From the NCBI GenBank assembly GCA_944390115.1, contig CALXOW010000015.1, positions 1-61,302 of the forward strand: 61,302 nt of DNA, written 5' to 3'. The notes below the pieces were generated by a model. The model was not told the origin of the DNA. It saw only the letters and a program-made list of their open reading frames with translations, and ran no database searches. Source of the stretch: an uncultured Anaerobiospirillum sp. Its GTDB lineage: Bacteria > Pseudomonadota > Gammaproteobacteria > Enterobacterales > Succinivibrionaceae. The position numbers and the translations under genes were made by a program. This document shows positions 1 to 61,302 of this stretch, piece by piece (position 1 is the stretch's first letter; every line of letters starts with the position of its first letter).

Positions 1-248
1 CTAAGAGCTTATAGGCCCGTTTATGGTGTTTTTAGACAGGTTAAAATCGAGCCCCTAAAACTTCACGAAAAGCTTTGGCGGCGGGCGCGGGCGCCGATCC
101 AGTTACGCTCCCAAAGTCCACTGGTACTAGATCCTAAGAGCTGCGTTGGAGTAGGGCATTATGGGCGTTCATTCCGCAAAAGATTGAGTATTCCATTAGG
201 GCATGGTCGTAACAGCCCGCTTGAATCAGACGGTCTTAGGAGCAGACT

Positions 249-590
249 GCCGGAACGCGAGCCGCCTTGAGAGTGGATGACCATGTGCGTGAGTTGCCTT
301 GAGGCGGACTACCATGAGGCGCCTTCTGCGGTAAGACCGGACGACTATGGGGCGTGAGTTTTCTTGGGCGCAGACTTGCGCGGAACACGAGCCACATTAA
401 GAGGGTACGTCCGTGTTACGGGCTGTCTTGAGCGCATACGACCATGGGGTGTGAGCTGTCTTGAGCGCGTACGACCATGGGGTGCGAGCTGTTTTGAGCG
501 TGTACGACCGTGGTACGAGCCGTCTTGCGAGTGGACGACCATGGGGCGCAAGTTGTTTTGAGCGTGAACAATCTTGGGCGCGGTCTCCGT
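249..590. repeat. Degenerate 32-33 bp tandem repeat, about ten copies
   Basis: Units follow the core TTGAGCGCGTACGACCATGG with the flank GYGAGCTGT. The best-preserved copies begin at 428, 461, 494 and 525, so the period is 31-33 bp. Copies towards both ends are increasingly degenerate and some carry insertions. The core contains CCATGG. No palindrome and no unique spacers are present, so this is not a CRISPR array. The repeat opens short frames on both strands that I do not regard as genes. Confidence 0.75.
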
Positions 591-942
591 TGAGCGCTGA
601 TACCTTGAAAGCGAAGTACCTTGAGGTTAGTTACCTTGGGCAAGGACTGTCTTTAGATCAAGATACCTTGAGGTTAATCCTTCAAGTGCTCCTGGCGGCC
701 TCAGCTTTGCGCCGGATAAGGCTAGGGTAGGGATGGCAGCCTTGAGCTCAATTTGCGCGTTCTGATTATTTGTGCTCGTGCACGCGATTGTTTGGGCGGT
801 TAGGCTTGGTACCGTTGCTAAAGATCTCCATAGCAGCGCCCGCGCACAGGTCAGTGCTACGAGCTAAGTTAGAGCTTAGCGCTGGCGCTACTGCCGTGCT
901 GCGATAGTTGGTTATGCCCCAATCTCAGCCAAGCGACTTTTT

Positions 943-1011
943 CTTTTGTGATAGAGCGACATTTTGTTTTGTGGTAGAGCGACATTGTCTTTGCGGCGGA
1001 ACGACAGATTT
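943..1011. repeat. Three tandem 23-bp repeats
   Basis: Three consecutive 23-bp units at 943, 966 and 989. The first two share the core TAGAGCGACATT almost exactly and the third is diverged (GGAACGACAGATT). On the minus strand the unit reads as short open frames rich in Lys, Arg and Ser, but no start with a ribosome binding site is visible. Confidence 0.6.
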
Positions 1012-1408
1012 TTTTCAGGCTGATGCCTCTTAAGCAGCTTAGGGCGAGGTAAGGCCATGAAAACATGACAGGCAAAGCGCCCGCGCCCTTGGTCGCCGCG
1101 ATACTGTTTTTAGGCCGCTTACTTTTAAGCCTCTTGGACTTTCTACATTGCTTTGAGCGTTGGGGCTACCTTTGTCTTGCTGTTCGGGAAGGTCTTGGAA
1201 CAGGACTCAGGTAGCTTAGGAACGCTGCAGCTAATAAGTTCGTCCGGGTTGAGTTGTCTGTTGGCCGCTGCCATTTGCAGAACCAACGCCGTAGCGACGG
1301 CCTTATTGGCGGCTACGTTCCTTAGGAGTGGATAGCTCTTGCTCTGGCAGTTCTAATTCTGAAGACTAAGGCGCCTTTATGCGGCATGAGCACAGAGGCG
1401 TAGCAGCT

Positions 1409-1904
1409 TTAGTGGCCCATCAGGGATTTTGCTGCCTCAAGCAAACAGAGCGCGGCTTGGAGGGCGACTACCAATTGGCCACGACCGTCATTGTCCAAGT
1501 CGGGATAATCTACATCGCCATAGGCTGTGATGTTGAGGATAATGCTTTTGAAGATCTGGATGGTCTTCTCCAGATCTGCAAGGTAGCCTGGGTTGTAGAG
1601 CTTGCCGAAATCGATGGTGCCGCTGGCGATTTGGAACTGAATAGCCTTGAGGACACAGAGCGCAGTTTTCACCTTACTCTCGAGTGGTACCCAGTCAGGC
1701 ATACGCTGATACAAGAGGCTGGTGAGAGCGACTTGCTCCACGCAGTCGAGTGCCGGATTAAGTTGGGCAAAGCAGGGCCAGCGTGTGGAAACACCGAGTT
1801 GAGCTCTAACTGCTTTCCCTCATGGGCGGTGATGATGCTGTACGGTAGATGGTGAGAGGGGCGGCTCCTTGGTCGATAAAGGAAGTGGTGTTATCAATAT
1901 TCAT
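1409..1904 (-). pseudogene. Decayed hypothetical gene, frames broken
   Basis: The longest frame (stop at 1409, open from about 1830) encodes a well-composed protein segment that includes AQLNPALDCVEQVALTSLLY and ends in CLLEAAKSLMGH. It has no good start of its own: the first in-frame start is a GTG at 1741, inside an apparently coding stretch. An ATG at 1904 opens a second frame beginning MNIDNTTSFIDQGA, and a third frame between them reads ITAHEGKQLELNSVFPHA. All three look like protein, which suggests one gene of about 160 residues broken by two frameshifts. I do not recognise the family. The alternative is a 110-residue gene starting at GTG 1741. Confidence 0.4.
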
Positions 1905-2089
1905 ATCTATCTACCCATATTTTAGGTAAAGTGAAAAGCGCAGAGCTATAGCCCAGAAGGGACTTTGACTCTGCGCTTGAGGTGAGCTCAGCACATATGC
2001 TGAACCTTGAGCTCAGCTTGGCTGCTGGGCTGTGGTCTCAGCAAGTGGGCTGAGCTTTACGCTTAAAAGCTCTTAGGTTCCGCCCCGCG

Positions 2090-2110
2090 CGCACGGCGCG
2101 CTGGGGCGGG
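2090..2110. terminator. GC-rich hairpin
   Basis: An inverted repeat built on GCGCGC-ACG-GCGCGC flanked by CCGCCCC and GGGGCGG. It lies just past the stop of the autotransporter remnant (minus strand) and probably served as its transcript end, although no clear U-tract follows. Confidence 0.4.
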
Positions 2111-2139
2111 CCTGAGCTGGAAGCTAAGTCAGCTCAGTC

Positions 2140-2412
2140 TTAGAAGACGAAGCGGGCGTTAGCAGTAGCGCTGAACTCATCGGTGTTGGACGAACCTTGG
2201 TAGCCTAAGCCAATACCAGCACTGAAGGAGCCGGTCTTAGCAGCTACACCCAAGGTAGCACCATAGGTGAAGTTGTCGATGAACTCAGAGCTGTAGTTGC
2301 TCTGCCATGCGACGTTATCCCACTCAGCAGTGCTATCGAGCTCGTCATCGCCGAAGTTGCCTTGTACGGTGACGTCTAAGCTTGGCTTTTGCTGTTTAGA
2401 GCGAAGGTTGAT
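2140..2412 (-). pseudogene. C-terminal remnant of an autotransporter beta-barrel
   Basis: This open frame has no start codon and encodes about 90 residues. They contain alternating hydrophobic/polar beta-strand patterns (FTYGATLGVAAKTGSFSAG, IGLGYQGSS) and end in NARFVF followed by the stop. A terminal phenylalanine after a strand such as ATANARFVF is the classic last strand of an outer-membrane autotransporter barrel. The rest of the barrel and the passenger are absent. The frame overlaps the 3' end of the MFS gene in another register, with an in-frame stop immediately upstream. Most likely a deletion fused the tail of an autotransporter gene to the end of the transporter gene. Assignment to the autotransporter barrel class is inference from pattern, not alignment. 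Confidence 0.6.
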
Positions 2413-3811
2413 TTAAGCGGCTCAGGCGCGAGAGGCTTGGGGCCGACATGATGCGCATCTCGGTGACCTCAAGACTATTGTGGCCAGGATCTGGGAGGTA
2501 TTGATAGCACAGATACCAGACCATGAGGCTGATGCCAGCGCAAATGCTCAAAAAGCCGGTGATACCAAAGTTGTGAATGAGCGGCATGCAGCTTTGCAGC
2601 CCAAAGAGCAGACCCATACTGTGGGATAGGATAATGGCCGCTAGGCCAAACTCTCTGCCTCTAATCGGCATCAGGTCACAGCAAATGCCTAAGTAGGCGA
2701 CAAAGGCGCCCGTGACTGCGATTAAGTAGAGCATAGTGCAGCCGGTGATGAGCCAGCGCTGCAAGTAGCCGTCCGGTAAGAGCGTGAGCGCGATGGTCAA
2801 AATGAGGCAAATAAGGCCTATGGCAAATGAACCTAGCACTTGGGTGCGTCGGGGCAGGTAGTTGACCAGTAAGGCGTGGAGGATGAGGCTGACAAAAATC
2901 GCCGTGTAGGTGCAATAGACCACGATGTTGTTGTCGAGAATGTAGCTCGGGTTGGGGCCGGCACTGATCACCACCACGGTCATACTGCCTAAGAGCAGGC
3001 TTGGGATCGCGGTAATACCGGCGCTATTGCACATAAAGGTGATGAGGCACAGGAAGAAAATGAGGCGGCGATAGGTGGTGTTTTGTAAAAAGAACTCAAA
3101 GCCGCGCGTTTCACCACGGCAGCACTCATTGATTTCGGCCAGCTCTCGGGCTGCTACGCCCATATCGTGTCTTAGCTTAAAGAGCACGGCTAAGGCCGCA
3201 TCTGAAGAGCCTGAGAGCGCCAGATAGCGTGGGGACTCCGGGAGCTTCACTAAGACAAAGGAAATGCCCACAATGGTGCAGGTCAGTAAGATCGAAAACA
3301 CAATGAGCGGCAGCTCATCGATGTCAATAAGCGAGAGCATGGCACTCATGGCTCCAGCGCAGGCGGCGGTGGGGAGCAGGGCAAAAGCAAAGGGCCGGTA
3401 GCTGGGCAGCGTGACTTCACTGATGTAGAGCGCGGCAGCAAGAAAGTACAAACCAAAGGAAAAGCCAATGGCCAGCTCTGAGCTTAATAGGACCGAGAAA
3501 TTAGGGGCCACTAGGCTTGCAAGAGCTGCTAAGGCGCCTACCGTGACGCTGGCGACAATGGTGATTTTTCGCCCTGAGCCATAGGTGACATAGCCTGAGA
3601 CAAAGACGCCAATGATAAAGCCCAGGATATAGGTGCCCACCAAGATATCACTCTTGGTCTCAGCCAAGATTAAGAACTCCGTGCCGTGGTCGACACTGAT
3701 AAAGATCGAGCCTAAGTCATAGCCAAAGATCATGCCCAAAGATGCCACTAAGAGCGCGTAGCTCAGCGGCCATAATGATCCTTCGCTCAAGGCAGAACGC
3801 TGTTGGGGCAT
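2396..3811 (-). CDS. MFS transporter, sugar porter family
   Basis: A 471-residue, twelve-helix membrane protein predicted to act in the inner membrane as a secondary (probably proton-coupled) transporter. Sugar-porter hallmarks are visible: FGYDLGS in helix 1, the GSGRK loop between helices 2 and 3, and PESPRYL at the end of the N-terminal half (near residue 190). The substrate cannot be told from sequence; sugars or sugar acids are usual in this family. The second half (NSAGITAIPSLLLGSM) is less canonical than the first. The last 40 residues are hydrophilic and Ser/Leu-rich, and the 3' end abuts the autotransporter remnant, so the native C-terminus may have been altered. It stands alone, with no neighbouring sugar-catabolic gene or regulator. 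Confidence 0.85.
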   Translation of the reverse strand: MPQQRSALSEGSLWPLSYALLVASLGMIFGYDLGSIFISVDHGTEFLILAETKSDILVGTYILGFIIGVFVSGYVTYGSGRKITIVASVTVGALAALASLVAPNFSVLLSSELAIGFSFGLYFLAAALYISEVTLPSYRPFAFALLPTAACAGAMSAMLSLIDIDELPLIVFSILLTCTIVGISFVLVKLPESPRYLALSGSSDAALAVLFKLRHDMGVAARELAEINECCRGETRGFEFFLQNTTYRRLIFFLCLITFMCNSAGITAIPSLLLGSMTVVVISAGPNPSYILDNNIVVYCTYTAIFVSLILHALLVNYLPRRTQVLGSFAIGLICLILTIALTLLPDGYLQRWLITGCTMLYLIAVTGAFVAYLGICCDLMPIRGREFGLAAIILSHSMGLLFGLQSCMPLIHNFGITGFLSICAGISLMVWYLCYQYLPDPGHNSLEVTEMRIMSAPSLSRLSRLNQPSL

Positions 3812-4647
3812 GACTTAAGTCCTCTCATTAAGGGCAGCTATCCGGTGCCACGGGGCAGCTCCCTGGTGCCACGGGGCAGCTCCCTGGTGCCGGTGAGTTC
3901 CCACCCGGTGCACTTGGCAACTGGTGTCGCAGGGCATTCACTCGGTGCTCTTGGTACCTGGTGCCGCCGGGTATCTCCCCGGTGCACATGATACTCGGTG
4001 CCGCATGGTTCCTACTTGGTGCCAACTTGCCCAGTACCAGTTCACACGTGCTCGATGTCGCCTTGCCGGGTGCCATCTTGCTTGATGCCAGTTAGCACTT
4101 GCCAGTACCTGTTAGCACCTGCTTGGTGTCGCCTTGCTGGATGTCACCTTGCTTAGTGCCAGTTAGCACCTGCCTGGGGCCAGTGCGCACGTGCTTGGTG
4201 CTACCAAACCTTGGTGCCACCGCGCGCCCTGACCACGGGCACGTGCCCTGTGCCATGGCGTAAGCGGTACCGCAGCCATCCTCTGCTGTGGGCACTCATC
4301 CCGTGTCACTTGGTCCTGGCCTGATGCCTCATACCCGCACCTGATGGCACTTGGTACCTACCCTGTGCTCTCTTAGCACTTTCCTTGTGCCAATGTGCCC
4401 CATCTTATGCTAAAGAGCTCAAAATTACAAAACGCGCTCAGTGCTGGGGGTGTAGCGCGTGATGGCAGGGCACGCGCTAATGGGGCCAATTAAGGCCGTT
4501 GGGCGCGTTGGGACTGGGCCAAATCTGATATCATTCTTTTGTTGCACCGGCTGCGGAATGTTTGGGAATTTCTCTTCCGTGGGACAGGTGCATTTTTTGG
4601 TTTGCTTTCTTTTTTTGGTGGTTGGCACCGGGCCTGCGAGGTAAGAC
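3812..4647. repeat. GGTGCC-rich degenerate repeats upstream of hldE
   Basis: This 835-bp intergenic region is dominated from about 3838 to 4390 by short degenerate repeats centred on GGTGCC or GGTACC, with flanks such as CTTGGTGCCA and AGTTAGCACCTG. The left end contains an almost perfect 21-bp tandem repeat (GGTGCCACGGGGCAGCTCCCT, read with its last base in the next copy). Spacing between cores further right is irregular, roughly 18-30 bp. From 4440 to 4647 the sequence is unique and leads into hldE. No gene is evident. Confidence 0.6.
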
Positions 4648-6081
4648 ATGGAAGAGCTTAAGCTACCTGATTTTAAGGGTCGAGTTACGGTTATTGGCGA
4701 TGTCATGTTAGATCGCTATTGGTATGGCTCCTCAAGCCGTATTTCCCCTGAGGCTCCGGTTCCGGTAGTCAATGTCGAGCGCTATGAGTCGCGCGCCGGT
4801 GGTGCCGCAAACGTGGCTCTTAACTTGGCCTCGCTTGGCATCTCCTCTGACATCATCGGCATCGTGGGCCAAGATGAGTCGGCCCAGTCCTTAAGTGAGA
4901 TTTTGGCCGCGCGCAATATCGCCACGCGCTTTATTGTCTGCCCGGACTTGCCTACCATCACCAAGCTGCGTGTCTTAAGCCGCCACCAGCAGCTTCTGCG
5001 CTTGGACTTTGAAAAGGGCTACGCCGATGTCGATCAGGGCCGCATGCTGCTGGCGTTACGCCAAGCCTTGCGTGACACCAAGGTCGTGATTTGCTCGGAC
5101 TACGGTAAGGGCGCCTTATCCTCGGTGTCCTCCATGATCCGCGAGTGCCGCTTACAGCATATCCCAGTCTTAATCGACCCTAAGGGCACCGACTTCACCA
5201 AGTACCGGGGTGCTACCTTACTGACCCCTAATATGTCCGAGTTTGAGGCGGTGGTAGGTAAGGTCCAGTCCAATGAGGACTTAGTGCAAAAGGCGCTGGG
5301 CTTAATTCGCGACATTGAGCTTGATGCGCTCTTGGTTACGCGCTCGGAGGACGGTATGTCCTTAATCGTGCCGGGTAAGGAGCCGCTCCATATCCCAACC
5401 TATGCCCGTGAGGTCTACGACGTCACCGGTGCCGGTGACACCGTGATCGCCACCTTAGGTGCGTGCCTCGCGAGCGGCTGCTCACTGCCTGAAGCCTGCG
5501 CTATCGCCAATCGCGCCGCCGGTATCGTGGTCGGTAAGTTAGGTACCTCCACCGTAACCCCAGAAGAGTTAAGCCGTGAGGTCTCAGGTACTATCGTTGA
5601 GCCTAAGCACTTAGGCGTGATGTCCCGTGAGGAGCTGCTGCGTGAGGTCGCCCGCTTAAAGGCTCAAGGCAAGCGTATTGTCATGACCAATGGCTGCTTT
5701 GATCTCATCCATAAGGGCCATGTCGATTACTTAAAGCAGGCTAAGTCCCTAGGTGACATCTTGATTGTCGCGGTCAACTCCGATGACTCGGTCCAGCGCT
5801 TAAAGGGCCCAACCCGTCCGATTGTCCCACTTGAGAATCGCATGGCAGTCCTGGCGGCCTTAGGCTGTGTCGATATCGTGGTGCCATTCTCCGAGGATAC
5901 CCCGCAAGCCCTGATTGCCGCCGTGCTCCCTGACATCTTAGTTAAGGGCGGCGACTATGAAGTCGAGCAGATTGCAGGTCATAAGGAAGTGCTCGCTAAC
6001 GGCGGTGAGGTCAAGATCTTATCCTTCACCGATAATTGCTCGACGAGCAGCATCGTCGCCAAGATCAAGAGCATGGACTAA
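4648..6081 (+). CDS. hldE: Bifunctional heptose 7-phosphate kinase / heptose 1-phosphate adenylyltransferase
   Basis: Makes ADP-heptose for the inner core of lipopolysaccharide: D-glycero-D-manno-heptose 7-phosphate is phosphorylated at C1, and after dephosphorylation by GmhB the same protein adds AMP. The 477 residues match the E. coli length. The N-terminal PfkB kinase shows [16 protein letters not shown] (residues 49-64) and DVTGAGDT (258-265, catalytic Asp264). The C-terminal nucleotidyltransferase starts near 340 with [12 protein letters not shown], whose HKGH motif is at 355-358, and ends with CSTSSIV. The ATG at 4648 has GAGG ten bases upstream. The gene is monocistronic here, behind the GGTGCC repeat region. 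Cytoplasmic. Confidence 0.97.
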
Positions 6082-6613
6082 AGAGCTCGCTAGCCCAGCG
6101 GCAGCGCCCCACTTGTTCCTTGCGGCCAGCGGCGCGCGTGCCGCTGGTCGGAGCACGGCCCCGTGCCCCACTTGGCCCAAGCGGCTCGCCGCAGCACCGC
6201 GATCCGCCGGGTGCTGTTCTCAGCTTTGCGAGCTCAGGGTGCTGCCACCGGCGGCGCCGGGCGCTACCCTCAGCGTCGCTGTGTGCTCCAAGTAACGCGT
6301 CGCTGTTCCCTGGCCGCTCTCTTAAGCTCAGCCGGGCACAGTGACGCTGAGAGCCGCACAACGGGCCCACTGACGCAGGTGCGTCGTACTGCTGGGTGCT
6401 TGCCATCGTGCACTTTAGTAGCGCTGGGCGCGGTGCCCTGGCGCTGTCGGAGCGCGAGCGCAGCACTGCTTACGTAGCACGGCGGTCTTCAGCGGCGCTG
6501 TTAGCTCCTAGGCTAGTGGCGCTTGCGCGCTGCGCTGTGGCGCTCGGCTCTGGTGCGGCGAACCAGAGGGCCGTTTGGTCGCGCGCTGCGGGCTGCGCTG
6601 TGCTATTATTGAC
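6082..6613. other. GC-rich intergenic stretch without genes
   Basis: All six frames are open for long distances because the sequence is very GC-rich, but the products are Ala/Arg/Pro-rich with no domain, and none has a ribosome binding site. It separates the convergent hldE and tolC genes. I see nothing beyond loose GCGCTG-type repetition. Confidence 0.6.
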
Positions 6614-6649
6614 AAAAGGCGCCCGCCCCGTGAGGGGCGAGCGCCTTTT
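6614..6649 (-). terminator. Terminator downstream of tolC
   Basis: A long hairpin, AAAAGGCGCCCGCCCC pairing with GGGGCGAGCGCCTTTT around a GTGA loop, with A/T runs at both ends. Placed 77 bp after the tolC stop, it can act in both directions and could also end transcription arriving from hldE. Confidence 0.75.
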
Positions 6650-6725
6650 GCGCGTTAGGGTTCAGCTGGCGCTCAGCTTGCAGCGCTATGCTGCGCGCGG
6701 CGCTGGGCCTTGAGCTCAGCGCTTA

Positions 6726-8147
6726 TTAGTTGCCTTGAGCGGCAGCTTGGCCTGCTTGAATGGCTTGAGCTTGCTGGGCCGCTTGAGTGCTGGTAGCTTG
6801 TGGGGCGGCCGTAGCTTGCTTCTTTAAGCCGCTATTGATCTGCTCGATTTGGTTAACATCGAGTTGACCTTGAGTATAGAGCAGTTGCAGGCGCGACATG
6901 ATGTAATTGAAGCGGGCGGCCGATAGGCTTTGCTTAGCCGAGTAGAGGCGCTGGGTCGCATCTAAGACATCGGAGATGGTGCGGGTACCAACCTCGTAAC
7001 CGGCTTGGGTTGCCTCTAAGGCGCTTTGCGCCGAGCGCTCGGTCTGCTGATAGGCAATAACCGAGGAAATCGCAGCCTGGACGTTGTTGTAGTTGTTGTT
7101 AGCGTCCGAGACCATAGTGCGATGCGCCAGCTCTAAGGCTTCGCTCGCGGCTACATAGCCGTGCTCAGCTTGCTTTACCTGTGAGCTAGTAGCACCACCG
7201 GAGTACAGTGGTAAGTTGAGGTTTAAGCCAACCGCAGCATTGTTGCTGGTGCCATCGGTGAATTGGGCGCCATCGATGCTGTAGTTGTTGTTGACGATGC
7301 CGACACTGCCTGTTAAGTCTAAGGTAGGCTCGTGACCGGTCATCGCTAAGTTGATATTGTCCTTAGCGATATCACGGGCAATGATGCTCGCTTGCAGGCC
7401 TAAGTTGTTTTGCTCGGCATCCTTGACGATCTTGGAGATAGTCTCGATGACCGGCATTGGGCTAAAGCGGGCCTCGTCTAATGGATTGAGGCTGCTGACC
7501 TGGCGGCCGATTAACTTTCTGATTTCCTCATAGGAGTTAATCAGGGTGTTCTCAGCGGTGATGACCTGAGCCGTTGCCAAATCATAGGCGGCCTGGGCCT
7601 CTAATTGGTCGGTCTCAGCGATTAAGCCTACATGGAAACGGCGCGTGGCCTCATCTAATTGGCGCTTTAAGGCTGCTTGGTTGGCCTTAGCAAAGGTCAC
7701 CGAGTCTAAGGCATTGAGCACCGAGAAGTAGGCTTGCGAGGTGCGCAAAATCAGCTGTTGCAAGGCATCAGCGTAGATTAACTCTTGCTGAGCGGCAGTC
7801 TTGGTCGCGATATCGCGGTTAACCCAGGAGCTGTGACGCCAAATGGCCTGCGACAGGTTGATACCACCTTGGGCGGCGCGGTTGTTATAAGACGCACTGT
7901 CGCCTGCCGGATTAGTGTGGGTGTAGCTTAAGCCACCGGTTAAATTGAGCTGTGGCAGTAAGGCCGCCGTGGCTTCATCGATCGCGGCTACGGCACGGTC
8001 GCGCTCAGCCTTAGCCTGGAGCACGACTGGGTCTCGTTGATAGGCCTCGTTGTAGATGTCTAACAGATCTTCAGCATGGACACTAGAGACACTGGTACCT
8101 AATAAGCCAGTTAGTGCCAGAGCTAACATTCCATAAGTGAAACGCAT
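6726..8147 (-). CDS. tolC: TolC-family outer-membrane channel
   Basis: Forms the trimeric outer-membrane and periplasmic exit duct used by tripartite multidrug pumps and type I secretion. The 473 residues begin with a signal peptide (MRFTYGMLALALTGLLG, cleavage after SVHA). Mature TolC then follows with the characteristic opening EDLLDIYNEAYQRDPV and two homologous halves of coiled-coil plus beta strands. Both halves carry the family pattern (for example GTRTISDVLDATQRLYSAK near residue 380). The last 40 residues are Gln/Ala-rich, as in other TolC proteins. No pump genes are adjacent, which is normal for a shared TolC. The ATG at 8147 was chosen because it begins the signal peptide. Confidence 0.96.
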   Translation of the reverse strand: MRFTYGMLALALTGLLGTSVSSVHAEDLLDIYNEAYQRDPVVLQAKAERDRAVAAIDEATAALLPQLNLTGGLSYTHTNPAGDSASYNNRAAQGGINLSQAIWRHSSWVNRDIATKTAAQQELIYADALQQLILRTSQAYFSVLNALDSVTFAKANQAALKRQLDEATRRFHVGLIAETDQLEAQAAYDLATAQVITAENTLINSYEEIRKLIGRQVSSLNPLDEARFSPMPVIETISKIVKDAEQNNLGLQASIIARDIAKDNINLAMTGHEPTLDLTGSVGIVNNNYSIDGAQFTDGTSNNAAVGLNLNLPLYSGGATSSQVKQAEHGYVAASEALELAHRTMVSDANNNYNNVQAAISSVIAYQQTERSAQSALEATQAGYEVGTRTISDVLDATQRLYSAKQSLSAARFNYIMSRLQLLYTQGQLDVNQIEQINSGLKKQATAAPQATSTQAAQQAQAIQAGQAAAQGN

Positions 8148-8468
8148 TGAGTAACCTCAATCTCAAAAAGAAAAGCGGCGGTAGTGCCCACTAGGCGTTG
8201 TGCCTTGCTGCATTTTAGCCTAGGCGCAGCCTAGACAGCATCGTTGTCACGGGAAAACGCAAACTTGTGCACAAAACGAAGCCCACAGCGCTAACCATGG
8301 GATCCTAATTTAGACTAAGTTGGCCAAAGCACATAATCAAAATTAGGGTTTTTGCATGGAGCAAGGCGCCCAAGCCCCAACACAGAGCATAACGCATAGG
8401 TCTCAGCCCAGCCTTAGGGTAAAGCCACGTCAAAGGTCCAAACCCTTAAGCTCAGGGCCCCAAGACAC

Positions 8469-8494
8469 AAAAGGGATGGTGTCCCATCCCTTTT
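8469..8494. terminator. Perfect 10-bp stem hairpin
   Basis: AAAAGGGATG pairs exactly with CATCCCTTTT around GTGTCC. With T-runs on either side it is a plausible bidirectional Rho-independent terminator. It lies between the upstream end of tolC and the downstream end of the chemoreceptor gene, so it most likely stops read-through from the chemoreceptor. Confidence 0.65.
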
Positions 8495-8621
8495 CTCAGA
8501 ACTAACTATGAGCTCTCAGACTTGTGGCCCGCAGCGTTCAAAAGCGCAAACAAAAGTGCACTCAAGCGCGCCCCCACTAGCGCCCAGCTAAGCCCATGCC
8601 TTGGTCTCTAAGCCCCAGATC

Positions 8622-8800
8622 GAGGCCCAAATCAATTGGGCTCTGATGCCCAGGCCCGAGGCCCAAATCAGTTGGGCTCTGAGGTCCAGTTCCGGGCTCA
8701 AAACAGTTTGGCCTTAAGGCCCGGTCCTGGTTCCAAACCAGTTTGGTACTGAGTTCCTGCCCTAGACCAAAACCAGTTGGGCCCTGAGGTCCTGCCTGAG
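8622..8800. repeat. 36-bp degenerate tandem repeat with internal palindromes
   Basis: Five consecutive units with a period of 36 bp (starts near 8622, 8658, 8694, 8729 and 8764). Each contains a short inverted repeat of the type CCCAA-N5-TTGGG; the fourth unit has the perfect form CCAAAC-CA-GTTTGG. Between palindromes the sequence follows GGGCTCTGAGGTCC. The inner sequence varies, but the palindrome ends co-vary. There are no unique spacers. The rest of the 8495-9100 gap is unique GC-rich sequence in which I see no gene. Confidence 0.7.
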
Positions 8801-9100
8801 GTCCAACCTTGAGCTCAATTTAGTCAGGAGTCTTGAGTCTAAAACCAGCTCTGAGCCTTAACTTAGCCTGGGGTTCCAGCCCAGCTTTGAGCCAGGATCC
8901 TGCTCGGCCTTGCGCTAAGACCGTGCTTGACCTGACTGCGCCGGGACTTTAGCCCTGCATGGCCCCTCAGTTCCGTGCTTGAGCTGAGCACGGGGCTTGA
9001 GCCTATGGGGCCTAAGTTCTGTGTTTGGTCTAAGCTCAGCTGGGACGTTAGTCCCAGCTGAGGCCAGAGCGCAGCGGTCTGGGCTAGCTTGCTTGCTGGC

Positions 9101-10717
9101 TTAGCTCAGCTTAAATTGAGCGACTTCGTTGCGCAGCTCCTCGATGCGGTTAACGGTCGAATCAATGTGGCCAGTGACACTGTTGGTGTCTTGAGCGACG
9201 TCTTGGAGCAGGTGAGTGATGTTCTGCATATTCTGCGAGACTTCACTGGTGGCCGTGGTCTGCTCCTCGGCGGCCGTGGCAATCTGGGTGATCTGGGTAT
9301 TCACCTCATTGACGTGGGCCATAATATCATTGAGGGTTTGCTCAATGCTGTTGGCTTGGGCCGCCAGGCTATCCATTGAGTTGACCGAATTGTCCATCGA
9401 AGAGGCCGCGATATCGGCTTCCTTTTGGATTTGGACCACCATGCTCGAAATTTCTTGGGTGCTCTTGGTGGTACGCGAGGCCAGAGCTCGGACTTCATCG
9501 GCGACCACGGCAAAGCCTCGACCCGCCTCACCGGCACGGGCCGCCTCAATTGCAGCGTTTAAGGCTAAAAGATTAGTCTGAGCGGCAATTTCGTCAATGG
9601 TCTGCACAATCGAGCCGATGTTCTGGCTTTGGTTGGCCAGGTTCTTAACCAGCTGGGCATCGTTCTTGGTTTGCTCGGCTTGGTTGTTGATACCCGAGAC
9701 CGCATCCTGCACTGCTTGTAAGCCTTGGTTGGTGATATCGCGGGTCGTAGTGGAGGCGTTGGCGGCGGCCTCACAATTGCGGGCAATATCTTGGGTGGTC
9801 GAGACCATTTGATCGGCGGCAGCGGCCACGGTCAAGGAATTGGACTCAGCCTGCGAGGCACTTTGCTGGGTGGTGGTCATCAGGCTATGGATATTCTGGG
9901 AGTTGGTGGTGACTTGATCTGTGGCGCCTTGGATGAAGTTCATCTTCTGCCCGATCGCCTGACGCAAGTCCTCAAAGCTCTGCTCTAACTGGCCAAACTC
10001 GTCCTTACGATCGACCTTAACCGAGTGCGAGAAGTCCAAATGGGCCATCTCTTCGGCACGCTTGACTAAACGCTCGACCGCGTTGACGATTTCACGGGTG
10101 GTGTACCAGCCAAATAAGGCTAAGAGCAAGATAATAAGGACTGATCCGCCGCGCATGATGTACATCGTGGTCGGCGAGGCTAAGTCATCGGTCTGATTTT
10201 CTAAGTCGTGCAATTGGTCAATTAAGAAGGTGGCGCACAGGCTCGAGACCTTAATTGACACTGGGGTGTATTCCGAGCGGTAGGTGACAAAGGCCTCTCG
10301 GAATTGACCCTGAGCTAAGAGCGGCCGAATCTTGGCGGTGTAGGTATTATTGAGATTATCAATGTAACCTTTAAGCTCAGCGACGCGCTCTGGGAAGTTG
10401 GTCGAGGTGACCTGCGCCATCAGATTGTTGATCTTAGAGATACGGCCGTCTAAGTCCCCGAGATTGAGGTCGGATGGCTTATCGACTTGGGTAGCGAAGT
10501 TAATGGCACGACCCGCGTTGACCACCTCATCATTGAGCTGGGCGGGTACCACGTAGGAGGTCTCAACCGTGCGGTTAAGCTCGCTTGCGATGTTGTAGGT
10601 ACGGGTTAAGGCGGTATTGGCAAAGATAGCCATGATCGCCAGCATAATGATGATCAGGCCATAGATTGCCAAGAACTTCTTGCCTACCGGCATATCTCGA
10701 AAAAAGGTCATTAGCAT
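9101..10717 (-). CDS. Methyl-accepting chemotaxis protein
   Basis: A transmembrane chemoreceptor that signals to CheA/CheW and the flagellar motor. From the chosen ATG the protein has 538 residues: a first membrane helix ([18 protein letters not shown], about 13-30), a periplasmic four-helix-bundle-like ligand domain (about 35-190), a second helix ([15 protein letters not shown]), a HAMP region, and a full cytoplasmic signalling domain with the invariant hairpin tip [17 protein letters not shown]. No CheR-docking pentapeptide is present at the C-terminus. The frame continues upstream to 10930, but that extension reads into the insertion element, so ATG 10717 (or 10711) is preferred. A 7-bp inverted repeat (AGGACAC...GTGTCCT) lies just upstream of this start. 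The ligand is unknown. Confidence 0.93.
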
Positions 10718-10753
10718 CTCAGGACACCACCACAGCGCGTGTCCTCTCCCTGT

Positions 10754-10766
10754 TATGAAGTGACGT
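10754..10766. repeat. Subterminal inverted repeat, end downstream of transposase
   Basis: TATGAAGTGACGT; identical to the reverse complement of 12790-12802. Probable recombination-end sequence of the insertion element. Confidence 0.7.
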
Positions 10767-11008
10767 TTGTCAAGCAGATTTTTGAAATTTAAGAGCTCTG
10801 CAAGAAGCCGTGGTTTAGAGATCGCGACTTTGACCACTCTGTTATACGTGGGTTGGTTACCACAGGCCAATGGTTTCGTCGTTGCCCTCGGAGTCTCAAA
10901 GCGTGAGTTATTGGACAGGTCCAATATCACATAGGGAGATCGGAGATAGCATAACCGGTCTAAACTTGGCCTCTTGCAGAGCCCTAGGAATCAGCTTGCC
11001 CCTCGGCT

Positions 11009-11399
11009 CGACCTTTGTTGCAATACGGCGGCTAAGGTCAAAGCCACCGCACGTGTCACATTGAAGATAAGCCCGACCCTTGTTGCGATGCGATAGTCAA
11101 GGTCAACTCTATCGCACGTCTCACATTGATGACACGATCTAGCAAACCCTCCGAGCTGGGTATTTGCTAGATCACCCGACCGTAGCTGGGGTCGTGGCAA
11201 CCACTCGGATAGAGTGAACTCTAAGCTGCCACAAAACCAGGATGGAGACCGCAAACCTTAAGGCCTCTGCGGCCCCTTCCCCCTTAGAGACTACTAGATC
11301 CCGAACCCTGCAGATAACAAGAATGGAGTTCGCAGAAGATAAAGTATCTACCACCCCATAGAGACTAAGTCCCAAGCTTGAACTCAGCACATAGCTGAG
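11009..11399 (-). ncRNA. Structured non-coding region, candidate bridge RNA
   Basis: Lies directly after the transposase stop on the same strand. Visible stems: CTCAGC/GCTGAG (11383-11399); CGACC/GGTCG (11177-11194); TGGCA/TGCCA (11195-11231) enclosing ACTC/GAGT; an 11-bp perfect stem GATCTAGCAAA/TTTGCTAGATC (11136-11173); and GCGATAG/CTATCGC (11090-11115). Two tandem units of about 65 nt (11009-11073 and 11074-11138) share sequence, but their stems differ by paired changes. A second, looser duplication of about 80 nt begins at 11239 and 11320 (GATGGAG and GAATGGAG cores). IS110-family recombinases are known to use a bridge RNA encoded at one end of the element; in IS1111-type elements this is the end downstream of the gene. 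That this region is that RNA is inference. Confidence 0.5.
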
Positions 11400-11414
11400 A
11401 TTGAGCCACTACGG

Positions 11415-12686
11415 TTAAGATGCGCAGGCCTGCGCTTCGACGTCTGAGTGACACTTATGATTCATCATGCCCCAAATGAAGCCTGATAACTCGCGGGCTA
11501 CTGCAGCAATTGCAACATTGCGCTTTTTGCCCATACGGATCATATGATCGAACTTGCTCTTGAGTCGGTAGACTGCCTTATCGGCGTAGTTAATCACATG
11601 CTCTGGTTTGCCTTGTTGGCGCCTCTTAAGCTTTAAGCCTTTAGCAGATTTAGCACCACGCACAATGCATTGAGCCGCCTCGATTAACTCTTTGCGAAGG
11701 TGCTGGTTGCCGCTTTTGGTTAACCCGGTAGCAACTCTTTTTCCCCCGCTGGAGTACTCTCCTGGCACAAGTCCAAGGAAAGCAGCAAAACGAGGCGCAT
11801 GGTCAAAACGCTTGTAGTCACCGACCTCAACAATACAGCTCAAAGCTCGTTGCTCAGAGATGCCCTTAATGCAGGAGAGATAGCCTACCGCCTCAGCATA
11901 GTCACCACTCTGTGCGAACTCTAAGATGCGCGCATCCAAGCGCTTAATGCGATCTTCGAGATCAGAGAGCAAAGAGAGATACCCATCGAGTGTTTCACGA
12001 TCGATATCTGTTGGCATCTCAAGCTTCTCTAGCCACTGAATGTGGCTTTGAGTCCACTTGGTTTTGCTAAAAGCAAAACCACGACGCGCAACAAACGAGT
12101 TGATGTTCTGCTTGACAGTCTTAGCAAGCTCTTTCTGATCGTCCCGCATGCGGATAAAATCACGCACTCCCTCGTCCTTATCGCTAAGAACGTGAACCTT
12201 GCTGTATTGCTTGTGGAGCAAGCAATCAGCAATTTTGCGAGCATCGAGCTTATCTGTCTTGACCTTGCTGCCACTTGTGGTGGCCATGGTAGTAGGAGCC
12301 ATAATTACGCAGTCAACACCGCGCTTTGCGAGAGATTTATAGAGGCTGTAACCAAGACAGCCGGCCTCATAGGCAACAACAACAGAAAAGGCAGGTGCGT
12401 AACCGAGCTTAGTGCAAATGAGCTCTTTAGCATTTTCTATAAACTTGACTATGGCGTCAGCTGACGGCCGCGTCCTCGCCTCGGAAACAATCCCGTTGTT
12501 TAGCTGTATGGCCTGTGGACCAAAACCAGGCAGGAGTTTTGCGCACAAGTTAAAAGACTCTAAGTGCACATCAGCGCCTACGGCTATACGGAGTTGTTCC
12601 GGCTTGGAGTCTAGTGTCCCCGCATAATTTTGTGGATCCTGATTGTCAGCGCAAATCAAGGCAGAAGGAGTATTGGGCTGTTGCAT
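11415..12686 (-). CDS. IS110-family (DEDD) transposase
   Basis: Recombinase that moves the element, 423 residues. The N-terminal RuvC-like DEDD domain is recognisable from AVGADVH (first Asp), VVAYEAGCLG (Glu) and SKVKTDKLDARKIADCL (the two Asp). The C-terminal Transposase_20 domain shows IKGISEQRALSCIVEVGD, AAFLGLVPGEYSSGGK and TKSGNQHLRKELIEAA, with the expected serine in the SGN region. The frame could extend to 12722, but ATG 12686 has AGAGG at ideal spacing. The gene is intact, so the element may be active. Spacing to the inverted repeats is about 100 nt before and 650 nt after. Confidence 0.95.
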   Translation of the reverse strand: MQQPNTPSALICADNQDPQNYAGTLDSKPEQLRIAVGADVHLESFNLCAKLLPGFGPQAIQLNNGIVSEARTRPSADAIVKFIENAKELICTKLGYAPAFSVVVAYEAGCLGYSLYKSLAKRGVDCVIMAPTTMATTSGSKVKTDKLDARKIADCLLHKQYSKVHVLSDKDEGVRDFIRMRDDQKELAKTVKQNINSFVARRGFAFSKTKWTQSHIQWLEKLEMPTDIDRETLDGYLSLLSDLEDRIKRLDARILEFAQSGDYAEAVGYLSCIKGISEQRALSCIVEVGDYKRFDHAPRFAAFLGLVPGEYSSGGKRVATGLTKSGNQHLRKELIEAAQCIVRGAKSAKGLKLKRRQQGKPEHVINYADKAVYRLKSKFDHMIRMGKKRNVAIAAVARELSGFIWGMMNHKCHSDVEAQACAS

Positions 12687-12789
12687 ATCGACCTCTCTTA
12701 ATCTTAAGAACCACAGCGGCAACCAGAGTCTCCTAAGGAATGAGCTCAGACCCCAGTATAGCCGCTGAGGAAACGAAAAGAATCACGAG

Positions 12790-12802
12790 ACGTCACTTCA
12801 TA
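12790..12802. repeat. Subterminal inverted repeat, end upstream of transposase
   Basis: ACGTCACTTCATA, the exact reverse complement of 10754-10766. The stretch 12803-13237 that follows is non-coding and ends in the promoter and ribosome binding site of the next gene. Confidence 0.7.
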
Positions 12803-13090
12803 TTGTCTCAACAAAGTGAAACCAGTCGATTTGAGCGGTGCAAGGCCGAGCCTAAACACGACTGAACCGGCTCATTTTAGTCAAAATACGGGCCAAAGGA
12901 TCATCTTTGAGCATTATGCTCATAGCACGCAGTGCGCCCTGCCAGTGCAAAGACCGTCCCAGGCCCCCTGAGCGCGGCCCGTAGATGACACCTGCCTAGC
13001 ACCTTTGCCCGCATTTGGTGCATTCACCTCACGCCCTAACCACCCCAGCAAAGTGTTAACTTTTGTCAGGTTAAATGGGGCGTTGTGCCG

Positions 13091-13096
13091 TATAAT
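13091..13096 (+). promoter_or_regulatory. Candidate -10 element for the 13238 operon
   Basis: A perfect TATAAT lies 142 bp upstream of the start at 13238. At 17-bp spacing the -35 position reads AGGTTA, which is weak, so the promoter is only a candidate. The following leader would be long. Confidence 0.4.
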
Positions 13097-13237
13097 AAGC
13101 TATGAGGAATAGTTCCTTACCACTTTGAATCCATAGCTTCGCTCGGCGACTTGCTCGACTCTGCAAAGCGACTGACTCAAATTGTTTGGTTCTATGGTGT
13201 ACACCATGACCTTAACCTAAAGCAGGAGAGCTTTGTA

Positions 13238-14041
13238 ATGAGCAACGACGATCCTAAGACCGAACAGCCGGGCTTGATCAGCAGATTATTGGGCTGGCTA
13301 TTTGGCCATAATACCCAAGGCTTAAAGGAGTCCAGTGAGCCAAGCCTTGACCGCCAGATTAGGCAAAATGATCGCTACCTTACTGGAACTGCTGTCGGTG
13401 CTGTTGGTTTGTTTGCTTATTTAGGCAATGTTGATCTTTCTAATTTCAGTCTTGAGTTTTTAATCAATTTTAATTTATATGGTCCGGATTTTAATTCAAC
13501 AATCCAATCATATAGTGAGCTGATTAGAACATCGTGGAGCTCGATTACTGCTGCTGTTTCTCTTTTATTTGCTTGCGCATTTGTTGTTATTCTTGTCGTT
13601 TTTTTTATTAGAGGAGAATGTCTTAATCATCAAGCAAAGAGAGTCGAAGCCAGTCATGATAATGCTAAAACAGAACAAGCTCAACACGAAGTAGAACAGG
13701 CTCAAGCTGAAGCTGCTCACTATCGTGAAAGAGCTGAAAGTGCAGAGTCTGAAGTTGATAAACTTCGTGAAAGATTAACTTTAGTTGAAGCTGAGGCTGC
13801 TCAAAATCTTAATAGAGCAATAAAGGCTGAAACTGAATCTGCTCAAAGTCTCGATAGAGCAACAAAGACCGAAGCTGATAATGTTCAGCTTCGTAAAAAG
13901 CTTGAAAATGTTCAATCTGAAGCCTCAAAGGCTTTTGTTGAACACACTAAAGCTGAGACCGAGCTTGCTAAGGTTAAGGCAGGTGGTGTTAAGTTGCTAT
14001 ATGAAGCCCTTGCTAATAATTTAAACAAAAAAGGCAATTAG
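13238..14041 (+). CDS. Membrane protein with two helices and a long coiled coil
   Basis: Not a family I recognise. From ATG 13238 (AGGAG nine bases upstream) the protein has 267 residues. A hydrophilic N-terminus contains an amphipathic stretch (LISRLLGWLFG). Two predicted membrane helices follow: TGTAVGAVGLFAYLGNV (about 50-66) and ITAAVSLLFACAFVVILVVF (about 105-124). They are separated by a short extramembrane loop (NFSLEFLINFNLYGPDF). The C-terminal 130 residues are a Glu/Ala/Lys-rich coiled coil. The base composition is clearly more AT-rich than the surroundings, which suggests acquisition. The first tiny membrane-peptide gene begins 31 bp after its stop and shares its terminator, so the two are probably co-expressed. 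Confidence 0.8.
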   Translation: MSNDDPKTEQPGLISRLLGWLFGHNTQGLKESSEPSLDRQIRQNDRYLTGTAVGAVGLFAYLGNVDLSNFSLEFLINFNLYGPDFNSTIQSYSELIRTSWSSITAAVSLLFACAFVVILVVFFIRGECLNHQAKRVEASHDNAKTEQAQHEVEQAQAEAAHYRERAESAESEVDKLRERLTLVEAEAAQNLNRAIKAETESAQSLDRATKTEADNVQLRKKLENVQSEASKAFVEHTKAETELAKVKAGGVKLLYEALANNLNKKGN

Positions 14042-14072
14042 TAATTGCTGCATAAGTTGTAAGGAGACTGAA

Positions 14073-14156
14073 ATGGGAATTGTTACTGTTCTTGTATTAT
14101 TTTTAATGTGCCTTTTGGCGTTTTTTGGTCTATTGCGCGCTCTTCGTATTAGATAA
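14073..14156 (+). CDS. 27-residue membrane peptide, array 1 copy A
   Basis: A tiny gene with a strong ribosome binding site (AAGGAG, eight bases before ATG). The peptide starts MGIVTVLVLFLMCLL and ends FFGLLRALRIR: a single hydrophobic helix with a positively charged tail, so the C-terminus should lie in the cytoplasm. It is the first of five copies of the same peptide family in this locus, which is strong evidence that it is a real gene despite its size. It follows the coiled-coil membrane protein by 31 bp and is followed by a strong terminator. Function unknown; size and layout recall type I toxin peptides. Confidence 0.8.
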   Translation: MGIVTVLVLFLMCLLAFFGLLRALRIR

Positions 14157-14162
14157 TATCTC

Positions 14163-14207
14163 AAATAGAGCTGACGTTTTTTATTGTTGGCTCTATTTTT
14201 TTTTTTT
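14163..14207 (+). terminator. Rho-independent terminator after copy A
   Basis: AAATAGAGC pairs perfectly with GCTCTATTT and is followed by a run of T. It ends the two-gene unit formed by the coiled-coil protein and peptide A, so the later copies need their own promoters or read-through. Confidence 0.85.
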
Positions 14208-14280
14208 GTGATGTGAGTTTGATTTGGGATTACCTATTTTATAACGAACAAATGAGCCGCTCAAAACTGAGGTGGTAACA

Positions 14281-14355
14281 GTGATAGTTGTGTTTGCATT
14301 AGCTGCATTGGGTTTTATCCCAATTATTGGCTTTCTTTATACCGCCAAGTGGTAA
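14281..14355 (+). CDS. 24-residue membrane peptide, array 1 copy B (variant family)
   Basis: A GTG start is preceded by GAGGTGG. The peptide begins MIVVFALAALGFIPIIGF and ends LYTAKW. It is one hydrophobic helix with a kinking proline and a Lys-Trp end, a different subfamily from copies A and D-G. An eight-codon frame (MSRSKLRW, ATG at 14251) stops three bases before the GTG and covers the Shine-Dalgarno, suggesting translational coupling. Copy C is a relative of this gene. Confidence 0.6.
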   Translation: MIVVFALAALGFIPIIGFLYTAKW

Positions 14356-14418
14356 ACCCCATTGGGAACAGAGAAAGCCCTAAAACTGAAAAGAAGCAGT
14401 ATAGTACGGGGTGTTAAT

Positions 14419-14505
14419 ATGTTTTTTGTTGGCGTGTTAGTGGTTTTAGGGATTTGTCCCTATTCTTGTTTTTTTAGCTACTTCCAAGTGGTAAATCACA
14501 AGTAA
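14419..14505 (+). pseudogene. Membrane peptide copy C, relative of B with a frameshift
   Basis: As read, ATG 14419 encodes 28 residues beginning MFFVGVLVVLGICP. Skipping one C at the CCC near 14458 restores the ending PILVFLATSKW and a stop at 14494, which matches the FIPIIGFLYTAKW ending of copy B. So copy C is homologous to copy B with a one-base insertion. It may be a pseudogene, or the longer hydrophobic product may still be made. GGGG lies nine bases upstream of the ATG. Confidence 0.55.
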
Positions 14506-14510
14506 GACAC

Positions 14511-14546
14511 ATGGTTGAAAACCGTTTTGCGCTAAAACTATTGTGA
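14511..14546 (+). CDS. 11-codon leader frame before copy D
   Basis: Encodes MVENRFALKLL. Its TGA stop overlaps the Shine-Dalgarno (TGAGG) of peptide D, ten bases before that start. Almost the same leader (MVANSFALKLL) precedes copies F and G, and a variant precedes E, so the frame appears conserved as protein. Probable role: coupling translation of the membrane peptide to ribosomes leaving the leader. Inference only. Confidence 0.35.
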   Translation: MVENRFALKLL

Positions 14547-14555
14547 GGCAACTCT

Positions 14556-14639
14556 ATGGGACTTGCTACTGCTATTGTTTTATTTTTAGCTTGTTTGATT
14601 GTGCTTTTGGGCTTTATGCGCGCTCTTCGTATTAGATAA
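14556..14639 (+). CDS. 27-residue membrane peptide, array 1 copy D
   Basis: Starts MGLATAIVLFLACLIVLL and ends GFMRALRIR. Same length, same hydrophobic span and same basic tail as copy A. GTGAGG lies upstream and overlaps the leader stop. It is the first member of the regular 246-bp repeat series (starts at 14556, 14801, 15048 and 15294). Confidence 0.8.
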   Translation: MGLATAIVLFLACLIVLLGFMRALRIR

Positions 14640-14800
14640 CGCGTTCTTAGCGCTGGCAGGGCGAGGAGCAGCGCGCTTATCGCGCAGGCCTTGTTTCAAG
14701 CCGCACCTGGACTCCGGCTAAGCCCAAGTTGTGGATAGCGGCCCTGATTGAGCGCATGGTTGACAATAGTATTGCCTTAAAACTTTGCGGGGTTAACTCT

Positions 14801-14884
14801 ATGGGGATTGCCACTGTTGTTGTGTTGTTAATAATGTGCTTTGTGGTGTTTTTTGGTATATTGCACATTTTTCGCGTTAGATAA
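14801..14884 (+). CDS. 27-residue membrane peptide, array 1 copy E
   Basis: Starts MGIATVVVLLIMCFVVFF and ends GILHIFRVR. The leader frame beginning at ATG 14756 has lost its stop (TTG TGA became TGC GGG) and runs in frame into this gene, so a 42-residue fusion is also possible. GCGGGG serves as Shine-Dalgarno for the internal ATG. Confidence 0.75.
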   Translation: MGIATVVVLLIMCFVVFFGILHIFRVR

Positions 14885-15001
14885 ACACGTTCGTAGCGCT
14901 GGCCGGGTGAGGGGCAGCGCGCTTATCACGCAGGCCTTGTTTCAAGCCGCATCAGGACCTCGGGTAAGCCCAAAGTGCGGAAGGCGGCCCTGATTGAGCG
15001 C

Positions 15002-15037
15002 ATGGTTGCAAATAGCTTTGCGCTAAAACTCTTGTGA
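15002..15037 (+). CDS. 11-codon leader frame before copy F
   Basis: Encodes MVANSFALKLL and stops at the TGA that forms part of the TGAGGT Shine-Dalgarno of peptide F. Best-preserved example of the leader. Confidence 0.35.
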   Translation: MVANSFALKLL

Positions 15038-15047
15038 GGTTGACTCT

Positions 15048-15131
15048 ATGGGAATCGCGACTGTTCTTGTATTGCTATTGTTATGCATTGTTGCGTTTTT
15101 TGGCATAATGCGCGCCTTTCGTATTAGATAG
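15048..15131 (+). CDS. 27-residue membrane peptide, array 1 copy F
   Basis: Starts MGIATVLVLLLLCIVAFF and ends GIMRAFRIR. Same architecture as copies A, D, E and G. Codon third positions differ between copies while the amino acids are kept (for example GGA ATC GCG against GGG ATT GCC), which supports selection at the protein level. Confidence 0.8.
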   Translation: MGIATVLVLLLLCIVAFFGIMRAFRIR

Positions 15132-15293
15132 CACGCTCTCAGCGCATGCAGGGCGAGGGACAGCGCGCTTATCGCGCGGGCCTTGTTTCAAGCCGCATCA
15201 GGACCTCGGGTAAGCCCAAAGTGCGGAAGGCGGCCCTGATTGAGCGCATGGTTGCAAATAGCTTTGCGCTAAAACTCTTGAGGAGTCAATTCT

Positions 15294-15377
15294 ATGGGAA
15301 TTGCCATTGTTGTTGTGTTGTTAATAATGTGCTTTGTGCTGTTTTTTGCCTTCTTGCATCTTATTCGCGTTAGATAG
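15294..15377 (+). CDS. 27-residue membrane peptide, array 1 copy G
   Basis: Starts MGIAIVVVLLIMCFVLFF and ends AFLHLIRVR. In its leader one G of the TGTGAGG stop region is missing, so the leader frame reads past the start in another register. A GAGGAG Shine-Dalgarno remains. It is the last complete copy; the sequence after it resembles a decayed spacer. Confidence 0.75.
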   Translation: MGIAIVVVLLIMCFVLFFAFLHLIRVR

Positions 15378-15553
15378 CACGTTCGCAGCGCTGGTAGGGT
15401 GAGAGGCCGTGCGCTTATCGTGTGAGCCTTACTTTAGCTAAGCTCTCTTGGCTGAGGGGTAGCATGCGCGGTTGGCGTAGGCCACCTAAGGCGCTCCTTT
15501 GAGGCTCTTTTGGTGTGGGGCGCTACGTCAACTTTGCTTAACGCCCAAATACT

Positions 15554-15587
15554 AAGGGGAGCTGGCGCGTCGGCGCCAGCTCCCCTT
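15554..15587. terminator. Terminator between array 1 and glgP
   Basis: AAGGGGAGCTGGCGC pairs perfectly with GCGCCAGCTCCCCTT around a GTCG loop. It sits between two converging units and can end glgP transcription from the right and array transcription from the left. Confidence 0.75.
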
Positions 15588-15654
15588 AAGTTTCGGGCCC
15601 CACTCGATGGGTGGGGCGGCTGAGCGTGAGCTCAGCTTTTAGCTTCTGGTGGTG

Positions 15655-18243
15655 CTAGTCGTTCTTGACGTCGCAGCTCTTGAGCGACCAGATGTTGTGG
15701 ACGTAGTCCTCAATCGAGCGGTCCGACGAGAACTTGCCCATCGAAGCGGAGTTGATGATCGCAGCACGGGCCCAACGAGCCTTGTCCTGGTACATCTGCT
15801 CCACGCGCTTGTGAGCCTCACGGTAGGAAGCAAAGTCGGCTAAGACTAAGAATGGATCACCCTTCTCTAAAAGAGCCTTCTTGATGCTCGAGAGGGCACC
15901 TGGCTCACCTGGAGTGAAGTAGTCCGTGTCGAGCCAATCTAAGCAAGCCTTGATCGTCTCATTGCTGTTGTAGTAGTCCCAAGGATTGTAACCTTGTGCC
16001 TTTAAGGCCTGAACCTCTTCCACCGACAGACCGAAGATGAAGTTGTTTTCCTCACCAGCCTCAGCCACGATCTCGATGTTGGCACCGTCCATAGTACCTA
16101 AGGTTAAAGCACCGTTCATCGAGAACTTCATGTTCGAGGTACCCGAAGCCTCGTAGCCTGCGGTCGAAATCTGCTCGGAGATATCGGCAGCTGGGATAAT
16201 CTTCTCGGCCAGCGATACACGGTAGTTAGGCAAGAACACAACCTTTAACTGGTTGCGGATGCGGTGATCGTTGTTGATGCGATCGGCTACCTTGTTGATG
16301 GCAAAGATGATGTCCTTGGCTAAGGTGTAGGCTGGAGCGGCCTTGGCACCAAAGATAAAGACCTGAGGTACGATGGTCTTGGTAGGGTCGGCTAACAGCT
16401 CACGGTACAGCGATAAGATGTAGAGCAGATTTAAGTGCTGACGCTTGTACTCGTGTAAGCGCTTGACCTGAACGTCAAAGAGCGCATGTGGGTCAACCTC
16501 AACGCCGGTCAACTTCTTGATCTCGACGGCTAAGGCTTGCTTGTTCTTGAACTTGACGTCCATGAAGCGCTGCTGGAACTCTGGCTTGTCAGCATAAGGA
16601 CGCATCAGCGCGCACGACTCTAAGTGCAGCGGCCAATCTGGGCCCGAGACCTCGTTGTAGAGCTCAGCTAAGCCTGGGTTGCAGGCTAAGAGCCAACGAC
16701 GTGGGGTAACACCATTAGTGACGTTGCAGAAGCGATCTGGCCAGATCTGAGCAAACTCAGGGAAGAGCTGCTCACGCACTAACTTCGAGTGGATCTCAGC
16801 TACACCGTTGACACGACGCGAAGCGATAACCGAGAGGTGAGCCATGCGTACCATGCGGCATGGGCCTTCCTCAATAATCGAGAGCTTAGCGCGCATCTCG
16901 TTGTTGTTTGGCCACATGTGGGCAACTTCACCGTCTAAGAAGCGCTCGTTGATCTCGTAGATGATCTCTAAGTGACGAGGTAACAGACGCTCGAAGAGGT
17001 AAACCGGCCACTTCTCTAATGCCTCTGGCAGTAAGGTGTGGTTGGTGTAAGCAAAGACCTCAGTGACGATCTTCCAGGCGCTGTTCCAGCTTAAGCCTTC
17101 CTCGTCTAAGAACAGACGCATCAGCTCAGCTACAGCAATGGCTGGGTGAGTATCGTTTAACTGAATCGCGATCTTGGAGGCAAAGGCCGAGTAATCGTGG
17201 TGGTGCGCACGATTGTAGCGGCGCAGAATGTCACGCAGCGAGCAAGCGCAGAAGAAGTACTGCTGGGTTAAACGCAGCATCTTACCGGCTTCGGTCGAGT
17301 CATTAGGGTATAAAACCTTGGAAATGGTCTCGGCGTTGGCCTTTTCTTCTTGAGCGTCAACATAGCCACCGGCATTGAAGACGTCCCAGTTGAACTGCTC
17401 AGTAGCACGCGACTCCCATAAACGCAGGACGGTGACCGAAGCGCCACGGAAACCAACCACTGGAATATCCCACGGTACACCCTTGATCATGTGCTGAGGG
17501 TGCCATACCTTGTGGATGGTGCCATCAGGGGCGGTCTGAACCTCAACATAACCACCGATCGGGATGTTCTGAATGGACTCAGGACGGCAGACTTCCCAAG
17601 GGCAGCCGTACTCACGCCACGAATCAGGACGCTCGACCTGACGACCACCACGGATTTCCTGACGGAATAAGCCGTTCTCGTAGTGGATGCCGTAGCCAAT
17701 CGATGGGTACTTCAAGGTAGCCAGGGAGTCGATATAGCAGGCAGCAAGACGGCCTAAGCCACCGTTACCTAAAGCCATATCAGGCTCTTCATCGCACAGC
17801 TCGTTGATGTCGATACCTAAGGAGGCTAAAGCTTCCTTGCAGGTATTGTAAACCTCGAGGTTGCACAGATTGTTAACGGTCAGGCGGCCCATTAAGAACT
17901 CAGCCGACAGGTAGTTAACCGCACGCGTATCGTTGGAAGCGTGGGTGGCCTGAGTCTGAGTTAAGCGCTCAAAGACCAGCTCATTGACGGCATAGACCAC
18001 GGCTTGCCACCAAGCGAGGTTCGAGGCCTTCTTCTCGGAGGTACCGATGGTACGACGTAAGTGCTTGATGATGCTGTCTTTGAATTGCTCAACGGATGGC
18101 TTAAAGAAGTCACCGCGTTCTTGCTCTGGGGCTAAAGCAGCGCACTGAGGGGCAGGAGCTGGAGCAGCAGGAGCGGCAGCAACCCCGGCAGGGGCGGCCT
18201 TAACTGCTGAGCTGATACCTTTCTTGGAATGCTTGCTTGCCAT
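15655..18243 (-). CDS. glgP: Glycogen/maltodextrin phosphorylase
   Basis: Releases glucose 1-phosphate from alpha-1,4-glucans using phosphate and pyridoxal phosphate; cytoplasmic. From ATG 18243 (GGAGG five bases upstream) it has 862 residues against about 815 in E. coli GlgP. The surplus is an Ala/Pro-rich N-terminal tail of about 50 residues. Family landmarks: NYLSAEFLMGR, ALGNGGLGRLAACYIDSLA, the GVTPRRWL region, and EASGTSNMKFSMNGA with the cofactor-binding lysine, followed by TLGTMDGANIEI. No other glycogen genes are adjacent, so it is expressed alone. Confidence 0.97.
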   Translation of the reverse strand: MASKHSKKGISSAVKAAPAGVAAAPAAPAPAPQCAALAPEQERGDFFKPSVEQFKDSIIKHLRRTIGTSEKKASNLAWWQAVVYAVNELVFERLTQTQATHASNDTRAVNYLSAEFLMGRLTVNNLCNLEVYNTCKEALASLGIDINELCDEEPDMALGNGGLGRLAACYIDSLATLKYPSIGYGIHYENGLFRQEIRGGRQVERPDSWREYGCPWEVCRPESIQNIPIGGYVEVQTAPDGTIHKVWHPQHMIKGVPWDIPVVGFRGASVTVLRLWESRATEQFNWDVFNAGGYVDAQEEKANAETISKVLYPNDSTEAGKMLRLTQQYFFCACSLRDILRRYNRAHHHDYSAFASKIAIQLNDTHPAIAVAELMRLFLDEEGLSWNSAWKIVTEVFAYTNHTLLPEALEKWPVYLFERLLPRHLEIIYEINERFLDGEVAHMWPNNNEMRAKLSIIEEGPCRMVRMAHLSVIASRRVNGVAEIHSKLVREQLFPEFAQIWPDRFCNVTNGVTPRRWLLACNPGLAELYNEVSGPDWPLHLESCALMRPYADKPEFQQRFMDVKFKNKQALAVEIKKLTGVEVDPHALFDVQVKRLHEYKRQHLNLLYILSLYRELLADPTKTIVPQVFIFGAKAAPAYTLAKDIIFAINKVADRINNDHRIRNQLKVVFLPNYRVSLAEKIIPAADISEQISTAGYEASGTSNMKFSMNGALTLGTMDGANIEIVAEAGEENNFIFGLSVEEVQALKAQGYNPWDYYNSNETIKACLDWLDTDYFTPGEPGALSSIKKALLEKGDPFLVLADFASYREAHKRVEQMYQDKARWARAAIINSASMGKFSSDRSIEDYVHNIWSLKSCDVKND

Positions 18244-19390
18244 GTAATCCTCCAGTAAGGAATGATGAAGCAAAAAACAGTGCTACGACCAATGAGCTTG
18301 CTGGCCAGTCTGTTTAATCTTGATGCCTCAAGCTTGCGACATCCTGTCGTCAAGCTTTGATCCCAAGACCCATCCGGGCATCCTGCCTGGCTTTGCTTTT
18401 TTGGGGTTTTCGGGCTTGCCGACCGAAAACGAAGCGTGAGGTCTTGGAAGCACTTAGGCTAAGGCGAGCAACTAAGTCAGCTGCTAAGTCTTAAGCTGGT
18501 GCTCAAACACAGCAGAGGACTTAGCTCTCATTGATGCCCGGCCTAAGTGCGGCCCAAACAAAAAAGATGGAGCGCGGTCAAACTACGCTCACCAGCTGCT
18601 GCTTGGTCGCAGCTTGGCTCATGGGTGACTTAACTCAAGTTGAGCACGCCCATGGGGTGGGGTATTTTGTGCATCGGTCTAGGTAATTTATCCATCGCGA
18701 TAATATATCTACACCGGGCGCATAACCCTACAGGCGAATTTTAGCACAAAGCCACTTCAAAAGATGGGATAGAGCTTAGGAAAATCGATTTTTTCCTAAT
18801 TTTTAACTGACAAAAAGGGGGGCTTTGTCAGGCCACCCACCCCCATGGTGGGGTACCAGAGCCCACCCCTCGGGCCCCTCCGCCAAGTTAGCCTAAGCTA
18901 ACTCGCGGCGCAAAATCGTGACCCAAATTAATGCGTAGCCAACCGCGCACCATGCGTAAGTGCTCGCACCACGCGCAGTCACTACACCCAGCACACTTGC
19001 TCAGCCCAAACCATTTGCTCACTGCACCGGGGGCCGCCGCTCATACCTAACCGGCGGGCACGCGCCCTGAACCTGGCGTGGTCACTCGAACCTTGTGTGG
19101 TCGCTCGCACTAAGCCGGTCGTTGACACTGGAGCTTGTGTGGTTGCTTTTGTGTCAGCTCCGGTCACGCGAGTGGTGTGCGGTTGCCTGCACCATACACG
19201 TTCACTCGAGCTGGGCGCGCTTACCTGCCCTTACGCCGTCACTGCGTCAGGCTCGCCGCCCTTGCTGGACTTTGCGTGTCACCCGTCGGGGCGTGGTCGC
19301 TCGGTCTTGCTGCTTAGCGCCATGGGCGCACCCTTATGTGGTCGTCCTTACTCACGCGGTCACGGGGTGTGCTAGGTTTTGGGTAAAACA
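18244..19390. other. Long intergenic region upstream of glgP
   Basis: 1.15 kb with no supportable gene; open frames between 18980 and 19530 are GC-rich products without domains. Two structures stand out. An imperfect hairpin at about 18327-18360 (CAAGCTT/AAGCTTG arms) is followed by CCGGGCA/TGCCTGG and a T-run near 18405, which looks like the end of a plus-strand transcript. A perfect 9-bp stem, TTAGGAAAA/TTTTCCTAA (18776-18799), is followed by TTTTT. From 18840 on I see only loose GC-rich repetition. Confidence 0.5.
18776..18804 (+). terminator. AT-rich terminator-like hairpin
   Basis: TTAGGAAAA and TTTTCCTAA flank a TCGATT loop, with a T-run following on the plus strand. No plus-strand gene precedes it, so either it acts on an unannotated small transcript or it is part of the glgP leader. 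Confidence 0.4.
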
Positions 19391-19416
19391 AAGCCCCCAG
19401 AATTGGGGGCTTGGTG
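19391..19416 (-). terminator. Terminator downstream of flhB
   Basis: AAGCCCCC-AGAATT-GGGGGCTT. On the minus strand it is followed by TGTTTT, 20 bp past the flhB stop. Confidence 0.75.
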
Positions 19417-19433
19417 GGAGGTGCGGGTCTTTG

Positions 19434-20570
19434 CTAGAAGCGCAGCTCGTCTGGAATTGGTACGTTTGGATCCAAATCGCGCGGCTTGTTCGGGCTGCGG
19501 CCTTCGTTGTAGGCCTTGGTGCCTAAGACCCAAGCTAACACTTGCGCTACCGCCTGGAACAGACCACGTGGAATCTCATGGTCTAAGTCCGTGGTGTAGT
19601 AGAGCGAGCGCGCCAGCGGCGGTAACTGTAAGACCGGAATGCCGTACTCACGGGCAATTTCCTTGATCTTCTCAGCGACCTCATCCACGCCCTTAGCGAC
19701 CACGACCGGGGCGAGCTCACCTTCAGGATCGTAGGAGAGCGCGACTGCGTAGTGGGTAGGGTTGGTGACCACCACGTCCGCCGTTGGGACTTTGGCCATC
19801 ATACGACGGGCCGCCATCTCATACTGCATACGGCGCATGCGGCTCTTGATCTGAGGATTACCTTCGGTCTCCTTCATCTCATCCTTGAGCTCTTGCTTGG
19901 TCATGCGCAATTGCTGGCGGTATTGCCAGATCTGGAACGGCACATCGAGCATGATGATCGGGATCATCGCGCATACGATGAGGAGCATGAACCAGAACAG
20001 GATGTTAAAGGCATCGCTGACCGCGCTTTGGATGTTGATGTAGGACAGGCGCAAAATGCTCGGGAAGCGCCAGGTAATCAAGAAGTAACAGATCGAGCCA
20101 ATACAGCCGACCTTTAAGATACTCTTGATCAGCTCAACCACCGAGTTGAGACTGAAGATACGTTTAAAGCCATTGAGTGGATTGAGGCGGTCAGGCTTTG
20201 GGGTGATAGCTTCGGTCGAGAAGTTCATGCCACCGATCATGATGTTGCCGTAGAAGGCGGCCACCACAATGATGCCGCAGATCGCCAGCAAGGGGATCGC
20301 AATGGCAATGATATCTTGCACGAAGATATGTCCCATCTCATAGAGATCGAACACCTGCTCGCGCTCCATCACAAAGGAATTGCGCATGACGCCCACCATG
20401 CCATGACCCAAGTACGGGGCCATGAGCCAGAGCGACAATACGCCTGAGAGCAGCACAAAGAATGTGCCTGCTTCACGGGAACGAGGAAGTTGACCTTTCT
20501 TACGCGCGTCTGATATTCGTTTACCAGTCGGCTCTTCGGTCTTCTCCTGTCCATCGGACGACTCGGCCAT
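19434..20570 (-). CDS. flhB: Flagellar export apparatus protein FlhB
   Basis: Inner-membrane component of the flagellar type III export gate; its self-cleaved cytoplasmic domain switches export from rod/hook to filament subunits. The 378 residues match the usual 350-385. The order is a charged N-terminus (GQEKTEEPTGKRISDARKKG), four membrane helices and the cytoplasmic domain with the autocleavage site in VVTNPTHYAVALSYDPE (cleavage between N and P). GAGGAG lies seven bases before the ATG. flhB is usually embedded in a fliR-flhB-flhA cluster; here it stands alone between parE and glgP with its own terminators. Flagellar genes are therefore dispersed in this genome. Confidence 0.97.
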   Translation of the reverse strand: MAESSDGQEKTEEPTGKRISDARKKGQLPRSREAGTFFVLLSGVLSLWLMAPYLGHGMVGVMRNSFVMEREQVFDLYEMGHIFVQDIIAIAIPLLAICGIIVVAAFYGNIMIGGMNFSTEAITPKPDRLNPLNGFKRIFSLNSVVELIKSILKVGCIGSICYFLITWRFPSILRLSYINIQSAVSDAFNILFWFMLLIVCAMIPIIMLDVPFQIWQYRQQLRMTKQELKDEMKETEGNPQIKSRMRRMQYEMAARRMMAKVPTADVVVTNPTHYAVALSYDPEGELAPVVVAKGVDEVAEKIKEIAREYGIPVLQLPPLARSLYYTTDLDHEIPRGLFQAVAQVLAWVLGTKAYNEGRSPNKPRDLDPNVPIPDELRF

Positions 20571-20705
20571 TTGCTCTCCTCTGTCAGGGCGTGGCTACCT
20601 GAGCTGTAGCCATCTAGGAAACTTGCAGCGCACTGCAAGTCTGGCACTAAGGGTGAAACAAGAGATATCCCCTAAGGGGCTTAATCCCGCTCAGTAAAAA
20701 AGAAA

Positions 20706-20743
20706 AAAATCGGCAAGGCTTGAGCAAGCCTTATGCCGATTTT
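20706..20743 (-). terminator. Strong terminator between parE and flhB
   Basis: AAATCGGCAAGGCTTG pairs with CAAGCCTTATGCCGATTT (one bulge) around a short loop, with T-rich tracts on the minus strand. It isolates flhB from parE transcription. Confidence 0.8.
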
Positions 20744-20746
20744 AAG

Positions 20747-21175
20747 CGATTTTTCCGCACTTGCGCGCTCCACAGCGCCACTTTGCGCCGCAGGCGCCAG
20801 CGCTGCCGCGACCTCAGTGCTGTGCCGTAGCAGCCCGCTACCGCGCAGCTCTGAGCAGCGCCCCCAGAGTCAGAGCTGACAGAATGAGCCCGGCCTCTGG
20901 AGTCACATGCTGAGTCATTGCGAGCTGCATGCGCAGCAGCTTTGAGCGCCGTACACTGCGTCCTAGCTGGCTGCATGCGCCTTTGAGCGTTGCACGTACG
21001 CAACTGACGGCGTGCATCTCGTATCAGGGGGCGTGCCCCAGGGCCGTGCCCAGTTTAGGCTCTCTGAGCGTATGGGGCCGGGAGCACGCAACTGCACGTC
21101 CGCTCAGGGCACTATGCTGAGGGGCTCTGTTTTGGGCTGGGGCGCGCTGGTTCGTTTGCGGCGCATTGAAGTTCG
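20747..21175. other. GC-rich 3' region of parE
   Basis: About 430 bp with no gene. It is rich in GCGC- and CAGCTG-type short repeats that could fold extensively, but no ordered array or family is recognisable. Confidence 0.5.
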
Positions 21176-23089
21176 TTAGTCTAGGAACTCGGCCTTGTCG
21201 CCGTTTTCCTCGAGCCAGACGCGGCGGTCGGCCGCGCGCTTCTTGGAGAGCAGCATGTCAAAGAGGGCAAAGGTGGCGTCCTTGCTCTCGTCCTCTAAGG
21301 TCAGCTGCATTAAGCGGCGTGACTGCGGGGCCAGGGTGGTCTCACGCAGCTGCTCTGGGTTCATCTCACCTAAGCCCTTGAAGCGCTGGATGCGGATGTT
21401 CTCAGGCTTAGCGCCCTTGGCTAAGAGCTTCTTTTGCTTTAAGGCCAGCTCGGCATCGTCAAGGGCGTAGGTCTTTTCCTTGTTGTAGTCGATACGATAG
21501 AGCGGTGGGCAGGCGACATAGACGTGCCCTTGGCGCACCAGCTCAGGGAAGTGGCGCACAAAGAGGGCACATAACAAGGTGCCAATGTGCAGGCCGTCGG
21601 AGTCGGCGTCGGCTAAGATGCAGATCTTGTTGTAGCGCAAGCCGTTGAGATTGTTGCTATCAGGCTCTAAGCCCATCGCCACCGAAATAGCGCGAATTTC
21701 CTCGGAGGCTAGAGCGGTCGAGGCATTGACCTCCCAGGTGTTGAGGATCTTACCGCGCAGCGGCAGGATGGCCTGGCAGCTGGCATCACGGGCTTGGCGC
21801 GCTGAGCCGCCCGCCGAGTCACCCTCCACGATAAAGAGCTCAGAGCGCGATGGATCGGTGCTGGTGCAATCGACCAGCTTGCCTGGCAGCTGCGGACCGC
21901 GTGTGGCCTTTTTGCGCTCGACCACTTTGGCCGAGGCCTCACGGCGCTTAGCACTTTGGATAATGAGTTCGGCGATTTCCTTGGCGGTATCAACGTTGGC
22001 GTTAAGGTAGAGCGAGAAGCGATCTTTAACTGCGCTCTCCACTAAGGACGCGCACTCACGTGAGGAGAGACGCTCCTTGGTTTGACCGGCAAATTGCGGA
22101 TCGCGCATCTTAACCGACAAAACAAAGGAACATGCCGCCCAAACGTCATCTGGAACCAGCTTTAAGCCGCGTGGCAGCAGATTGTGCAGATCGCAAAATT
22201 CGCGCATCGCGGCCAAGAGACCTGAGCGCAAGCCATTGACGTGGGTACCACCCTCAGCGGTTGGAATGAGGTTGACGAAGGATTCACGGACGCGCTCACT
22301 GCCCTCTAGCTCCCAGGCCACGGCAAAGGCGACTTCGGAGTCGGCATTGGTGACCACCTCGCTATATGGTGGCATCGGCGCAATAGCGCGTCCGGCGCAT
22401 TGGCTCAAGAGGTAATTGCCTAAGGAGCCCTCATGGGTCCAGGTGAACTCCTCGCCTGTGGCTTCGTTGACAAAGTGCACCGAGAGATTAGGGCAGAGTA
22501 CGGCCTTAGCCTTGAGCAAGTGCATTAAAGCCTTTAGGTTAAAGCGCTTGCTATCAAAGTACGAGCCGTCCGGCCAGAAGCGGATTGCGGTACCAGTGGC
22601 GCCCTTAGGGCAGGTGCCAATGGTGTGAAGCTCTTCGACCTTGTTGCCGTTTTCGTAGGCGATTTGGTAAATCTTACCGCCACGCTGGATGCGTGCTTCA
22701 AGACGCAGCGACAGTGCGTTAACCACGCTCACGCCCACGCCGTGCAGACCGCCCGAGAAGCCGTAATTATCGGAGTTGAACTTACCGCCCGCGTGCAGTC
22801 GCCCGAAGATGAGCTCAACCGCCGGGATCTTTTCGGTCGGGTGCAGGTCGACTGGCATGCCACGACCGTTATCGATGACCTCAAGCGAGTCGTCGCTATG
22901 GAGCATGACGTCGATATGAGTGGCAAATCCTGCTAAAGCCTCGTCGACCGAGTTGTCGATGACTTCCATGCCCAAGTGATTAGGGCTCGTGGTATCGGTG
23001 TACATGCCCGGACGACGTCGTACCGGCTCTAAACCTTCTAGGACCTCAATGGATGAGCCATCGTAGGTGGATGCAGCCTTAGTAGCCAT
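21176..23089 (-). CDS. parE: DNA topoisomerase IV subunit B
   Basis: The ATPase subunit of topoisomerase IV, which decatenates daughter chromosomes together with ParC. The 637 residues match E. coli ParE (630). The N-terminal GHKL ATPase shows EVIDNSVDEALAG and SGGLHGVGVSVVNALS. The transducer domain follows, then the Toprim domain with FIVEGDSAGGSARQARD and DADSDGLHIGTLL. The C-terminus has RFKGLGEMNPEQL. The start at 23089 is preceded by AGGAG ten bases upstream. parC is not adjacent. Cytoplasmic, nucleoid-associated. Confidence 0.97.
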   Translation of the reverse strand: MATKAASTYDGSSIEVLEGLEPVRRRPGMYTDTTSPNHLGMEVIDNSVDEALAGFATHIDVMLHSDDSLEVIDNGRGMPVDLHPTEKIPAVELIFGRLHAGGKFNSDNYGFSGGLHGVGVSVVNALSLRLEARIQRGGKIYQIAYENGNKVEELHTIGTCPKGATGTAIRFWPDGSYFDSKRFNLKALMHLLKAKAVLCPNLSVHFVNEATGEEFTWTHEGSLGNYLLSQCAGRAIAPMPPYSEVVTNADSEVAFAVAWELEGSERVRESFVNLIPTAEGGTHVNGLRSGLLAAMREFCDLHNLLPRGLKLVPDDVWAACSFVLSVKMRDPQFAGQTKERLSSRECASLVESAVKDRFSLYLNANVDTAKEIAELIIQSAKRREASAKVVERKKATRGPQLPGKLVDCTSTDPSRSELFIVEGDSAGGSARQARDASCQAILPLRGKILNTWEVNASTALASEEIRAISVAMGLEPDSNNLNGLRYNKICILADADSDGLHIGTLLCALFVRHFPELVRQGHVYVACPPLYRIDYNKEKTYALDDAELALKQKKLLAKGAKPENIRIQRFKGLGEMNPEQLRETTLAPQSRRLMQLTLEDESKDATFALFDMLLSKKRAADRRVWLEENGDKAEFLD

Positions 23090-23674
23090 AAAGCAAGAGC
23101 TCCTCTAAACCAAAACCCAAATCACTGTCCAACAGGGGATCCGTCGACAGCGGGCATAAAGATTAGCACAAAATTAACCCCATACCCCAAAAAATCGTGC
23201 TAAACGCATTTGGGGGCAGGACGTACGTTTGGGGGTAGGGGACATTGTTGGGCCGCGCGCGTGGGGACGAAGTTGCTGTGGATTTTTGGTGCTGGCCTTG
23301 TGGAAGCTAGGCCTTACTGCGCGGCCGACTGAAGGGGTTGCTCTTGGTGGCCCTTCAACAAGCTCGGTTCAGCGTGTTACGCGTTCAACCGGCCTTAAAC
23401 ACTGGGGGTAGTAGGTACGTCCTACTCCCACACCCCCAGTCATGATTTCTTAGAAGCTGTTGGAGTGCGGTTGTTGCAGGCAGAATGTGGGCTGAAGCGG
23501 GGCGAGTAGGGCTTTTTGAGCGAAAAGGGGCTTCAAGTTAAATTTGGGGAATATTACCAAAGTAAATAGATTGGCAATTTTTTGGGGTGGTCATAAAGCC
23601 CGTATTTATCGGGTTTTAGCGTGTTTTGTAAGCTAGATCACATTTGCCTGAGTTAAGATTTTTTTAAGTCTTTG
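23090..23674. other. Intergenic region between parE and the tRNA cluster
   Basis: 585 bp separating divergent units. It carries the parE leader at one end and the tRNA promoter at the other. The middle (23220-23450) is GC-rich with short G-tracts (GGGGGTAG and similar) and no gene. I see no repeat array. Confidence 0.5.
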
Positions 23675-23702
23675 TTGACACCCTGAAATCCACACGTATA
23701 AT
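23675..23702 (+). promoter_or_regulatory. Consensus sigma-70 promoter for the tRNA-Ala cluster
   Basis: Perfect TTGACA at 23675-23680 and perfect TATAAT at 23697-23702 with a 16-bp spacer, placed 23 bp upstream of the first tRNA. This is the only fully consensus promoter I see in the window. Confidence 0.9.
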
Positions 23703-23725
23703 GAGCACCGTTTTCAAGACAACGC

Positions 23726-23802
23726 GGGGCTGTAGCTCAGCTGGTACGAGCACTTGCATGGCATGCAAGGGGTCACGGGTTCGATCCCCGTCAGCTCCAC
23801 CA
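23726..23802 (+). tRNA. tRNA-Ala (GGC), copy 1
   Basis: Complete cloverleaf: acceptor GGGGCTG/CAGCTCC, anticodon loop ATGGCAT, T-loop GGTTCGATCC, CCA encoded. Reads GCC and GCU. Confidence 0.97.
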
Positions 23803-23831
23803 CGTTGCTCAAGAAGACAATCTAACCAAGT

Positions 23832-23908
23832 GGGGCTGTAGCTCAGCTGGTACGAGCACTTGCATGGCATGCAAGGGGTCACGGGTTCGATCCCCGTCAG
23901 CTCCACCA
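23832..23908 (+). tRNA. tRNA-Ala (GGC), copy 2
   Basis: Identical to the preceding gene over its 77 nt, 29 bp downstream in the same transcript. Confidence 0.97.
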
Positions 23909-23926
23909 AGAAGGTTAGAACTTACT

Positions 23927-24002
23927 GGGGGTATAGCTCAGTTGGTAGAGCATCTGCTTTGCAAGCAGAGGGTCTACGGTTCGATCCCGTATACCTCCAC
24001 CA
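23927..24002 (+). tRNA. tRNA-Ala (TGC), copy 1
   Basis: Acceptor GGGGGTA/TACCTCC, anticodon loop TTTGCAA, CCA encoded. Same transcript as the GGC pair. Confidence 0.97.
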
Positions 24003-24025
24003 TTTAAACGCATAGTGCGTTTAAA
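24003..24025 (+). other. Perfect hairpin between tRNA genes
   Basis: TTTAAACGCA and TGCGTTTAAA separated by TAG. A ten-bp stem in the spacer, probably a processing signal in the precursor transcript. Confidence 0.5.
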
Positions 24026-24039
24026 GAATAAAATCTATT

Positions 24040-24115
24040 GGGGGCATAGCTCAGTTGGTAGAGCATCTGCTTTGCAAGCAGAGGGTCTACGGTTCGATCC
24101 CGTATGCCTCCACCA
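24040..24115 (+). tRNA. tRNA-Ala (TGC), copy 2
   Basis: Differs from the third gene only by the acceptor pair (GGGGGCA/TGCCTCC), a compensated change. CCA encoded. Confidence 0.97.
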
Positions 24116-24119
24116 TTGA

Positions 24120-24144
24120 TTAAGGATCTTAACTGGTCTTTTTT
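24120..24144 (+). terminator. Terminator of the tRNA transcript
   Basis: A short hairpin, TTAAG-GAT-CTTAA, followed by CTGGTC and six T. It lies directly after the last CCA. The rest of the gap to 24421 holds nothing recognisable apart from the next gene's ribosome binding site. Confidence 0.5.
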
Positions 24145-24421
24145 CATATCTACACCGCCGAATTATGTTAAATGACAGTTCGGCCCGCCTTCTTCCGCAC
24201 CTTCCCTCCATTTTCCGTCCTACGCGTGCAGTAGGGCCATACCATTCTTGTAAGCTCAGAACAGTGAACGTTCGTTGTTGGCATTGATCTTTTGTGCCTG
24301 CCCCGCACGAGGCCGAGGCAAGTCTCAAACCGCTCTGCTCAATTATTAGCGCAGCTCAACGACAATTTGTTTAAATTGTGAGATAATTAGACGTGAGTTG
24401 ATTTTAGCGGAGGAATGATTC

Positions 24422-24919
24422 ATGGTTAAGTCCAAGAAGTTGAAGCTCGATATCGAGCCTGAGCTCATGGCTCAGGCGGCGGCTCTGTATGAGTCGCTGG
24501 GATTGGATCTGAGTACAGCTACTAGTATCTTCTATCTTCAGTCCCTGCGCTGCCACGGCTTGCCTTTCCCATTGCGCGCTGATGAGCCTAATGCCCTGAC
24601 ACAGGAGGCAACGGATGAGGACGCTGATGACGATGTCGATGAGCTCATGCGTGGCCCATGCACCTCTTTTGAACAGCTGATGGAACGCATGGCGGCGCTT
24701 GAGGCTCAAGACGAGAATCAAGAGCAGGCTAAGGACTCAAAGGCTGATTCCAAGATTAAGCTCACTGAGGCCCCTGAGCTCAATGTCACGCTGGGCGCAA
24801 TGGATGAGGGCGATGATGGAGATGGCGTTACGTACGGTCCATTCAACAGCCTCGAAGAGATGCTGGAGAAGATGCAGGAGCTTCAAGCTCAATCCAAGAA
24901 CCAAGATGCGGATGAGTAG
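24422..24919 (+). CDS. RelB/DinJ-like antitoxin-fold protein without a toxin
   Basis: 165 residues from ATG 24422 (GGAGG eight bases upstream). The first 55 residues follow the RelB/DinJ ribbon-helix-helix pattern: a basic strand KKLKLDIEPELMAQA, ALYESLGLDLSTATSIFYL, then a second helix ending in GLPFPL. The rest is acidic and low-complexity but contains two copies of a short motif, GPCTSFEQLMERMAALEAQ (about 77-95) and YGPFNSLEEMLEKMQEL (about 138-154). RelB antitoxins normally have 80-100 residues and sit next to a RelE/YafQ-type toxin. Here no toxin gene lies on either side. It may be an orphan regulator or an antitoxin-derived scaffold; assignment rests on the N-terminal pattern. Confidence 0.65.
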   Translation: MVKSKKLKLDIEPELMAQAAALYESLGLDLSTATSIFYLQSLRCHGLPFPLRADEPNALTQEATDEDADDDVDELMRGPCTSFEQLMERMAALEAQDENQEQAKDSKADSKIKLTEAPELNVTLGAMDEGDDGDGVTYGPFNSLEEMLEKMQELQAQSKNQDADE

Positions 24920-25807
24920 GGCACTGTCCGCACCAGACGCTTTTCTGCCTTGCCGCAGCCTTGCGCTAAGCACCCAGCGCTTGCAATAGGGGTCAGTCAG
25001 CCTTTCAAATGCTAAGAGCAGGGGCTGACTTCATTGATTACAGCCAGGTAGGGCGACCGACCGCCCAGGTCGTTTTCTCTGTCGCTCCATCGTCCGACGC
25101 CACTTGCCTCTCTTTGGTTTGCTCTCGTGCTGGTAGCGCAGGTGCCAAGTCTATAAGTCACGAGCCGCCATCAACTCCATCGACCTGCTTGGGAATCACA
25201 CCGCGCTCGCAGACCTCTGTACTACCTCTTCTTACGCTGCTTTCTGTCTCTTGGCGCGCCGCTTGTTGCCTTTGGTTCTACCTTGCTCTGAGCTCAATTC
25301 CGCGCGTTGTGCTCTCAAGCCGCGTGTTGCACTCTCAAGCACTCTCGCTGCGGTCTTAAGCACTCGCTTTGTTGCAGCCCTCGCACTCCGGTCTCAAGCC
25401 TCGACTTGCGGCCTCAAGCCTCGCACTGCGACCTTATTCTGTTCACGCCGTGTTTGCTGTGCCTAAGCAGACCGTGCCGGGCTTGGGTTCATTGGCCTTT
25501 CACCCTTGGGCCTTTTATCTTTCCTTGTTTGAGCCACTGCCTTGGGGCGAGTTCTTGGTCTCTAAGTGCTGGGATTTTTGCCAGTGGTTGGCTAGCTTTT
25601 GGCTTATTTATCGGCTTTTTGCCGTGGGGCACGCTTGCTGTCCTTAGGCTAGGCTTTTGTGTGTATAATTATAAGTTTGCGGGGGGATGGCAAAAGTTTG
25701 CCGCGCCTCACATTTGTCGTGGTCTTTGGTGCTTCTTCTTTTTGTTTTTGTGGGAGTGCTGGGCCGCAGATGTTGGGTCTTTTTGATGAGTTCGTCAATT
25801 TTGCTTT
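24920..25807. repeat. Gene-free region with CTCAAGC-type degenerate repeats
   Basis: Between 25305 and 25440 the plus strand repeats a degenerate unit of about 20-27 bp with the core CTCTCAAGCCTCGCACTGCG or parts of it. Long open frames here result from base composition. The rest is unique. A TATAAT sits at 25664, 144 bp upstream of rlmN. Confidence 0.5.
25664..25669 (+). promoter_or_regulatory. Candidate -10 element for rlmN
   Basis: TATAAT in GTGTATAATTATAAG. The -35 position at 17-bp spacing (TCCTTA) is poor, so this is only a candidate start for the rlmN-rodZ-ispG-hisS block. Confidence 0.4.
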
Positions 25808-26953
25808 ATGTCTGAGAATCTGATCAACTTAATGGATTTGGATCCTGATGCCTTAAAGGAGTTTGCCGTGACCCATGGCGAAAAGCCATTTCGCGCCACT
25901 CAGCTGCTCAAGTGGATTTACCAGTGGGGCGTCACGGACTTCGATGAGATGACCAACATCAAAAAGGATACGCGCGCTATGCTTAAGCAGATCGCGTGCA
26001 TCCGCGCCCCGGAGATTGTCTCCGAGCAGCGCTCGGTCGATGGCACTATCAAGTGGGCCATGGACATCGGTGATGGTCAGCTGGTCGAGACCGTGTTCAT
26101 TCCTGAAAAGGAGCGCAACACCCTGTGCATCTCAACTCAGGTGGGCTGCCCAATTAAGTGCGCCTTCTGCCGCACCGGTAAGTCGGGCTTTAATCGTAAT
26201 CTTTCGGTTTCGGAGATTATCGGCCAAGTGTGGCGGGCTGCCTCGCGCGTCGGCTTTAGCCAAAACCAAGAGCAAAAGCCGATCTCCAACGTGGTCATGA
26301 TGGGTATGGGCGAGCCTCTCTTGAATGTGGCCAACGTCCTGTCTGTGGTCAAGCTTTTGCTGTCGGACAACGCCTTTGCCCTGTCCAAGCGCCGCGTAAC
26401 GATTTCTACTGCCGGTGTCGTGCCTGCAATTAATAAGATCGCGGGCAAGGTCGACGTGGCCTTAGCCCTGTCGCTGCATGCTCCCAACGATGAGCTGCGC
26501 GATGTCCTGGTGCCGATCAACCGTAAGTTCCCGCTGCGTGAGCTGATTCCGGCGGTGCGCAACTACATCGATAACTCCAACGCCAACTGCGGCCGCGTCA
26601 CGATCGAGTACGTGCTCTTAGACCATGTCAATGACAGCACCGATCAGGCCCATGAATTGGCCTATCTGCTGCGCGATTTGCCGTGCAAGATCAACTTGAT
26701 CCCATTTAATCCGCATGAGCAGTCGGAGTATCAGCGCCCAAGCAATAGCCGCATCGATCGCTTCTATAAGGTCTTGGTCGAGCAATACGGCATGACCGTG
26801 GTGACCCGCACCACGCGCGGTGATGATATCGCCGCTGCCTGCGGCCAGCTGGCAGGCCAGGTCAACGACCGCAAGTTAAAGGCCCAGATTGAGGCCGCTG
26901 AGCGCGAGGCCCTGCGCGCGGACGACAAAATTAAGTTCCAGCTTAAGCATTAG
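25808..26953 (+). CDS. rlmN: 23S rRNA (A2503-C2) / tRNA (A37-C2) methyltransferase
   Basis: A radical-SAM enzyme that methylates A2503 of 23S rRNA and A37 of some tRNAs, tuning translational fidelity. The 381 residues match E. coli RlmN (384). The iron-sulfur motif is in [15 protein letters not shown] (CxxxCxxC, near residue 115). The SAM-binding region [10 protein letters not shown] and [10 protein letters not shown] follow, as does the catalytic cysteine region near the C-terminus ([11 protein letters not shown]). No strong Shine-Dalgarno is visible before ATG 25808, but the N-terminus aligns with family expectations ([13 protein letters not shown]). It heads the conserved block rlmN-rodZ-ispG-hisS-yfgM-bamB-der; the usual pilF (type IV pilus lipoprotein) between rlmN and rodZ is missing. 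Confidence 0.97.
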
Positions 26954-27083
26954 CTCTCTTGCATGAGGCAAGGGGTGGTTAGTGCACCGTGCTGGCGCTA
27001 AGCAGGTCAGCGTTGATGATTGGGCTTAGCATAGGGGCCATTGGTATAGTTGAGTGGGGCGTAGGATGCGCCGGGAATGGCAG

Positions 27084-28913
27084 ATGAGCAAGAAAAGCAA
27101 GAACCGCTACATTTCTCACAATGACTTAGATCGTGCGGATAAGCCGAACCAGGATGGATCCGTGGCATCTGCCGAGTCTGCTGGACCTGCGAACGCTGAG
27201 AGCTCGGTGGCCTCGGCGCTGGAGGCGGCCCAAGCCTTTGTCGAGACCGCTGAGGTCTTAAATAAGGGCGAGGGCGCTACGCTCGAGGATGCCTTAGCGC
27301 AGAACCAAGCTGCTGCTTCTGCTGCTGCCGTTTCTGCTGCTTCTGCTACGGTTGAGTCGGCCGCATCCGATCAAGAGGCCGAGCTTGCCGCATCCTTGGC
27401 GGCAGCTGAGCCGACTGCTCAAGGGGCACCGGAGCCAATTGCTTCGGGAGCGAGTGCCCCGGTGGCGCCTGAGTTAGACGCTGCTGGGGCAGCCACTGCG
27501 GGGGCGGCCGCTCCGGAGTCGGTGCCTGAGTCGGGGGAGCCTGCGATTTTGCACAGCTCGCGCGCGCTCGAGGATGATCCGGCGGTTAAGGCGGCGCAGG
27601 TGCTGGCGCGTGACCAAGCTGAGGAGCTGGCGCTGCGTGAGGCCGAGGACGCCGAAGAGGTGCGCCGCACCGCCAAGGAAAACGTCGCCATTCCGCCACT
27701 CAAGCCGGTCGATAATATCGAAAATCTCAAGACCGCAGGCCAGGTTTTGCGCTACCACCGTCAGCGCTCGGGCATGTCGATTAAGGAAGTGGCGATCGCT
27801 TTAAAGGCACTGCCAAGCACCATCGCCAATATCGAGTCGGACTTGCTCAATACCCCTAATGTCCAGCAAAAGGTAGGGCGGCTCGTCGTCCTCTATGCTA
27901 GTTTGCTCGGGCTCAATCCCGAGGAAGTGTTCGACCTCTACCTGCAAGGGATTAAAGAAGACGTCATCATCGAGCACGTGTCGGTCCCGCGTAAGCGCAC
28001 CGATCGCCGCATGAACCGCATCTGGCTCATCGTCGTGCTGATGATCGTTGTCGCTATCGCCGGTTACTTCGTGTTCGGGGGTAAGGAGGAGCCTGCTTCC
28101 TCGCAAGGCTCCCTCAATGAAGCGGCCTTGGATGCCTCCCATGACACTTCGGCGGCCTTGGTTACCTCCGACTCTAAGCTCACTGTAGGCAATAATGAGC
28201 CGGTCGTGATTGAGGAAGAGCCAGCGGCTGATGCTCCAAAGGTTATGGTGGTCGATGAGAACACCGCTAAGGCCACCGAGCAGCAATACGACTTACAGCA
28301 AATGCAGGCTCAGGCCGCCGCCGCGCAACAGCCGGTACCACAGCCTGAGGCGCTCTTATTGCCTGAGGGCGTGGCTCATGACGATCAGATCGCTCCAGTC
28401 GAGGAGGTCGCTACGGTTGATATCAATCCAGCGGCACCTGAGGTTGAGGATAAGGCTGTGCTGGCCCCAGCCCGTCCTAATAACGTGGAGCCAGTGGCGG
28501 CCCCAGAGCCGGTAGCTCAAAAGCCTGCCGTTCCAGAGCCAGCTGCTCATAAGCCTACCGCTCCGGCTGAGGCCGAGAATCCTGCTGCGGTTGAGGAGCC
28601 TGCTAAGCCTGAGCTGGCCTCGTCGCTTAAGAATATTTCGTCCGCCGTTAAGGTGGTTGGGCGCGATGGCCTGGCATCCTTGAACCGCGCGGAAATCGCG
28701 GTCACGGCGCCGGTGGCCTTGGAGGTCACCGATGGCTCGGGTAAGACCGTGCGCTCGGGTGTCTTTGATGCCGGTGATGTGGTCAAGATTACCGCCATTC
28801 CGCCTATTGTCGTAAAATTGAGCGACACGAGCGCGGTTAAGATTTCCTATATGGGCGGCACCATTGCGCTGCCTGCTGGGGAGCAAGTGCGCTTTGAATT
28901 GCCGCAGCGCTAA
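27084..28913 (+). CDS. rodZ: Cytoskeletal membrane protein RodZ
   Basis: Links MreB filaments to the cell-wall elongation machinery. About 609 residues from ATG 27084, far longer than E. coli RodZ (337). It has an Ala/Glu-rich disordered N-terminus (1-210), the HTH domain that contacts MreB (GQVLRYHRQRSGMSIKEVA to about 290), one membrane helix (IWLIVVLMIVVAIAGYFVF, near 312-330), a Pro/Ala/Glu-rich periplasmic linker, and the C-terminal beta domain from about 520. The frame is open upstream to GTG 27054. ATG 27084 is preferred because GGGAATGG precedes it, but the start is uncertain. The gene position, before ispG, is canonical. Confidence 0.93.
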   Translation: MSKKSKNRYISHNDLDRADKPNQDGSVASAESAGPANAESSVASALEAAQAFVETAEVLNKGEGATLEDALAQNQAAASAAAVSAASATVESAASDQEAELAASLAAAEPTAQGAPEPIASGASAPVAPELDAAGAATAGAAAPESVPESGEPAILHSSRALEDDPAVKAAQVLARDQAEELALREAEDAEEVRRTAKENVAIPPLKPVDNIENLKTAGQVLRYHRQRSGMSIKEVAIALKALPSTIANIESDLLNTPNVQQKVGRLVVLYASLLGLNPEEVFDLYLQGIKEDVIIEHVSVPRKRTDRRMNRIWLIVVLMIVVAIAGYFVFGGKEEPASSQGSLNEAALDASHDTSAALVTSDSKLTVGNNEPVVIEEEPAADAPKVMVVDENTAKATEQQYDLQQMQAQAAAAQQPVPQPEALLLPEGVAHDDQIAPVEEVATVDINPAAPEVEDKAVLAPARPNNVEPVAAPEPVAQKPAVPEPAAHKPTAPAEAENPAAVEEPAKPELASSLKNISSAVKVVGRDGLASLNRAEIAVTAPVALEVTDGSGKTVRSGVFDAGDVVKITAIPPIVVKLSDTSAVKISYMGGTIALPAGEQVRFELPQR

Positions 28914-28937
28914 CTTTTTGTTTGTTTGAGGTCCATC

Positions 28938-30029
28938 ATGGAGTGGCATGCACCAACAATTGAGCGTCGTAAGGCGCGCCAAATCAAGGTTGGCTCGGTA
29001 CTGATCGGCGGCGACGCCCCGATCAGCGTCCAGAGTATGACCTGTACCGACACGCTTGATGTGGCGGCCACCGTGGCTCAGGTGCGGGCGCTCTCTGACG
29101 TGGGCGCGGACATCGTGCGCGTCTCGGTGCCGTCCATGGACGCTGCTGAGGCTTTTAAGGCCATCGTGGCTCAAAGCCCGGTGCCGATTGTCGCGGACAT
29201 CCACTTTGATTACCGCATCGCCATTGCCTGCGCTGAGAATGGCGCGGCCGCGCTGCGCATCAATCCAGGTAATATTGGCTCAGCTGAGAAGGTGGCGGCG
29301 GTGTGCGCGGCGGCTGCCGATCACGGCCTGCCGATTCGCGTTGGTGTCAATGCGGGCTCCTTAGATAAGGACTTGCTCACCAAGTACGGCGCTCCGTGCC
29401 CAGACGCTATGGTGGAGGCCGCGCTGCGCTCGGCCGACATCTTGGAAAGCCATAACTTTCGTGACTATGCCTTCTCGGTTAAGGCATCTGAGCTCTTCTT
29501 ATGCGTAGCCGCTTATGAGCAGCTTGCCGCCGCGTGCGACGCACCGCTGCATTTGGGCATCACCGAAGCCGGGGGCCTGATGGGCGGTACGGTTTTGTCG
29601 TCGATGGGCATTGGCATGCTGCTTTCTAAGGGCATTGGCGATACCTTGCGCGTGTCGCTCGCGGCTGACCCGGTCGAAGAGGTTAAGGTCGGCTGGGCCA
29701 TCTTAAAGAGCTTGCATCTGCGCACCCGTGGCATCAATGTCGTGGCCTGCCCGACCTGCTCGCGCCGAGGCTACGATGTGGTCGGTACGGTTAAGACCTT
29801 AGAGGACAGCTTAAGCGATATTCGCGCCCCGATTAAGATCGCCATTATGGGCTGCGTGGTCAATGGCCCTGGTGAGGCTCTGCATGCGGACGTCGCCATC
29901 TGCGGCGGCAATAATGGCAAGTGCCTCTATTATGAAAAGGGTGAGCTGGTCGGGCGCATCGCCACCTCTGAGATTGTGCCGCGCGTGGTCGAGCGCGTGC
30001 GCGCCTTGGCGGCCGCGTATCAGGCTTAA
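28938..30029 (+). CDS. ispG: 4-hydroxy-3-methylbut-2-enyl diphosphate synthase
   Basis: A [4Fe-4S] enzyme of the non-mevalonate isoprenoid pathway that reductively opens methylerythritol cyclodiphosphate. 363 residues from ATG 28938 (GAGG six bases upstream); E. coli has 372. The TIM-barrel half begins with the [12 protein letters not shown] region and INPGNIG. The C-terminal iron-sulfur domain has the ligands in CPTCSRRG and [10 protein letters not shown]. It follows rodZ by 24 bp and is probably co-transcribed. Cytoplasmic; essential in related bacteria. Confidence 0.97.
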
Positions 30030-30099
30030 GTTTTTGGGCTTACTTCGTTTCTTTTTTTTTTTTTTTTCGCGTTCTTGGTTTTAGGGATTTTTCTAGGTC

Positions 30100-31374
30100 A
30101 TGGCTCAGTCGATTCAGGCTATTCGTGGAATGAATGATTTGCTGCCGGCCGACACCTCGGTGTGGCAGCAGGTAGAACAGGTAATCCGCGCTACGGTACA
30201 GGCATATGGCTACAGCGAGATGCGTATGCCAATCGTGGAGCAAACCAGCCTCTTTTGCCGCGCAATCGGTGAGGTCACCGATGTGGTCGAAAAGGAAATG
30301 TACACCTTTGAAGACCGCTCGGGCGACAGCTTGTCGTTACGCCCTGAGGGTACCGCAGGCTGCGTGCGTGCCGCCTTAGAGCATTCGCTCATCTACAACC
30401 AAGAGCAGCGCCTGTGGTATATGGGCCCAATGTTCCGCCACGAGCGCCCACAAAAGGGTCGCTATCGCCAATTCCACCAATTAGGTGTGGAGGCCTTCGG
30501 CTTAAATGGTCCTGATATCGACGCCGAAATCATCGCCCTGTCCTACGACTTATGGCAAAAGCTCGGCATTGCCTCCGATCTGTGCTTAGAGCTCAATACC
30601 TTGGGCTCAAACGAAGAGCGTAAGGTCTATAAGGAGAGCTTGGTTAAGTTCTTAGAGGCCCATTTTGATGACCTCGATGAGGACTCGCGCCGCCGCACTC
30701 ACACCAATCCACTGCGCGTCTTAGATAGCAAGGACGAAAAGGTCCAGGCGATCTTAGCGGATGCCCCAGTGCTCTTTGATTTCTTAGGCGCTGAGAGCAA
30801 GGCTCACTTTGAGCAATTGCAAGCTATGCTCACCGCTATGGGCATCAAGTTCAAGTTAAACCCACGTTTAGTACGCGGTCTTGATTACTACAACTTAACC
30901 GTCTTTGAGTGGACCACCAACGCCTTAGGCGCGCAAGGCACCGTCTGTGGCGGTGGCCGCTATGACGGCTTAGTTGAGCAATTAGGCGGTAAGGCCACCC
31001 CAGCGATCGGCTTTGGCTTAGGCTTAGAGCGTTTGATGCTCCTGTTAACCACCTTAGGTAAGGTCGCCCCAAAGAGCGCGGTCGACGTCTACGTCTGCGG
31101 TATGGGCACCAATATCGAAGGCGAGCAGATGAAGCTGGCACACGAATTACGTGCTGCCCTGCCAGGCACCCGCATCATGAATCACTGCGGTGGTGGCAAC
31201 TTCAAGCGCCTGCTCAAGCGTGCCGATAAGGTCGAGGCACGTGTCGCCGTCATCTTAGGTGACAACGAAGTGCAAAACGGCACCGTTGCCATTAAGGATC
31301 TCAAGTCCACCGAGCAAGTTGAGGTGGCTCGCACTGAGGCCGCTGCCAAGATCGCCGCGATCTTAGCCCAGTAA
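30100..31374 (+). CDS. hisS: Histidyl-tRNA synthetase
   Basis: Charges tRNA-His; a class II synthetase acting as a dimer in the cytoplasm. 424 residues, as in E. coli. Motif 2 is seen in [19 protein letters not shown], the histidine-binding signature in [13 protein letters not shown], motif 3 in [11 protein letters not shown], and the C-terminal anticodon-binding domain from about 325. ATG 30100 begins the standard sequence [15 protein letters not shown]. It is separated from ispG by 70 bp containing a long T-tract (about 16 T). Confidence 0.97.
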
Positions 31375-31380
31375 GCCTAA

Positions 31381-31424
31381 GGCCCAGCAGCTTGCCTGCT
31401 GCGGGCTCAGCCCGCAGCTGGGCC
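31381..31424 (+). other. Branched stem-loop after hisS
   Basis: An outer stem, GGCCCAG/CTGGGCC, encloses two small hairpins (CAGC/GCTG and CGGGC/GCCCG). It lies between hisS and yfgM and may be a partial terminator or an mRNA processing site. Confidence 0.5.
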
Positions 31425-31469
31425 CTGCAACCAGTTTTTGTTTTGTGACCAATTTTAGGATTTCCTGAC

Positions 31470-32162
31470 ATGGATATTTTGTCTGACGAGCACGAAAGAG
31501 AAGAGGCGGTGCGCAAGTGGTGGCACGAGCACTGGAAGCCAATCGGCCTGGGCATTGCCATCGCGATCGCAGGTCTTGTCGTTGTGCGCCAGTACCAGGC
31601 CTATCAGTTAGAGCAAAGCCAAGATGCGGCCTATGCCACCTATCAGCTGCAAAACCAGGTCTTAAGCCGGGGTACCGCTGCCTTTGCTGAGGCCGATAAG
31701 TTCTTGCAAGAGCATGAAGACATCTACGGCTCGATGCTGGCCTTAGATATGGCCGCCACCTTAATTCAAGGTGAGAAGTATCAAGATGCCCTCAAGTACA
31801 TCACCTTTGCCCGCGATAACGGCGGTGAGTTGATTGTGCCGCAAACCAATCTGGTGTTAGCGCGCCTCCAAGGCCAAAGCGGTCAGTACGATGCGGCCAT
31901 GGCCACCTTAGATGGCCTCAAGAACTCGGCCTACCAGGCTGAGGCCGCTGAGATTCGCGGCGACATCCTGTTAAGCCAAGGCGATCGCGCCGGCGCTCAT
32001 GACGCCTACGCTCAGGCGATTGCCCTGCATCAGGAGGCTAAGCTCACCATTAGCCCGATCTTGCAGATGAAGTTTGACAACGTGATTGAGGTCGGCGATA
32101 AGCCTGCCTATCAAATCATGGCTGAGCAAATCGAGGCCCAAAGCATCCCGGCCGCGAACTAA
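31470..32162 (+). CDS. yfgM: Periplasmic chaperone-like membrane protein YfgM
   Basis: A single-pass inner-membrane protein with periplasmic TPR repeats that associates with the SecYEG translocon and periplasmic chaperones. The 230 residues compare with 206 in E. coli. The cytoplasmic N-terminus carries the family signature EREEAVRKWWHEHWKPI, followed by the membrane helix (LGIAIAIAGLVVV) and TPR-like helices (AYATYQLQNQVL, LQGQSGQYDAAMATLDGL). Position between hisS and bamB is canonical. Confidence 0.94.
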   Translation: MDILSDEHEREEAVRKWWHEHWKPIGLGIAIAIAGLVVVRQYQAYQLEQSQDAAYATYQLQNQVLSRGTAAFAEADKFLQEHEDIYGSMLALDMAATLIQGEKYQDALKYITFARDNGGELIVPQTNLVLARLQGQSGQYDAAMATLDGLKNSAYQAEAAEIRGDILLSQGDRAGAHDAYAQAIALHQEAKLTISPILQMKFDNVIEVGDKPAYQIMAEQIEAQSIPAAN

Positions 32163-32381
32163 GGCCGCGCGCTGCCAGCGGCCGCCTAGGCTGTGTCGCC
32201 TAGGACTGCGCTGGGCTGCTTAGGACTGCGCTGATGCGCCTCGGGCCGGGCTCGGGTCAGACCCATGTCAATGCCGTGAGGGTGTCACGATATGTGCCAC
32301 ATTCCGGCTACGAACGAAGTGCCAGAACGGCGGTCTATCGCTATAATTGACCGTGGTTCTGTTAGTTTGGAAGAGTTAATC

Positions 32382-33902
32382 ATGCTAAAGACGAAACTAG
32401 CTCTTGCGTTACCGCTGGCGCTGATCACCTTAGTGGGCTGCTCGAGCTCAGATACCCGTTACGAGCCGGTGGAGGCTCCTGAGGTTGCCAATGTCTTCGA
32501 GCTCGATGAGTACTGGAGTGCGTCCACCGGCGGCGTCGGTGACTATTACTCAGAGCTCACGGCAGCTTTTGATCGCTCCCACATCTTTGTCGCCGGGCGT
32601 GAGGGCGAGGTTTCGGCCTTAGATAAGACCACGGGCGATCGCCTGTGGCGCATCGACCTCTCTGACGAGCCAGAACACGACGAAAAGGACTCGGCCCGCC
32701 TCTCAGGCGGTGTCGCCCTCTCGGGCTCGGTTTTAGTCGTCGGCTCGGAAAATGGCTATGTCTACGCTTTAAATAGCGGCGACGGCACTCTGCTGTGGAA
32801 GTACTTCTTAGGCGCCGAAGTAGTGGCTAAGCCTGCCTTTAGCGCTTCGGGTAATAAGCTCTTTGTCTTAGATAGCCAAGGCAACTTCACCTGCTTTGAT
32901 GTCGCCTCGGGCGATAAGCTCTGGGTCACCGGTGATGCCTCCTTACCACTGCGTCTGCGCGCTCAAGCTAATCCTTTAACCGTGGGCGATGAGTACGTCT
33001 TAGTGGGCACCTCAACCGGTAAGGTCAATGTGCTGTTACAAAGCAATGGCGCCACCGTCAACCAAATCAATGTCGGTGAGGCCATCGGCGCCAATGCCTT
33101 AGAGCGTATTGCCGATGTTTCCTCAAGCCCGCTCATCTTAGGCAATATCCTCTATGCCGCTGCCTTCTCGGGTGGCTTAGTCGAGTACGACTTTGGTACC
33201 TTTAATTACCTGGCCAAGCTCGGCTATCAGACCAGCCGCGACTTAGGCTTTGACCAAGACAGCATTGTGCTGACTGCCGACGATGGCTCGGTGTCCTGCA
33301 TCAACCGTGAGGACAATTCCCAGCGCTGGGTCAACACCCAGCTGAGCTACCGCAATGTCACCGCGCCGGTGGTCTTTGGTGGTTATGCTGCGGTCGGCGA
33401 CTATGAGGGCTATCTCTACCTCATGGATATGGCCGATGGCTCGATTGACTATATGATCGAGGCTGATAGCTCGGGTATCTACCACCAAGGTCAAGTTGAA
33501 GACGGCAAGCTCTACATCGTCGCCCGTGACGGCACCTTGATGTGCTTTGGCTTTGCCGATCAGAGCAAGGCCCAGCAGGCCCTGAGCGTGGAGCAAAGCA
33601 ACGATGCGCTGCTGGCTAACGCCGCCCAAGGTCTGACCTTAAATCACCCTGGCGTTTACAACGCCGGTATTTACGCTCCAGCTGCCATGACCCAAGAGCA
33701 ATTGGAGGCCCGCCGTGCCGCGATTAAGCGTGCCGTGGCCCAGCAAGAAGCTCAGATGGCAGCCCAGCGTCGTGCCGCGCGCGAGGCCGCACAGGCTCGT
33801 GCCGAGTACGAGGCTCAGCGTAAGGCTGCCGAAGAGGAGCGCCGTCAGCGCCTGTCGGGCTTTGGTATCGCCCCAGGATTACGTGCTGACATGGACGAAT
33901 AG
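32382..33902 (+). CDS. bamB: Outer-membrane assembly lipoprotein BamB
   Basis: Accessory lipoprotein of the BAM complex that inserts beta-barrel proteins. 506 residues from ATG 32382 (GGAAGAG upstream). The lipoprotein signal ends in ALITLVGC with the modified cysteine at about residue 20. The eight-bladed propeller is shown by repeats such as GDRLWRIDL, GTLLWKYFLGAEVVAKPAF and SGDKLWVTGD. The last 90 residues are an extra Ala/Glu/Arg-rich helix (RRAAREAAQARAEYEAQ) absent from the 392-residue E. coli protein. The frame upstream to 32292 is rejected because it precedes the signal peptide. Confidence 0.95.
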   Translation: MLKTKLALALPLALITLVGCSSSDTRYEPVEAPEVANVFELDEYWSASTGGVGDYYSELTAAFDRSHIFVAGREGEVSALDKTTGDRLWRIDLSDEPEHDEKDSARLSGGVALSGSVLVVGSENGYVYALNSGDGTLLWKYFLGAEVVAKPAFSASGNKLFVLDSQGNFTCFDVASGDKLWVTGDASLPLRLRAQANPLTVGDEYVLVGTSTGKVNVLLQSNGATVNQINVGEAIGANALERIADVSSSPLILGNILYAAAFSGGLVEYDFGTFNYLAKLGYQTSRDLGFDQDSIVLTADDGSVSCINREDNSQRWVNTQLSYRNVTAPVVFGGYAAVGDYEGYLYLMDMADGSIDYMIEADSSGIYHQGQVEDGKLYIVARDGTLMCFGFADQSKAQQALSVEQSNDALLANAAQGLTLNHPGVYNAGIYAPAAMTQEQLEARRAAIKRAVAQQEAQMAAQRRAAREAAQARAEYEAQRKAAEEERRQRLSGFGIAPGLRADMDE

Positions 33903-34333
33903 TCGGATCGCCCCATTAGGACTTAGCTCCAATGGTGGCCTAGCCCCAGTAGGGCTAAGCCTAGCGGCGGCCGCCATGATTCGTTAACTTTGGCCTAACT
34001 ATGCGGTTAGGCTCCAGCAAGGCCTAAAGGTGCTTCGTGCGCCTTTAGGCTTTGCCATGTGTGCGGCGCTGCATAGGACAGCGCTGCCAGTGACGCTCTA
34101 AGCCCAATCGCGCCGCGATGACCGGCATGAGGGTCACTGCTCGGGAGATTCCCGCTTCCTTAGGAGCATCGCTGCGGCAATGCGTTTGACTGAGAACTGG
34201 GCAGGATAGGCGCTCTTCGTGGCCCCGAGAAACTCCGTTTTAGGGGTGGGGCAAGGCCAACTGGGACCTTAATGAGGTTAAAGCAGGTGGCCTTAAGGTA
34301 AGCGCGACGCCCCCCGTATGTGAGACATTTTTT
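33903..34333. other. Intergenic region with hairpins between bamB and der
   Basis: It contains three hairpins in a row: TAGCCC/GGGCTA (near 33942), CCTAAC/GTTAGG (33993-34012) and a terminator (listed at 34022). Downstream sequence to der is unique, and der has little visible Shine-Dalgarno. No gene. Confidence 0.5.
34022..34053 (+). terminator. Terminator after bamB
   Basis: GCCTAAAGG and CCTTTAGGC separated by 11 nt and followed by TTT. It probably separates bamB from der transcription. Confidence 0.65.
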
Positions 34334-36241
34334 ATGAAGGTTGTAGCCTTAGTAGGCTGCCCGAACGTCGGCAAGTCTACCCTCTTTAACCGTTTAACCA
34401 AGACTCGTGACGCCTTAGTGGCCGACTTTCCGGGCTTAACCCGCGATCGTAAGTATGGTCGTGCCCTCTACGATGGCCGCGAGTACATCGTGATTGACAC
34501 CGGTGGTATCGCTGAAGACGCCGAGCAGCCATCAGATTTAACCCAGCGCATGACCTCGCAGGCTCTGCTTGCGATCGATGAGTGCGATTTAGTGCTCTTT
34601 ATGGTCGACGCACGTGCGGGCATCTTGCCGGGCGACTACAGCGTGGCCGACTATATCCGCAAGTCTGGTAAGCCTTGCGCTATTGTCGCCAACAAGGTCG
34701 ACGGCATGGATCAAGACATTGCCGGTACCGACTTCTACGCTTTAGGCTTAGGTGAGGTCTATCAGACCGCTGTGGTCCACGGCCGTGGCGTCAATATCCT
34801 GCTCGACGAGGTGATCGCGCCAGTCTTGCGTGAGGAAGGCCCGCTTGAGAGCGACATTCCTGACACCCAAGAGTACGAGGAGTCCGACGACTTAGGCGAG
34901 GACGAATTTGGCTTAAGTGAGATGGCCAAGTCCGCTCACAATAAGGCCATGCTGCGCGGCGAGCTCGAAACAGACGATGATGACGCAGAGCCAGCTGCTA
35001 CGGATGACCTGGCCAATGCTGCGTTAAATGAGCTGCTCGAGGAGCAAGCCGAGGCGGTCGCCGCCAAGCTGCGTGAGCCGGACTCAGAGTGGGAGCAGGG
35101 CTTTGAGTTCTTGGACAATGTGCCGGTTGATTACACCGGTGGTGGCTACGATTGGCACGCCTTCCGTGAGGCCCAGCGCACTCACGCCAAGGGCGAGATG
35201 ACCGAGGCCGAAAAGGCCCAGGCCGCTGAGAGCACCAAGACCCCATTTGCCGATCTGCCGATCAAGTTTGCCTTAGTGGGCAAGCCAAATGTCGGCAAGT
35301 CGACCCTGACCAATCGCATGTTAGGTGAGGAGCGCGTGGTGGTCGCGGATATGCCGGGCACCACCCGTGACTCGATTTACATTCCGCTCGAGCGCAATGG
35401 CCAGAAGTACATCGTGATCGACACCGCCGGTGTCCGTAAGCGCCGCAAGGTCAATGAGGCGATTGAGAAGTTCTCGATTGTTAAGACCTTAAAGGCGATT
35501 GAGGACTGCAATGTCGCGATCTTGGTGATCGACGCGCGCGAGCACATCACCGACCAAGACCTGTCACTCTTGAGCTTTATCTTAGACTCGGGCCGCTCCT
35601 TAGTGATTGCGGTCAACAAGTGGGACGGCTTGACCACCGAGTTTAAGGACGAGATCAAGAAGGAGTTAGACCTGCGCTTAGGCTTTGTTGACTTTGCGCG
35701 CGTCCACTTCATTTCGGCGCTGCATGGCACCGGCGTGGGCAATCTCTTTGATTCGATCAACGAGGCCTATGAGTCCGCGACCCGCCGCAACAGCTCATCG
35801 ACCTTAAACCGCGTCTTGCAGGCTGCGACCCAAGAGCACGAGCCGCCAGTCTCAGGTGGCCGCCGCATCAAGCTTAAGTACGCCCATGCTGGTGGCTACA
35901 ATCCACCGCGCATCATCATTCACGGCAACAAGGTCTCCAAGATGCCAGATAGCTACAAGCGCTATCTCATCAACTGCTACCGCAAGTCCTTAGGGATTAT
36001 GGGCAGCCCGATCATCTTGGAGTTCAAGGAAGGCGATAACCCATACGCCAACCAAAAGCCAGCGCAGAAGCGCCTGACGCAATCGGCGATGCGTGCCGAG
36101 CGCCGCAAGGCCGAGACGGAGCGCCGCTATGCCCGCGCCGCCAGCAAGGCCGAGCGCGCCCAGAACCGCGTGATTGCCGAGGCCAAGCGCACCGGCGCCG
36201 GGGTCGTGCTCAAGAAGCGCCCAAAGCCTAAGGCCAAGTAG
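34334..36241 (+). CDS. der: Tandem GTPase Der (EngA), ribosome assembly
   Basis: An essential GTPase for 50S subunit maturation. The 635 residues compare with 490 in E. coli. The first G domain shows GCPNVGKST (8-16), [13 protein letters not shown] and NKVDG. The second starts with GKPNVGKST (near 316), then [16 protein letters not shown] and NKWDG. The KH-like domain follows with [18 protein letters not shown]. Two additions explain the length: an acidic insert of about 140 residues between the G domains (including [20 protein letters not shown]) and a basic C-terminal tail of about 60 residues ([15 protein letters not shown]). The start at 34334 matches the family N-terminus directly. Confidence 0.96.
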
Positions 36242-36270
36242 CCGCTCACCAACAAAAAAGCAAAAAGCAT

Positions 36271-36316
36271 AAAAGCCGCAGCAGGCGGGTCCTTAAGGGC
36301 CCGCCCGCTGCGGCTT
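36271..36316. terminator. Terminator between der and array 2
   Basis: AAAAGCCGCAGC-A-GGCGGG pairs with CCCGCC-C-GCTGCGGCTTT. Being symmetrical, it can end der from the left and the peptide array from the right. Confidence 0.8.
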
Positions 36317-36353
36317 TGTGTTAGCTGCGCGGCTGCCTGATTTTTAGCCTGTG

Positions 36354-36425
36354 TTAACTTGCGGCGTAGATCAGAAGCGCGAAGACTGCGATCAGCGTTC
36401 CAATGCTGAAAGCGACCATGAGCAT
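36354..36425 (-). CDS. 23-residue membrane peptide, array 2 copy 4
   Basis: Last gene of the array. It starts MLMVAFSIGTLIAVFA and ends LLIYAAS. It keeps the length and the SIGTL core, but lacks the Asp-Trp pair seen in the other three. AAGAGGAGACTGACA precedes the ATG, the same ribosome binding site sequence as copy 1. It ends about 38 bp before the shared terminator. Confidence 0.75.
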   Translation of the reverse strand: MLMVAFSIGTLIAVFALLIYAAS

Positions 36426-36455
36426 TGTCAGTCTCCTCTTAACTGCTTGACGGCG

Positions 36456-36527
36456 TTACCTGGCGGCCCAGTCTAAAATCAAGAAGACTACGACCAGCGT
36501 ACCTAAAGAAAATAACACCCCGATCAT
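36456..36527 (-). CDS. 23-residue membrane peptide, array 2 copy 3
   Basis: Starts MIGVLFSLGTLVVVFLI and ends LDWAAR. It differs from copy 2 by one conservative residue (Val for Ile), although several codons differ synonymously (TTA/TTG, GGT/GGC, CTG/TTA), a sign of protein-level selection. AGAGAGG lies nine bases before the ATG. Confidence 0.8.
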   Translation of the reverse strand: MIGVLFSLGTLVVVFLILDWAAR

Positions 36528-36558
36528 TGTGGATTCCTCTCTTAACTGCTTGACGGCG

Positions 36559-36630
36559 TTATCTAGCGGCCCAGTCCAAAATCAAGAAGACCACGATTAA
36601 CGTGCCTAAAGAAAACAACACCCCGATCAT
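36559..36630 (-). CDS. 23-residue membrane peptide, array 2 copy 2
   Basis: Starts MIGVLFSLGTLIVVFLI and ends LDWAAR: one hydrophobic helix, then Asp-Trp and a terminal Arg. Ribosome binding site AAGAGG. The 31-bp spacers on both sides share the sequence ACGCCGTCAAGC. Confidence 0.8.
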   Translation of the reverse strand: MIGVLFSLGTLIVVFLILDWAAR

Positions 36631-36661
36631 TGTGGATTCCTCTTTTGATAGCTTGACGGCG

Positions 36662-36733
36662 TTAGCGCGAGGCCCAGTCTAAGACTAGGAATACCGCGAC
36701 CTGTGTGCCTAAGGTGAAAAGCATCATGATCAT
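36662..36733 (-). CDS. 23-residue membrane peptide, array 2 copy 1
   Basis: First gene of the array in the direction of transcription. It starts MIMMLFTLGTQVAVFLV and ends LDWASR. AGAGGAG lies eight bases before the ATG. All four genes are exactly 72 nt, have a period of 102-103 bp, and should be read from one transcript. No family is recognised; candidates by analogy are small subunits or regulators of a membrane complex, or membrane-active peptides. Confidence 0.8.
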   Translation of the reverse strand: MIMMLFTLGTQVAVFLVLDWASR

Positions 36734-36898
36734 GTGTCAGTCTCCTCTGGTGGAACCTCAGCGCCAGGATTGACTTTAAGCGCCCGTGCCCTGCGGCTGA
36801 CCGCTCTCACATCCAAGCAGCATAGGGTGGGTTCAAGTTGCTCCGCTGGGGCTCTAACCTTGGACGTGCGCCAAGTTAAGCTTTTTCCTCGTGGTTTT

Positions 36899-36926
36899 AG
36901 AATATCACTTAATGCCGTGCCTGCAA
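36899..36926 (-). promoter_or_regulatory. Weak candidate promoter for array 2
   Basis: On the minus strand TTGCAG, 16 bp, then TATTCT, about 165 bp before copy 1. Each box matches the sigma-70 consensus at four of six positions. It overlaps the end of the putative small Cys-containing gene, so it is tentative. Confidence 0.25.
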
Positions 36927-37069
36927 AGTGGACATTGGTTGCTTCTTGCGCTTTGCGCCCAAACGTAGTCCTTAATGACTAGCAGCTCCTTGTGCTTAAT
37001 TGCTTTTGCCTGGTTTGGCATAAACTCCCTGTCGTACCCGTTCTTGGGGCACACTAGTTCCAGCGCCAT
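36905..37069 (-). CDS. Possible 54-residue Cys-containing protein
   Basis: From ATG 37069 it reads MALELVCPKNGYDREFMPNQ and ends QCPLCRHGIK. The CPLCRHG ending and a further Cys-Pro near the N-terminus suggest a small metal-binding (zinc-ribbon-like) domain with one ligand unclear. No ribosome binding site is evident; a TTG start eleven codons upstream is an alternative. It lies upstream of array 2 on the same strand, 172 bp before copy 1. Coding status is uncertain. Confidence 0.35.
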   Translation of the reverse strand: MALELVCPKNGYDREFMPNQAKAIKHKELLVIKDYVWAQSARSNQCPLCRHGIK

Positions 37070-37469
37070 CTTTTTTGCGCGAAGTTTACCCCGCCCGTCC
37101 AATTTTTTGCTATGCTTGCATAGGTCAGAGCTACTGGGGTCAGACCGGAGCCTGACGTGGAGGAGGATTATTTGAGCCTTGGAGCTTAGTGTGGCGCTGG
37201 ATGGCGCTCATCATGTAAGGCATGATGCCGCAGCTGCAAGGTCGTAGGTAAGAGCAAGCTAACAATTATTTAGAGTCTGGTTTTATAGGTGCATCACAAC
37301 GTAGCACCAGTCTTAGTAAGAAGCTGGGTTAATAGCTGTGAACTGACTTGGTGGTACGCCCGGGCTTAAGGTTGCCAACTGGCTTAAACTGGCTTGGTGT
37401 TGGGCTTGGGATTGTGATGTCGTAATTGTCTGACCGATTCAGCGTTGCACGACGTTGTGGAGTGACATC
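37070..37469. other. Leader region of proQ
   Basis: 400 bp with no gene. It contains a perfect stem CATCATG/CATGATG near 37210 and a small hairpin GTCAG/CTGAC near 37140. GGAGGAGG at about 37160 is followed by a TTG-initiated frame of only five codons. Probably a long proQ 5' untranslated region. Confidence 0.4.
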
Positions 37470-39512
37470 ATGGAAGGCGAAAACTCAAACGAGCTGACCG
37501 CTCCAGAGAAGCCAAAGCGGGTCCGCCGCACCAAGGCGCAGATCGAAGCCGATAAGGCTGCAGCTGAAGCAGCTGCTGCCGCTGCCGTTGCTGCCGGGGA
37601 AGAGGCACCAAAGAAGCGCACCCGCCGTACCAAGGCCCAAATCGAGGCCGACAAAGCCGCTGAGGCAGCTGCCGCTGCCGCCGCATCGACCAATGAAGCC
37701 GTAGCTGAGCCGGAAGCTGAGGAAGCTCCAAAGAAGCGTACGCGCCGCACCAAGGCCCAAATCGAGGCTGATAAGGCCGCCGAAGAAGCTGCTAAGGCTG
37801 CTGCCGCTGAGGCCGCTCCAGCTGAGGCTGAGGAAGCCCCAAAGAAGCGCACGCGCCGCACCAAGGCCCAAATCGAGGCTGATAAGGCCGCTGAAGAGGC
37901 CGCCAAGGCTGCTGCCGCTGAGGCCGCTGCTGAAGCTCCTGCTGAGGCTGAGGAAGCCCCGAAGAAGCGCACCCGCCGCACTAAGGCTCAGATTGAGGCC
38001 GATAAGGCTGCCGCCGCTACCGCTCAGGGGGAGTTGCTGTTCGAGGAAGTCTCTGACGCTGAGGCTCCCGCCGCTGAGGCCGCAGCTCCAGAGACGCCTG
38101 CTGCTGAGCCTGAAGCTCCAGCCGCCGAGGCCGCAGCTCCAGAGACGCCTGCTGCTGAGCCTGAAGCTCCAGCCGCCGAGGCCGCAGCTCCAGAGACGCC
38201 TGCTGCTGAGCCTGAAGCTCCAGCTGCCGAGCCTGCTGCACCTGAGACTCCAGCCGCTGAGGCCGCTGCTGCTGAAGCACCTGCTGCAGAGGCGCCTGCT
38301 GCTGCGCCAGCCCCAGCTCCTGATTACAGCACGGCCGAGGGGGTTGCCTCTCTGCTTAAAGACTTAAAGGAGCTCGGCAAGCTGGACGAGGCAACGGTTA
38401 CCGCTTTAACGCCGCTGGTCGCGGTTAACCCTGAGGCCGCTAAGAGCGCTGCCTTAGCTGCGGCCGGTCCTGATGCTTTAGCTGCAGTCGAGGCCAAGCG
38501 CGCGCAAGCTGCCGCTGCCCCAGCTGCTCCTAAGGAGAAGCGTCCGCCTAAGGCTAAGCGTCCACGCTTAACGCCAGCTGAGCGTCAGGCACGCATGGAG
38601 CGCGTCAAGGCTGAGCGCAAGGCCGCTCAAGAGCGTCGTGCCCGTGAAAAGGAAGCACGCAATAAGTTCCTGAGCTTCCTGGCAATTGCCTTCCCTAAGG
38701 CCATCTTCGTCGATCGCGATAAGCGCATCCCACTCAAGGTCGGTATCGCCCAAGAGATCTTGGAGCGTCTGCGCCCAATGGAGGCTCAGTACAAGTACTT
38801 CGACAAGGAGCGCTACAAGATCCTCCACAACTACTGCCACTCCTTACCTTACCTCGAGCGCTTAGCCGAGGGCGTTGACCGCGTTGACCTCGATGGCAAC
38901 TTCGCCGGTCATGTCGAGGAGGAGCACAAGGCCAATGCGCTTGAGGAGATCGAGCGCATCAAGAAGGAGATCGCCGCTCACGTCGCCAAGATGAAGGCCA
39001 AGGCCAAGAAGAAGATGGCGCCAAAGAAGCCACAGCAGCGTCGTCCAGGTGGCCCAAGCCGTCCGCGTCCGGGCGTGCCTACCACCTCAGGTGGCTATCA
39101 GAACCGCTACCAGCAAGGTGGCGCGGGCAACTCCTACCCAAGCTCGCCAAGCGGTTACCAAAACCGCTACCAGCAGCCAGGCGGCTACCAGAGTGGCGGC
39201 GGTTATCAGAACCGCTACCAGCAGCCAGGTGGCGGCTACCAGAGCGGTGGTGGTTACCAAAACCGCTACCAGCCAGGTGGCAGCTACCAGAGCGGTGGTG
39301 GCTACCAGAACCGCTATCAGCCAGGCGGCAGCTACCAGAGTGGTGGTGGCTACCAGAACCGCTACCAGCCGGGTGGTGGCTACCAGTCGGGCAGCTATCG
39401 CCCACAGGGTAGCTATAATCCGCAAGGTGGTGCGAGCTCGACCAGTGGCACCGGTACTGGCCCTAAGGTCGTACACCGTAAGGTGTTCACCATCAAGAAG
39501 AATGAGAGCTAA
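37470..39512 (+). CDS. proQ: Enlarged ProQ/FinO-domain RNA chaperone
   Basis: A global RNA-binding protein. 680 residues from ATG 37470 (GGAG seven bases upstream), about three times E. coli ProQ (232). Order: five tandem copies of a basic repeat with core RRTKAQIEADKAA (1-190); an Ala/Pro/Glu repeat PAAEAAAPETPAAEPEA (195-290); a spacer; the ProQ/FinO domain (about 392-490) with FPKAIFVDRDKRIPLKVG and RYKILHNYCHSLPYLERL; a basic helical linker (KKEIAAHVAKMKAKAKKK); and a C-terminal Gly/Tyr-rich tail with eight or more copies of GYQNRYQ plus PGG or SGG (about 540-645). The tail resembles phase-separating RGG/YG tails. In E. coli ProQ lies next to prc; not here. Confidence 0.92.
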   Translation: MEGENSNELTAPEKPKRVRRTKAQIEADKAAAEAAAAAAVAAGEEAPKKRTRRTKAQIEADKAAEAAAAAAASTNEAVAEPEAEEAPKKRTRRTKAQIEADKAAEEAAKAAAAEAAPAEAEEAPKKRTRRTKAQIEADKAAEEAAKAAAAEAAAEAPAEAEEAPKKRTRRTKAQIEADKAAAATAQGELLFEEVSDAEAPAAEAAAPETPAAEPEAPAAEAAAPETPAAEPEAPAAEAAAPETPAAEPEAPAAEPAAPETPAAEAAAAEAPAAEAPAAAPAPAPDYSTAEGVASLLKDLKELGKLDEATVTALTPLVAVNPEAAKSAALAAAGPDALAAVEAKRAQAAAAPAAPKEKRPPKAKRPRLTPAERQARMERVKAERKAAQERRAREKEARNKFLSFLAIAFPKAIFVDRDKRIPLKVGIAQEILERLRPMEAQYKYFDKERYKILHNYCHSLPYLERLAEGVDRVDLDGNFAGHVEEEHKANALEEIERIKKEIAAHVAKMKAKAKKKMAPKKPQQRRPGGPSRPRPGVPTTSGGYQNRYQQGGAGNSYPSSPSGYQNRYQQPGGYQSGGGYQNRYQQPGGGYQSGGGYQNRYQPGGSYQSGGGYQNRYQPGGSYQSGGGYQNRYQPGGGYQSGSYRPQGSYNPQGGASSTSGTGTGPKVVHRKVFTIKKNES

Positions 39513-39599
39513 CCAAGATTTTGGTGGCACCGCGTAAGCGCTGCGGTGGGCAGAGCCCACCGCTTCATTCCCTCTGAGTTGAGCTCAACTCAGAGGTCA

Positions 39600-39640
39600 T
39601 AAAAAAAGCAGCTGAGGCTTGGCCTCAGCTGCTTTTTTAT
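39600..39640. terminator. Bidirectional terminator between proQ and maf
   Basis: AAAAAAGCAGCTGAGGC and GCCTCAGCTGCTTTTTT flank TTG. A perfect 17-bp stem with A/T tracts on both sides serves both converging genes. Confidence 0.92.
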
Positions 39641-39658
39641 TATTGGGAGATCGAGGCG

Positions 39659-42034
39659 CTACTCGTAGCGCTTAACGAACTTCTGATTTGGATAGTTCTT
39701 GCGATCTTCCTCGGTGACGTATGGCTTGCGTGGCGTGAAGTCAGGGGCCTTTAAGCTGCCATGGTCATAGCCGATGTGACCGTGCATGTGGACGTGGTGG
39801 TCCTCAGCACAATAATCTGGAACAAAATCAAAGAGGCGCATGCTGTCCTCTAAGAAGGCGTTGATATAGCACAGGTGATCGTCGGCCAGGCGAATCGCCT
39901 TTTGCTCGTCCTTGGTCTGGTAGAGCGCACGGAAGATCATCGCGAACATACCGTAGAGCGAGCCATCGATGTACTTTGGCAGGTCGCGGTCACGCGTCTG
40001 GTTGTACAGATTGATGAGCTCGCAGACACTCTGGAGTAAGAAGACGTACTCTAAGCGGGTACGTGGGCGCTGCTCACGATTTAACATCGTCATGATGCGG
40101 CCGATCATGAGCTTGAAGCTGTGCTTGTCGATGAGGTCATCGTACTCCTCAGGAGTGAACTTGACCTCAAAGGTCTTCTCGTTATCCATGAAGTCGACAA
40201 AGGCGTCACGGTCAAAGTCCGGCAGCTCTTGCCACCAGGTGAGGTCTTCACTGTGCATTGGCTCTGCTTCCTTGAGCTTGGCGCCATCGGAGCAGTTGTA
40301 GTAGCGAATGCCCTCACGCTTGCCACTGCGCATGATTACGTCCATGTAGTTGGCCGAGAGGCGATAGACGTAGGAGCTAGCAACCGTACCGCCAAAGTTG
40401 CCCTCTAAGGTGTAGTTGAGGGCGTTGACGTTGGTGTGGCGCTCGCGGGTCTTATAGAAGACGTTTTCTTCTGGGTGGGTACGTTGATCTTCGCGCTTAG
40501 TGCCGTTATCTACACCGAAATAATATATGTTCCGGAACTTAAGCGCAGTAGAACTAACCGTACCGAGGTTGCTAACGAGGGGATTCATTAAAGAAATACC
40601 CGTGATCTTAACTCCCTCTCTAAATAATCTACATGCTAAGTGCCAATAGAACGTTTCATCAGTCTTACCGAAGATCGCGTGGTGGTCAAAGAACTTAGGT
40701 ACTTCTGGGTGGATCACGTCACCGGCGATCATAATGCAATCGCGCAGGTAGTCCTTGTCAGGGATGATCGACAAGTGCTCCGAGACAATACGTAAGCGCT
40801 CGGTGGCCGCATAGAAAGTAGGCTTGATGCCCGCGTTGTACAGGGTCTCAATGGCGGTACCACAGGCGATAATGATCACCTTGTCCTGGACCTTGCGTAA
40901 GAACGGCAAATCATGCGAGAGCGATGGACCGTTACCGACCACGCAGCATGGGGTGCAACGCCACTTCTCAGGCAGCTCGGTTAAGCGGCTGACAAAGTGG
41001 GTCTTGTTCTTGATGTGGTTCATGCCGTGGGATACGGCAAAGAGGTGGTCATCATAGAAGCCTAAAGTGGCGTAAGTACGCTCATAGTCCTCGGTGATAC
41101 GGCTGACAATCTCATTGATCTCAGGGGAGCGGTAGTGCACGATGTTCCATAAGAAGCCTGCGAACATACGGCCATGGCGCTCATAGAAGGCGTTCATGTC
41201 CTCGAAGACTTCTTCCTTGGTCTGGCCCACCATGAGGTAGATACCACGGTGATTCTCTGAGATAAAGGTTAAGAGATTGGCCCAGTCAAAGGCGTGGAGC
41301 GAAGCGTAGAACAGGTCGGCATTAGGCTCAATTAAGATCATATTGCCCACCTCAATGCGCTCGTAGAGGTGACCAATGTGATAGCCCAGGCCCACACCTA
41401 CCACGATGCAGATTGGGCAGGAGTTCGTAAGAAGTGGGGTTGGATTTGGCTCGACGTGCTGCTCTTGGAAGCGCACGATTTCGTTTAAGTAACGGTGGTG
41501 GATCTGACCTAAGATCTCGTGATCGACACTGTACTTTAACTGCTTGAACGGCGAACGCTCGAGCACTAAGTCAACCTGGGCGTTGCACAGCTCAACTGGG
41601 TTGTAGGTCTTGTAAAAGAACTCGTTACGATCTGGGAAGAAAAGGTTAGGGATGCCGTTGGAGGTGCAGATGAACTCTAAAGGCTCGCTTGGCTTAAAGT
41701 CCTTGAAGCGCTCGTAGATGTCTGGCAGGTACTTCTTGAAGGCCGCCATATTGTTGGCAAAGCGCTCCACCAGCATATCGGCCATCACGCCTTGTAGCTC
41801 GACCAGCTTAGAGATGTGCTCGTTGCTCAGCTCTTCCTGGGTGCCGACGTGCGAGGACAGGTCGTTTAAGTCGGTTGGGTCAAAGCCCAAGTCGGACTTA
41901 AAGTCATCTAAGACTTGGCGCCTGGTTTTAAAGGTAGCATCAAGGGCCGAAAATTCTTCTTTAGGAGTGGCTGATGCGGCGGTGTTGTCATCCGCGCGTG
42001 GTGCTTCCTGAGCCTGATTAGGTTCGAGTGACAT
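39659..42034 (-). CDS. Maf-type motility glycosyltransferase (DUF115)
   Basis: Transfers a nonulosonic acid such as pseudaminic acid to flagellin, needed for filament assembly in polar flagellates. The 791 residues include an N-terminal region, the central DUF115 core (about residue 335 on) with CCVVGNGPSLSHDLPFLRK and ACGTAIETLYNAGIKPTF, and a helical C-terminus. CIVVGVGLGYHIGHLYE (about 205) is the second nucleotide-binding-like segment typical of Maf proteins. It lies downstream of fliS and fliT on the same strand, the usual flagellin-maturation neighbourhood. No sugar-biosynthesis genes are in the window. Confidence 0.9.
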   Translation of the reverse strand: MSLEPNQAQEAPRADDNTAASATPKEEFSALDATFKTRRQVLDDFKSDLGFDPTDLNDLSSHVGTQEELSNEHISKLVELQGVMADMLVERFANNMAAFKKYLPDIYERFKDFKPSEPLEFICTSNGIPNLFFPDRNEFFYKTYNPVELCNAQVDLVLERSPFKQLKYSVDHEILGQIHHRYLNEIVRFQEQHVEPNPTPLLTNSCPICIVVGVGLGYHIGHLYERIEVGNMILIEPNADLFYASLHAFDWANLLTFISENHRGIYLMVGQTKEEVFEDMNAFYERHGRMFAGFLWNIVHYRSPEINEIVSRITEDYERTYATLGFYDDHLFAVSHGMNHIKNKTHFVSRLTELPEKWRCTPCCVVGNGPSLSHDLPFLRKVQDKVIIIACGTAIETLYNAGIKPTFYAATERLRIVSEHLSIIPDKDYLRDCIMIAGDVIHPEVPKFFDHHAIFGKTDETFYWHLACRLFREGVKITGISLMNPLVSNLGTVSSTALKFRNIYYFGVDNGTKREDQRTHPEENVFYKTRERHTNVNALNYTLEGNFGGTVASSYVYRLSANYMDVIMRSGKREGIRYYNCSDGAKLKEAEPMHSEDLTWWQELPDFDRDAFVDFMDNEKTFEVKFTPEEYDDLIDKHSFKLMIGRIMTMLNREQRPRTRLEYVFLLQSVCELINLYNQTRDRDLPKYIDGSLYGMFAMIFRALYQTKDEQKAIRLADDHLCYINAFLEDSMRLFDFVPDYCAEDHHVHMHGHIGYDHGSLKAPDFTPRKPYVTEEDRKNYPNQKFVKRYE

Positions 42035-42192
42035 GTTGATTCCTTGATGATCCCAAGACCAAAAGTTAATTTGAAAACGGGGCGCTGTTAGCAGCTGAGT
42101 GCGCTAGGCCAGCCTTGAACTGGCCTGCTCCTACCTGAGGTTTGCCTGAAATCGGGCTTGCTTCAAAGTGGAGCCTGACCTCAAGCGGCAGC

Positions 42193-42540
42193 CTAAAACA
42201 GGCGCCGCCGGCCATCGTAGCTGCTGACGCGCTTATAGACGTTGGAGCCCTTGGAGCCGCGCTTTAAGCCGCGCAATTGGGCGCGTGTTTTCGCTTGCTC
42301 ACTATTGAGCACGCTGAGCTGATCGCTGGTGACCTCATAAAGCGACTTGAGGTACTCGTCGAAATCAGGGCGCTCGTCGGCACTGACCTCAAGCGAGAGC
42401 TCATAGAGACGCTTAAAGAGCTGCTCTTTTTGCGCCGCTAGCTCATTGGCGCGCTCTAAGTCATCTTGTTCCAAGGCATCGTTGATCGCGTCTTCGTTAT
42501 CATCAATGGCCTTGGCTAAATCTAGCAGCTCTTGTTGCAT
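42193..42540 (-). CDS. fliT: FliT-like flagellar export chaperone
   Basis: 115 residues, all helical and charged, beginning MQQELLDLAKAIDDNEDAIN and ending in a basic tail (KRVSSYDGRRRLF). FliT chaperones the filament cap protein FliD. Length (FliT is about 120), composition and position between fliS and maf support the assignment. Sequence similarity in this family is always weak, so the call rests mainly on context. Confidence 0.7.
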   Translation of the reverse strand: MQQELLDLAKAIDDNEDAINDALEQDDLERANELAAQKEQLFKRLYELSLEVSADERPDFDEYLKSLYEVTSDQLSVLNSEQAKTRAQLRGLKRGSKGSNVYKRVSSYDGRRRLF

Positions 42541-42754
42541 CGCTATTTCCTAATGGGCTCAAGAGCCTCGCATTAAGTGTTATTACGGCAGCGCGCGGCT
42601 GCCGCTTGAGAAGAAGCCTTCCTAAAAGGCAATTGGCAGCACATCTTGAGTTGGGCTGCGACCCACGGCTGTGCCCCTTAAGCTCGGACCGCGCCTTACG
42701 AGCGGCGCTGCGTCATGCAGTACTCTGCTTGGGCGCTAGGCTAGGGGCGGGCGC

Positions 42755-43240
42755 TTAGACCGCGCCGTCGATCAGCTTGTTATCTGGGTCGTAGTTGTGC
42801 TGGAAGTGCTCAGCGTTCTGGCGCATCTTGCTCTGCGCTTCCTTGATCGCCGACAGCGGAATCGAGTCCCAGGCCTCCTTGATCGGCATGAAGGCGCGCA
42901 GCGCGTCATCGATCGGCTGTGGGCTCATCTCAATGGTGGCCTCGGCTAACTTATCTAACATGAAGTCGTAGATTAAGGCGAGGTTGTGCGCGATCTCTGG
43001 GGCGTGGGACGGATCTAAGGTGTCCTTTAAGTGCTGAATGATGGCCTGGGCCGACGCAATGCGTTGGGCCTTCTCCGCCAAATCGCCGCGCGCAATCGCG
43101 CCCTTGGCTTGACCTAAGCGCTCAAAGACACCTTGGAACAGAGCCTTGGTGATAGTGTAAGGATCGGCAACGGCGAGCTCAGCGTTGACTGAGGCCTTGC
43201 GATACTCCTTCATCATATCTTGCGGTTTGGTAATGAACAT
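42755..43240 (-). CDS. fliS: Flagellin export chaperone FliS
   Basis: Binds the flagellin C-terminus in the cytoplasm and keeps it unfolded for export. 161 residues from ATG 43240 (AGGAG six bases upstream); the usual length is 125-150. The N-terminus has the family pattern QDMMKEYRKASVNAELAVAD followed by PYTITKALFQGVFERLGQAKGAI, in which an aromatic/hydrophobic helix precedes the first long helix. Later LIYDFMLDKLAEA and MPIKEAWDSI match FliS helices. The frame upstream to 43318 is rejected in favour of the good ribosome binding site. 214 bp separate it from fliT. Confidence 0.9.
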   Translation of the reverse strand: MFITKPQDMMKEYRKASVNAELAVADPYTITKALFQGVFERLGQAKGAIARGDLAEKAQRIASAQAIIQHLKDTLDPSHAPEIAHNLALIYDFMLDKLAEATIEMSPQPIDDALRAFMPIKEAWDSIPLSAIKEAQSKMRQNAEHFQHNYDPDNKLIDGAV

Positions 43241-43697
43241 CTCCAACTCCTGCGGATGCGTGTGGCGGGACGAGACCGTCCCAAGCAAGGCGCACAACCA
43301 CGAAAAGCTTCGTCCCACTTGTGACTAAACCTAAACCACGCTCTTGGGTCATCTCAAATATCTCTCGTAGCTTTGTCCTTAGGTCAGGACTCAAGCGGGC
43401 GCGTGGTTGAGGTTTGAGCGCGGGCACGTAACTTGGCGTGAGGCGCTGTGACTAACAACTAGTCAAATCCCACGCTAAGCAATTTTTGTGCACATGCTTA
43501 TAGATAGCGGCGCGCTGATCTAGTGAGTACCGTGCCAAGAGGTGGGGATGATTTTTGCCGCTGGGGCAAGAAAGGTGGGATTGGAGGCACCTAACCCAGC
43601 GCCCAAGGCGCGGGTTAGTTGAGGCCTTAAGGCCGGAGGGTGGACATTAGTCCAAAAGATCGAGGTCTTGAGGGTCAAGCACCTCTTGCGGCGGCAG
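43241..43697. other. Intergenic region upstream of fliS
   Basis: 457 bp without a gene. On the minus strand, at 43479-43494, GTGCAC-N5-TTGC resembles a sigma-54 promoter, but the invariant GG at -25/-24 reads TG, so I do not call it. Nothing else stands out. Confidence 0.4.
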
Positions 43698-43835
43698 TCA
43701 GCCTTGATTTTCCATTCTAAAGTACAGCTCCTTGCGCTTGCGCTGCATCTTGTGGATAGCCTTTAACTGATTGCGGCGACGGTGGCTGCGGTGCACAGCC
43801 GTGGAATGACGAGCGATGTGTGAGTTTCTTTTCAT
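43698..43835 (-). CDS. 45-residue very basic protein
   Basis: Starts at ATG 43835 with GGAGAG six bases upstream. The peptide begins MKRNSHIARHSTAVHRSHRR and continues with RNQLKAIHKMQRKRKELYF; about a third of residues are Lys, Arg or His. The composition suggests a nucleic-acid- or ribosome-associated protein. The MKxN...ARH start and the length of 45 recall E. coli Sra (RpsV), but the remainder does not match, so I do not assign it. The upstream region 43836-44261 holds the palindromic repeats listed next. Confidence 0.65.
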   Translation of the reverse strand: MKRNSHIARHSTAVHRSHRRRNQLKAIHKMQRKRKELYFRMENQG

Positions 43836-44110
43836 TGTTGCTCTCCTTCGAGCGGCGCCATGGGGCAGCACTTTGAGTAGGTTTTATGCCTGAGTCTTGG
43901 GGCTTAATTGGGCGTTAGGGAGCCAGAGCCACGGCAAGAGGCGACCTTAAGCTGCGGGCGCTTTCTAGTTTTTGATGTTTACACCATCATAGTGCCGCTT
44001 TGTTAGCGTTAGGTCAAGGCTAGATGAAAATGACTGCTCAGAAGGATGACTGTGATCACGTGTGCGTGCCCTATAAAGTGGCGTCAACCCCTAGAACTTA
44101 GGGCCATCTT

Positions 44111-44161
44111 TTTGCGCAAACGTTTGCGAAAGCCCGGTGACCAACGTTTGCGCAAGCCCGG
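44111..44161. promoter_or_regulatory. Palindromic LacI/PurR-type operator pair
   Basis: CGCAAACGTTTGCG (44115-44128) is a perfect 14-bp palindrome of the LacI/PurR half-site type. A 19-bp direct repeat, AACGTTTGCGAAAGCCCGG (44119) and AACGTTTGCGCAAGCCCGG (44143), adds a second site 24 bp on, about two helical turns away. It lies about 280 bp upstream of the 45-residue gene and downstream of the AAC(3)-like gene. Which promoter it controls is unclear; the rest of 43836-44261 holds nothing else. Confidence 0.5.
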
Positions 44162-44261
44162 ATTGCGGTCGCACCAAGTTTCAGCAGTCCAAGCTTTTGC
44201 TGGGCCAGCAGGCGCGGGCGCTGGGGCACCGCGTCTGCGTTGAATGGGCTTGGGCCGTTCG

Positions 44262-45112
44262 TTAGAGCATAATAGCCTGGTGGTAGGTGCGCACAATCTC
44301 GTCTGGTGGGCAGACCGTTTCCTGGGCCAGCTGGGCGGCGATTTCCTCAGGGCTCAGGGCTGGACCCTTGAGCTCAAACCACGGATCGGCGGTGATCTTT
44401 GCCTTGAAGTCTGCGATAAAGTCCTTGACCTTAACGCTGTAGATGCCGCCCTGGCCCAAGGTGGCGGTCAGGTTCGGATTAGGCTCCATCGCAAAGGCGG
44501 TGTTAGGCAGGAGCAGGCGGCAGTTGTGAAGGTGTCGGTGGTCTCCTGGTGGCCGTCGATCTCGGTCTTGCCGCTGAATTTCTTCATAAAGCGTATCGGG
44601 CGCTTAATTTCCTGCTCGACGTAGTGGCGGCAGGTGAAGAGATCGAGCTCCTGGGCGGTGCGGATGCTGACCAAGTGGGCGTCGGGGTCGAGGCTACAAG
44701 CAAGATCGTAGACGCTCGGCTTTAGGTCAAAGGAGACGTTGCTGAAGCGATAGGTGGCAACTTGGGCCTCGACTTGGGCGCCGGGCAAAATCACGTAGCT
44801 AAAGTTTGGATCGAGGGTGTGATAGCCCAGGTGGTGGCTGAGCGCGTGGTTGGCCAGCAGATTGACCGTGCTCCAAGTGCGCTTGGGGTTAAACACCTCG
44901 TGGCGGCAGTAGCTGTAGGAAAAGGCGGGCAAGATGATGGCGCCGGTCGGGCCTACTTGCTCTTGCAAGGCCGTAAGCCACATCTCATGGAGCGCGTCGA
45001 TGTCATCGGGCATCCCCAAGCCCCAGAGCGAGGCGTGGACGATAGCAACCGAGCCTGCGTTAATGCCTGCGGCGCTTAAGGCGGCGCGAATGTCTTGTTG
45101 GTTATAGTTCAT
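44262..45112 (-). pseudogene. AAC(3)-family N-acetyltransferase with a frameshift
   Basis: The first 190 residues from ATG 45112 carry the Antibiotic_NAT fold signature: GSVAIVHASLWGLGMP, AIILPAFSYSYCRHEVFNP and the HHLGYH region. The frame then runs out at 44468 with an uncharacteristic end (SCLTPPLRW). From about 44520 another frame continues with HNCRLLLPNTAFAMEPNPN and GQGGIYSVKVKDFIADF to a stop at 44262. One missing base after the TTC near 44525 would restore about 283 residues, the family length. It is either an inactivated gene or a sequence error. The family acetylates aminoglycosides or sugar amines; the substrate here is unknown. Confidence 0.75.
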
Positions 45113-45230
45113 TTTTTTTTTTTCGGCCCTGTGTGGCACTTTTCGCGGGACTCTCACTTTAGCACAGCGCGCGTGAGATCGCTCCTTTGAGGCGCGGCGC
45201 GCTCTAGTTGCCACAAGCGCTAGAGACAGC

Positions 45231-45262
45231 AAGGCCCAGCTGCCGTGTGGCAGCCGGGCCTT
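45231..45262 (-). terminator. Terminator of the ABC importer operon
   Basis: AAGGCCC-A-GCTGCC pairs with GGCAGC-C-GGGCCTT. Located 40 bp after the stop of the ATPase gene. Confidence 0.7.
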
Positions 45263-45302
45263 GGGGCCTGAACTGTACCCTTTAACTTTTGGGGTTCTGG
45301 TT

Positions 45303-46424
45303 TTAGTTCAGGATGGCCTTTTCGGTGGCGCTGTCGAAGAGGTAGATGCGCTTGAGGTCGATCTTAAGCGAGGTCTTCTGGCCTTCCTCTAAGCCGGTGA
45401 TTGGAGGCAGCTTGGCGCACAGCTTGTAGGAGGCGACGTTGACGAAGAGGTAGACCTCCGAGCCAATTGGCTCGACTAAGTCGATCTCGGCCTTTAAGTC
45501 GGCGGTGTCACGCTCACCTGGAATGGTGCGACCGGCGTAGATGTGCTCTGGACGAATGCCTAAGGTGACCTTCTTGCCCTCGTATGGGGTGAAGTCCGGC
45601 ATGTTCTCGCGTGGCAGAATGTCAAAGTGGTGCTCTTGATCTAAGACGCAGGTGAAGCCGGTTGGGCTCGAGGCATTGCGCTCGATCGTGACCTCCATGA
45701 AGTTCATCTGAGGCGAACCAATGAAGCCTGCCACGAACTTCGAGTTCGGGTGCTCGTAGAGCATCTGTGGGGTGTCGACCTGCATAATGTCGCCGTCCTT
45801 CATCACCACAATGCGATCGCCCATGGTCATGGCTTCGATCTGATCGTGGGTAACGTAGATGAAGGTCGTGCCCAGACGCTTGTGCAGCTTGGAGATCTCC
45901 GAACGCATCGTGGTACGCAGCTTGGCGTCGAGGTTCGACAGTGGCTCGTCGAGTAAGAACACGTCAGGATCACGCACCATGGCGCGGCCTAAGGCCACAC
46001 GCTGACGCTGACCGCCCGACAGAGCCTTTGGCTTGCGCTCTAAGTACTGGGTGATGCCTAAGACCTCGGCGGCCTCGCGAATGCGACGGTCGATCTCGTC
46101 AGCTGGCATCTTGCGCTGGATTAAGCCATAGGCCATGTTCTTGTAGACCGTCATGTGCGGATAGAGCGCATAGTTCTGGAACACCATTGCAATGTTGCGG
46201 TCTTTTGGCGCGACGTCGTTGACTAAGCGGTCGCCAATGTAGAGCTCACCGCCGGAGATATCCTCAAGGCCTGCGATCATGCGCAACGTGGTCGACTTAC
46301 CACAGCCTGATGGACCTACGAAGACCACGAACTCCTTGTCCTTGATCTCTAAATTGAAGTCCTTGACCACACGGATATCGCCTGGGTAAACCTTTGCAAT
46401 GTGCTTGAGTACGATACTTGCCAT
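45303..46424 (-). CDS. Carbohydrate ABC importer ATPase (MalK/UgpC type)
   Basis: Powers the importer encoded just upstream. 373 residues with Walker A GPSGCGKST (37-45), Q-loop, signature LSGGQRQRVALGRAM (about 134), Walker B VFLLDEPLSNLD and the switch His in YVTHDQ. It has the C-terminal OB/TOBE domain with LGIRPEHIYAG typical of the MalK/UgpC/MsmK group. It is the last gene of the operon, 43 bp after the second permease. The sugar is not revealed by sequence; alpha-glucosides, glycerol 3-phosphate and lactose importers are all related. Confidence 0.95.
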   Translation of the reverse strand: MASIVLKHIAKVYPGDIRVVKDFNLEIKDKEFVVFVGPSGCGKSTTLRMIAGLEDISGGELYIGDRLVNDVAPKDRNIAMVFQNYALYPHMTVYKNMAYGLIQRKMPADEIDRRIREAAEVLGITQYLERKPKALSGGQRQRVALGRAMVRDPDVFLLDEPLSNLDAKLRTTMRSEISKLHKRLGTTFIYVTHDQIEAMTMGDRIVVMKDGDIMQVDTPQMLYEHPNSKFVAGFIGSPQMNFMEVTIERNASSPTGFTCVLDQEHHFDILPRENMPDFTPYEGKKVTLGIRPEHIYAGRTIPGERDTADLKAEIDLVEPIGSEVYLFVNVASYKLCAKLPPITGLEEGQKTSLKIDLKRIYLFDSATEKAILN

Positions 46425-46467
46425 TTTGCTAGTTCTCGATTCTTGTCTAGTTGCTCTTTGTTAGTTC

Positions 46468-47343
46468 TTACTTGACGGCGCCGACCATACCTGCCACAAA
46501 GTACTTTTGCATCAGGAAGAAAATGGCCGCAGTTGGCAAGGTCGCAATCACGATGCCGCACATAATCATGCCGTAGTCAGGAGTGTAGGACGAACCCATA
46601 TTCGAGAGCACCAGTGGTACCGTGCGCATCTCAGGGGTCTGCAACGCGACCAGAGGCCACAGGAAGTTGTTCCAGCTGCCCATGAAGGTAATAATCGCGG
46701 CGGCGGCGTAGGTTGGACGCATGACCGGGAAATAGACCTTAAAGAAGATCGCAATTTCCGACAGACCGTCGATACGAGCAGCCTCTAAGATGTCCTTAGG
46801 GAAGGCCTTGGTGTTCTGACGGAATAAGAAGATCAAGAAGGCCGTGGCTACTAATGGCATGATGACCGAGAAATAGGTATCAAGGCCTAACCACTTCCAA
46901 GGTGCCACCGGATTGCCTGCATCATCAAAGCCCATCGAACCAAAGGTACCAAAGAGGCGATAGAGAGGAATCATCAGGGCGCAGAATGGCACCATCATCG
47001 AAACTAAGAGGATGCCAAAGACTAGGTCGCGCTTCTTGCTGCGGAAGATCTCAAAGCCGTAACCGGCGGCGCTTGAGACTAACAGCGCGCAGACCGTAGT
47101 GATGAGTGCAATCCAAGCTGAGTTAACAATAGCGGCGGCAAAGCCTAACTCAGGATTGAACAGATTGCGCAAGTTCACCATCAGCTGGTCACCAATGGTC
47201 ATAGTACCAGCGTTGATCGCGACGTTCGCGTTGGTCGCAGCAATCAGCATCCAAACAAATGGGAAGAGGGATACGAAGGCGGCGATGATCAAGATGGTGT
47301 AGCGCAGCACCGACATCGAAGTATTAACTTGCGATTGTTTCAT
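46468..47343 (-). CDS. Carbohydrate ABC importer permease (MalG/UgpE type)
   Basis: Second membrane subunit, 291 residues, about six helices. The first is YTILIIAAFVSLFPFVWML. The EAA loop that docks on the ATPase is EAARIDGLSEIAIFFKVYFP (near residue 190). AGGAG lies six bases before ATG 47343, which itself is nine bases after the stop of the first permease, so the two are tightly coupled. Confidence 0.94.
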   Translation of the reverse strand: MKQSQVNTSMSVLRYTILIIAAFVSLFPFVWMLIAATNANVAINAGTMTIGDQLMVNLRNLFNPELGFAAAIVNSAWIALITTVCALLVSSAAGYGFEIFRSKKRDLVFGILLVSMMVPFCALMIPLYRLFGTFGSMGFDDAGNPVAPWKWLGLDTYFSVIMPLVATAFLIFLFRQNTKAFPKDILEAARIDGLSEIAIFFKVYFPVMRPTYAAAAIITFMGSWNNFLWPLVALQTPEMRTVPLVLSNMGSSYTPDYGMIMCGIVIATLPTAAIFFLMQKYFVAGMVGAVK

Positions 47344-47352
47344 GGTTTACTC

Positions 47353-48255
47353 CTAGTCCTTATCGCGAGCCAAGCGGAATTGAATCAGCGACAGGAGCAC
47401 GATCAGTACGACCACGACAAAGGCGACAGCGCAGGCGTAGCCAAAGTTTGGCGTGAACTTGAAGCACAGATTGTAGATGTACTGCGAGATCGTAACCGTG
47501 CCGTTGGCAGGACCACCTTGAGTGATGTTCTGGACTTCATCGAACAGCTGGAGCGTACCGATAGTCGAGGTGATCGTGGTAAAGAGAATGATTGGCTTGA
47601 GCAGCGGAATCGTAATGGTGAAGAAGCGCTTGATTGGTCCAGCGCCATCGATATCGGCAGCCTCATAGACCGACGGCTCGATATTTTGCAGGCCTGCAAG
47701 GTAGAACACCATGTTGTAGCCAATCCAGCGCCAGGTGATCGAGATAATGATCAAGACCTTGGCCCAGAACGGATCGGTAACCCACATAATCGGGCTATCT
47801 AATAAGCCCCAATCCATCATCACCGAGTTGAACATACCTTGGTTTGCGAAGATCGCCTTCATGATCAGGGAGTAGGAAACCAAGGAGGTGACGCAAGGTA
47901 AGAAGATGGCGACCCGGAAGAAGCCCTTAAACTTGAGCTTTTGATTGTTGAGCATCACCGCAACCACCAGGGCGATAAAGAGCATCACTGGTACTTGGAT
48001 GATGAGGTAGATAAAGGTGTTGAACAGGGCCTTCTTAAAGGTCGAGTCCACCAGCATACGCTGGTAATTGAAGGTGCCCACGAAGTGGGTGTTATTACCG
48101 GTGCCGCCATACAAGGACATGATGAAGGCTTGCACCATTGGGTAAAAGACAAACTCGATAATGAGAATGGTGGCCAGGCCCACAAAGCACCAGCCCCAGA
48201 TGTCATTACGCTTTTCGAGCACGCCGCGCGTGTACTTGATTGGTTGATCTGACAT
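47353..48255 (-). CDS. Carbohydrate ABC importer permease (MalF/UgpA type)
   Basis: First membrane subunit, 300 residues from ATG 48255 (GGAGCG upstream). Helices include GWCFVGLATILIIEFVFYPM and VAFVVVVLIVLLSLI. The EAA loop is YEAADIDGAGPIKRFFTITI. The short cytoplasmic N-terminus (MSDQPIKYTRGVLEKRNDIW) is that of the UgpA/LacF group rather than the longer MalF. It follows the binding-protein gene by 111 bp, a gap that holds a strong hairpin. Confidence 0.94.
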   Translation of the reverse strand: MSDQPIKYTRGVLEKRNDIWGWCFVGLATILIIEFVFYPMVQAFIMSLYGGTGNNTHFVGTFNYQRMLVDSTFKKALFNTFIYLIIQVPVMLFIALVVAVMLNNQKLKFKGFFRVAIFLPCVTSLVSYSLIMKAIFANQGMFNSVMMDWGLLDSPIMWVTDPFWAKVLIIISITWRWIGYNMVFYLAGLQNIEPSVYEAADIDGAGPIKRFFTITIPLLKPIILFTTITSTIGTLQLFDEVQNITQGGPANGTVTISQYIYNLCFKFTPNFGYACAVAFVVVVLIVLLSLIQFRLARDKD

Positions 48256-48279
48256 TATGCGCTCCAACTACTCTCAAAG

Positions 48280-48305
48280 ACGCAAGCGCCTTAAGGCGCT
48301 TGCGT
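48280..48305 (-). other. Intercistronic hairpin after the binding-protein gene
   Basis: ACGCAAGCGCC and GGCGCTTGCGT flank TTAA, a perfect 11-bp stem without a U-tract. Hairpins at this position in importer operons stabilise the upstream mRNA and keep the binding protein more abundant than the permeases. Confidence 0.65.
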
Positions 48306-48366
48306 GGTGACCTCCGGCCCTAAGCTTTTGCATTATTAGGGGGTGGGGTTGAGAACTTAAGCTTGG

Positions 48367-49635
48367 TTATTGGATCTGCATCTCGGCCATTACTTGGGCG
48401 TCAGATAAGACCGTGTCAATGTCCTCACCGCCTAAGTAACGCTGCAGGGCCTCTTGGACGATGCTCTCAACGGCCTTGGTGTGCATACCGTAGTTAACAG
48501 GTGGAATCTTGGCGTTCCACTCAATGAAGTGCTTGGCCACTAACTGGTTGCCAAAGTAAGCATTTGGCTTTTGATAGTTAGGTAAGGCCTCGATGTCCTT
48601 CATGGTCGAAATCAGGCCAATCTTAGGTACGAGCTCGTTGATCATTTCTTGATCGGAGCCAAAGGTCTCAGCTAAGAACTGAGCGGCTAAGTCAGCATTG
48701 GCCGAGTGGGCATTGACGTACCACTGCGAACCGCCTTGGTTCGAGTAGTTGGTAGCACCAGGGATGTTATCTAAACGTGGAATCTCGACTACGCGCCACT
48801 TGCCTGCGTCAGCGGTGTTGGACTCAAACGATGGCACGAGCCAGCACGAGGAGAGGACGGCGGCAACCTTGCCGGTCTGGAAGGAGGATAAGAACTGGTT
48901 CCAGCCCGAGTATGGCAGGACTAAGCCCTCATCGTTTAACTTCTTGTAGACCTCAAAGCCAGCCTTGATGACTTCATTGCCAGCTAAGGTGACCTTGTTA
49001 ACGTCGTTAGAGTCGGTGTACCAGGAACCGGCCGACTGGAGCATGGTGCGCAGCTCCATTAAGTCGCTTGGGTCGTAAGGTAAGATCGGCATGCCGGTCA
49101 TCGCCTTGACGCGCTTACCCATGGTGATGAACTTGTCCCAGGTCAGGTCCTTGAAGTCGGAGAGCTGGTAACCTGCCTTCTCAAAGATATCCATGCGGAT
49201 AAAGAGGGCGGTAACACCCGAGTCAAATGGGACGCCGTAGGTCTTATCACCGACTGAGGAAGCGGCAACCTTGTAGTCCACAAACTTGCTGTGGTCGACG
49301 ATGCCCTTTAAGTCCTTTAAGAAATCAGGATAGCCTAAGGCAAAGTTCTTGGAGCGGTAGTCTTCGATTAAGACGATATCTGGCAGGCCGCGTAAGTTAT
49401 TAGCACCTAAAGCGGCGTTGAGCTTTTGAATGGTATTGTCTTGGGCAATGGACTCAACCTTGACCGTGACATCAGGGTGCTTTTGCGCAAAACGCTCACC
49501 GGCGAGCTTAGCGGCAGGGACATTGAAGTTATCATCCCAGCACCAGATCTTAAGTTCGGTTGCGGCCTGAGCGGAAGCGGCAACGCTTAAGGTGGCAGCC
49601 CCCAGCAAGGCCAGCGCAATCTTCTTAATCTTCAT
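48367..49635 (-). CDS. Extracellular carbohydrate-binding protein (family 1)
   Basis: Periplasmic substrate-binding protein of the importer, 422 residues from ATG 49635 (GGAGGAG seven bases upstream). The signal peptide is MKIKKIALALLGAATLSVAA with cleavage after ASAQA. The mature protein starts ATELKIWCWDDNF and has the two-lobe family pattern (DIVLIEDYRSKNF, GVPFDSGVTALFIRMDIFEKAG). Trp and Tyr residues (SGWNQFL, WYVNAHS) are consistent with sugar stacking. It is the first gene of the operon. The ligand is unknown. Confidence 0.94.
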   Translation of the reverse strand: MKIKKIALALLGAATLSVAASAQAATELKIWCWDDNFNVPAAKLAGERFAQKHPDVTVKVESIAQDNTIQKLNAALGANNLRGLPDIVLIEDYRSKNFALGYPDFLKDLKGIVDHSKFVDYKVAASSVGDKTYGVPFDSGVTALFIRMDIFEKAGYQLSDFKDLTWDKFITMGKRVKAMTGMPILPYDPSDLMELRTMLQSAGSWYTDSNDVNKVTLAGNEVIKAGFEVYKKLNDEGLVLPYSGWNQFLSSFQTGKVAAVLSSCWLVPSFESNTADAGKWRVVEIPRLDNIPGATNYSNQGGSQWYVNAHSANADLAAQFLAETFGSDQEMINELVPKIGLISTMKDIEALPNYQKPNAYFGNQLVAKHFIEWNAKIPPVNYGMHTKAVESIVQEALQRYLGGEDIDTVLSDAQVMAEMQIQ

Positions 49636-49703
49636 AGACTTCTCCTCCATGTTGCAAAGTAAGGCACGCATCCCACACGCTTGTGTGCGTGGCTCCGGGT
49701 TTG

Positions 49704-49717
49704 TGATAACGTTTACA
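49704..49717. promoter_or_regulatory. Candidate LacI-type operator upstream of the importer operon
   Basis: TGATAACGTTTACA is an imperfect palindrome centred on AACGTT, 69 bp upstream of the binding-protein start. This is the place and pattern expected for a LacI/GalR-family repressor. No such regulator gene lies in the window. Confidence 0.45.
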
Positions 49718-50043
49718 TCCGCACCCTTAAGCCATTTTCACTCAACAATATAGCCGCAAATGAAGTCCATGGATCGTTGCGTGTGTTAATTTGCGGGAGT
49801 TGTCACATAACCGCACTATCGTGGACAAAATTCTTAAAATTTGGCTTGCATTATGGGATGTGACCGGTTCACAACCTAAGAGCAATGGCGTGCCTGTGCC
49901 GTTTGTGCCCCAGCGTGCCGTGTCGAACGAGGCCGGCATGTTTTGTCAGTGATCAGATCGTTTCAGGGGGCGTCGTAGGCGCTCAAATCTGATAGAATAG
50001 CGCATCTTTTCAAATGTTGGACCCGATTTACAGGACCTAGTTC
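49718..50043. other. Divergent intergenic region, importer operon / purL
   Basis: It contains the purL leader. A TAGAAT near 49993 is a possible -10 box for purL without a clear -35, and AGGAC precedes the purL ATG. No PurR box is evident. Nothing else is seen. Confidence 0.4.
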
Positions 50044-53000
50044 ATGGAAATTCTGCGTGGCTCTTCGGCACTATCTGATTACAAAATCGATAAATTGATG
50101 GCAGCGTTACGCGCTGCCTCGGTGCCAGTTGACAGCATCAGTACGGTTTACGTGCACTTAATTGACTGCGCTCAGCCTTTGAGCGATGAGCAACAGCAAG
50201 TGCTCACCAAGATCTTGACCTACGGTCCAGTCGACGAGGGCCATGGCGAGCAGGGCGAGCTCTTCTTAGTGGTACCACGTGTGGGCACGATCTCGCCTTG
50301 GGCCACCAAGGCCACTGATATCGCTCACAACTGCGGTCTCACCGGCATTCACCGCATCGAGCGCGGTATCGCTTACTACATTAAAGCTGCCGCCGGGGAG
50401 TTTACCCCTGAACAGCGCGCCACCATTGCTTCGTTAATTCACGATCGCATGATGCAGGTCGTCTTGGGCGACTTTGAGGCAGCAGCCGCCCTCTTTAGCG
50501 AGCAGCAGCCAGCCCCGTACAAGACCGTGGCCTTGAGTACCGGTGGCCGTGCCGCCCTGGAAGAGGCCAATGTGTCCTTGGGCCTAGCTTTATCGCCTGA
50601 GGAAATGGACTATCTGTTAGAGTCCTTTAAGAACTTAGGCCGTGACCCAAGCGACATCGAGCTCTATATGTTCGCTCAGATGAACTCCGAGCACTGCCGC
50701 CACAAGGTCTTCAACGCCAAGTGGGAAATTGATGGCGAGTCTCAGGACAAGTCGCTCTTTGGCATGGTGCGCAACACCTTTGAGGCCACCCCAGATTATG
50801 TCCTCTCGGCCTACCGCGATAACGCTGCGGTGATGGAAGGCTCGAGTGCAGGCCGCTTCTTTGCCGACGCCCAAAGCCATGAGTGGACCTTCCACCAAGA
50901 GGATATGCCAATCCTGATGAAGGTGGAGACCCACAATCACCCAACCGCGATCTCGCCTTTCCCTGGTGCCGCGACCGGTTCAGGCGGTGAAATCCGCGAT
51001 GAGGGCGCGACCGGTGTGGGCTCCAAGCCTAAGGCTGGTTTATGCGGCTTTAGCGTCTCCAACCTCAAGATCCCAGGCTACGAGCGCCCATGGGAGCACG
51101 ACTTTGGTAAGCCAAATCGTATCGCTTCGGCCTTAGACATCATGATCGAAGGTCCATTAGGCGCAGCTTCCTTCAATAACGAATTTGGCCGTCCAAATCT
51201 GTGCGGCTACTTCCGTACCTACGAGGAGCAAGTCGCAAGCTTCAACGGTACCGAAATTCGCGGCTACCACAAGCCAATTATGCTTGCCGGTGGTTGGGGC
51301 AATATCCGCCGTGAGCACATCCAAAAGGATCACATCGATCCAGGTGCTAAGCTCATCGTCTTAGGTGGCCCAGCTATGAACATCGGCTTAGGTGGTGGTG
51401 CCGCTTCCTCGATGAACTCGGGCCAGTCCGCCGAAGAGCTCGACTTTGCTTCGGTCCAGCGTGGCAACCCAGAAATGCAGCGCCGCTGCCAGGAAGTGAT
51501 CGACGCTTGCTGGGAATTAGGCCCAGATAATCCAATCATGTTCATCCATGACGTCGGTGCCGGAGGCTTATCCAACGCTATGCCAGAATTAGTCGCCGAC
51601 GGTGGCGTCGGTGGCCGCTTCGAGCTGCGCGCCATTCCAAACGACGAGCCGGGCATGTCGCCATTGCAGATCTGGTGCAATGAGTCCCAAGAGCGCTACG
51701 TCTTAGCGGTGATGCCGGACAAGTTCCCAGTCTTTGAGGCCTTCTGCAAGCGTGAGCGCGCCCAGTACGCTGTTATCGGTGAGGCTACCGCTGAGCGCCG
51801 TGTCGTGCTGCATGACAGCCACTTTGACAATTGCCCAATTGACTTGCCATTAGACATCCTCTTAGGCAAGCCACCACGCATGTTCAAGCAGGTCAAGCGC
51901 GCCACCCACCAAAGCCCAGCCTTTGATGGCGCCGACATCAGCCTGCAAGAGGCCGCTGAGCGTGTCTTGTCGCTGCCAACCGTCGCCGAGAAGACCTTCC
52001 TTATCACCATCGGTGACCGCTCGGTAACCGGCTTAGTTGCCCGTGACCAAATGGTCGGTCCTTGGCAGGTACCAGTCTCAGATGTGGCCGTGACCGCCGC
52101 TTCCTATGACAGCACCCACGGTGAGGCTGCCGCCATGGGCGAGCGCACTCCGGTCGCCTTACTCGACCACAAGGCTTCGGTGCGCTTAGCCGTCGGTGAG
52201 GCCATCACCAATATCGCCGCTGCCTGCATCGGTGACTTAAACCGCGTCAAGTTATCGGCCAACTGGATGGCGGCTAACAACCACGGCGGTGAGGATGCCG
52301 GTCTGTTCGATGCCGTTAAGACCTTAGGTATGGAATTATGCCCTGAGCTGGGTATCACCGTACCGGTGGGCAAGGACTCGATGTCGATGAAGACCTCGTG
52401 GGAGCAGGATGGGCAAAAGCGCGAGGTGATTGCGCCAATGTCGCTTATCATCTCCTCCTTTGCCCGCTGCGAGAACATCAACAAGACCTTAACCCCACAA
52501 TTGCGCACCGATAAGGGCCCAACCACCTTAATCTACATCGATTTAGGTGAGGGCCAAGCAAGATTAGGTGGCTCTTCCTTAGCTCAGGTCTACCGTAAGT
52601 TAGGTAACGTCCCAGCTAACCTCGACCACCCACAGCGCTTAAAGGGTCTGTTTGACGCCATTCAGTTCTTAAATCAGCACGACTTGATCTTGGCCTACCA
52701 CGACATCTCCGACGGTGGCTTATTCACCACCTTAGCTGAGATGGCCTTTGCCGGTCACACCGGTCTTGAGGTGGCCTTAGATCAACTCAATGAGAATAAT
52801 TTAGCCGCGCTCTTTGCTGAGGAATTAGGTGCTGTTATCCAGGTCTCAACCGAGCAAAAGGAGAAGGTCTTAAATATCCTCTCAGGCCACGGTCTTGCCA
52901 ACATCTCCTACGTCTTAGGTACGCTGCGTGAGGACGATCGCATCGTCATCACCCGCAATGGCGCTGAGATCTTCAACGATAGCCGCAATCACCTGCGCCT

Positions 53001-53940
53001 CATCTGGGCTGAGACCACTTACCACATGCAGGCCCTGCGTGATAACCCAAGCTGCGCCAAAGAAGAGTTTGAAGACAAGGGCGACGCTCAAGATCCAGGC
53101 TTGTTCTACCAGCTTAGCTTCAACAACGAAGAGAATATCGCCGCCCCATTTATCGGCACGGGCGCTCAGCCTAAGGTTGCGATTTTACGTGAGCAGGGCG
53201 TCAACTCGCAGGCCGAGATGGCTCACGCCTTTACCCGTGCGGGCTTTAGCGCGGTTGATGTCCATATGTCCGAGATTTTATCGGGTGAGGTTAGCCTCAA
53301 GGACTTCATGGGCTTTGCCGCCTGCGGTGGTTTCTCTTACGGTGACGTCTTAGGTGCTGGTGAAGGCTGGGCTAAGTCCATCCTCTTCAACGAGCGCGCT
53401 AAGAGCGAGTTCGAGGCCTTCTTTAACCGCAAGGACACCTTTGCCTTAGGTGTCTGCAACGGCTGCCAGATGATGTCGACTCTGCGTGACTTAATCCCAG
53501 GCGCTGCCCTGTGGCCACGCTTTGTTACCAACAAGTCCGAGCGCTTTGAGGCCCGTTTTGTCGAGGTCGAGATCCAAAAGAGCCCATCGATCTTCTATGC
53601 CGGTATGGAAGGCTCGCAGCTGCCGATCGTGGTATCTCACGGTGAGGGCCGCGCTGAGTTCAAGAACGACGAGCACTTACAGCAGCTCGAGGCTGCGGGC
53701 TTAGTAGCCTTACGCTACATCGACCACTATGGCAAGGTCACCGCTCGTTACCCAATGAACCCGAACGGCTCGCCAAACGGCATCACCTCGGTCACCACCG
53801 AGGATGGTCGCTTCACCATTATGATGCCGCACCCAGAGCGTGTGGTTCGCACCTGCGCTAACTCCTACCACCCAGATGACATGGGTGAGTTCAGCCCATG
53901 GATGCGCCTCTTTGCTAACGCGCGCCGCTTCATCGGCTAA
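50044..53940 (+). CDS. purL: Phosphoribosylformylglycinamidine synthase
   Basis: Fourth step of purine synthesis: FGAR, glutamine and ATP give FGAM. The 1298 residues match the single-chain proteobacterial enzyme (E. coli 1295). The N-terminal linker domain is followed by two AIRS-like halves with [53 protein letters not shown] and [18 protein letters not shown]. The C-terminal class I glutaminase has [14 protein letters not shown] with the catalytic Cys, and a His-Pro-Glu triad in [10 protein letters not shown]. The final codons are part of a 22-bp tandem repeat. Cytoplasmic; monocistronic. Confidence 0.98.
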
Positions 53941-54003
53941 CACGCGCCGCTTCATCGGCTAACGCGCGCCGCTTCATCGGCTAACGCGTCCGGCTAACGC
54001 ATC
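53914..54003 (+). repeat. 22-bp tandem repeat spanning the purL stop
   Basis: GCTAACGCGCGCCGCTTCAT plus CG occurs three times in a row (53914, 53936 with one change, 53958), followed by two truncated copies at 53980 and 53993. The first copy is the last seven codons of purL. The others lie after the stop, so the coding end has been duplicated into the 3' region. Confidence 0.9.
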
Positions 54004-54012
54004 ACAGTTAGC

Positions 54013-54034
54013 TCAGCTGAGCGCGCTCAGCTGA
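54013..54034. other. Perfect 22-bp palindrome
   Basis: TCAGCTGAGCG joined directly to CGCTCAGCTGA. It sits between the purL repeat and the purL terminator and could be a protein site or part of the transcript end. Confidence 0.55.
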
Positions 54035-54042
54035 CACTGCTC

Positions 54043-54075
54043 AAGCCCCGTAGGCTCCCGCTTGCGGGGCTTTTC
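54043..54075 (+). terminator. Terminator of purL
   Basis: AAGCCCCG pairs with CGGGGCTT across 14 nt and is followed by TT and a GC-rich tail. Confidence 0.75.
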
Positions 54076-54138
54076 GCGTTTCAGATGTGGCATAATCTCA
54101 AAAAAATAGGATGAGCATAGGGGGCAGTGAGGGCAGAT

Positions 54139-55773
54139 ATGGGCGCCAACGATGATTACAGCTTGATGCAAGAGGTCTTTGCCGTCTTGCCCTCAGCGGT
54201 GGTGGTGATCGATGAGCAGGGGGTCATCGTGCGCGCCAATGAGCGCGCCGCGCAGCTCTTAGACTGCCCTGAGCTTGAGGGGAAAAGCTGGCTTGAGGTG
54301 ATGGCCCAGGCCTTTCGCCCGCAAAATGACGACGGCAACGAAATCTCGACCCGCACCGGACGCCGCCTGCAAGTGACAACCACCAAACTGCGCACAGGTC
54401 AGCTCATTCACATGACGGACTTGACCCAAACGCGCCTGTTGCAAGATAAGCTGGCGCATATGGAGCGTCTCTCGTCTTTAGGACGGATGGCTGCGAGCCT
54501 CGCGCATCAAATCCGCACCCCGCTCTCAGCGGCTATCTTGTATGCGGCTAACTTAGGCAACGCCAACCTCATGCCCACCGCGCGCAAGCGCTTTCAAGAA
54601 AAGCTGATGAGCCGCCTTGAGGCCTTAGAGGCCCAGGTGAGCGACATTTTGCTCTTTGCCCGCTCCAACGACATGACCGTAGGCGAGCTTGATGCCTCAA
54701 CGCTTATCAGCGCAACGGAGAATAATGTTGCCGCTGTCGTCAACAAAAGCCAGGTACTGCTCGAAACTGAAGCCCCGCACGGCGCCATTGCCATTTTGGG
54801 CAATAGCTCGGCCTTAGTGGGCGCCCTGTCGAACTTAGTGGCCAATGCGGTCGAGGCTGGGGCCACCCACATCATCTTGCGCCTGACCGCCGATGAAGAC
54901 CAAGTGTCCTTAGCGGTAGCCAACAATGGCCCCATAATCCCCGAAGAGCTCAAGACCAAGATCTTCGAGCCCTTCTTTACCTCCAAGAGCGCAGGCACCG
55001 GCCTGGGCTTGGCGGTAGTCACCGCCGTGACCAAGGTACACCAAGGCACCCTGACCCTAAGCTCGTGGAACGACACCTTTGCCACGGTCTTTACCATCAC
55101 CATTCCGCGCGCGCCCGCTGCGCTCGCCCCGCAGCCAGCGGCTCCAACTGAGCCTACCGGGATAGATCCAAGCACTGCACCAATACCAACAGCCGCCGCG
55201 CCTATAGGTACGCCTCAAACTGATCCTGCCGGTATAAACCCAAGCGCTGCTCAGTCTACAGAGTTAACGGCCGCCCAACTGACGGAGCTGACCAACGCTC
55301 AGCCGGTAGTGCCAGCTGCGGCGGCGCGCAGCTCAGTACCAGCGCAGGAAGTAGGGGGTGAGACCAGGGCGCAGGCGTGGTCAGTGACCAGCGGGCGTAC
55401 CTTACCGCCGACAGCCGCTGATATCAGCGCTCAAGCGGCCACGGACGCTAATAGCGCCACCTCTGCTGCCTTTACCGCCTACCTCAAGCGTCAGCAAGAA
55501 AAGAATGGTCTGGCGGCCTATGCCGCCACGCGCAGCACCACGACTCAACCAAGCGCTCCGCAAGCAGTACCTGAGGCACTCTCGGTTTTGGGCGCGACGG
55601 ATACAGGGCTAGCACTGGGGGCGCAAGCAGCTGAGGCGCCATCAGGGGATGGTGGGGCAGCCGAGCCGCAGGGACAAGAGCGTACGGCGGCACTGCCGTC
55701 CGATCTCAAGACCGCCTTTAGTCAGGAGGAGTTTGAGTCGTGGCTCGCCAAGGTCTCTGAGCCTAAGGGCTAA
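54139..55773 (+). CDS. flrB: Sensor histidine kinase FlrB (FleS)
   Basis: Phosphorylates FlrC to turn on mid-stage polar-flagellar genes. 544 residues from ATG 54139 (GAGG six bases upstream). Order: PAS domain (VFAVLPSAVVVIDEQGVIVR, about 13-32), HisKA helix with SLAHQIRTPLSAA (His123), HATPase with NLVANAVEAGA and GTGLGLAVVTAV, then a disordered Ala/Pro/Thr-rich tail of about 200 residues with no counterpart in Vibrio FlrB. There are no membrane helices, so it is soluble, as FlrB/FleS are. flrC starts 167 bp downstream. The upstream master regulator flrA is not in the window. Confidence 0.88.
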   Translation: MGANDDYSLMQEVFAVLPSAVVVIDEQGVIVRANERAAQLLDCPELEGKSWLEVMAQAFRPQNDDGNEISTRTGRRLQVTTTKLRTGQLIHMTDLTQTRLLQDKLAHMERLSSLGRMAASLAHQIRTPLSAAILYAANLGNANLMPTARKRFQEKLMSRLEALEAQVSDILLFARSNDMTVGELDASTLISATENNVAAVVNKSQVLLETEAPHGAIAILGNSSALVGALSNLVANAVEAGATHIILRLTADEDQVSLAVANNGPIIPEELKTKIFEPFFTSKSAGTGLGLAVVTAVTKVHQGTLTLSSWNDTFATVFTITIPRAPAALAPQPAAPTEPTGIDPSTAPIPTAAAPIGTPQTDPAGINPSAAQSTELTAAQLTELTNAQPVVPAAAARSSVPAQEVGGETRAQAWSVTSGRTLPPTAADISAQAATDANSATSAAFTAYLKRQQEKNGLAAYAATRSTTTQPSAPQAVPEALSVLGATDTGLALGAQAAEAPSGDGGAAEPQGQERTAALPSDLKTAFSQEEFESWLAKVSEPKG

Positions 55774-55939
55774 CGGCAGTGCCAACTGACCGGCAATGCC
55801 AGGGCGGCAAAGTTTTGCATCCCTAAATGGCTTAAATAAGGGCTTGGGGTGTGAGTGGAGCTAGGCCCGAGGCTTGCACTTGGCAAAGGTTTTAAGCTAC
55901 TGATTTTTTTCTTTCTTGGGCTTTGAGCGGGTGAGAGGG

Positions 55940-57655
55940 ATGAACCAAAGTCGAATTTTAGTGGTGGATGATGACAGCCAATTACGGGAGGCCATTGTCG
56001 ATACCCTGATGCTGACCGGCTATGATTGCCTCGAGGCCAGCTCAGGTGAGGATGCGCTTTATCAGCTGGGCAAGCGCTCGGTCGATATGGTCATTGCCGA
56101 TATCCAAATGGACGGTATGGATGGGCATACCTTACTGCGCAACATCCGCGATAAATATCCCCAGCTGCCGGTCTTACTGATGACCGCATACGCCAATATT
56201 GACGGTGCCGTGCGCGCGATGCGCGAGGGCGCAATCGATTATTTGGCCAAGCCTTTTGCCCCGGAGGTGCTGCTCAATCAGGTCTCACGCTACGTGCCCG
56301 TAAGAAAGGTTACCAAGCGCGAACCGATTTGGGCTGACCCAAGCACGGGCGAGCTTTTGCAGCTTGCCGCCAAGGTCGCCGCGAGCGACGCCACGGTCAT
56401 GATTACCGGCCCTTCGGGCTCGGGTAAGGAAGTGCTCTCGCGCTACGTCCACGACCAAAGTCCGCGCGCCGCCGGGCCCTTTGTCGCGATTAACTGCGCC
56501 GCCATCCCCGACACTATGCTCGAGTCGACTCTTTTTGGCTATGAAAAGGGCGCCTTTACCGGTGCGGTGCAGGCCTGCCCTGGCAAGTTTGAGCAAGCTC
56601 AAGGTGGAACCATCTTATTAGATGAAATCACCGAGATGGACCTCAACCTGCAAGCCAAGCTCTTGCGCGTCTTGCAAGAAAAGGAAGTGGAGCGCTTAGG
56701 CGGGCGCAAGACCATTGACCTTGACGTGCGCGTGATTGCGACCTCCAACCGCGACTTAAAGCAGGCGGTGGCCGAGCACAAGTTTCGTGAGGATCTCTAT
56801 TACCGCCTCAACGTATTCCCACTGCGCTGGAAGCCCTTAAAGGACCGCATCCTCGACGTCGCCCCGTTAGCCCGCTATTTCTTACAGCGTCACGCCACCG
56901 AAAACAGCAAGGCCATCCCTGAGCTCACGCCCCAAGCGCTGACCGCTTTAAACTCCTACAGCTGGCCAGGCAATGTCCGTGAGCTTGAGAACGTGATGCA
57001 GCGTGCCTTAATCCTGTGCGATGGCGTCAGCGTCAAGCCTGAGAATCTGATCTTAGATGACTTCGAGGGCGCCCTAGGCACCAGCACCTCCATCACCGGC
57101 ATCAGCCCGAACCTCTACCAAGAGCAAGTACCAGAACCGGCCTACCAGCCTCAGATGCCGCCTCAGGTACCTCCACAGGTGCCACCGCAGATGCCGCCAC
57201 AGGTGCCTCCACAGATGCCGCCGCAGGTGCCACCAGCCATGACGGCGCCGGTCCCACCCCAGGTGCCATCGCCATTTGCGCCGCAAGTTCCTAACGCATC
57301 AGCCTCAATGGCGCCTAACCTGCCGCCGCAGATGTCTCTGCCCCCGCAATTGCCGCCACAGATGCCATCTCAACCGGCCGCTGCTTTTAACGCTACTGCG
57401 ACTGCGGGCCGGGGCGTCACGGGGCATAGTGCAGCCGAGTCGGTCGCCTCGACCATGGATATGGTGCGCCGCCAAAAGATCCCAACCAGCTTAGGTGGTG
57501 AGCTCAAGCAGCAGGAGTATCAGATTATCCTTGACGCCTTAATCGACTGTCGGGGCAATCGCCAGGCGGTCGCCGAGAAGCTCGGCATCAGCCCACGCAC
57601 CTTACGCTACAAGATCGCCAAGATGCGCGAAGAGGGCATGATTATTCCGTCATAA
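55940..57655 (+). CDS. flrC: Sigma-54-dependent flagellar response regulator FlrC (FleR)
   Basis: Activates sigma-54 promoters of basal body and hook genes. 571 residues from ATG 55940, with GAGAGGG just upstream. The receiver domain has Asp10, Asp11, phospho-acceptor Asp54 (VIADIQMDGMDG) and Lys104. The AAA+ domain has Walker A GPSGSGKE (157-164), GAFTGA (204-209) for sigma-54 contact, and Walker B GGTILLDEI. The Fis-type HTH ends the protein (NRQAVAEKLGISPRTLRYKI). Between AAA+ and HTH lies a proline-rich insert of about 110 residues made of PPQVPPQMPPQV repeats, which is unusual. Paired with flrB. Confidence 0.92.
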   Translation: MNQSRILVVDDDSQLREAIVDTLMLTGYDCLEASSGEDALYQLGKRSVDMVIADIQMDGMDGHTLLRNIRDKYPQLPVLLMTAYANIDGAVRAMREGAIDYLAKPFAPEVLLNQVSRYVPVRKVTKREPIWADPSTGELLQLAAKVAASDATVMITGPSGSGKEVLSRYVHDQSPRAAGPFVAINCAAIPDTMLESTLFGYEKGAFTGAVQACPGKFEQAQGGTILLDEITEMDLNLQAKLLRVLQEKEVERLGGRKTIDLDVRVIATSNRDLKQAVAEHKFREDLYYRLNVFPLRWKPLKDRILDVAPLARYFLQRHATENSKAIPELTPQALTALNSYSWPGNVRELENVMQRALILCDGVSVKPENLILDDFEGALGTSTSITGISPNLYQEQVPEPAYQPQMPPQVPPQVPPQMPPQVPPQMPPQVPPAMTAPVPPQVPSPFAPQVPNASASMAPNLPPQMSLPPQLPPQMPSQPAAAFNATATAGRGVTGHSAAESVASTMDMVRRQKIPTSLGGELKQQEYQIILDALIDCRGNRQAVAEKLGISPRTLRYKIAKMREEGMIIPS

Positions 57656-57687
57656 TGCCATGAGCCAAATTCAAGGTTAGAACATAG

Positions 57688-57719
57688 AGCCCGCCCGGTT
57701 TAACCCAGCGGGCTTTTTC
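57688..57719 (+). terminator. Terminator after flrC
   Basis: AGCCCGC and GCGGGCT separated by 13 nt, followed by TTTTTCTT. Confidence 0.85.
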
Positions 57720-57824
57720 TTGCACTCTGTGCCATTTGATGCAATAATAGGGACAGATTTGATCAAAAATCTGTCCCAGTATGTGGTGATAATGGGGCTG
57801 CAGTCAGGTAAAGGGGGGAGCGCT

Positions 57825-59120
57825 ATGGGCAAGCACATATCAATCAGAGTCAGCGATGAGGATCATCAGGACTTACTTGATTGGTGCAAAAACACCAATC
57901 AATCGGTGCAGCAGGTAGTCTCACAGTCGATTAAGCTGCTCTTATCGCAGGCGCGTAAAGAGCTATCCGCGCCTACTGCCCGTGGTTTGTCTGCCATACC
58001 AGATAAAGCATTGGCTTCTGTAGCTGCTACTAATGATGCTAAGGAAATGGTAGGGCCTCAGGTCGCTACGACAGCTACTCCTGCTTATACCTTTATCGAC
58101 CTGTTTGCTGGTATTGGTGGGATGCGTCTTGCCTATCAAAGCGCGGGCTGCCAATGCGTTTACTCGAATGAATGGAACAAGTTCAGCCAAGAGACTTACT
58201 ACACCAACTTCAAAGATCAACCTGAAGGTGATATCACCAAGGTCAAGGCCTCAACCATTCCTGATCACGATATCTTAGTGGCGGGCTTTCCTTGCCAGCC
58301 TTTTTCTATTGCGGGTGTTTCCAAGAAAAGGAGCTTGGGCCGTGAAACCGGCTTTGAAGACAAAACGCAAGGTACGCTTTTCTTTGATGTCTGCCGCATT
58401 ATTAAGGAAAAGCGTCCTCGTGCTTTCATGCTCGAGAATGTTAAGAACTTATGTAGCCACGATAAGGGGAATACCTTTAAGGTAATCCAAGAGTCCTTGC
58501 ACGAACTAGATTACGCCATCTTCTACCAAGTAATCGATGGTCAATCTTACGTGCCTCAGCATCGTGAGCGTATCATCATTGTGGGCTTTGATAAGCGCCG
58601 TTATGGCAATGATTTGAGCTTCGATTTCAAGCTCAACCCTCCGGTTCATGCACCTGTGTTGCGTGATATCTTGGAGCCCAATGTGCCAGATAAGTACACT
58701 TTATCTGATGGTATGTGGCAGTACCTGCAAGATTACGCTGCTAAGCATAAGGCCGCTGGTCATGGCTTTGGCTATGGTATGCCTGAGCTTGATGGTGTGG
58801 CTCGCACCTTAAGTGCACGCTATTACAAGGATGGTTCAGAGATTCTGATCGCCCAGCCAGGCAAGAATCCGCGCCGCCTTACCCCGCGCGAGTGCGCCCG
58901 CCTGCAAGGCTTTCCAGATAGCTTCCAAATTCCAGTATCAGATACTCAGGCCTATCGCCAGTTTGGTAATTCAGTAGTTGTACCACTCATGGCCGATGTA
59001 GCTCGCTTAGTGGTGCAAAAGCTTGATGAACTCAAGAATAATGAGCAGCGTGGTCAAGTTCAGTCGCGCCCTTTGAGCATGATCGAGATGCTCGAGCAGC
59101 AGGAGGCTTTAGTCAGCTAA
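57825..59120 (+). CDS. C5-cytosine methyltransferase, Dcm/EcoRII group
   Basis: Protective methylase of a restriction-modification pair. 431 residues from ATG 57825, which has GGGGGGAG four bases upstream. The C5 motifs are in order: I FIDLFAGIGGMRLAY (90-104), IV GFPCQPFSIAGVSKK with catalytic Cys157, VI FMLENVKNL, VIII QHRERIIIVGF, and X QAYRQFGNSVVVPL. The GVSKKRSLGRETGFE segment after motif IV is characteristic of Dcm and M.EcoRII (CCWGG). Residues 1-45 (HISIRVSDEDHQDLLDW, then QQVVSQSIKLLL) look like a ribbon-helix-helix DNA-binding domain joined by a flexible linker. Its TAA stop shares an A with the ATG of the endonuclease gene. Confidence 0.94.
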   Translation: MGKHISIRVSDEDHQDLLDWCKNTNQSVQQVVSQSIKLLLSQARKELSAPTARGLSAIPDKALASVAATNDAKEMVGPQVATTATPAYTFIDLFAGIGGMRLAYQSAGCQCVYSNEWNKFSQETYYTNFKDQPEGDITKVKASTIPDHDILVAGFPCQPFSIAGVSKKRSLGRETGFEDKTQGTLFFDVCRIIKEKRPRAFMLENVKNLCSHDKGNTFKVIQESLHELDYAIFYQVIDGQSYVPQHRERIIIVGFDKRRYGNDLSFDFKLNPPVHAPVLRDILEPNVPDKYTLSDGMWQYLQDYAAKHKAAGHGFGYGMPELDGVARTLSARYYKDGSEILIAQPGKNPRRLTPRECARLQGFPDSFQIPVSDTQAYRQFGNSVVVPLMADVARLVVQKLDELKNNEQRGQVQSRPLSMIEMLEQQEALVS

Positions 59121-60295
59121 TGGAAACGCAATATGCTCAGAAAGCAATTGATGCTGTCAACTTAAATGTTGCAGCATATTGCAAGTTCTTGTCGGCCAAC
59201 GATACCGGAGTAACTGGCTCGCATCAGTCGGGTATTTTGCTGTCCAAGAGTGCCTATTCCATCGCCTTTGATAATCCTGGTGAAAAAGGGAACAACGTTG
59301 ATCACTGGGCGGAAATTTGCTGGCAAGATGATTTCGTTACGAAAAGCCGTTTTATTTACTACGGTCAAGGCACGCGCAACGAGTATCGCCTCACGAACTT
59401 TGGGCGTGGCTTTCCGTTTTTAACTCCGGATTACACTGGCGCGCTCTTTGTCTTGGTTAAGCGCGATGTTGACTTTTACAATGCCTATGTCCTCAATACG
59501 GAGGATGATATCGATGCCTTCTTAGGGGCCTTTGCTCTTACCCCTGAGGACACTAATAAGCTGATTCCTAAGTCATACACCAGCATGGAAAATGCTGAAA
59601 CCCGTGCGATCAGCTCCTTTATTAGTGGGCTTACAGTAGCATTTCCGACCTCCGAGGAGGTTGCTGAGGCTGCACGCCGTATCCAAAACAATGTGTATGA
59701 CCATATCGAGCTGGTTGTGGAAGATCCTGATCTTAAGCTGATTCAATGGATTCAAACCGAGTTCAATCTGTTCAAGGCCTTGGAGCACCGTTGTTACGGT
59801 GCGCAAATTGCCGCAGGCTTTAGTACTGTAGATCTCTTTGTCGCTTTAGCCAATGAGGTGCTCAATCGCCGTAAGAGCAGAGCGGGTAAGAGCTTAGAAC
59901 ACCATTTGGCTGCGCTGTTCGATTTCAACGAGCTTGCGTACACGGCTCAAGCTATTACTGAAGGCAATAAACGTCCTGACTTTATCTTCCCCTCAGAGGC
60001 AGCCTACCATAATGCAGACTTCCCGGTCGAACGATTGATTTCACTTGCCGCTAAGACAACCTGTAAAGATCGTTGGCGTCAAATCATCAATGAGGCTGAT
60101 CGTCTGCGCAACCACCCCAAGTATCTGTGCACGTTGCAGCAAGGTATTTCTCCTGCTCAGCTTGATGAGATGGAGCAAGAGCAAGTTGTATTGGTTGTGC
60201 CTAAAGACAATCTTACTTACTTCCCAAGCAACAAGCGTGATCGCATCCTGACGTTACTTGACTTCATTAAGATGATCAAGGAATTACAGTCTTGA
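59120..60295 (+). CDS. EcoRII-type restriction endonuclease
   Basis: 391 residues (EcoRII has 404). The N-terminal half is the effector DNA-binding region (NDTGVTGSHQSGILLSKSAY, RNEYRLTNFGRGFPFLTP). The C-terminal half is the catalytic domain, with GKSLEHHLAALF, RPDFIFPS (Asp287) and SLAAKTTCKDRWRQI (Lys312, Arg320). These correspond to the PD-(D/E)xK-like core and the distinctive TCKDRWRQ of the EcoRII family. EcoRII is a type IIE enzyme needing two CCWGG sites; the same specificity here is inferred from both partners. The start codon overlaps the methylase stop (TAATG), so the two are translationally coupled, methylase first. Confidence 0.93.
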   Translation: METQYAQKAIDAVNLNVAAYCKFLSANDTGVTGSHQSGILLSKSAYSIAFDNPGEKGNNVDHWAEICWQDDFVTKSRFIYYGQGTRNEYRLTNFGRGFPFLTPDYTGALFVLVKRDVDFYNAYVLNTEDDIDAFLGAFALTPEDTNKLIPKSYTSMENAETRAISSFISGLTVAFPTSEEVAEAARRIQNNVYDHIELVVEDPDLKLIQWIQTEFNLFKALEHRCYGAQIAAGFSTVDLFVALANEVLNRRKSRAGKSLEHHLAALFDFNELAYTAQAITEGNKRPDFIFPSEAAYHNADFPVERLISLAAKTTCKDRWRQIINEADRLRNHPKYLCTLQQGISPAQLDEMEQEQVVLVVPKDNLTYFPSNKRDRILTLLDFIKMIKELQS

Positions 60296-60296
60296 T

Positions 60297-60497
60297 GTGA
60301 ACCAAGGCTTTCCCGATAGTTTCCAAATACCAGTCTCTGACAGCCAAGCCTACCGCCAGTTTGGCAACTCGGTAGTGGTCCCACTCATTACGGACTTAGC
60401 GTGTCTCATCGTGCAGCAACTCGATGCCAGCGCCCAAGGCTTAGTTGTACCCCACCAGATGAGCTTGCTGCCACTGATAGAAATGCGGTTTGACTAA
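60297..60497 (+). pseudogene. Duplicated C-terminal tail of a Dcm-type methylase
   Basis: Encodes 66 residues beginning MNQGFPDSFQIPVSDSQAYR and continuing QFGNSVVVPLITDLA. This repeats motifs IX-X of the adjacent methylase (NQGFPDSFQIPVSDTQAYR in that gene reads LQGFPDS...), with many synonymous and some non-synonymous differences. It starts within a few bases of the endonuclease stop. There is no catalytic part, so it is a remnant: either the tail of an earlier methylase gene replaced by the present pair, or a duplication made when the endonuclease gene was inserted. Confidence 0.85.
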
Positions 60498-60618
60498 AAT
60501 GTAAGATGTAACTAGGGGAGGGCCAGAAAGTTTTTATGGCGTCAGAATTGCAGCTTTCATAAAAAGTCATTGCACAAGCAATGCTAATTTGACTGTAATA
60601 GACGCAAACGAGGTAATT

Positions 60619-61254
60619 ATGATTTCTTTTGGCACCGCCCTCAAGCTGCTTCCAGCCCGTGGCTTAGATGTGAAATGCCGTATTTCGCGCGCTGAGTTCT
60701 GGTGGGACTATTTGGCGCTTTTTATCGCCATGATTATCATTTCGGTCTTGACCGTACTCTTGCCTATTTTCGGCATCCTGTTCTTAGCGGTCTTAGTCGT
60801 TTGGGTCATTCTCGCGATTCGCCGTATCCACGACCTCGATATGTCTGGTTGGTGGGTGCTCGTCATGTTGGTGCCATACTTAGGCGGTGCGGCCGTATTA
60901 GGCATGTGCCTAGTCAAGGGCAACGTTGGCCCGAACCGCTTTGGTCCTGACCCATATAGCCCAGGCATTATCGAGGCGCTGCTTGCTAAGAAGAATGCCT
61001 TCAAAGCCCAGCAACCAAATCAGCCTCAACCAGCTCAAGGCCAGCAGCCAGGCTTCCCAGCTCCACAACAAGGCTTCCAGCAGCCACCTCAAGGCTATGC
61101 CCAGCCTCAGCAGGGCGTGCCACCACAGGGTTATGACCCAGCTCAGCAAGGTGTGCCACCACAGGGTTATGTCCCGCCACAGCAACCTGCTGCCCCACAG
61201 GCTCCGGATGCTAACTTTGCTCCACAGCCGCGACTGAGCAGCTACTTTTGGTGA
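60619..61254 (+). CDS. DUF805 membrane protein with a Pro/Gln-rich tail
   Basis: 211 residues from ATG 60619 (GAGG five bases upstream). The DUF805 part (1-115) has the family opening CRISRAEFWWDYLAL, two membrane helices (FIAMIIISVLTVLLPIFGIL and LAVLVVWVILAI), the signature RRIHDLDMSGWW and a third helix, ending at GPNRFGPDPY. The last 95 residues are low-complexity with repeats of PQQGVPPQGY. The function of DUF805 is not known. It is separately transcribed from the restriction genes. Confidence 0.88.
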   Translation: MISFGTALKLLPARGLDVKCRISRAEFWWDYLALFIAMIIISVLTVLLPIFGILFLAVLVVWVILAIRRIHDLDMSGWWVLVMLVPYLGGAAVLGMCLVKGNVGPNRFGPDPYSPGIIEALLAKKNAFKAQQPNQPQPAQGQQPGFPAPQQGFQQPPQGYAQPQQGVPPQGYDPAQQGVPPQGYVPPQQPAAPQAPDANFAPQPRLSSYFW

Positions 61255-61260
61255 ATTATC

Positions 61261-61297
61261 GGCCCCGTCCAAACAGTCTTTTCGGAGGGGCTTTTGC
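61261..61297 (+). terminator. Terminator after the DUF805 gene
   Basis: GCCCC and GGGGC arms separated by about 20 nt, with TTTT following. Confidence 0.55.
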
Positions 61298-61302
61298 TGC
61301 AT

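What the first reader, a model, noticed from the sequence alone, without database searches (positions are those of the whole stretch)
14073..15377. Array of tiny membrane-peptide genes in repeats (array 1)
Five genes encode 27-residue peptides of one family (MGIATV-type start, hydrophobic helix, RALRIR/IFRVR-type basic end). Four sit in regular 246-bp repeats, and two related genes of another subfamily lie between the first and second copies. Each has a Shine-Dalgarno sequence, and copies differ mostly by conservative residues and synonymous codons, so selection acts on the peptide. The layout recalls tandem type I toxin loci (ldr, ibs) but the sequences do not. No antisense promoter is visible, so a type I toxin-antitoxin role is only one hypothesis; others are regulators of a membrane complex or phage-defence effectors.
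Basis: partly seen in the sequence, partly recalled or inferred. Interest (0 to 1): 0.88.

Follow-up and report, generated by a model that had tools for sequence, protein, structure and literature searches.

The report
Tandem tiny membrane-peptide genes, Anaerobiospirillum
A gut bacterium carries a row of five related genes, each encoding a 27-residue greasy membrane peptide, next to a larger membrane protein; it looks like a new, lineage-specific cousin of known tandem toxic-peptide genes, but its toxicity and its control are untested.

Summary
The array is real: five 27-codon ORFs (14073-15377, +), four of them 245-247 bp apart, plus two ORFs of a second subfamily. The sister genome that could be named is an uncultured Anaerobiospirillum. 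The peptides look translated: substitutions keep hydrophobicity better than any of 5000 neutral simulations and avoid second codon positions. Selection holds the membrane-helix character, not the sequence: 45 amino-acid changes against 50 expected. Spacers are more conserved than synonymous sites in 5 of 6 (non-independent) pairs. Upstream lies gene A (267 aa, membrane plus coiled coil). A second gene A/tiny-peptide pair lies at another locus, with gene A broken there in both genomes. The array was found in 2 of 11 held genus genomes; the one other match below E 0.01 in the family was rejected. Gene A to peptide 2 is AT-rich and mostly near-identical between the two species; the array tail differs (three units against one). 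An unrelated four-copy array lies at 36354-36733. Most likely: type I-toxin-like membrane peptides with conserved regulatory leaders. No antisense promoter common to all units, no known family and no plausible antitoxin RNA were found. Main rival: partner peptides of gene A.

The parts
13238..14041 (+). Gene A: 267 aa, inferred membrane helices followed by a long coiled-coil-like helix; no family assigned; AT-rich (39.8% GC)
   Evidence: low-confidence model; 802/804 nt identical in G003
14073..14156 (+). Peptide 1, 27 aa, 31 nt after gene A
   Evidence: 84/84 nt identical in G003
14163..14198 (+). Terminator-like hairpin with T run after peptide 1; a similar stretch follows the peptide at the second locus (read by eye)
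   Evidence: 8 such sites found in 12700-15800 against 4.0 expected
14281..14355 (+). Second-subfamily peptide 2a, 24 aa, GTG start; relative of the peptide at the second locus (39-43% identity)
14419..14505 (+). Second-subfamily ORF 2b, 28 aa; second half related to 2a only in another frame; identical in G003
   Evidence: (D6)
14510..14548 (+). Leader block before peptide 2, repeated before peptides 3-5
   Evidence: D4: 69-87% identity
14556..14639 (+). Peptide 2, 27 aa
   Evidence: 83/84 nt identical in G003
14640..14800 (+). GC-rich spacer/leader (56.5% GC)
14801..14884 (+). Peptide 3, 27 aa
14885..15047 (+). GC-rich spacer/leader; in 11 genus genomes strong matches only at this locus, in G000 and G003
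15048..15131 (+). Peptide 4, 27 aa
15132..15293 (+). GC-rich spacer/leader, 146/162 identical to the preceding spacer
15294..15377 (+). Peptide 5, 27 aa
15378..15430 (+). Truncated start of a further unit (53 nt)
   Evidence: D3, 79%

Best explanation
Each unit makes a 27-residue peptide that inserts as one helix in the inner membrane with its arginine-rich end in the cytoplasm (inferred from the positive-inside rule). The locus is probably an acquired membrane module (gene A plus tiny peptide) whose peptide gene was copied in tandem with its leader. The peptides most likely act like tandem type I toxins (Ldr, Ibs, Zor): kept silent by the conserved leader/spacer RNA, or by an antisense RNA made from it, and harmful or membrane-modulating when released. 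Shown: ORFs, repeats, a substitution pattern that keeps hydrophobicity, slow spacers, restricted distribution. Inferred: translation, membrane insertion, RNA control, toxicity.
For: Open, equal-length ORFs with mostly good SD sites. Hydrophobicity change at or below the observed value in 0 of 5000 neutral simulations; substitutions by codon position 32/14/35, p=0.008. [quoted passage not shown] Spacers differ less than synonymous sites in 5 of 6 pairs (Fisher p 0.0075 to 4.7e-5; pairs not independent), as expected if the non-coding part carries control. In PMC4147584 (passages) three of four Ldr repeats are in tandem and Ibs/Sib is a repeat found five times.
Against: No antisense promoter-like site is common to the six units scanned; weak ones (8 of 12) are shared by peptide 5 with G003's third copy and by the two orthologous peptide-2 units; one search lists a 9-of-12 minus-strand site at 14264-14236. 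No Rfam match at gathering score in the window except tRNAs, and three chance-level ones (E 1.2-2) in 13000-15700, one of them a thermometer family at 15212-15299 with 19 bits against a gathering score of 88. Leader folds are not exceptional (z +1.36 to -1.42). Against mononucleotide shuffles, spacers give z +0.2 to -1.7 on the plus and -1.1 to -2.1 on the minus strand. Slow spacers could reflect gene conversion. No expression or toxicity data. At the second locus the peptide ORF stays open although gene A is broken.
Confidence: 0.42

Rival explanations
1. The peptides are partners or regulators of gene A: gene A is a membrane-anchored coiled-coil protein and the tiny peptides assemble with it or tune it; extra copies give dosage or variants.
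For: Gene A and peptide 1 are 31 nt apart and followed by one terminator-like hairpin; the same order recurs at a second locus in both species. Both gene A and the peptides were found in the same 2 of 11 genus genomes.
Against: At the second locus gene A is broken in both species by different lesions while the peptide ORF stays open. The units of peptides 2-5 have no gene A copy.
Confidence: 0.27
2. Secreted leaderless bacteriocin-like peptides made from tandem genes.
For: Several related tiny cationic peptides in a row; leaderless bacteriocins are a known class (search listing and abstracts). The second module lies beside a macB-like exporter gene and a TolC-like gene lies about 6 kb before the array (names recalled).
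Against: Very low hydrophobic moment and an uncharged 20-residue hydrophobic core, as in a membrane anchor. No transporter frame directly beside the array.
Confidence: 0.07
3. The functional element is the GC-rich spacer RNA or DNA; the ORFs are incidental.
For: Spacers differ less than synonymous sites in 5 of 6 pairs.
Against: Hydrophobicity-preserving substitutions and second-codon-position constraint; no stops or indels in the 8 copies; peptide 1 lacks the long spacer.
Confidence: 0.08
4. Ordinary small membrane proteins (such as subunits of respiratory or transport complexes), recently duplicated, with no toxic or regulatory role.
For: Many small prokaryotic proteins are single-helix membrane proteins (PMC10903887, abstract).
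Against: No family match above cut-off; no partner operon of known function beside the array; no match at E 0.01 or better in 9 of 11 genus genomes.
Confidence: 0.16

Closest known systems
Ldr/Rdl (Fst/Ldr family) type I toxin-antitoxin, E. coli
   Same: Tandem direct repeats, each with a tiny hydrophobic peptide; cationic C-terminus in the cytosol (PMC4147584 and PMC8309996, passages)
   Different: 35 aa, not 27; no Pfam match here; each Ldr repeat also encodes an antisense RNA, for which no promoter-like site common to the units is seen
Ibs/Sib type I toxin-antitoxin
   Same: Repeat in several copies (140 nt, five in E. coli MG1655) with a very short hydrophobic peptide (passages)
   Different: 19 aa; Sib overlaps the whole ibs ORF; no Rfam match here
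Zor/Orz type I toxin-antitoxin
   Same: 29-aa hydrophobic peptide found with search parameters including tandem duplication (passage)
   Different: No sequence match and no Orz-like RNA found
DinQ
   Same: 27-aa membrane peptide (passage)
   Different: The review lists DinQ among toxins without a positively charged C-terminus; no family match here

Membership tests
Membrane-associated type I toxin | Under 60 aa, hydrophobic, one predicted TM helix | tested here: met
   27 aa; mean Eisenberg-type hydrophobicity 0.87-0.98 over the first 20 residues; no TM predictor was run
Membrane-associated type I toxin | Cationic residues usually at the C-terminus | tested here: met
   Net charge +2 to +3, all arginines within positions 22-27
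Membrane-associated type I toxin | Antisense or trans RNA antitoxin | tested here: inconclusive
   No antisense promoter-like site common to the units, no plausible Rfam match; no RNA data
Membrane-associated type I toxin | mRNA structure hiding the ribosome binding site | tested here: inconclusive
   z-scores +0.47, +1.36, -0.96, -1.42, +0.39 for five leaders
Membrane-associated type I toxin | Toxic when overproduced | not testable with these tools
   Needs an induction experiment
Ldr/Fst, Ibs, TisB, Zor and other named toxin families | Match to the family's sequence model | tested here: not met
   No Pfam or NCBIfam match above cut-off; weak hits (best E 0.39 and 0.54) are to other families. 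That these libraries hold models of the toxins is recalled
Leaderless bacteriocin | Amphipathic cationic peptide (feature recalled) | tested here: not met
   Hydrophobic moment 0.02-0.12 over the first 20 residues
Known anti-phage defence system | Match to a PADLOC model | tested here: not met
   No match for the eight peptides scanned; gene A gave 16 matches at E up to 1, best 8.2e-5 (HEC-07), which I take for coiled-coil similarity

The most novel reading that the evidence does not exclude
A mobile two-part membrane module, unrelated to any family searched: a coiled-coil membrane protein plus tiny companion peptides that are multiplied in tandem and free to diversify in sequence as long as they stay membrane helices, while the leader RNA between them is held constant as the real control element. 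The tail of the array turns over between sister species faster than most of its flanks.
Probability: 0.2. Interest if true: 0.75.

Novelty: new variant of a known kind. Interest (0 to 1): 0.52.

Why it matters
Genes this short are often missed in annotation. If confirmed, this gives a natural case of tandem membrane-peptide genes in which selection holds hydrophobicity and the leader but hardly the peptide sequence. It would make testable whether such arrays are dosage devices, toxin families or partners of a larger protein. Two unrelated arrays within 61 kb of one genome suggest that small-peptide arrays may be under-counted in gut bacteria.

Tried and rejected
Rejected: the match in G036 (L007, E 0.0042 and 0.0091) is antisense to a 206-aa frame that resembles a Sua5/YciO protein (name recalled). 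The match in G001 (L133, E 0.027) to the second subfamily lies out of frame in a larger frame. The other weak matches, in 46 genomes, were not inspected. The gene A match in G095 covers residues 114-185 only, which I take for coiled coil.

Led nowhere: phage, plasmid and viral-contig searches with gene A or its N-terminal alignment and with peptides (the two tblastn peptide searches used peptide 3 only); solved-structure sequences; the fold of gene A (pLDDT 63.4, pTM 0.28), too poor, so no fold search was made; promoters common to the units (the one 10-of-12 plus-strand site common to peptides 3, 5 and G003's third copy lies inside the coding part); spacer and leader folding. Literature: searches showed no paper on such arrays in Anaerobiospirillum. 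Several lists were capped (15 of 440, 12 of 1,484, 5 of 829, 10 of 93); (Anaerobiospirillum with toxin-antitoxin) gave 2 papers, seen as listing only, on other organisms. PMC11264685 was seen as abstract and outline only. DOI 10.1093/nar/gkq054 is not held. Script one search failed on a file name and was redone; the starts given for the three G003 peptides were one base off, put right.

Full report
OBSERVATION. The window holds five 27-codon ORFs at 14073, 14556, 14801, 15048 and 15294 on the + strand, with start spacings 483, 245, 247 and 246. TRF reports 14510-15420, period 246, 3.7 copies. M1 G2 V8 L9 C13 R25 R27 are invariant in the five. Between peptides 1 and 2 lie two ORFs of another subfamily: 14281-14355 is open with a GTG start; 14419-14505 is open, but its second half is related to the first only in another frame, and it is identical in the sister genome.

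NOT CHANCE. A scan for neighbouring, similar, SD-preceded tiny hydrophobic ORFs (ATG starts) found 17 pairs in the window, all in two arrays. It found 0 pairs in 20 stretches (400 kb) of the same genome, 0 in 20 stretches (400 kb) of one control genome of another family, and 0 in each of 20 order-2 Markov windows. Single tiny ORFs of this kind are not rare: 11 in the own stretches and 24 in the control. The own sample is about 11% of the genome, so further unrelated arrays are not excluded.

ARE THE PEPTIDES REAL? Six distinct coding copies (five here, one from G003) were placed on a minimum spanning tree and compared with 5000 neutral simulations. Amino-acid changes, 45 against a mean of 50.0, are not clearly reduced (fraction 0.10), and no stop is expected in 23% of runs. 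The summed change in hydrophobicity, 64.8 against 157, was reached by none. Substitutions fall 32/14/35 on codon positions 1/2/3 (p=0.008); of the 14 second-position changes 11 are T/C, 2 G/C and 1 G/A. So the hydrophobic helix is kept, hardly the sequence. NG86 dN/dS between non-orthologous copies runs 0.18-1.06, on few sites.

SPACERS. The three complete spacers here and the one in G003 are 83-90% identical, while coding identity of the same units is 68-87%. Synonymous differences exceed spacer differences in 5 of 6 pairs (p from 0.0075 to 4.7e-5); the exception is peptides 3 and 5, p=0.45. The pairs are not independent. The units are mosaics: peptide 5's coding part is nearest to peptide 3, its spacer to peptide 4. 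Either the spacer is constrained or gene conversion keeps it alike; I cannot separate these. In 11 genus genomes the spacer has strong matches only at this locus in G000 and G003. Its GC content is 56.5-58%, against 34.5-40.5% for the peptide genes.

CONTEXT. Gene A (13238-14041, 267 aa, 39.8% GC) ends 31 nt before peptide 1, and a terminator-like hairpin follows the peptide. Its matches in Pfam, NCBIfam, PADLOC and PHROGs stay below the curated cut-offs where there are any and are mostly to coiled-coil or membrane proteins (best E 2.8e-6, Pfam Borrelia_P83). A second copy of the pair, gene A', a 23-aa peptide and what by eye is a similar hairpin, follows a macB-like gene in both genomes; in G003 the next gene is pepT-like, while in G000 the contig ends shortly after (gene names here and for glgP, der and the chemotaxis receptor are recalled from the sequences). 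There gene A' lacks its 5' part in G000 and is frame-shifted in G003, while the peptide ORF is open in both with two amino-acid differences. The 23-aa peptide is 39-43% identical to peptide 2a.

DISTRIBUTION. Strong peptide matches: 2 of 98 genomes examined, G000 itself and G003; 49 of 98 had some match at E up to 1, the other 47 weak (best 0.0042). With a six-row profile, 3 of 57 family genomes matched at E up to 0.01: G000, G003 and the rejected G036. Gene A: 3 of 98, namely G000, G003 and a partial match in G095. Of 395 order genomes only G000 matched; G003 was evidently not drawn. Peptide 2a's family has strong matches only in G000 and G003 of 11. The glgP end was found in 11 of 11 genus genomes. 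Flanks of the 9 others were fetched, four of them only 231-504 bases because of contig ends; no tiny ORF like the array peptides was seen in them. In G009 the next long frame after glgP is the chemotaxis-receptor gene, about 0.4 kb away.

SPECIES COMPARISON. Three core genes upstream of the locus are 93-96% identical between G000 and G003. From 12810 to 14639 the ten blocks compared are 98.4-100%, except 14157-14280 at 88%. glgP beyond the array is 99.2%, so the high identity is not confined to the module. The array tail differs: three further units against one, with coding identity 68-81% and spacer identity 86-89% to the G003 unit; the 200 bases after it are 87%. At the second locus the module is 98.6% against 95.0% for its flank. 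This fits recent exchange between the species of a block with AT-rich, probably foreign, DNA, with a fast-changing tail; other histories are possible.

MECHANISM. An uncharged hydrophobic core with arginines at the end predicts one inner-membrane helix, tail inside. Size, charge and tandem layout are what membrane type I toxins share (PMC8309996, PMC4147584; passages). Against membership: no family match, no antisense promoter common to the units, no plausible antitoxin RNA. I therefore say that it may work like a tandem type I toxin locus and do not file it as one. The main rival, peptides as partners of gene A, rests on the repeated gene order and is weakened by the loss of gene A' with the peptide kept.

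ARRAY 2. On the minus strand, 36354-36733 holds four tandem 23-codon ORFs of another hydrophobic family at 102-103-bp spacing. At E up to 0.1 it occurs in the same two of 11 genus genomes, with five matches in G003.

Noticed in passing
window 36354-36733 (-): A second, unrelated array: four 23-aa hydrophobic ORFs at 102-103-bp spacing beyond the 3' end of a der-like gene, on the other strand; five matches in G003, none at E up to 0.1 in the other 9 genus genomes.
   Followed up: partly
window 11415-12722 (-): IS110-family transposase (NCBIfam NF033542, E 1.4e-52) before the module; the alignment with G003 starts only at 12807, so the element appears absent from that spot there.
   Followed up: partly
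L118 1957-2592: In G003 a 211-aa frame repeats the C-terminal part of the der-like protein, beside an extra array-2 peptide.
   Followed up: no
L053 2001-2534, L054 2131-2907: Second gene A/tiny-peptide module after a macB-like gene; gene A broken in both species by different lesions.
   Followed up: yes
window 53914-53988: 22-bp tandem repeat, 3.4 copies, across the end of the 1298-aa purL-like frame (gene name recalled).
   Followed up: no
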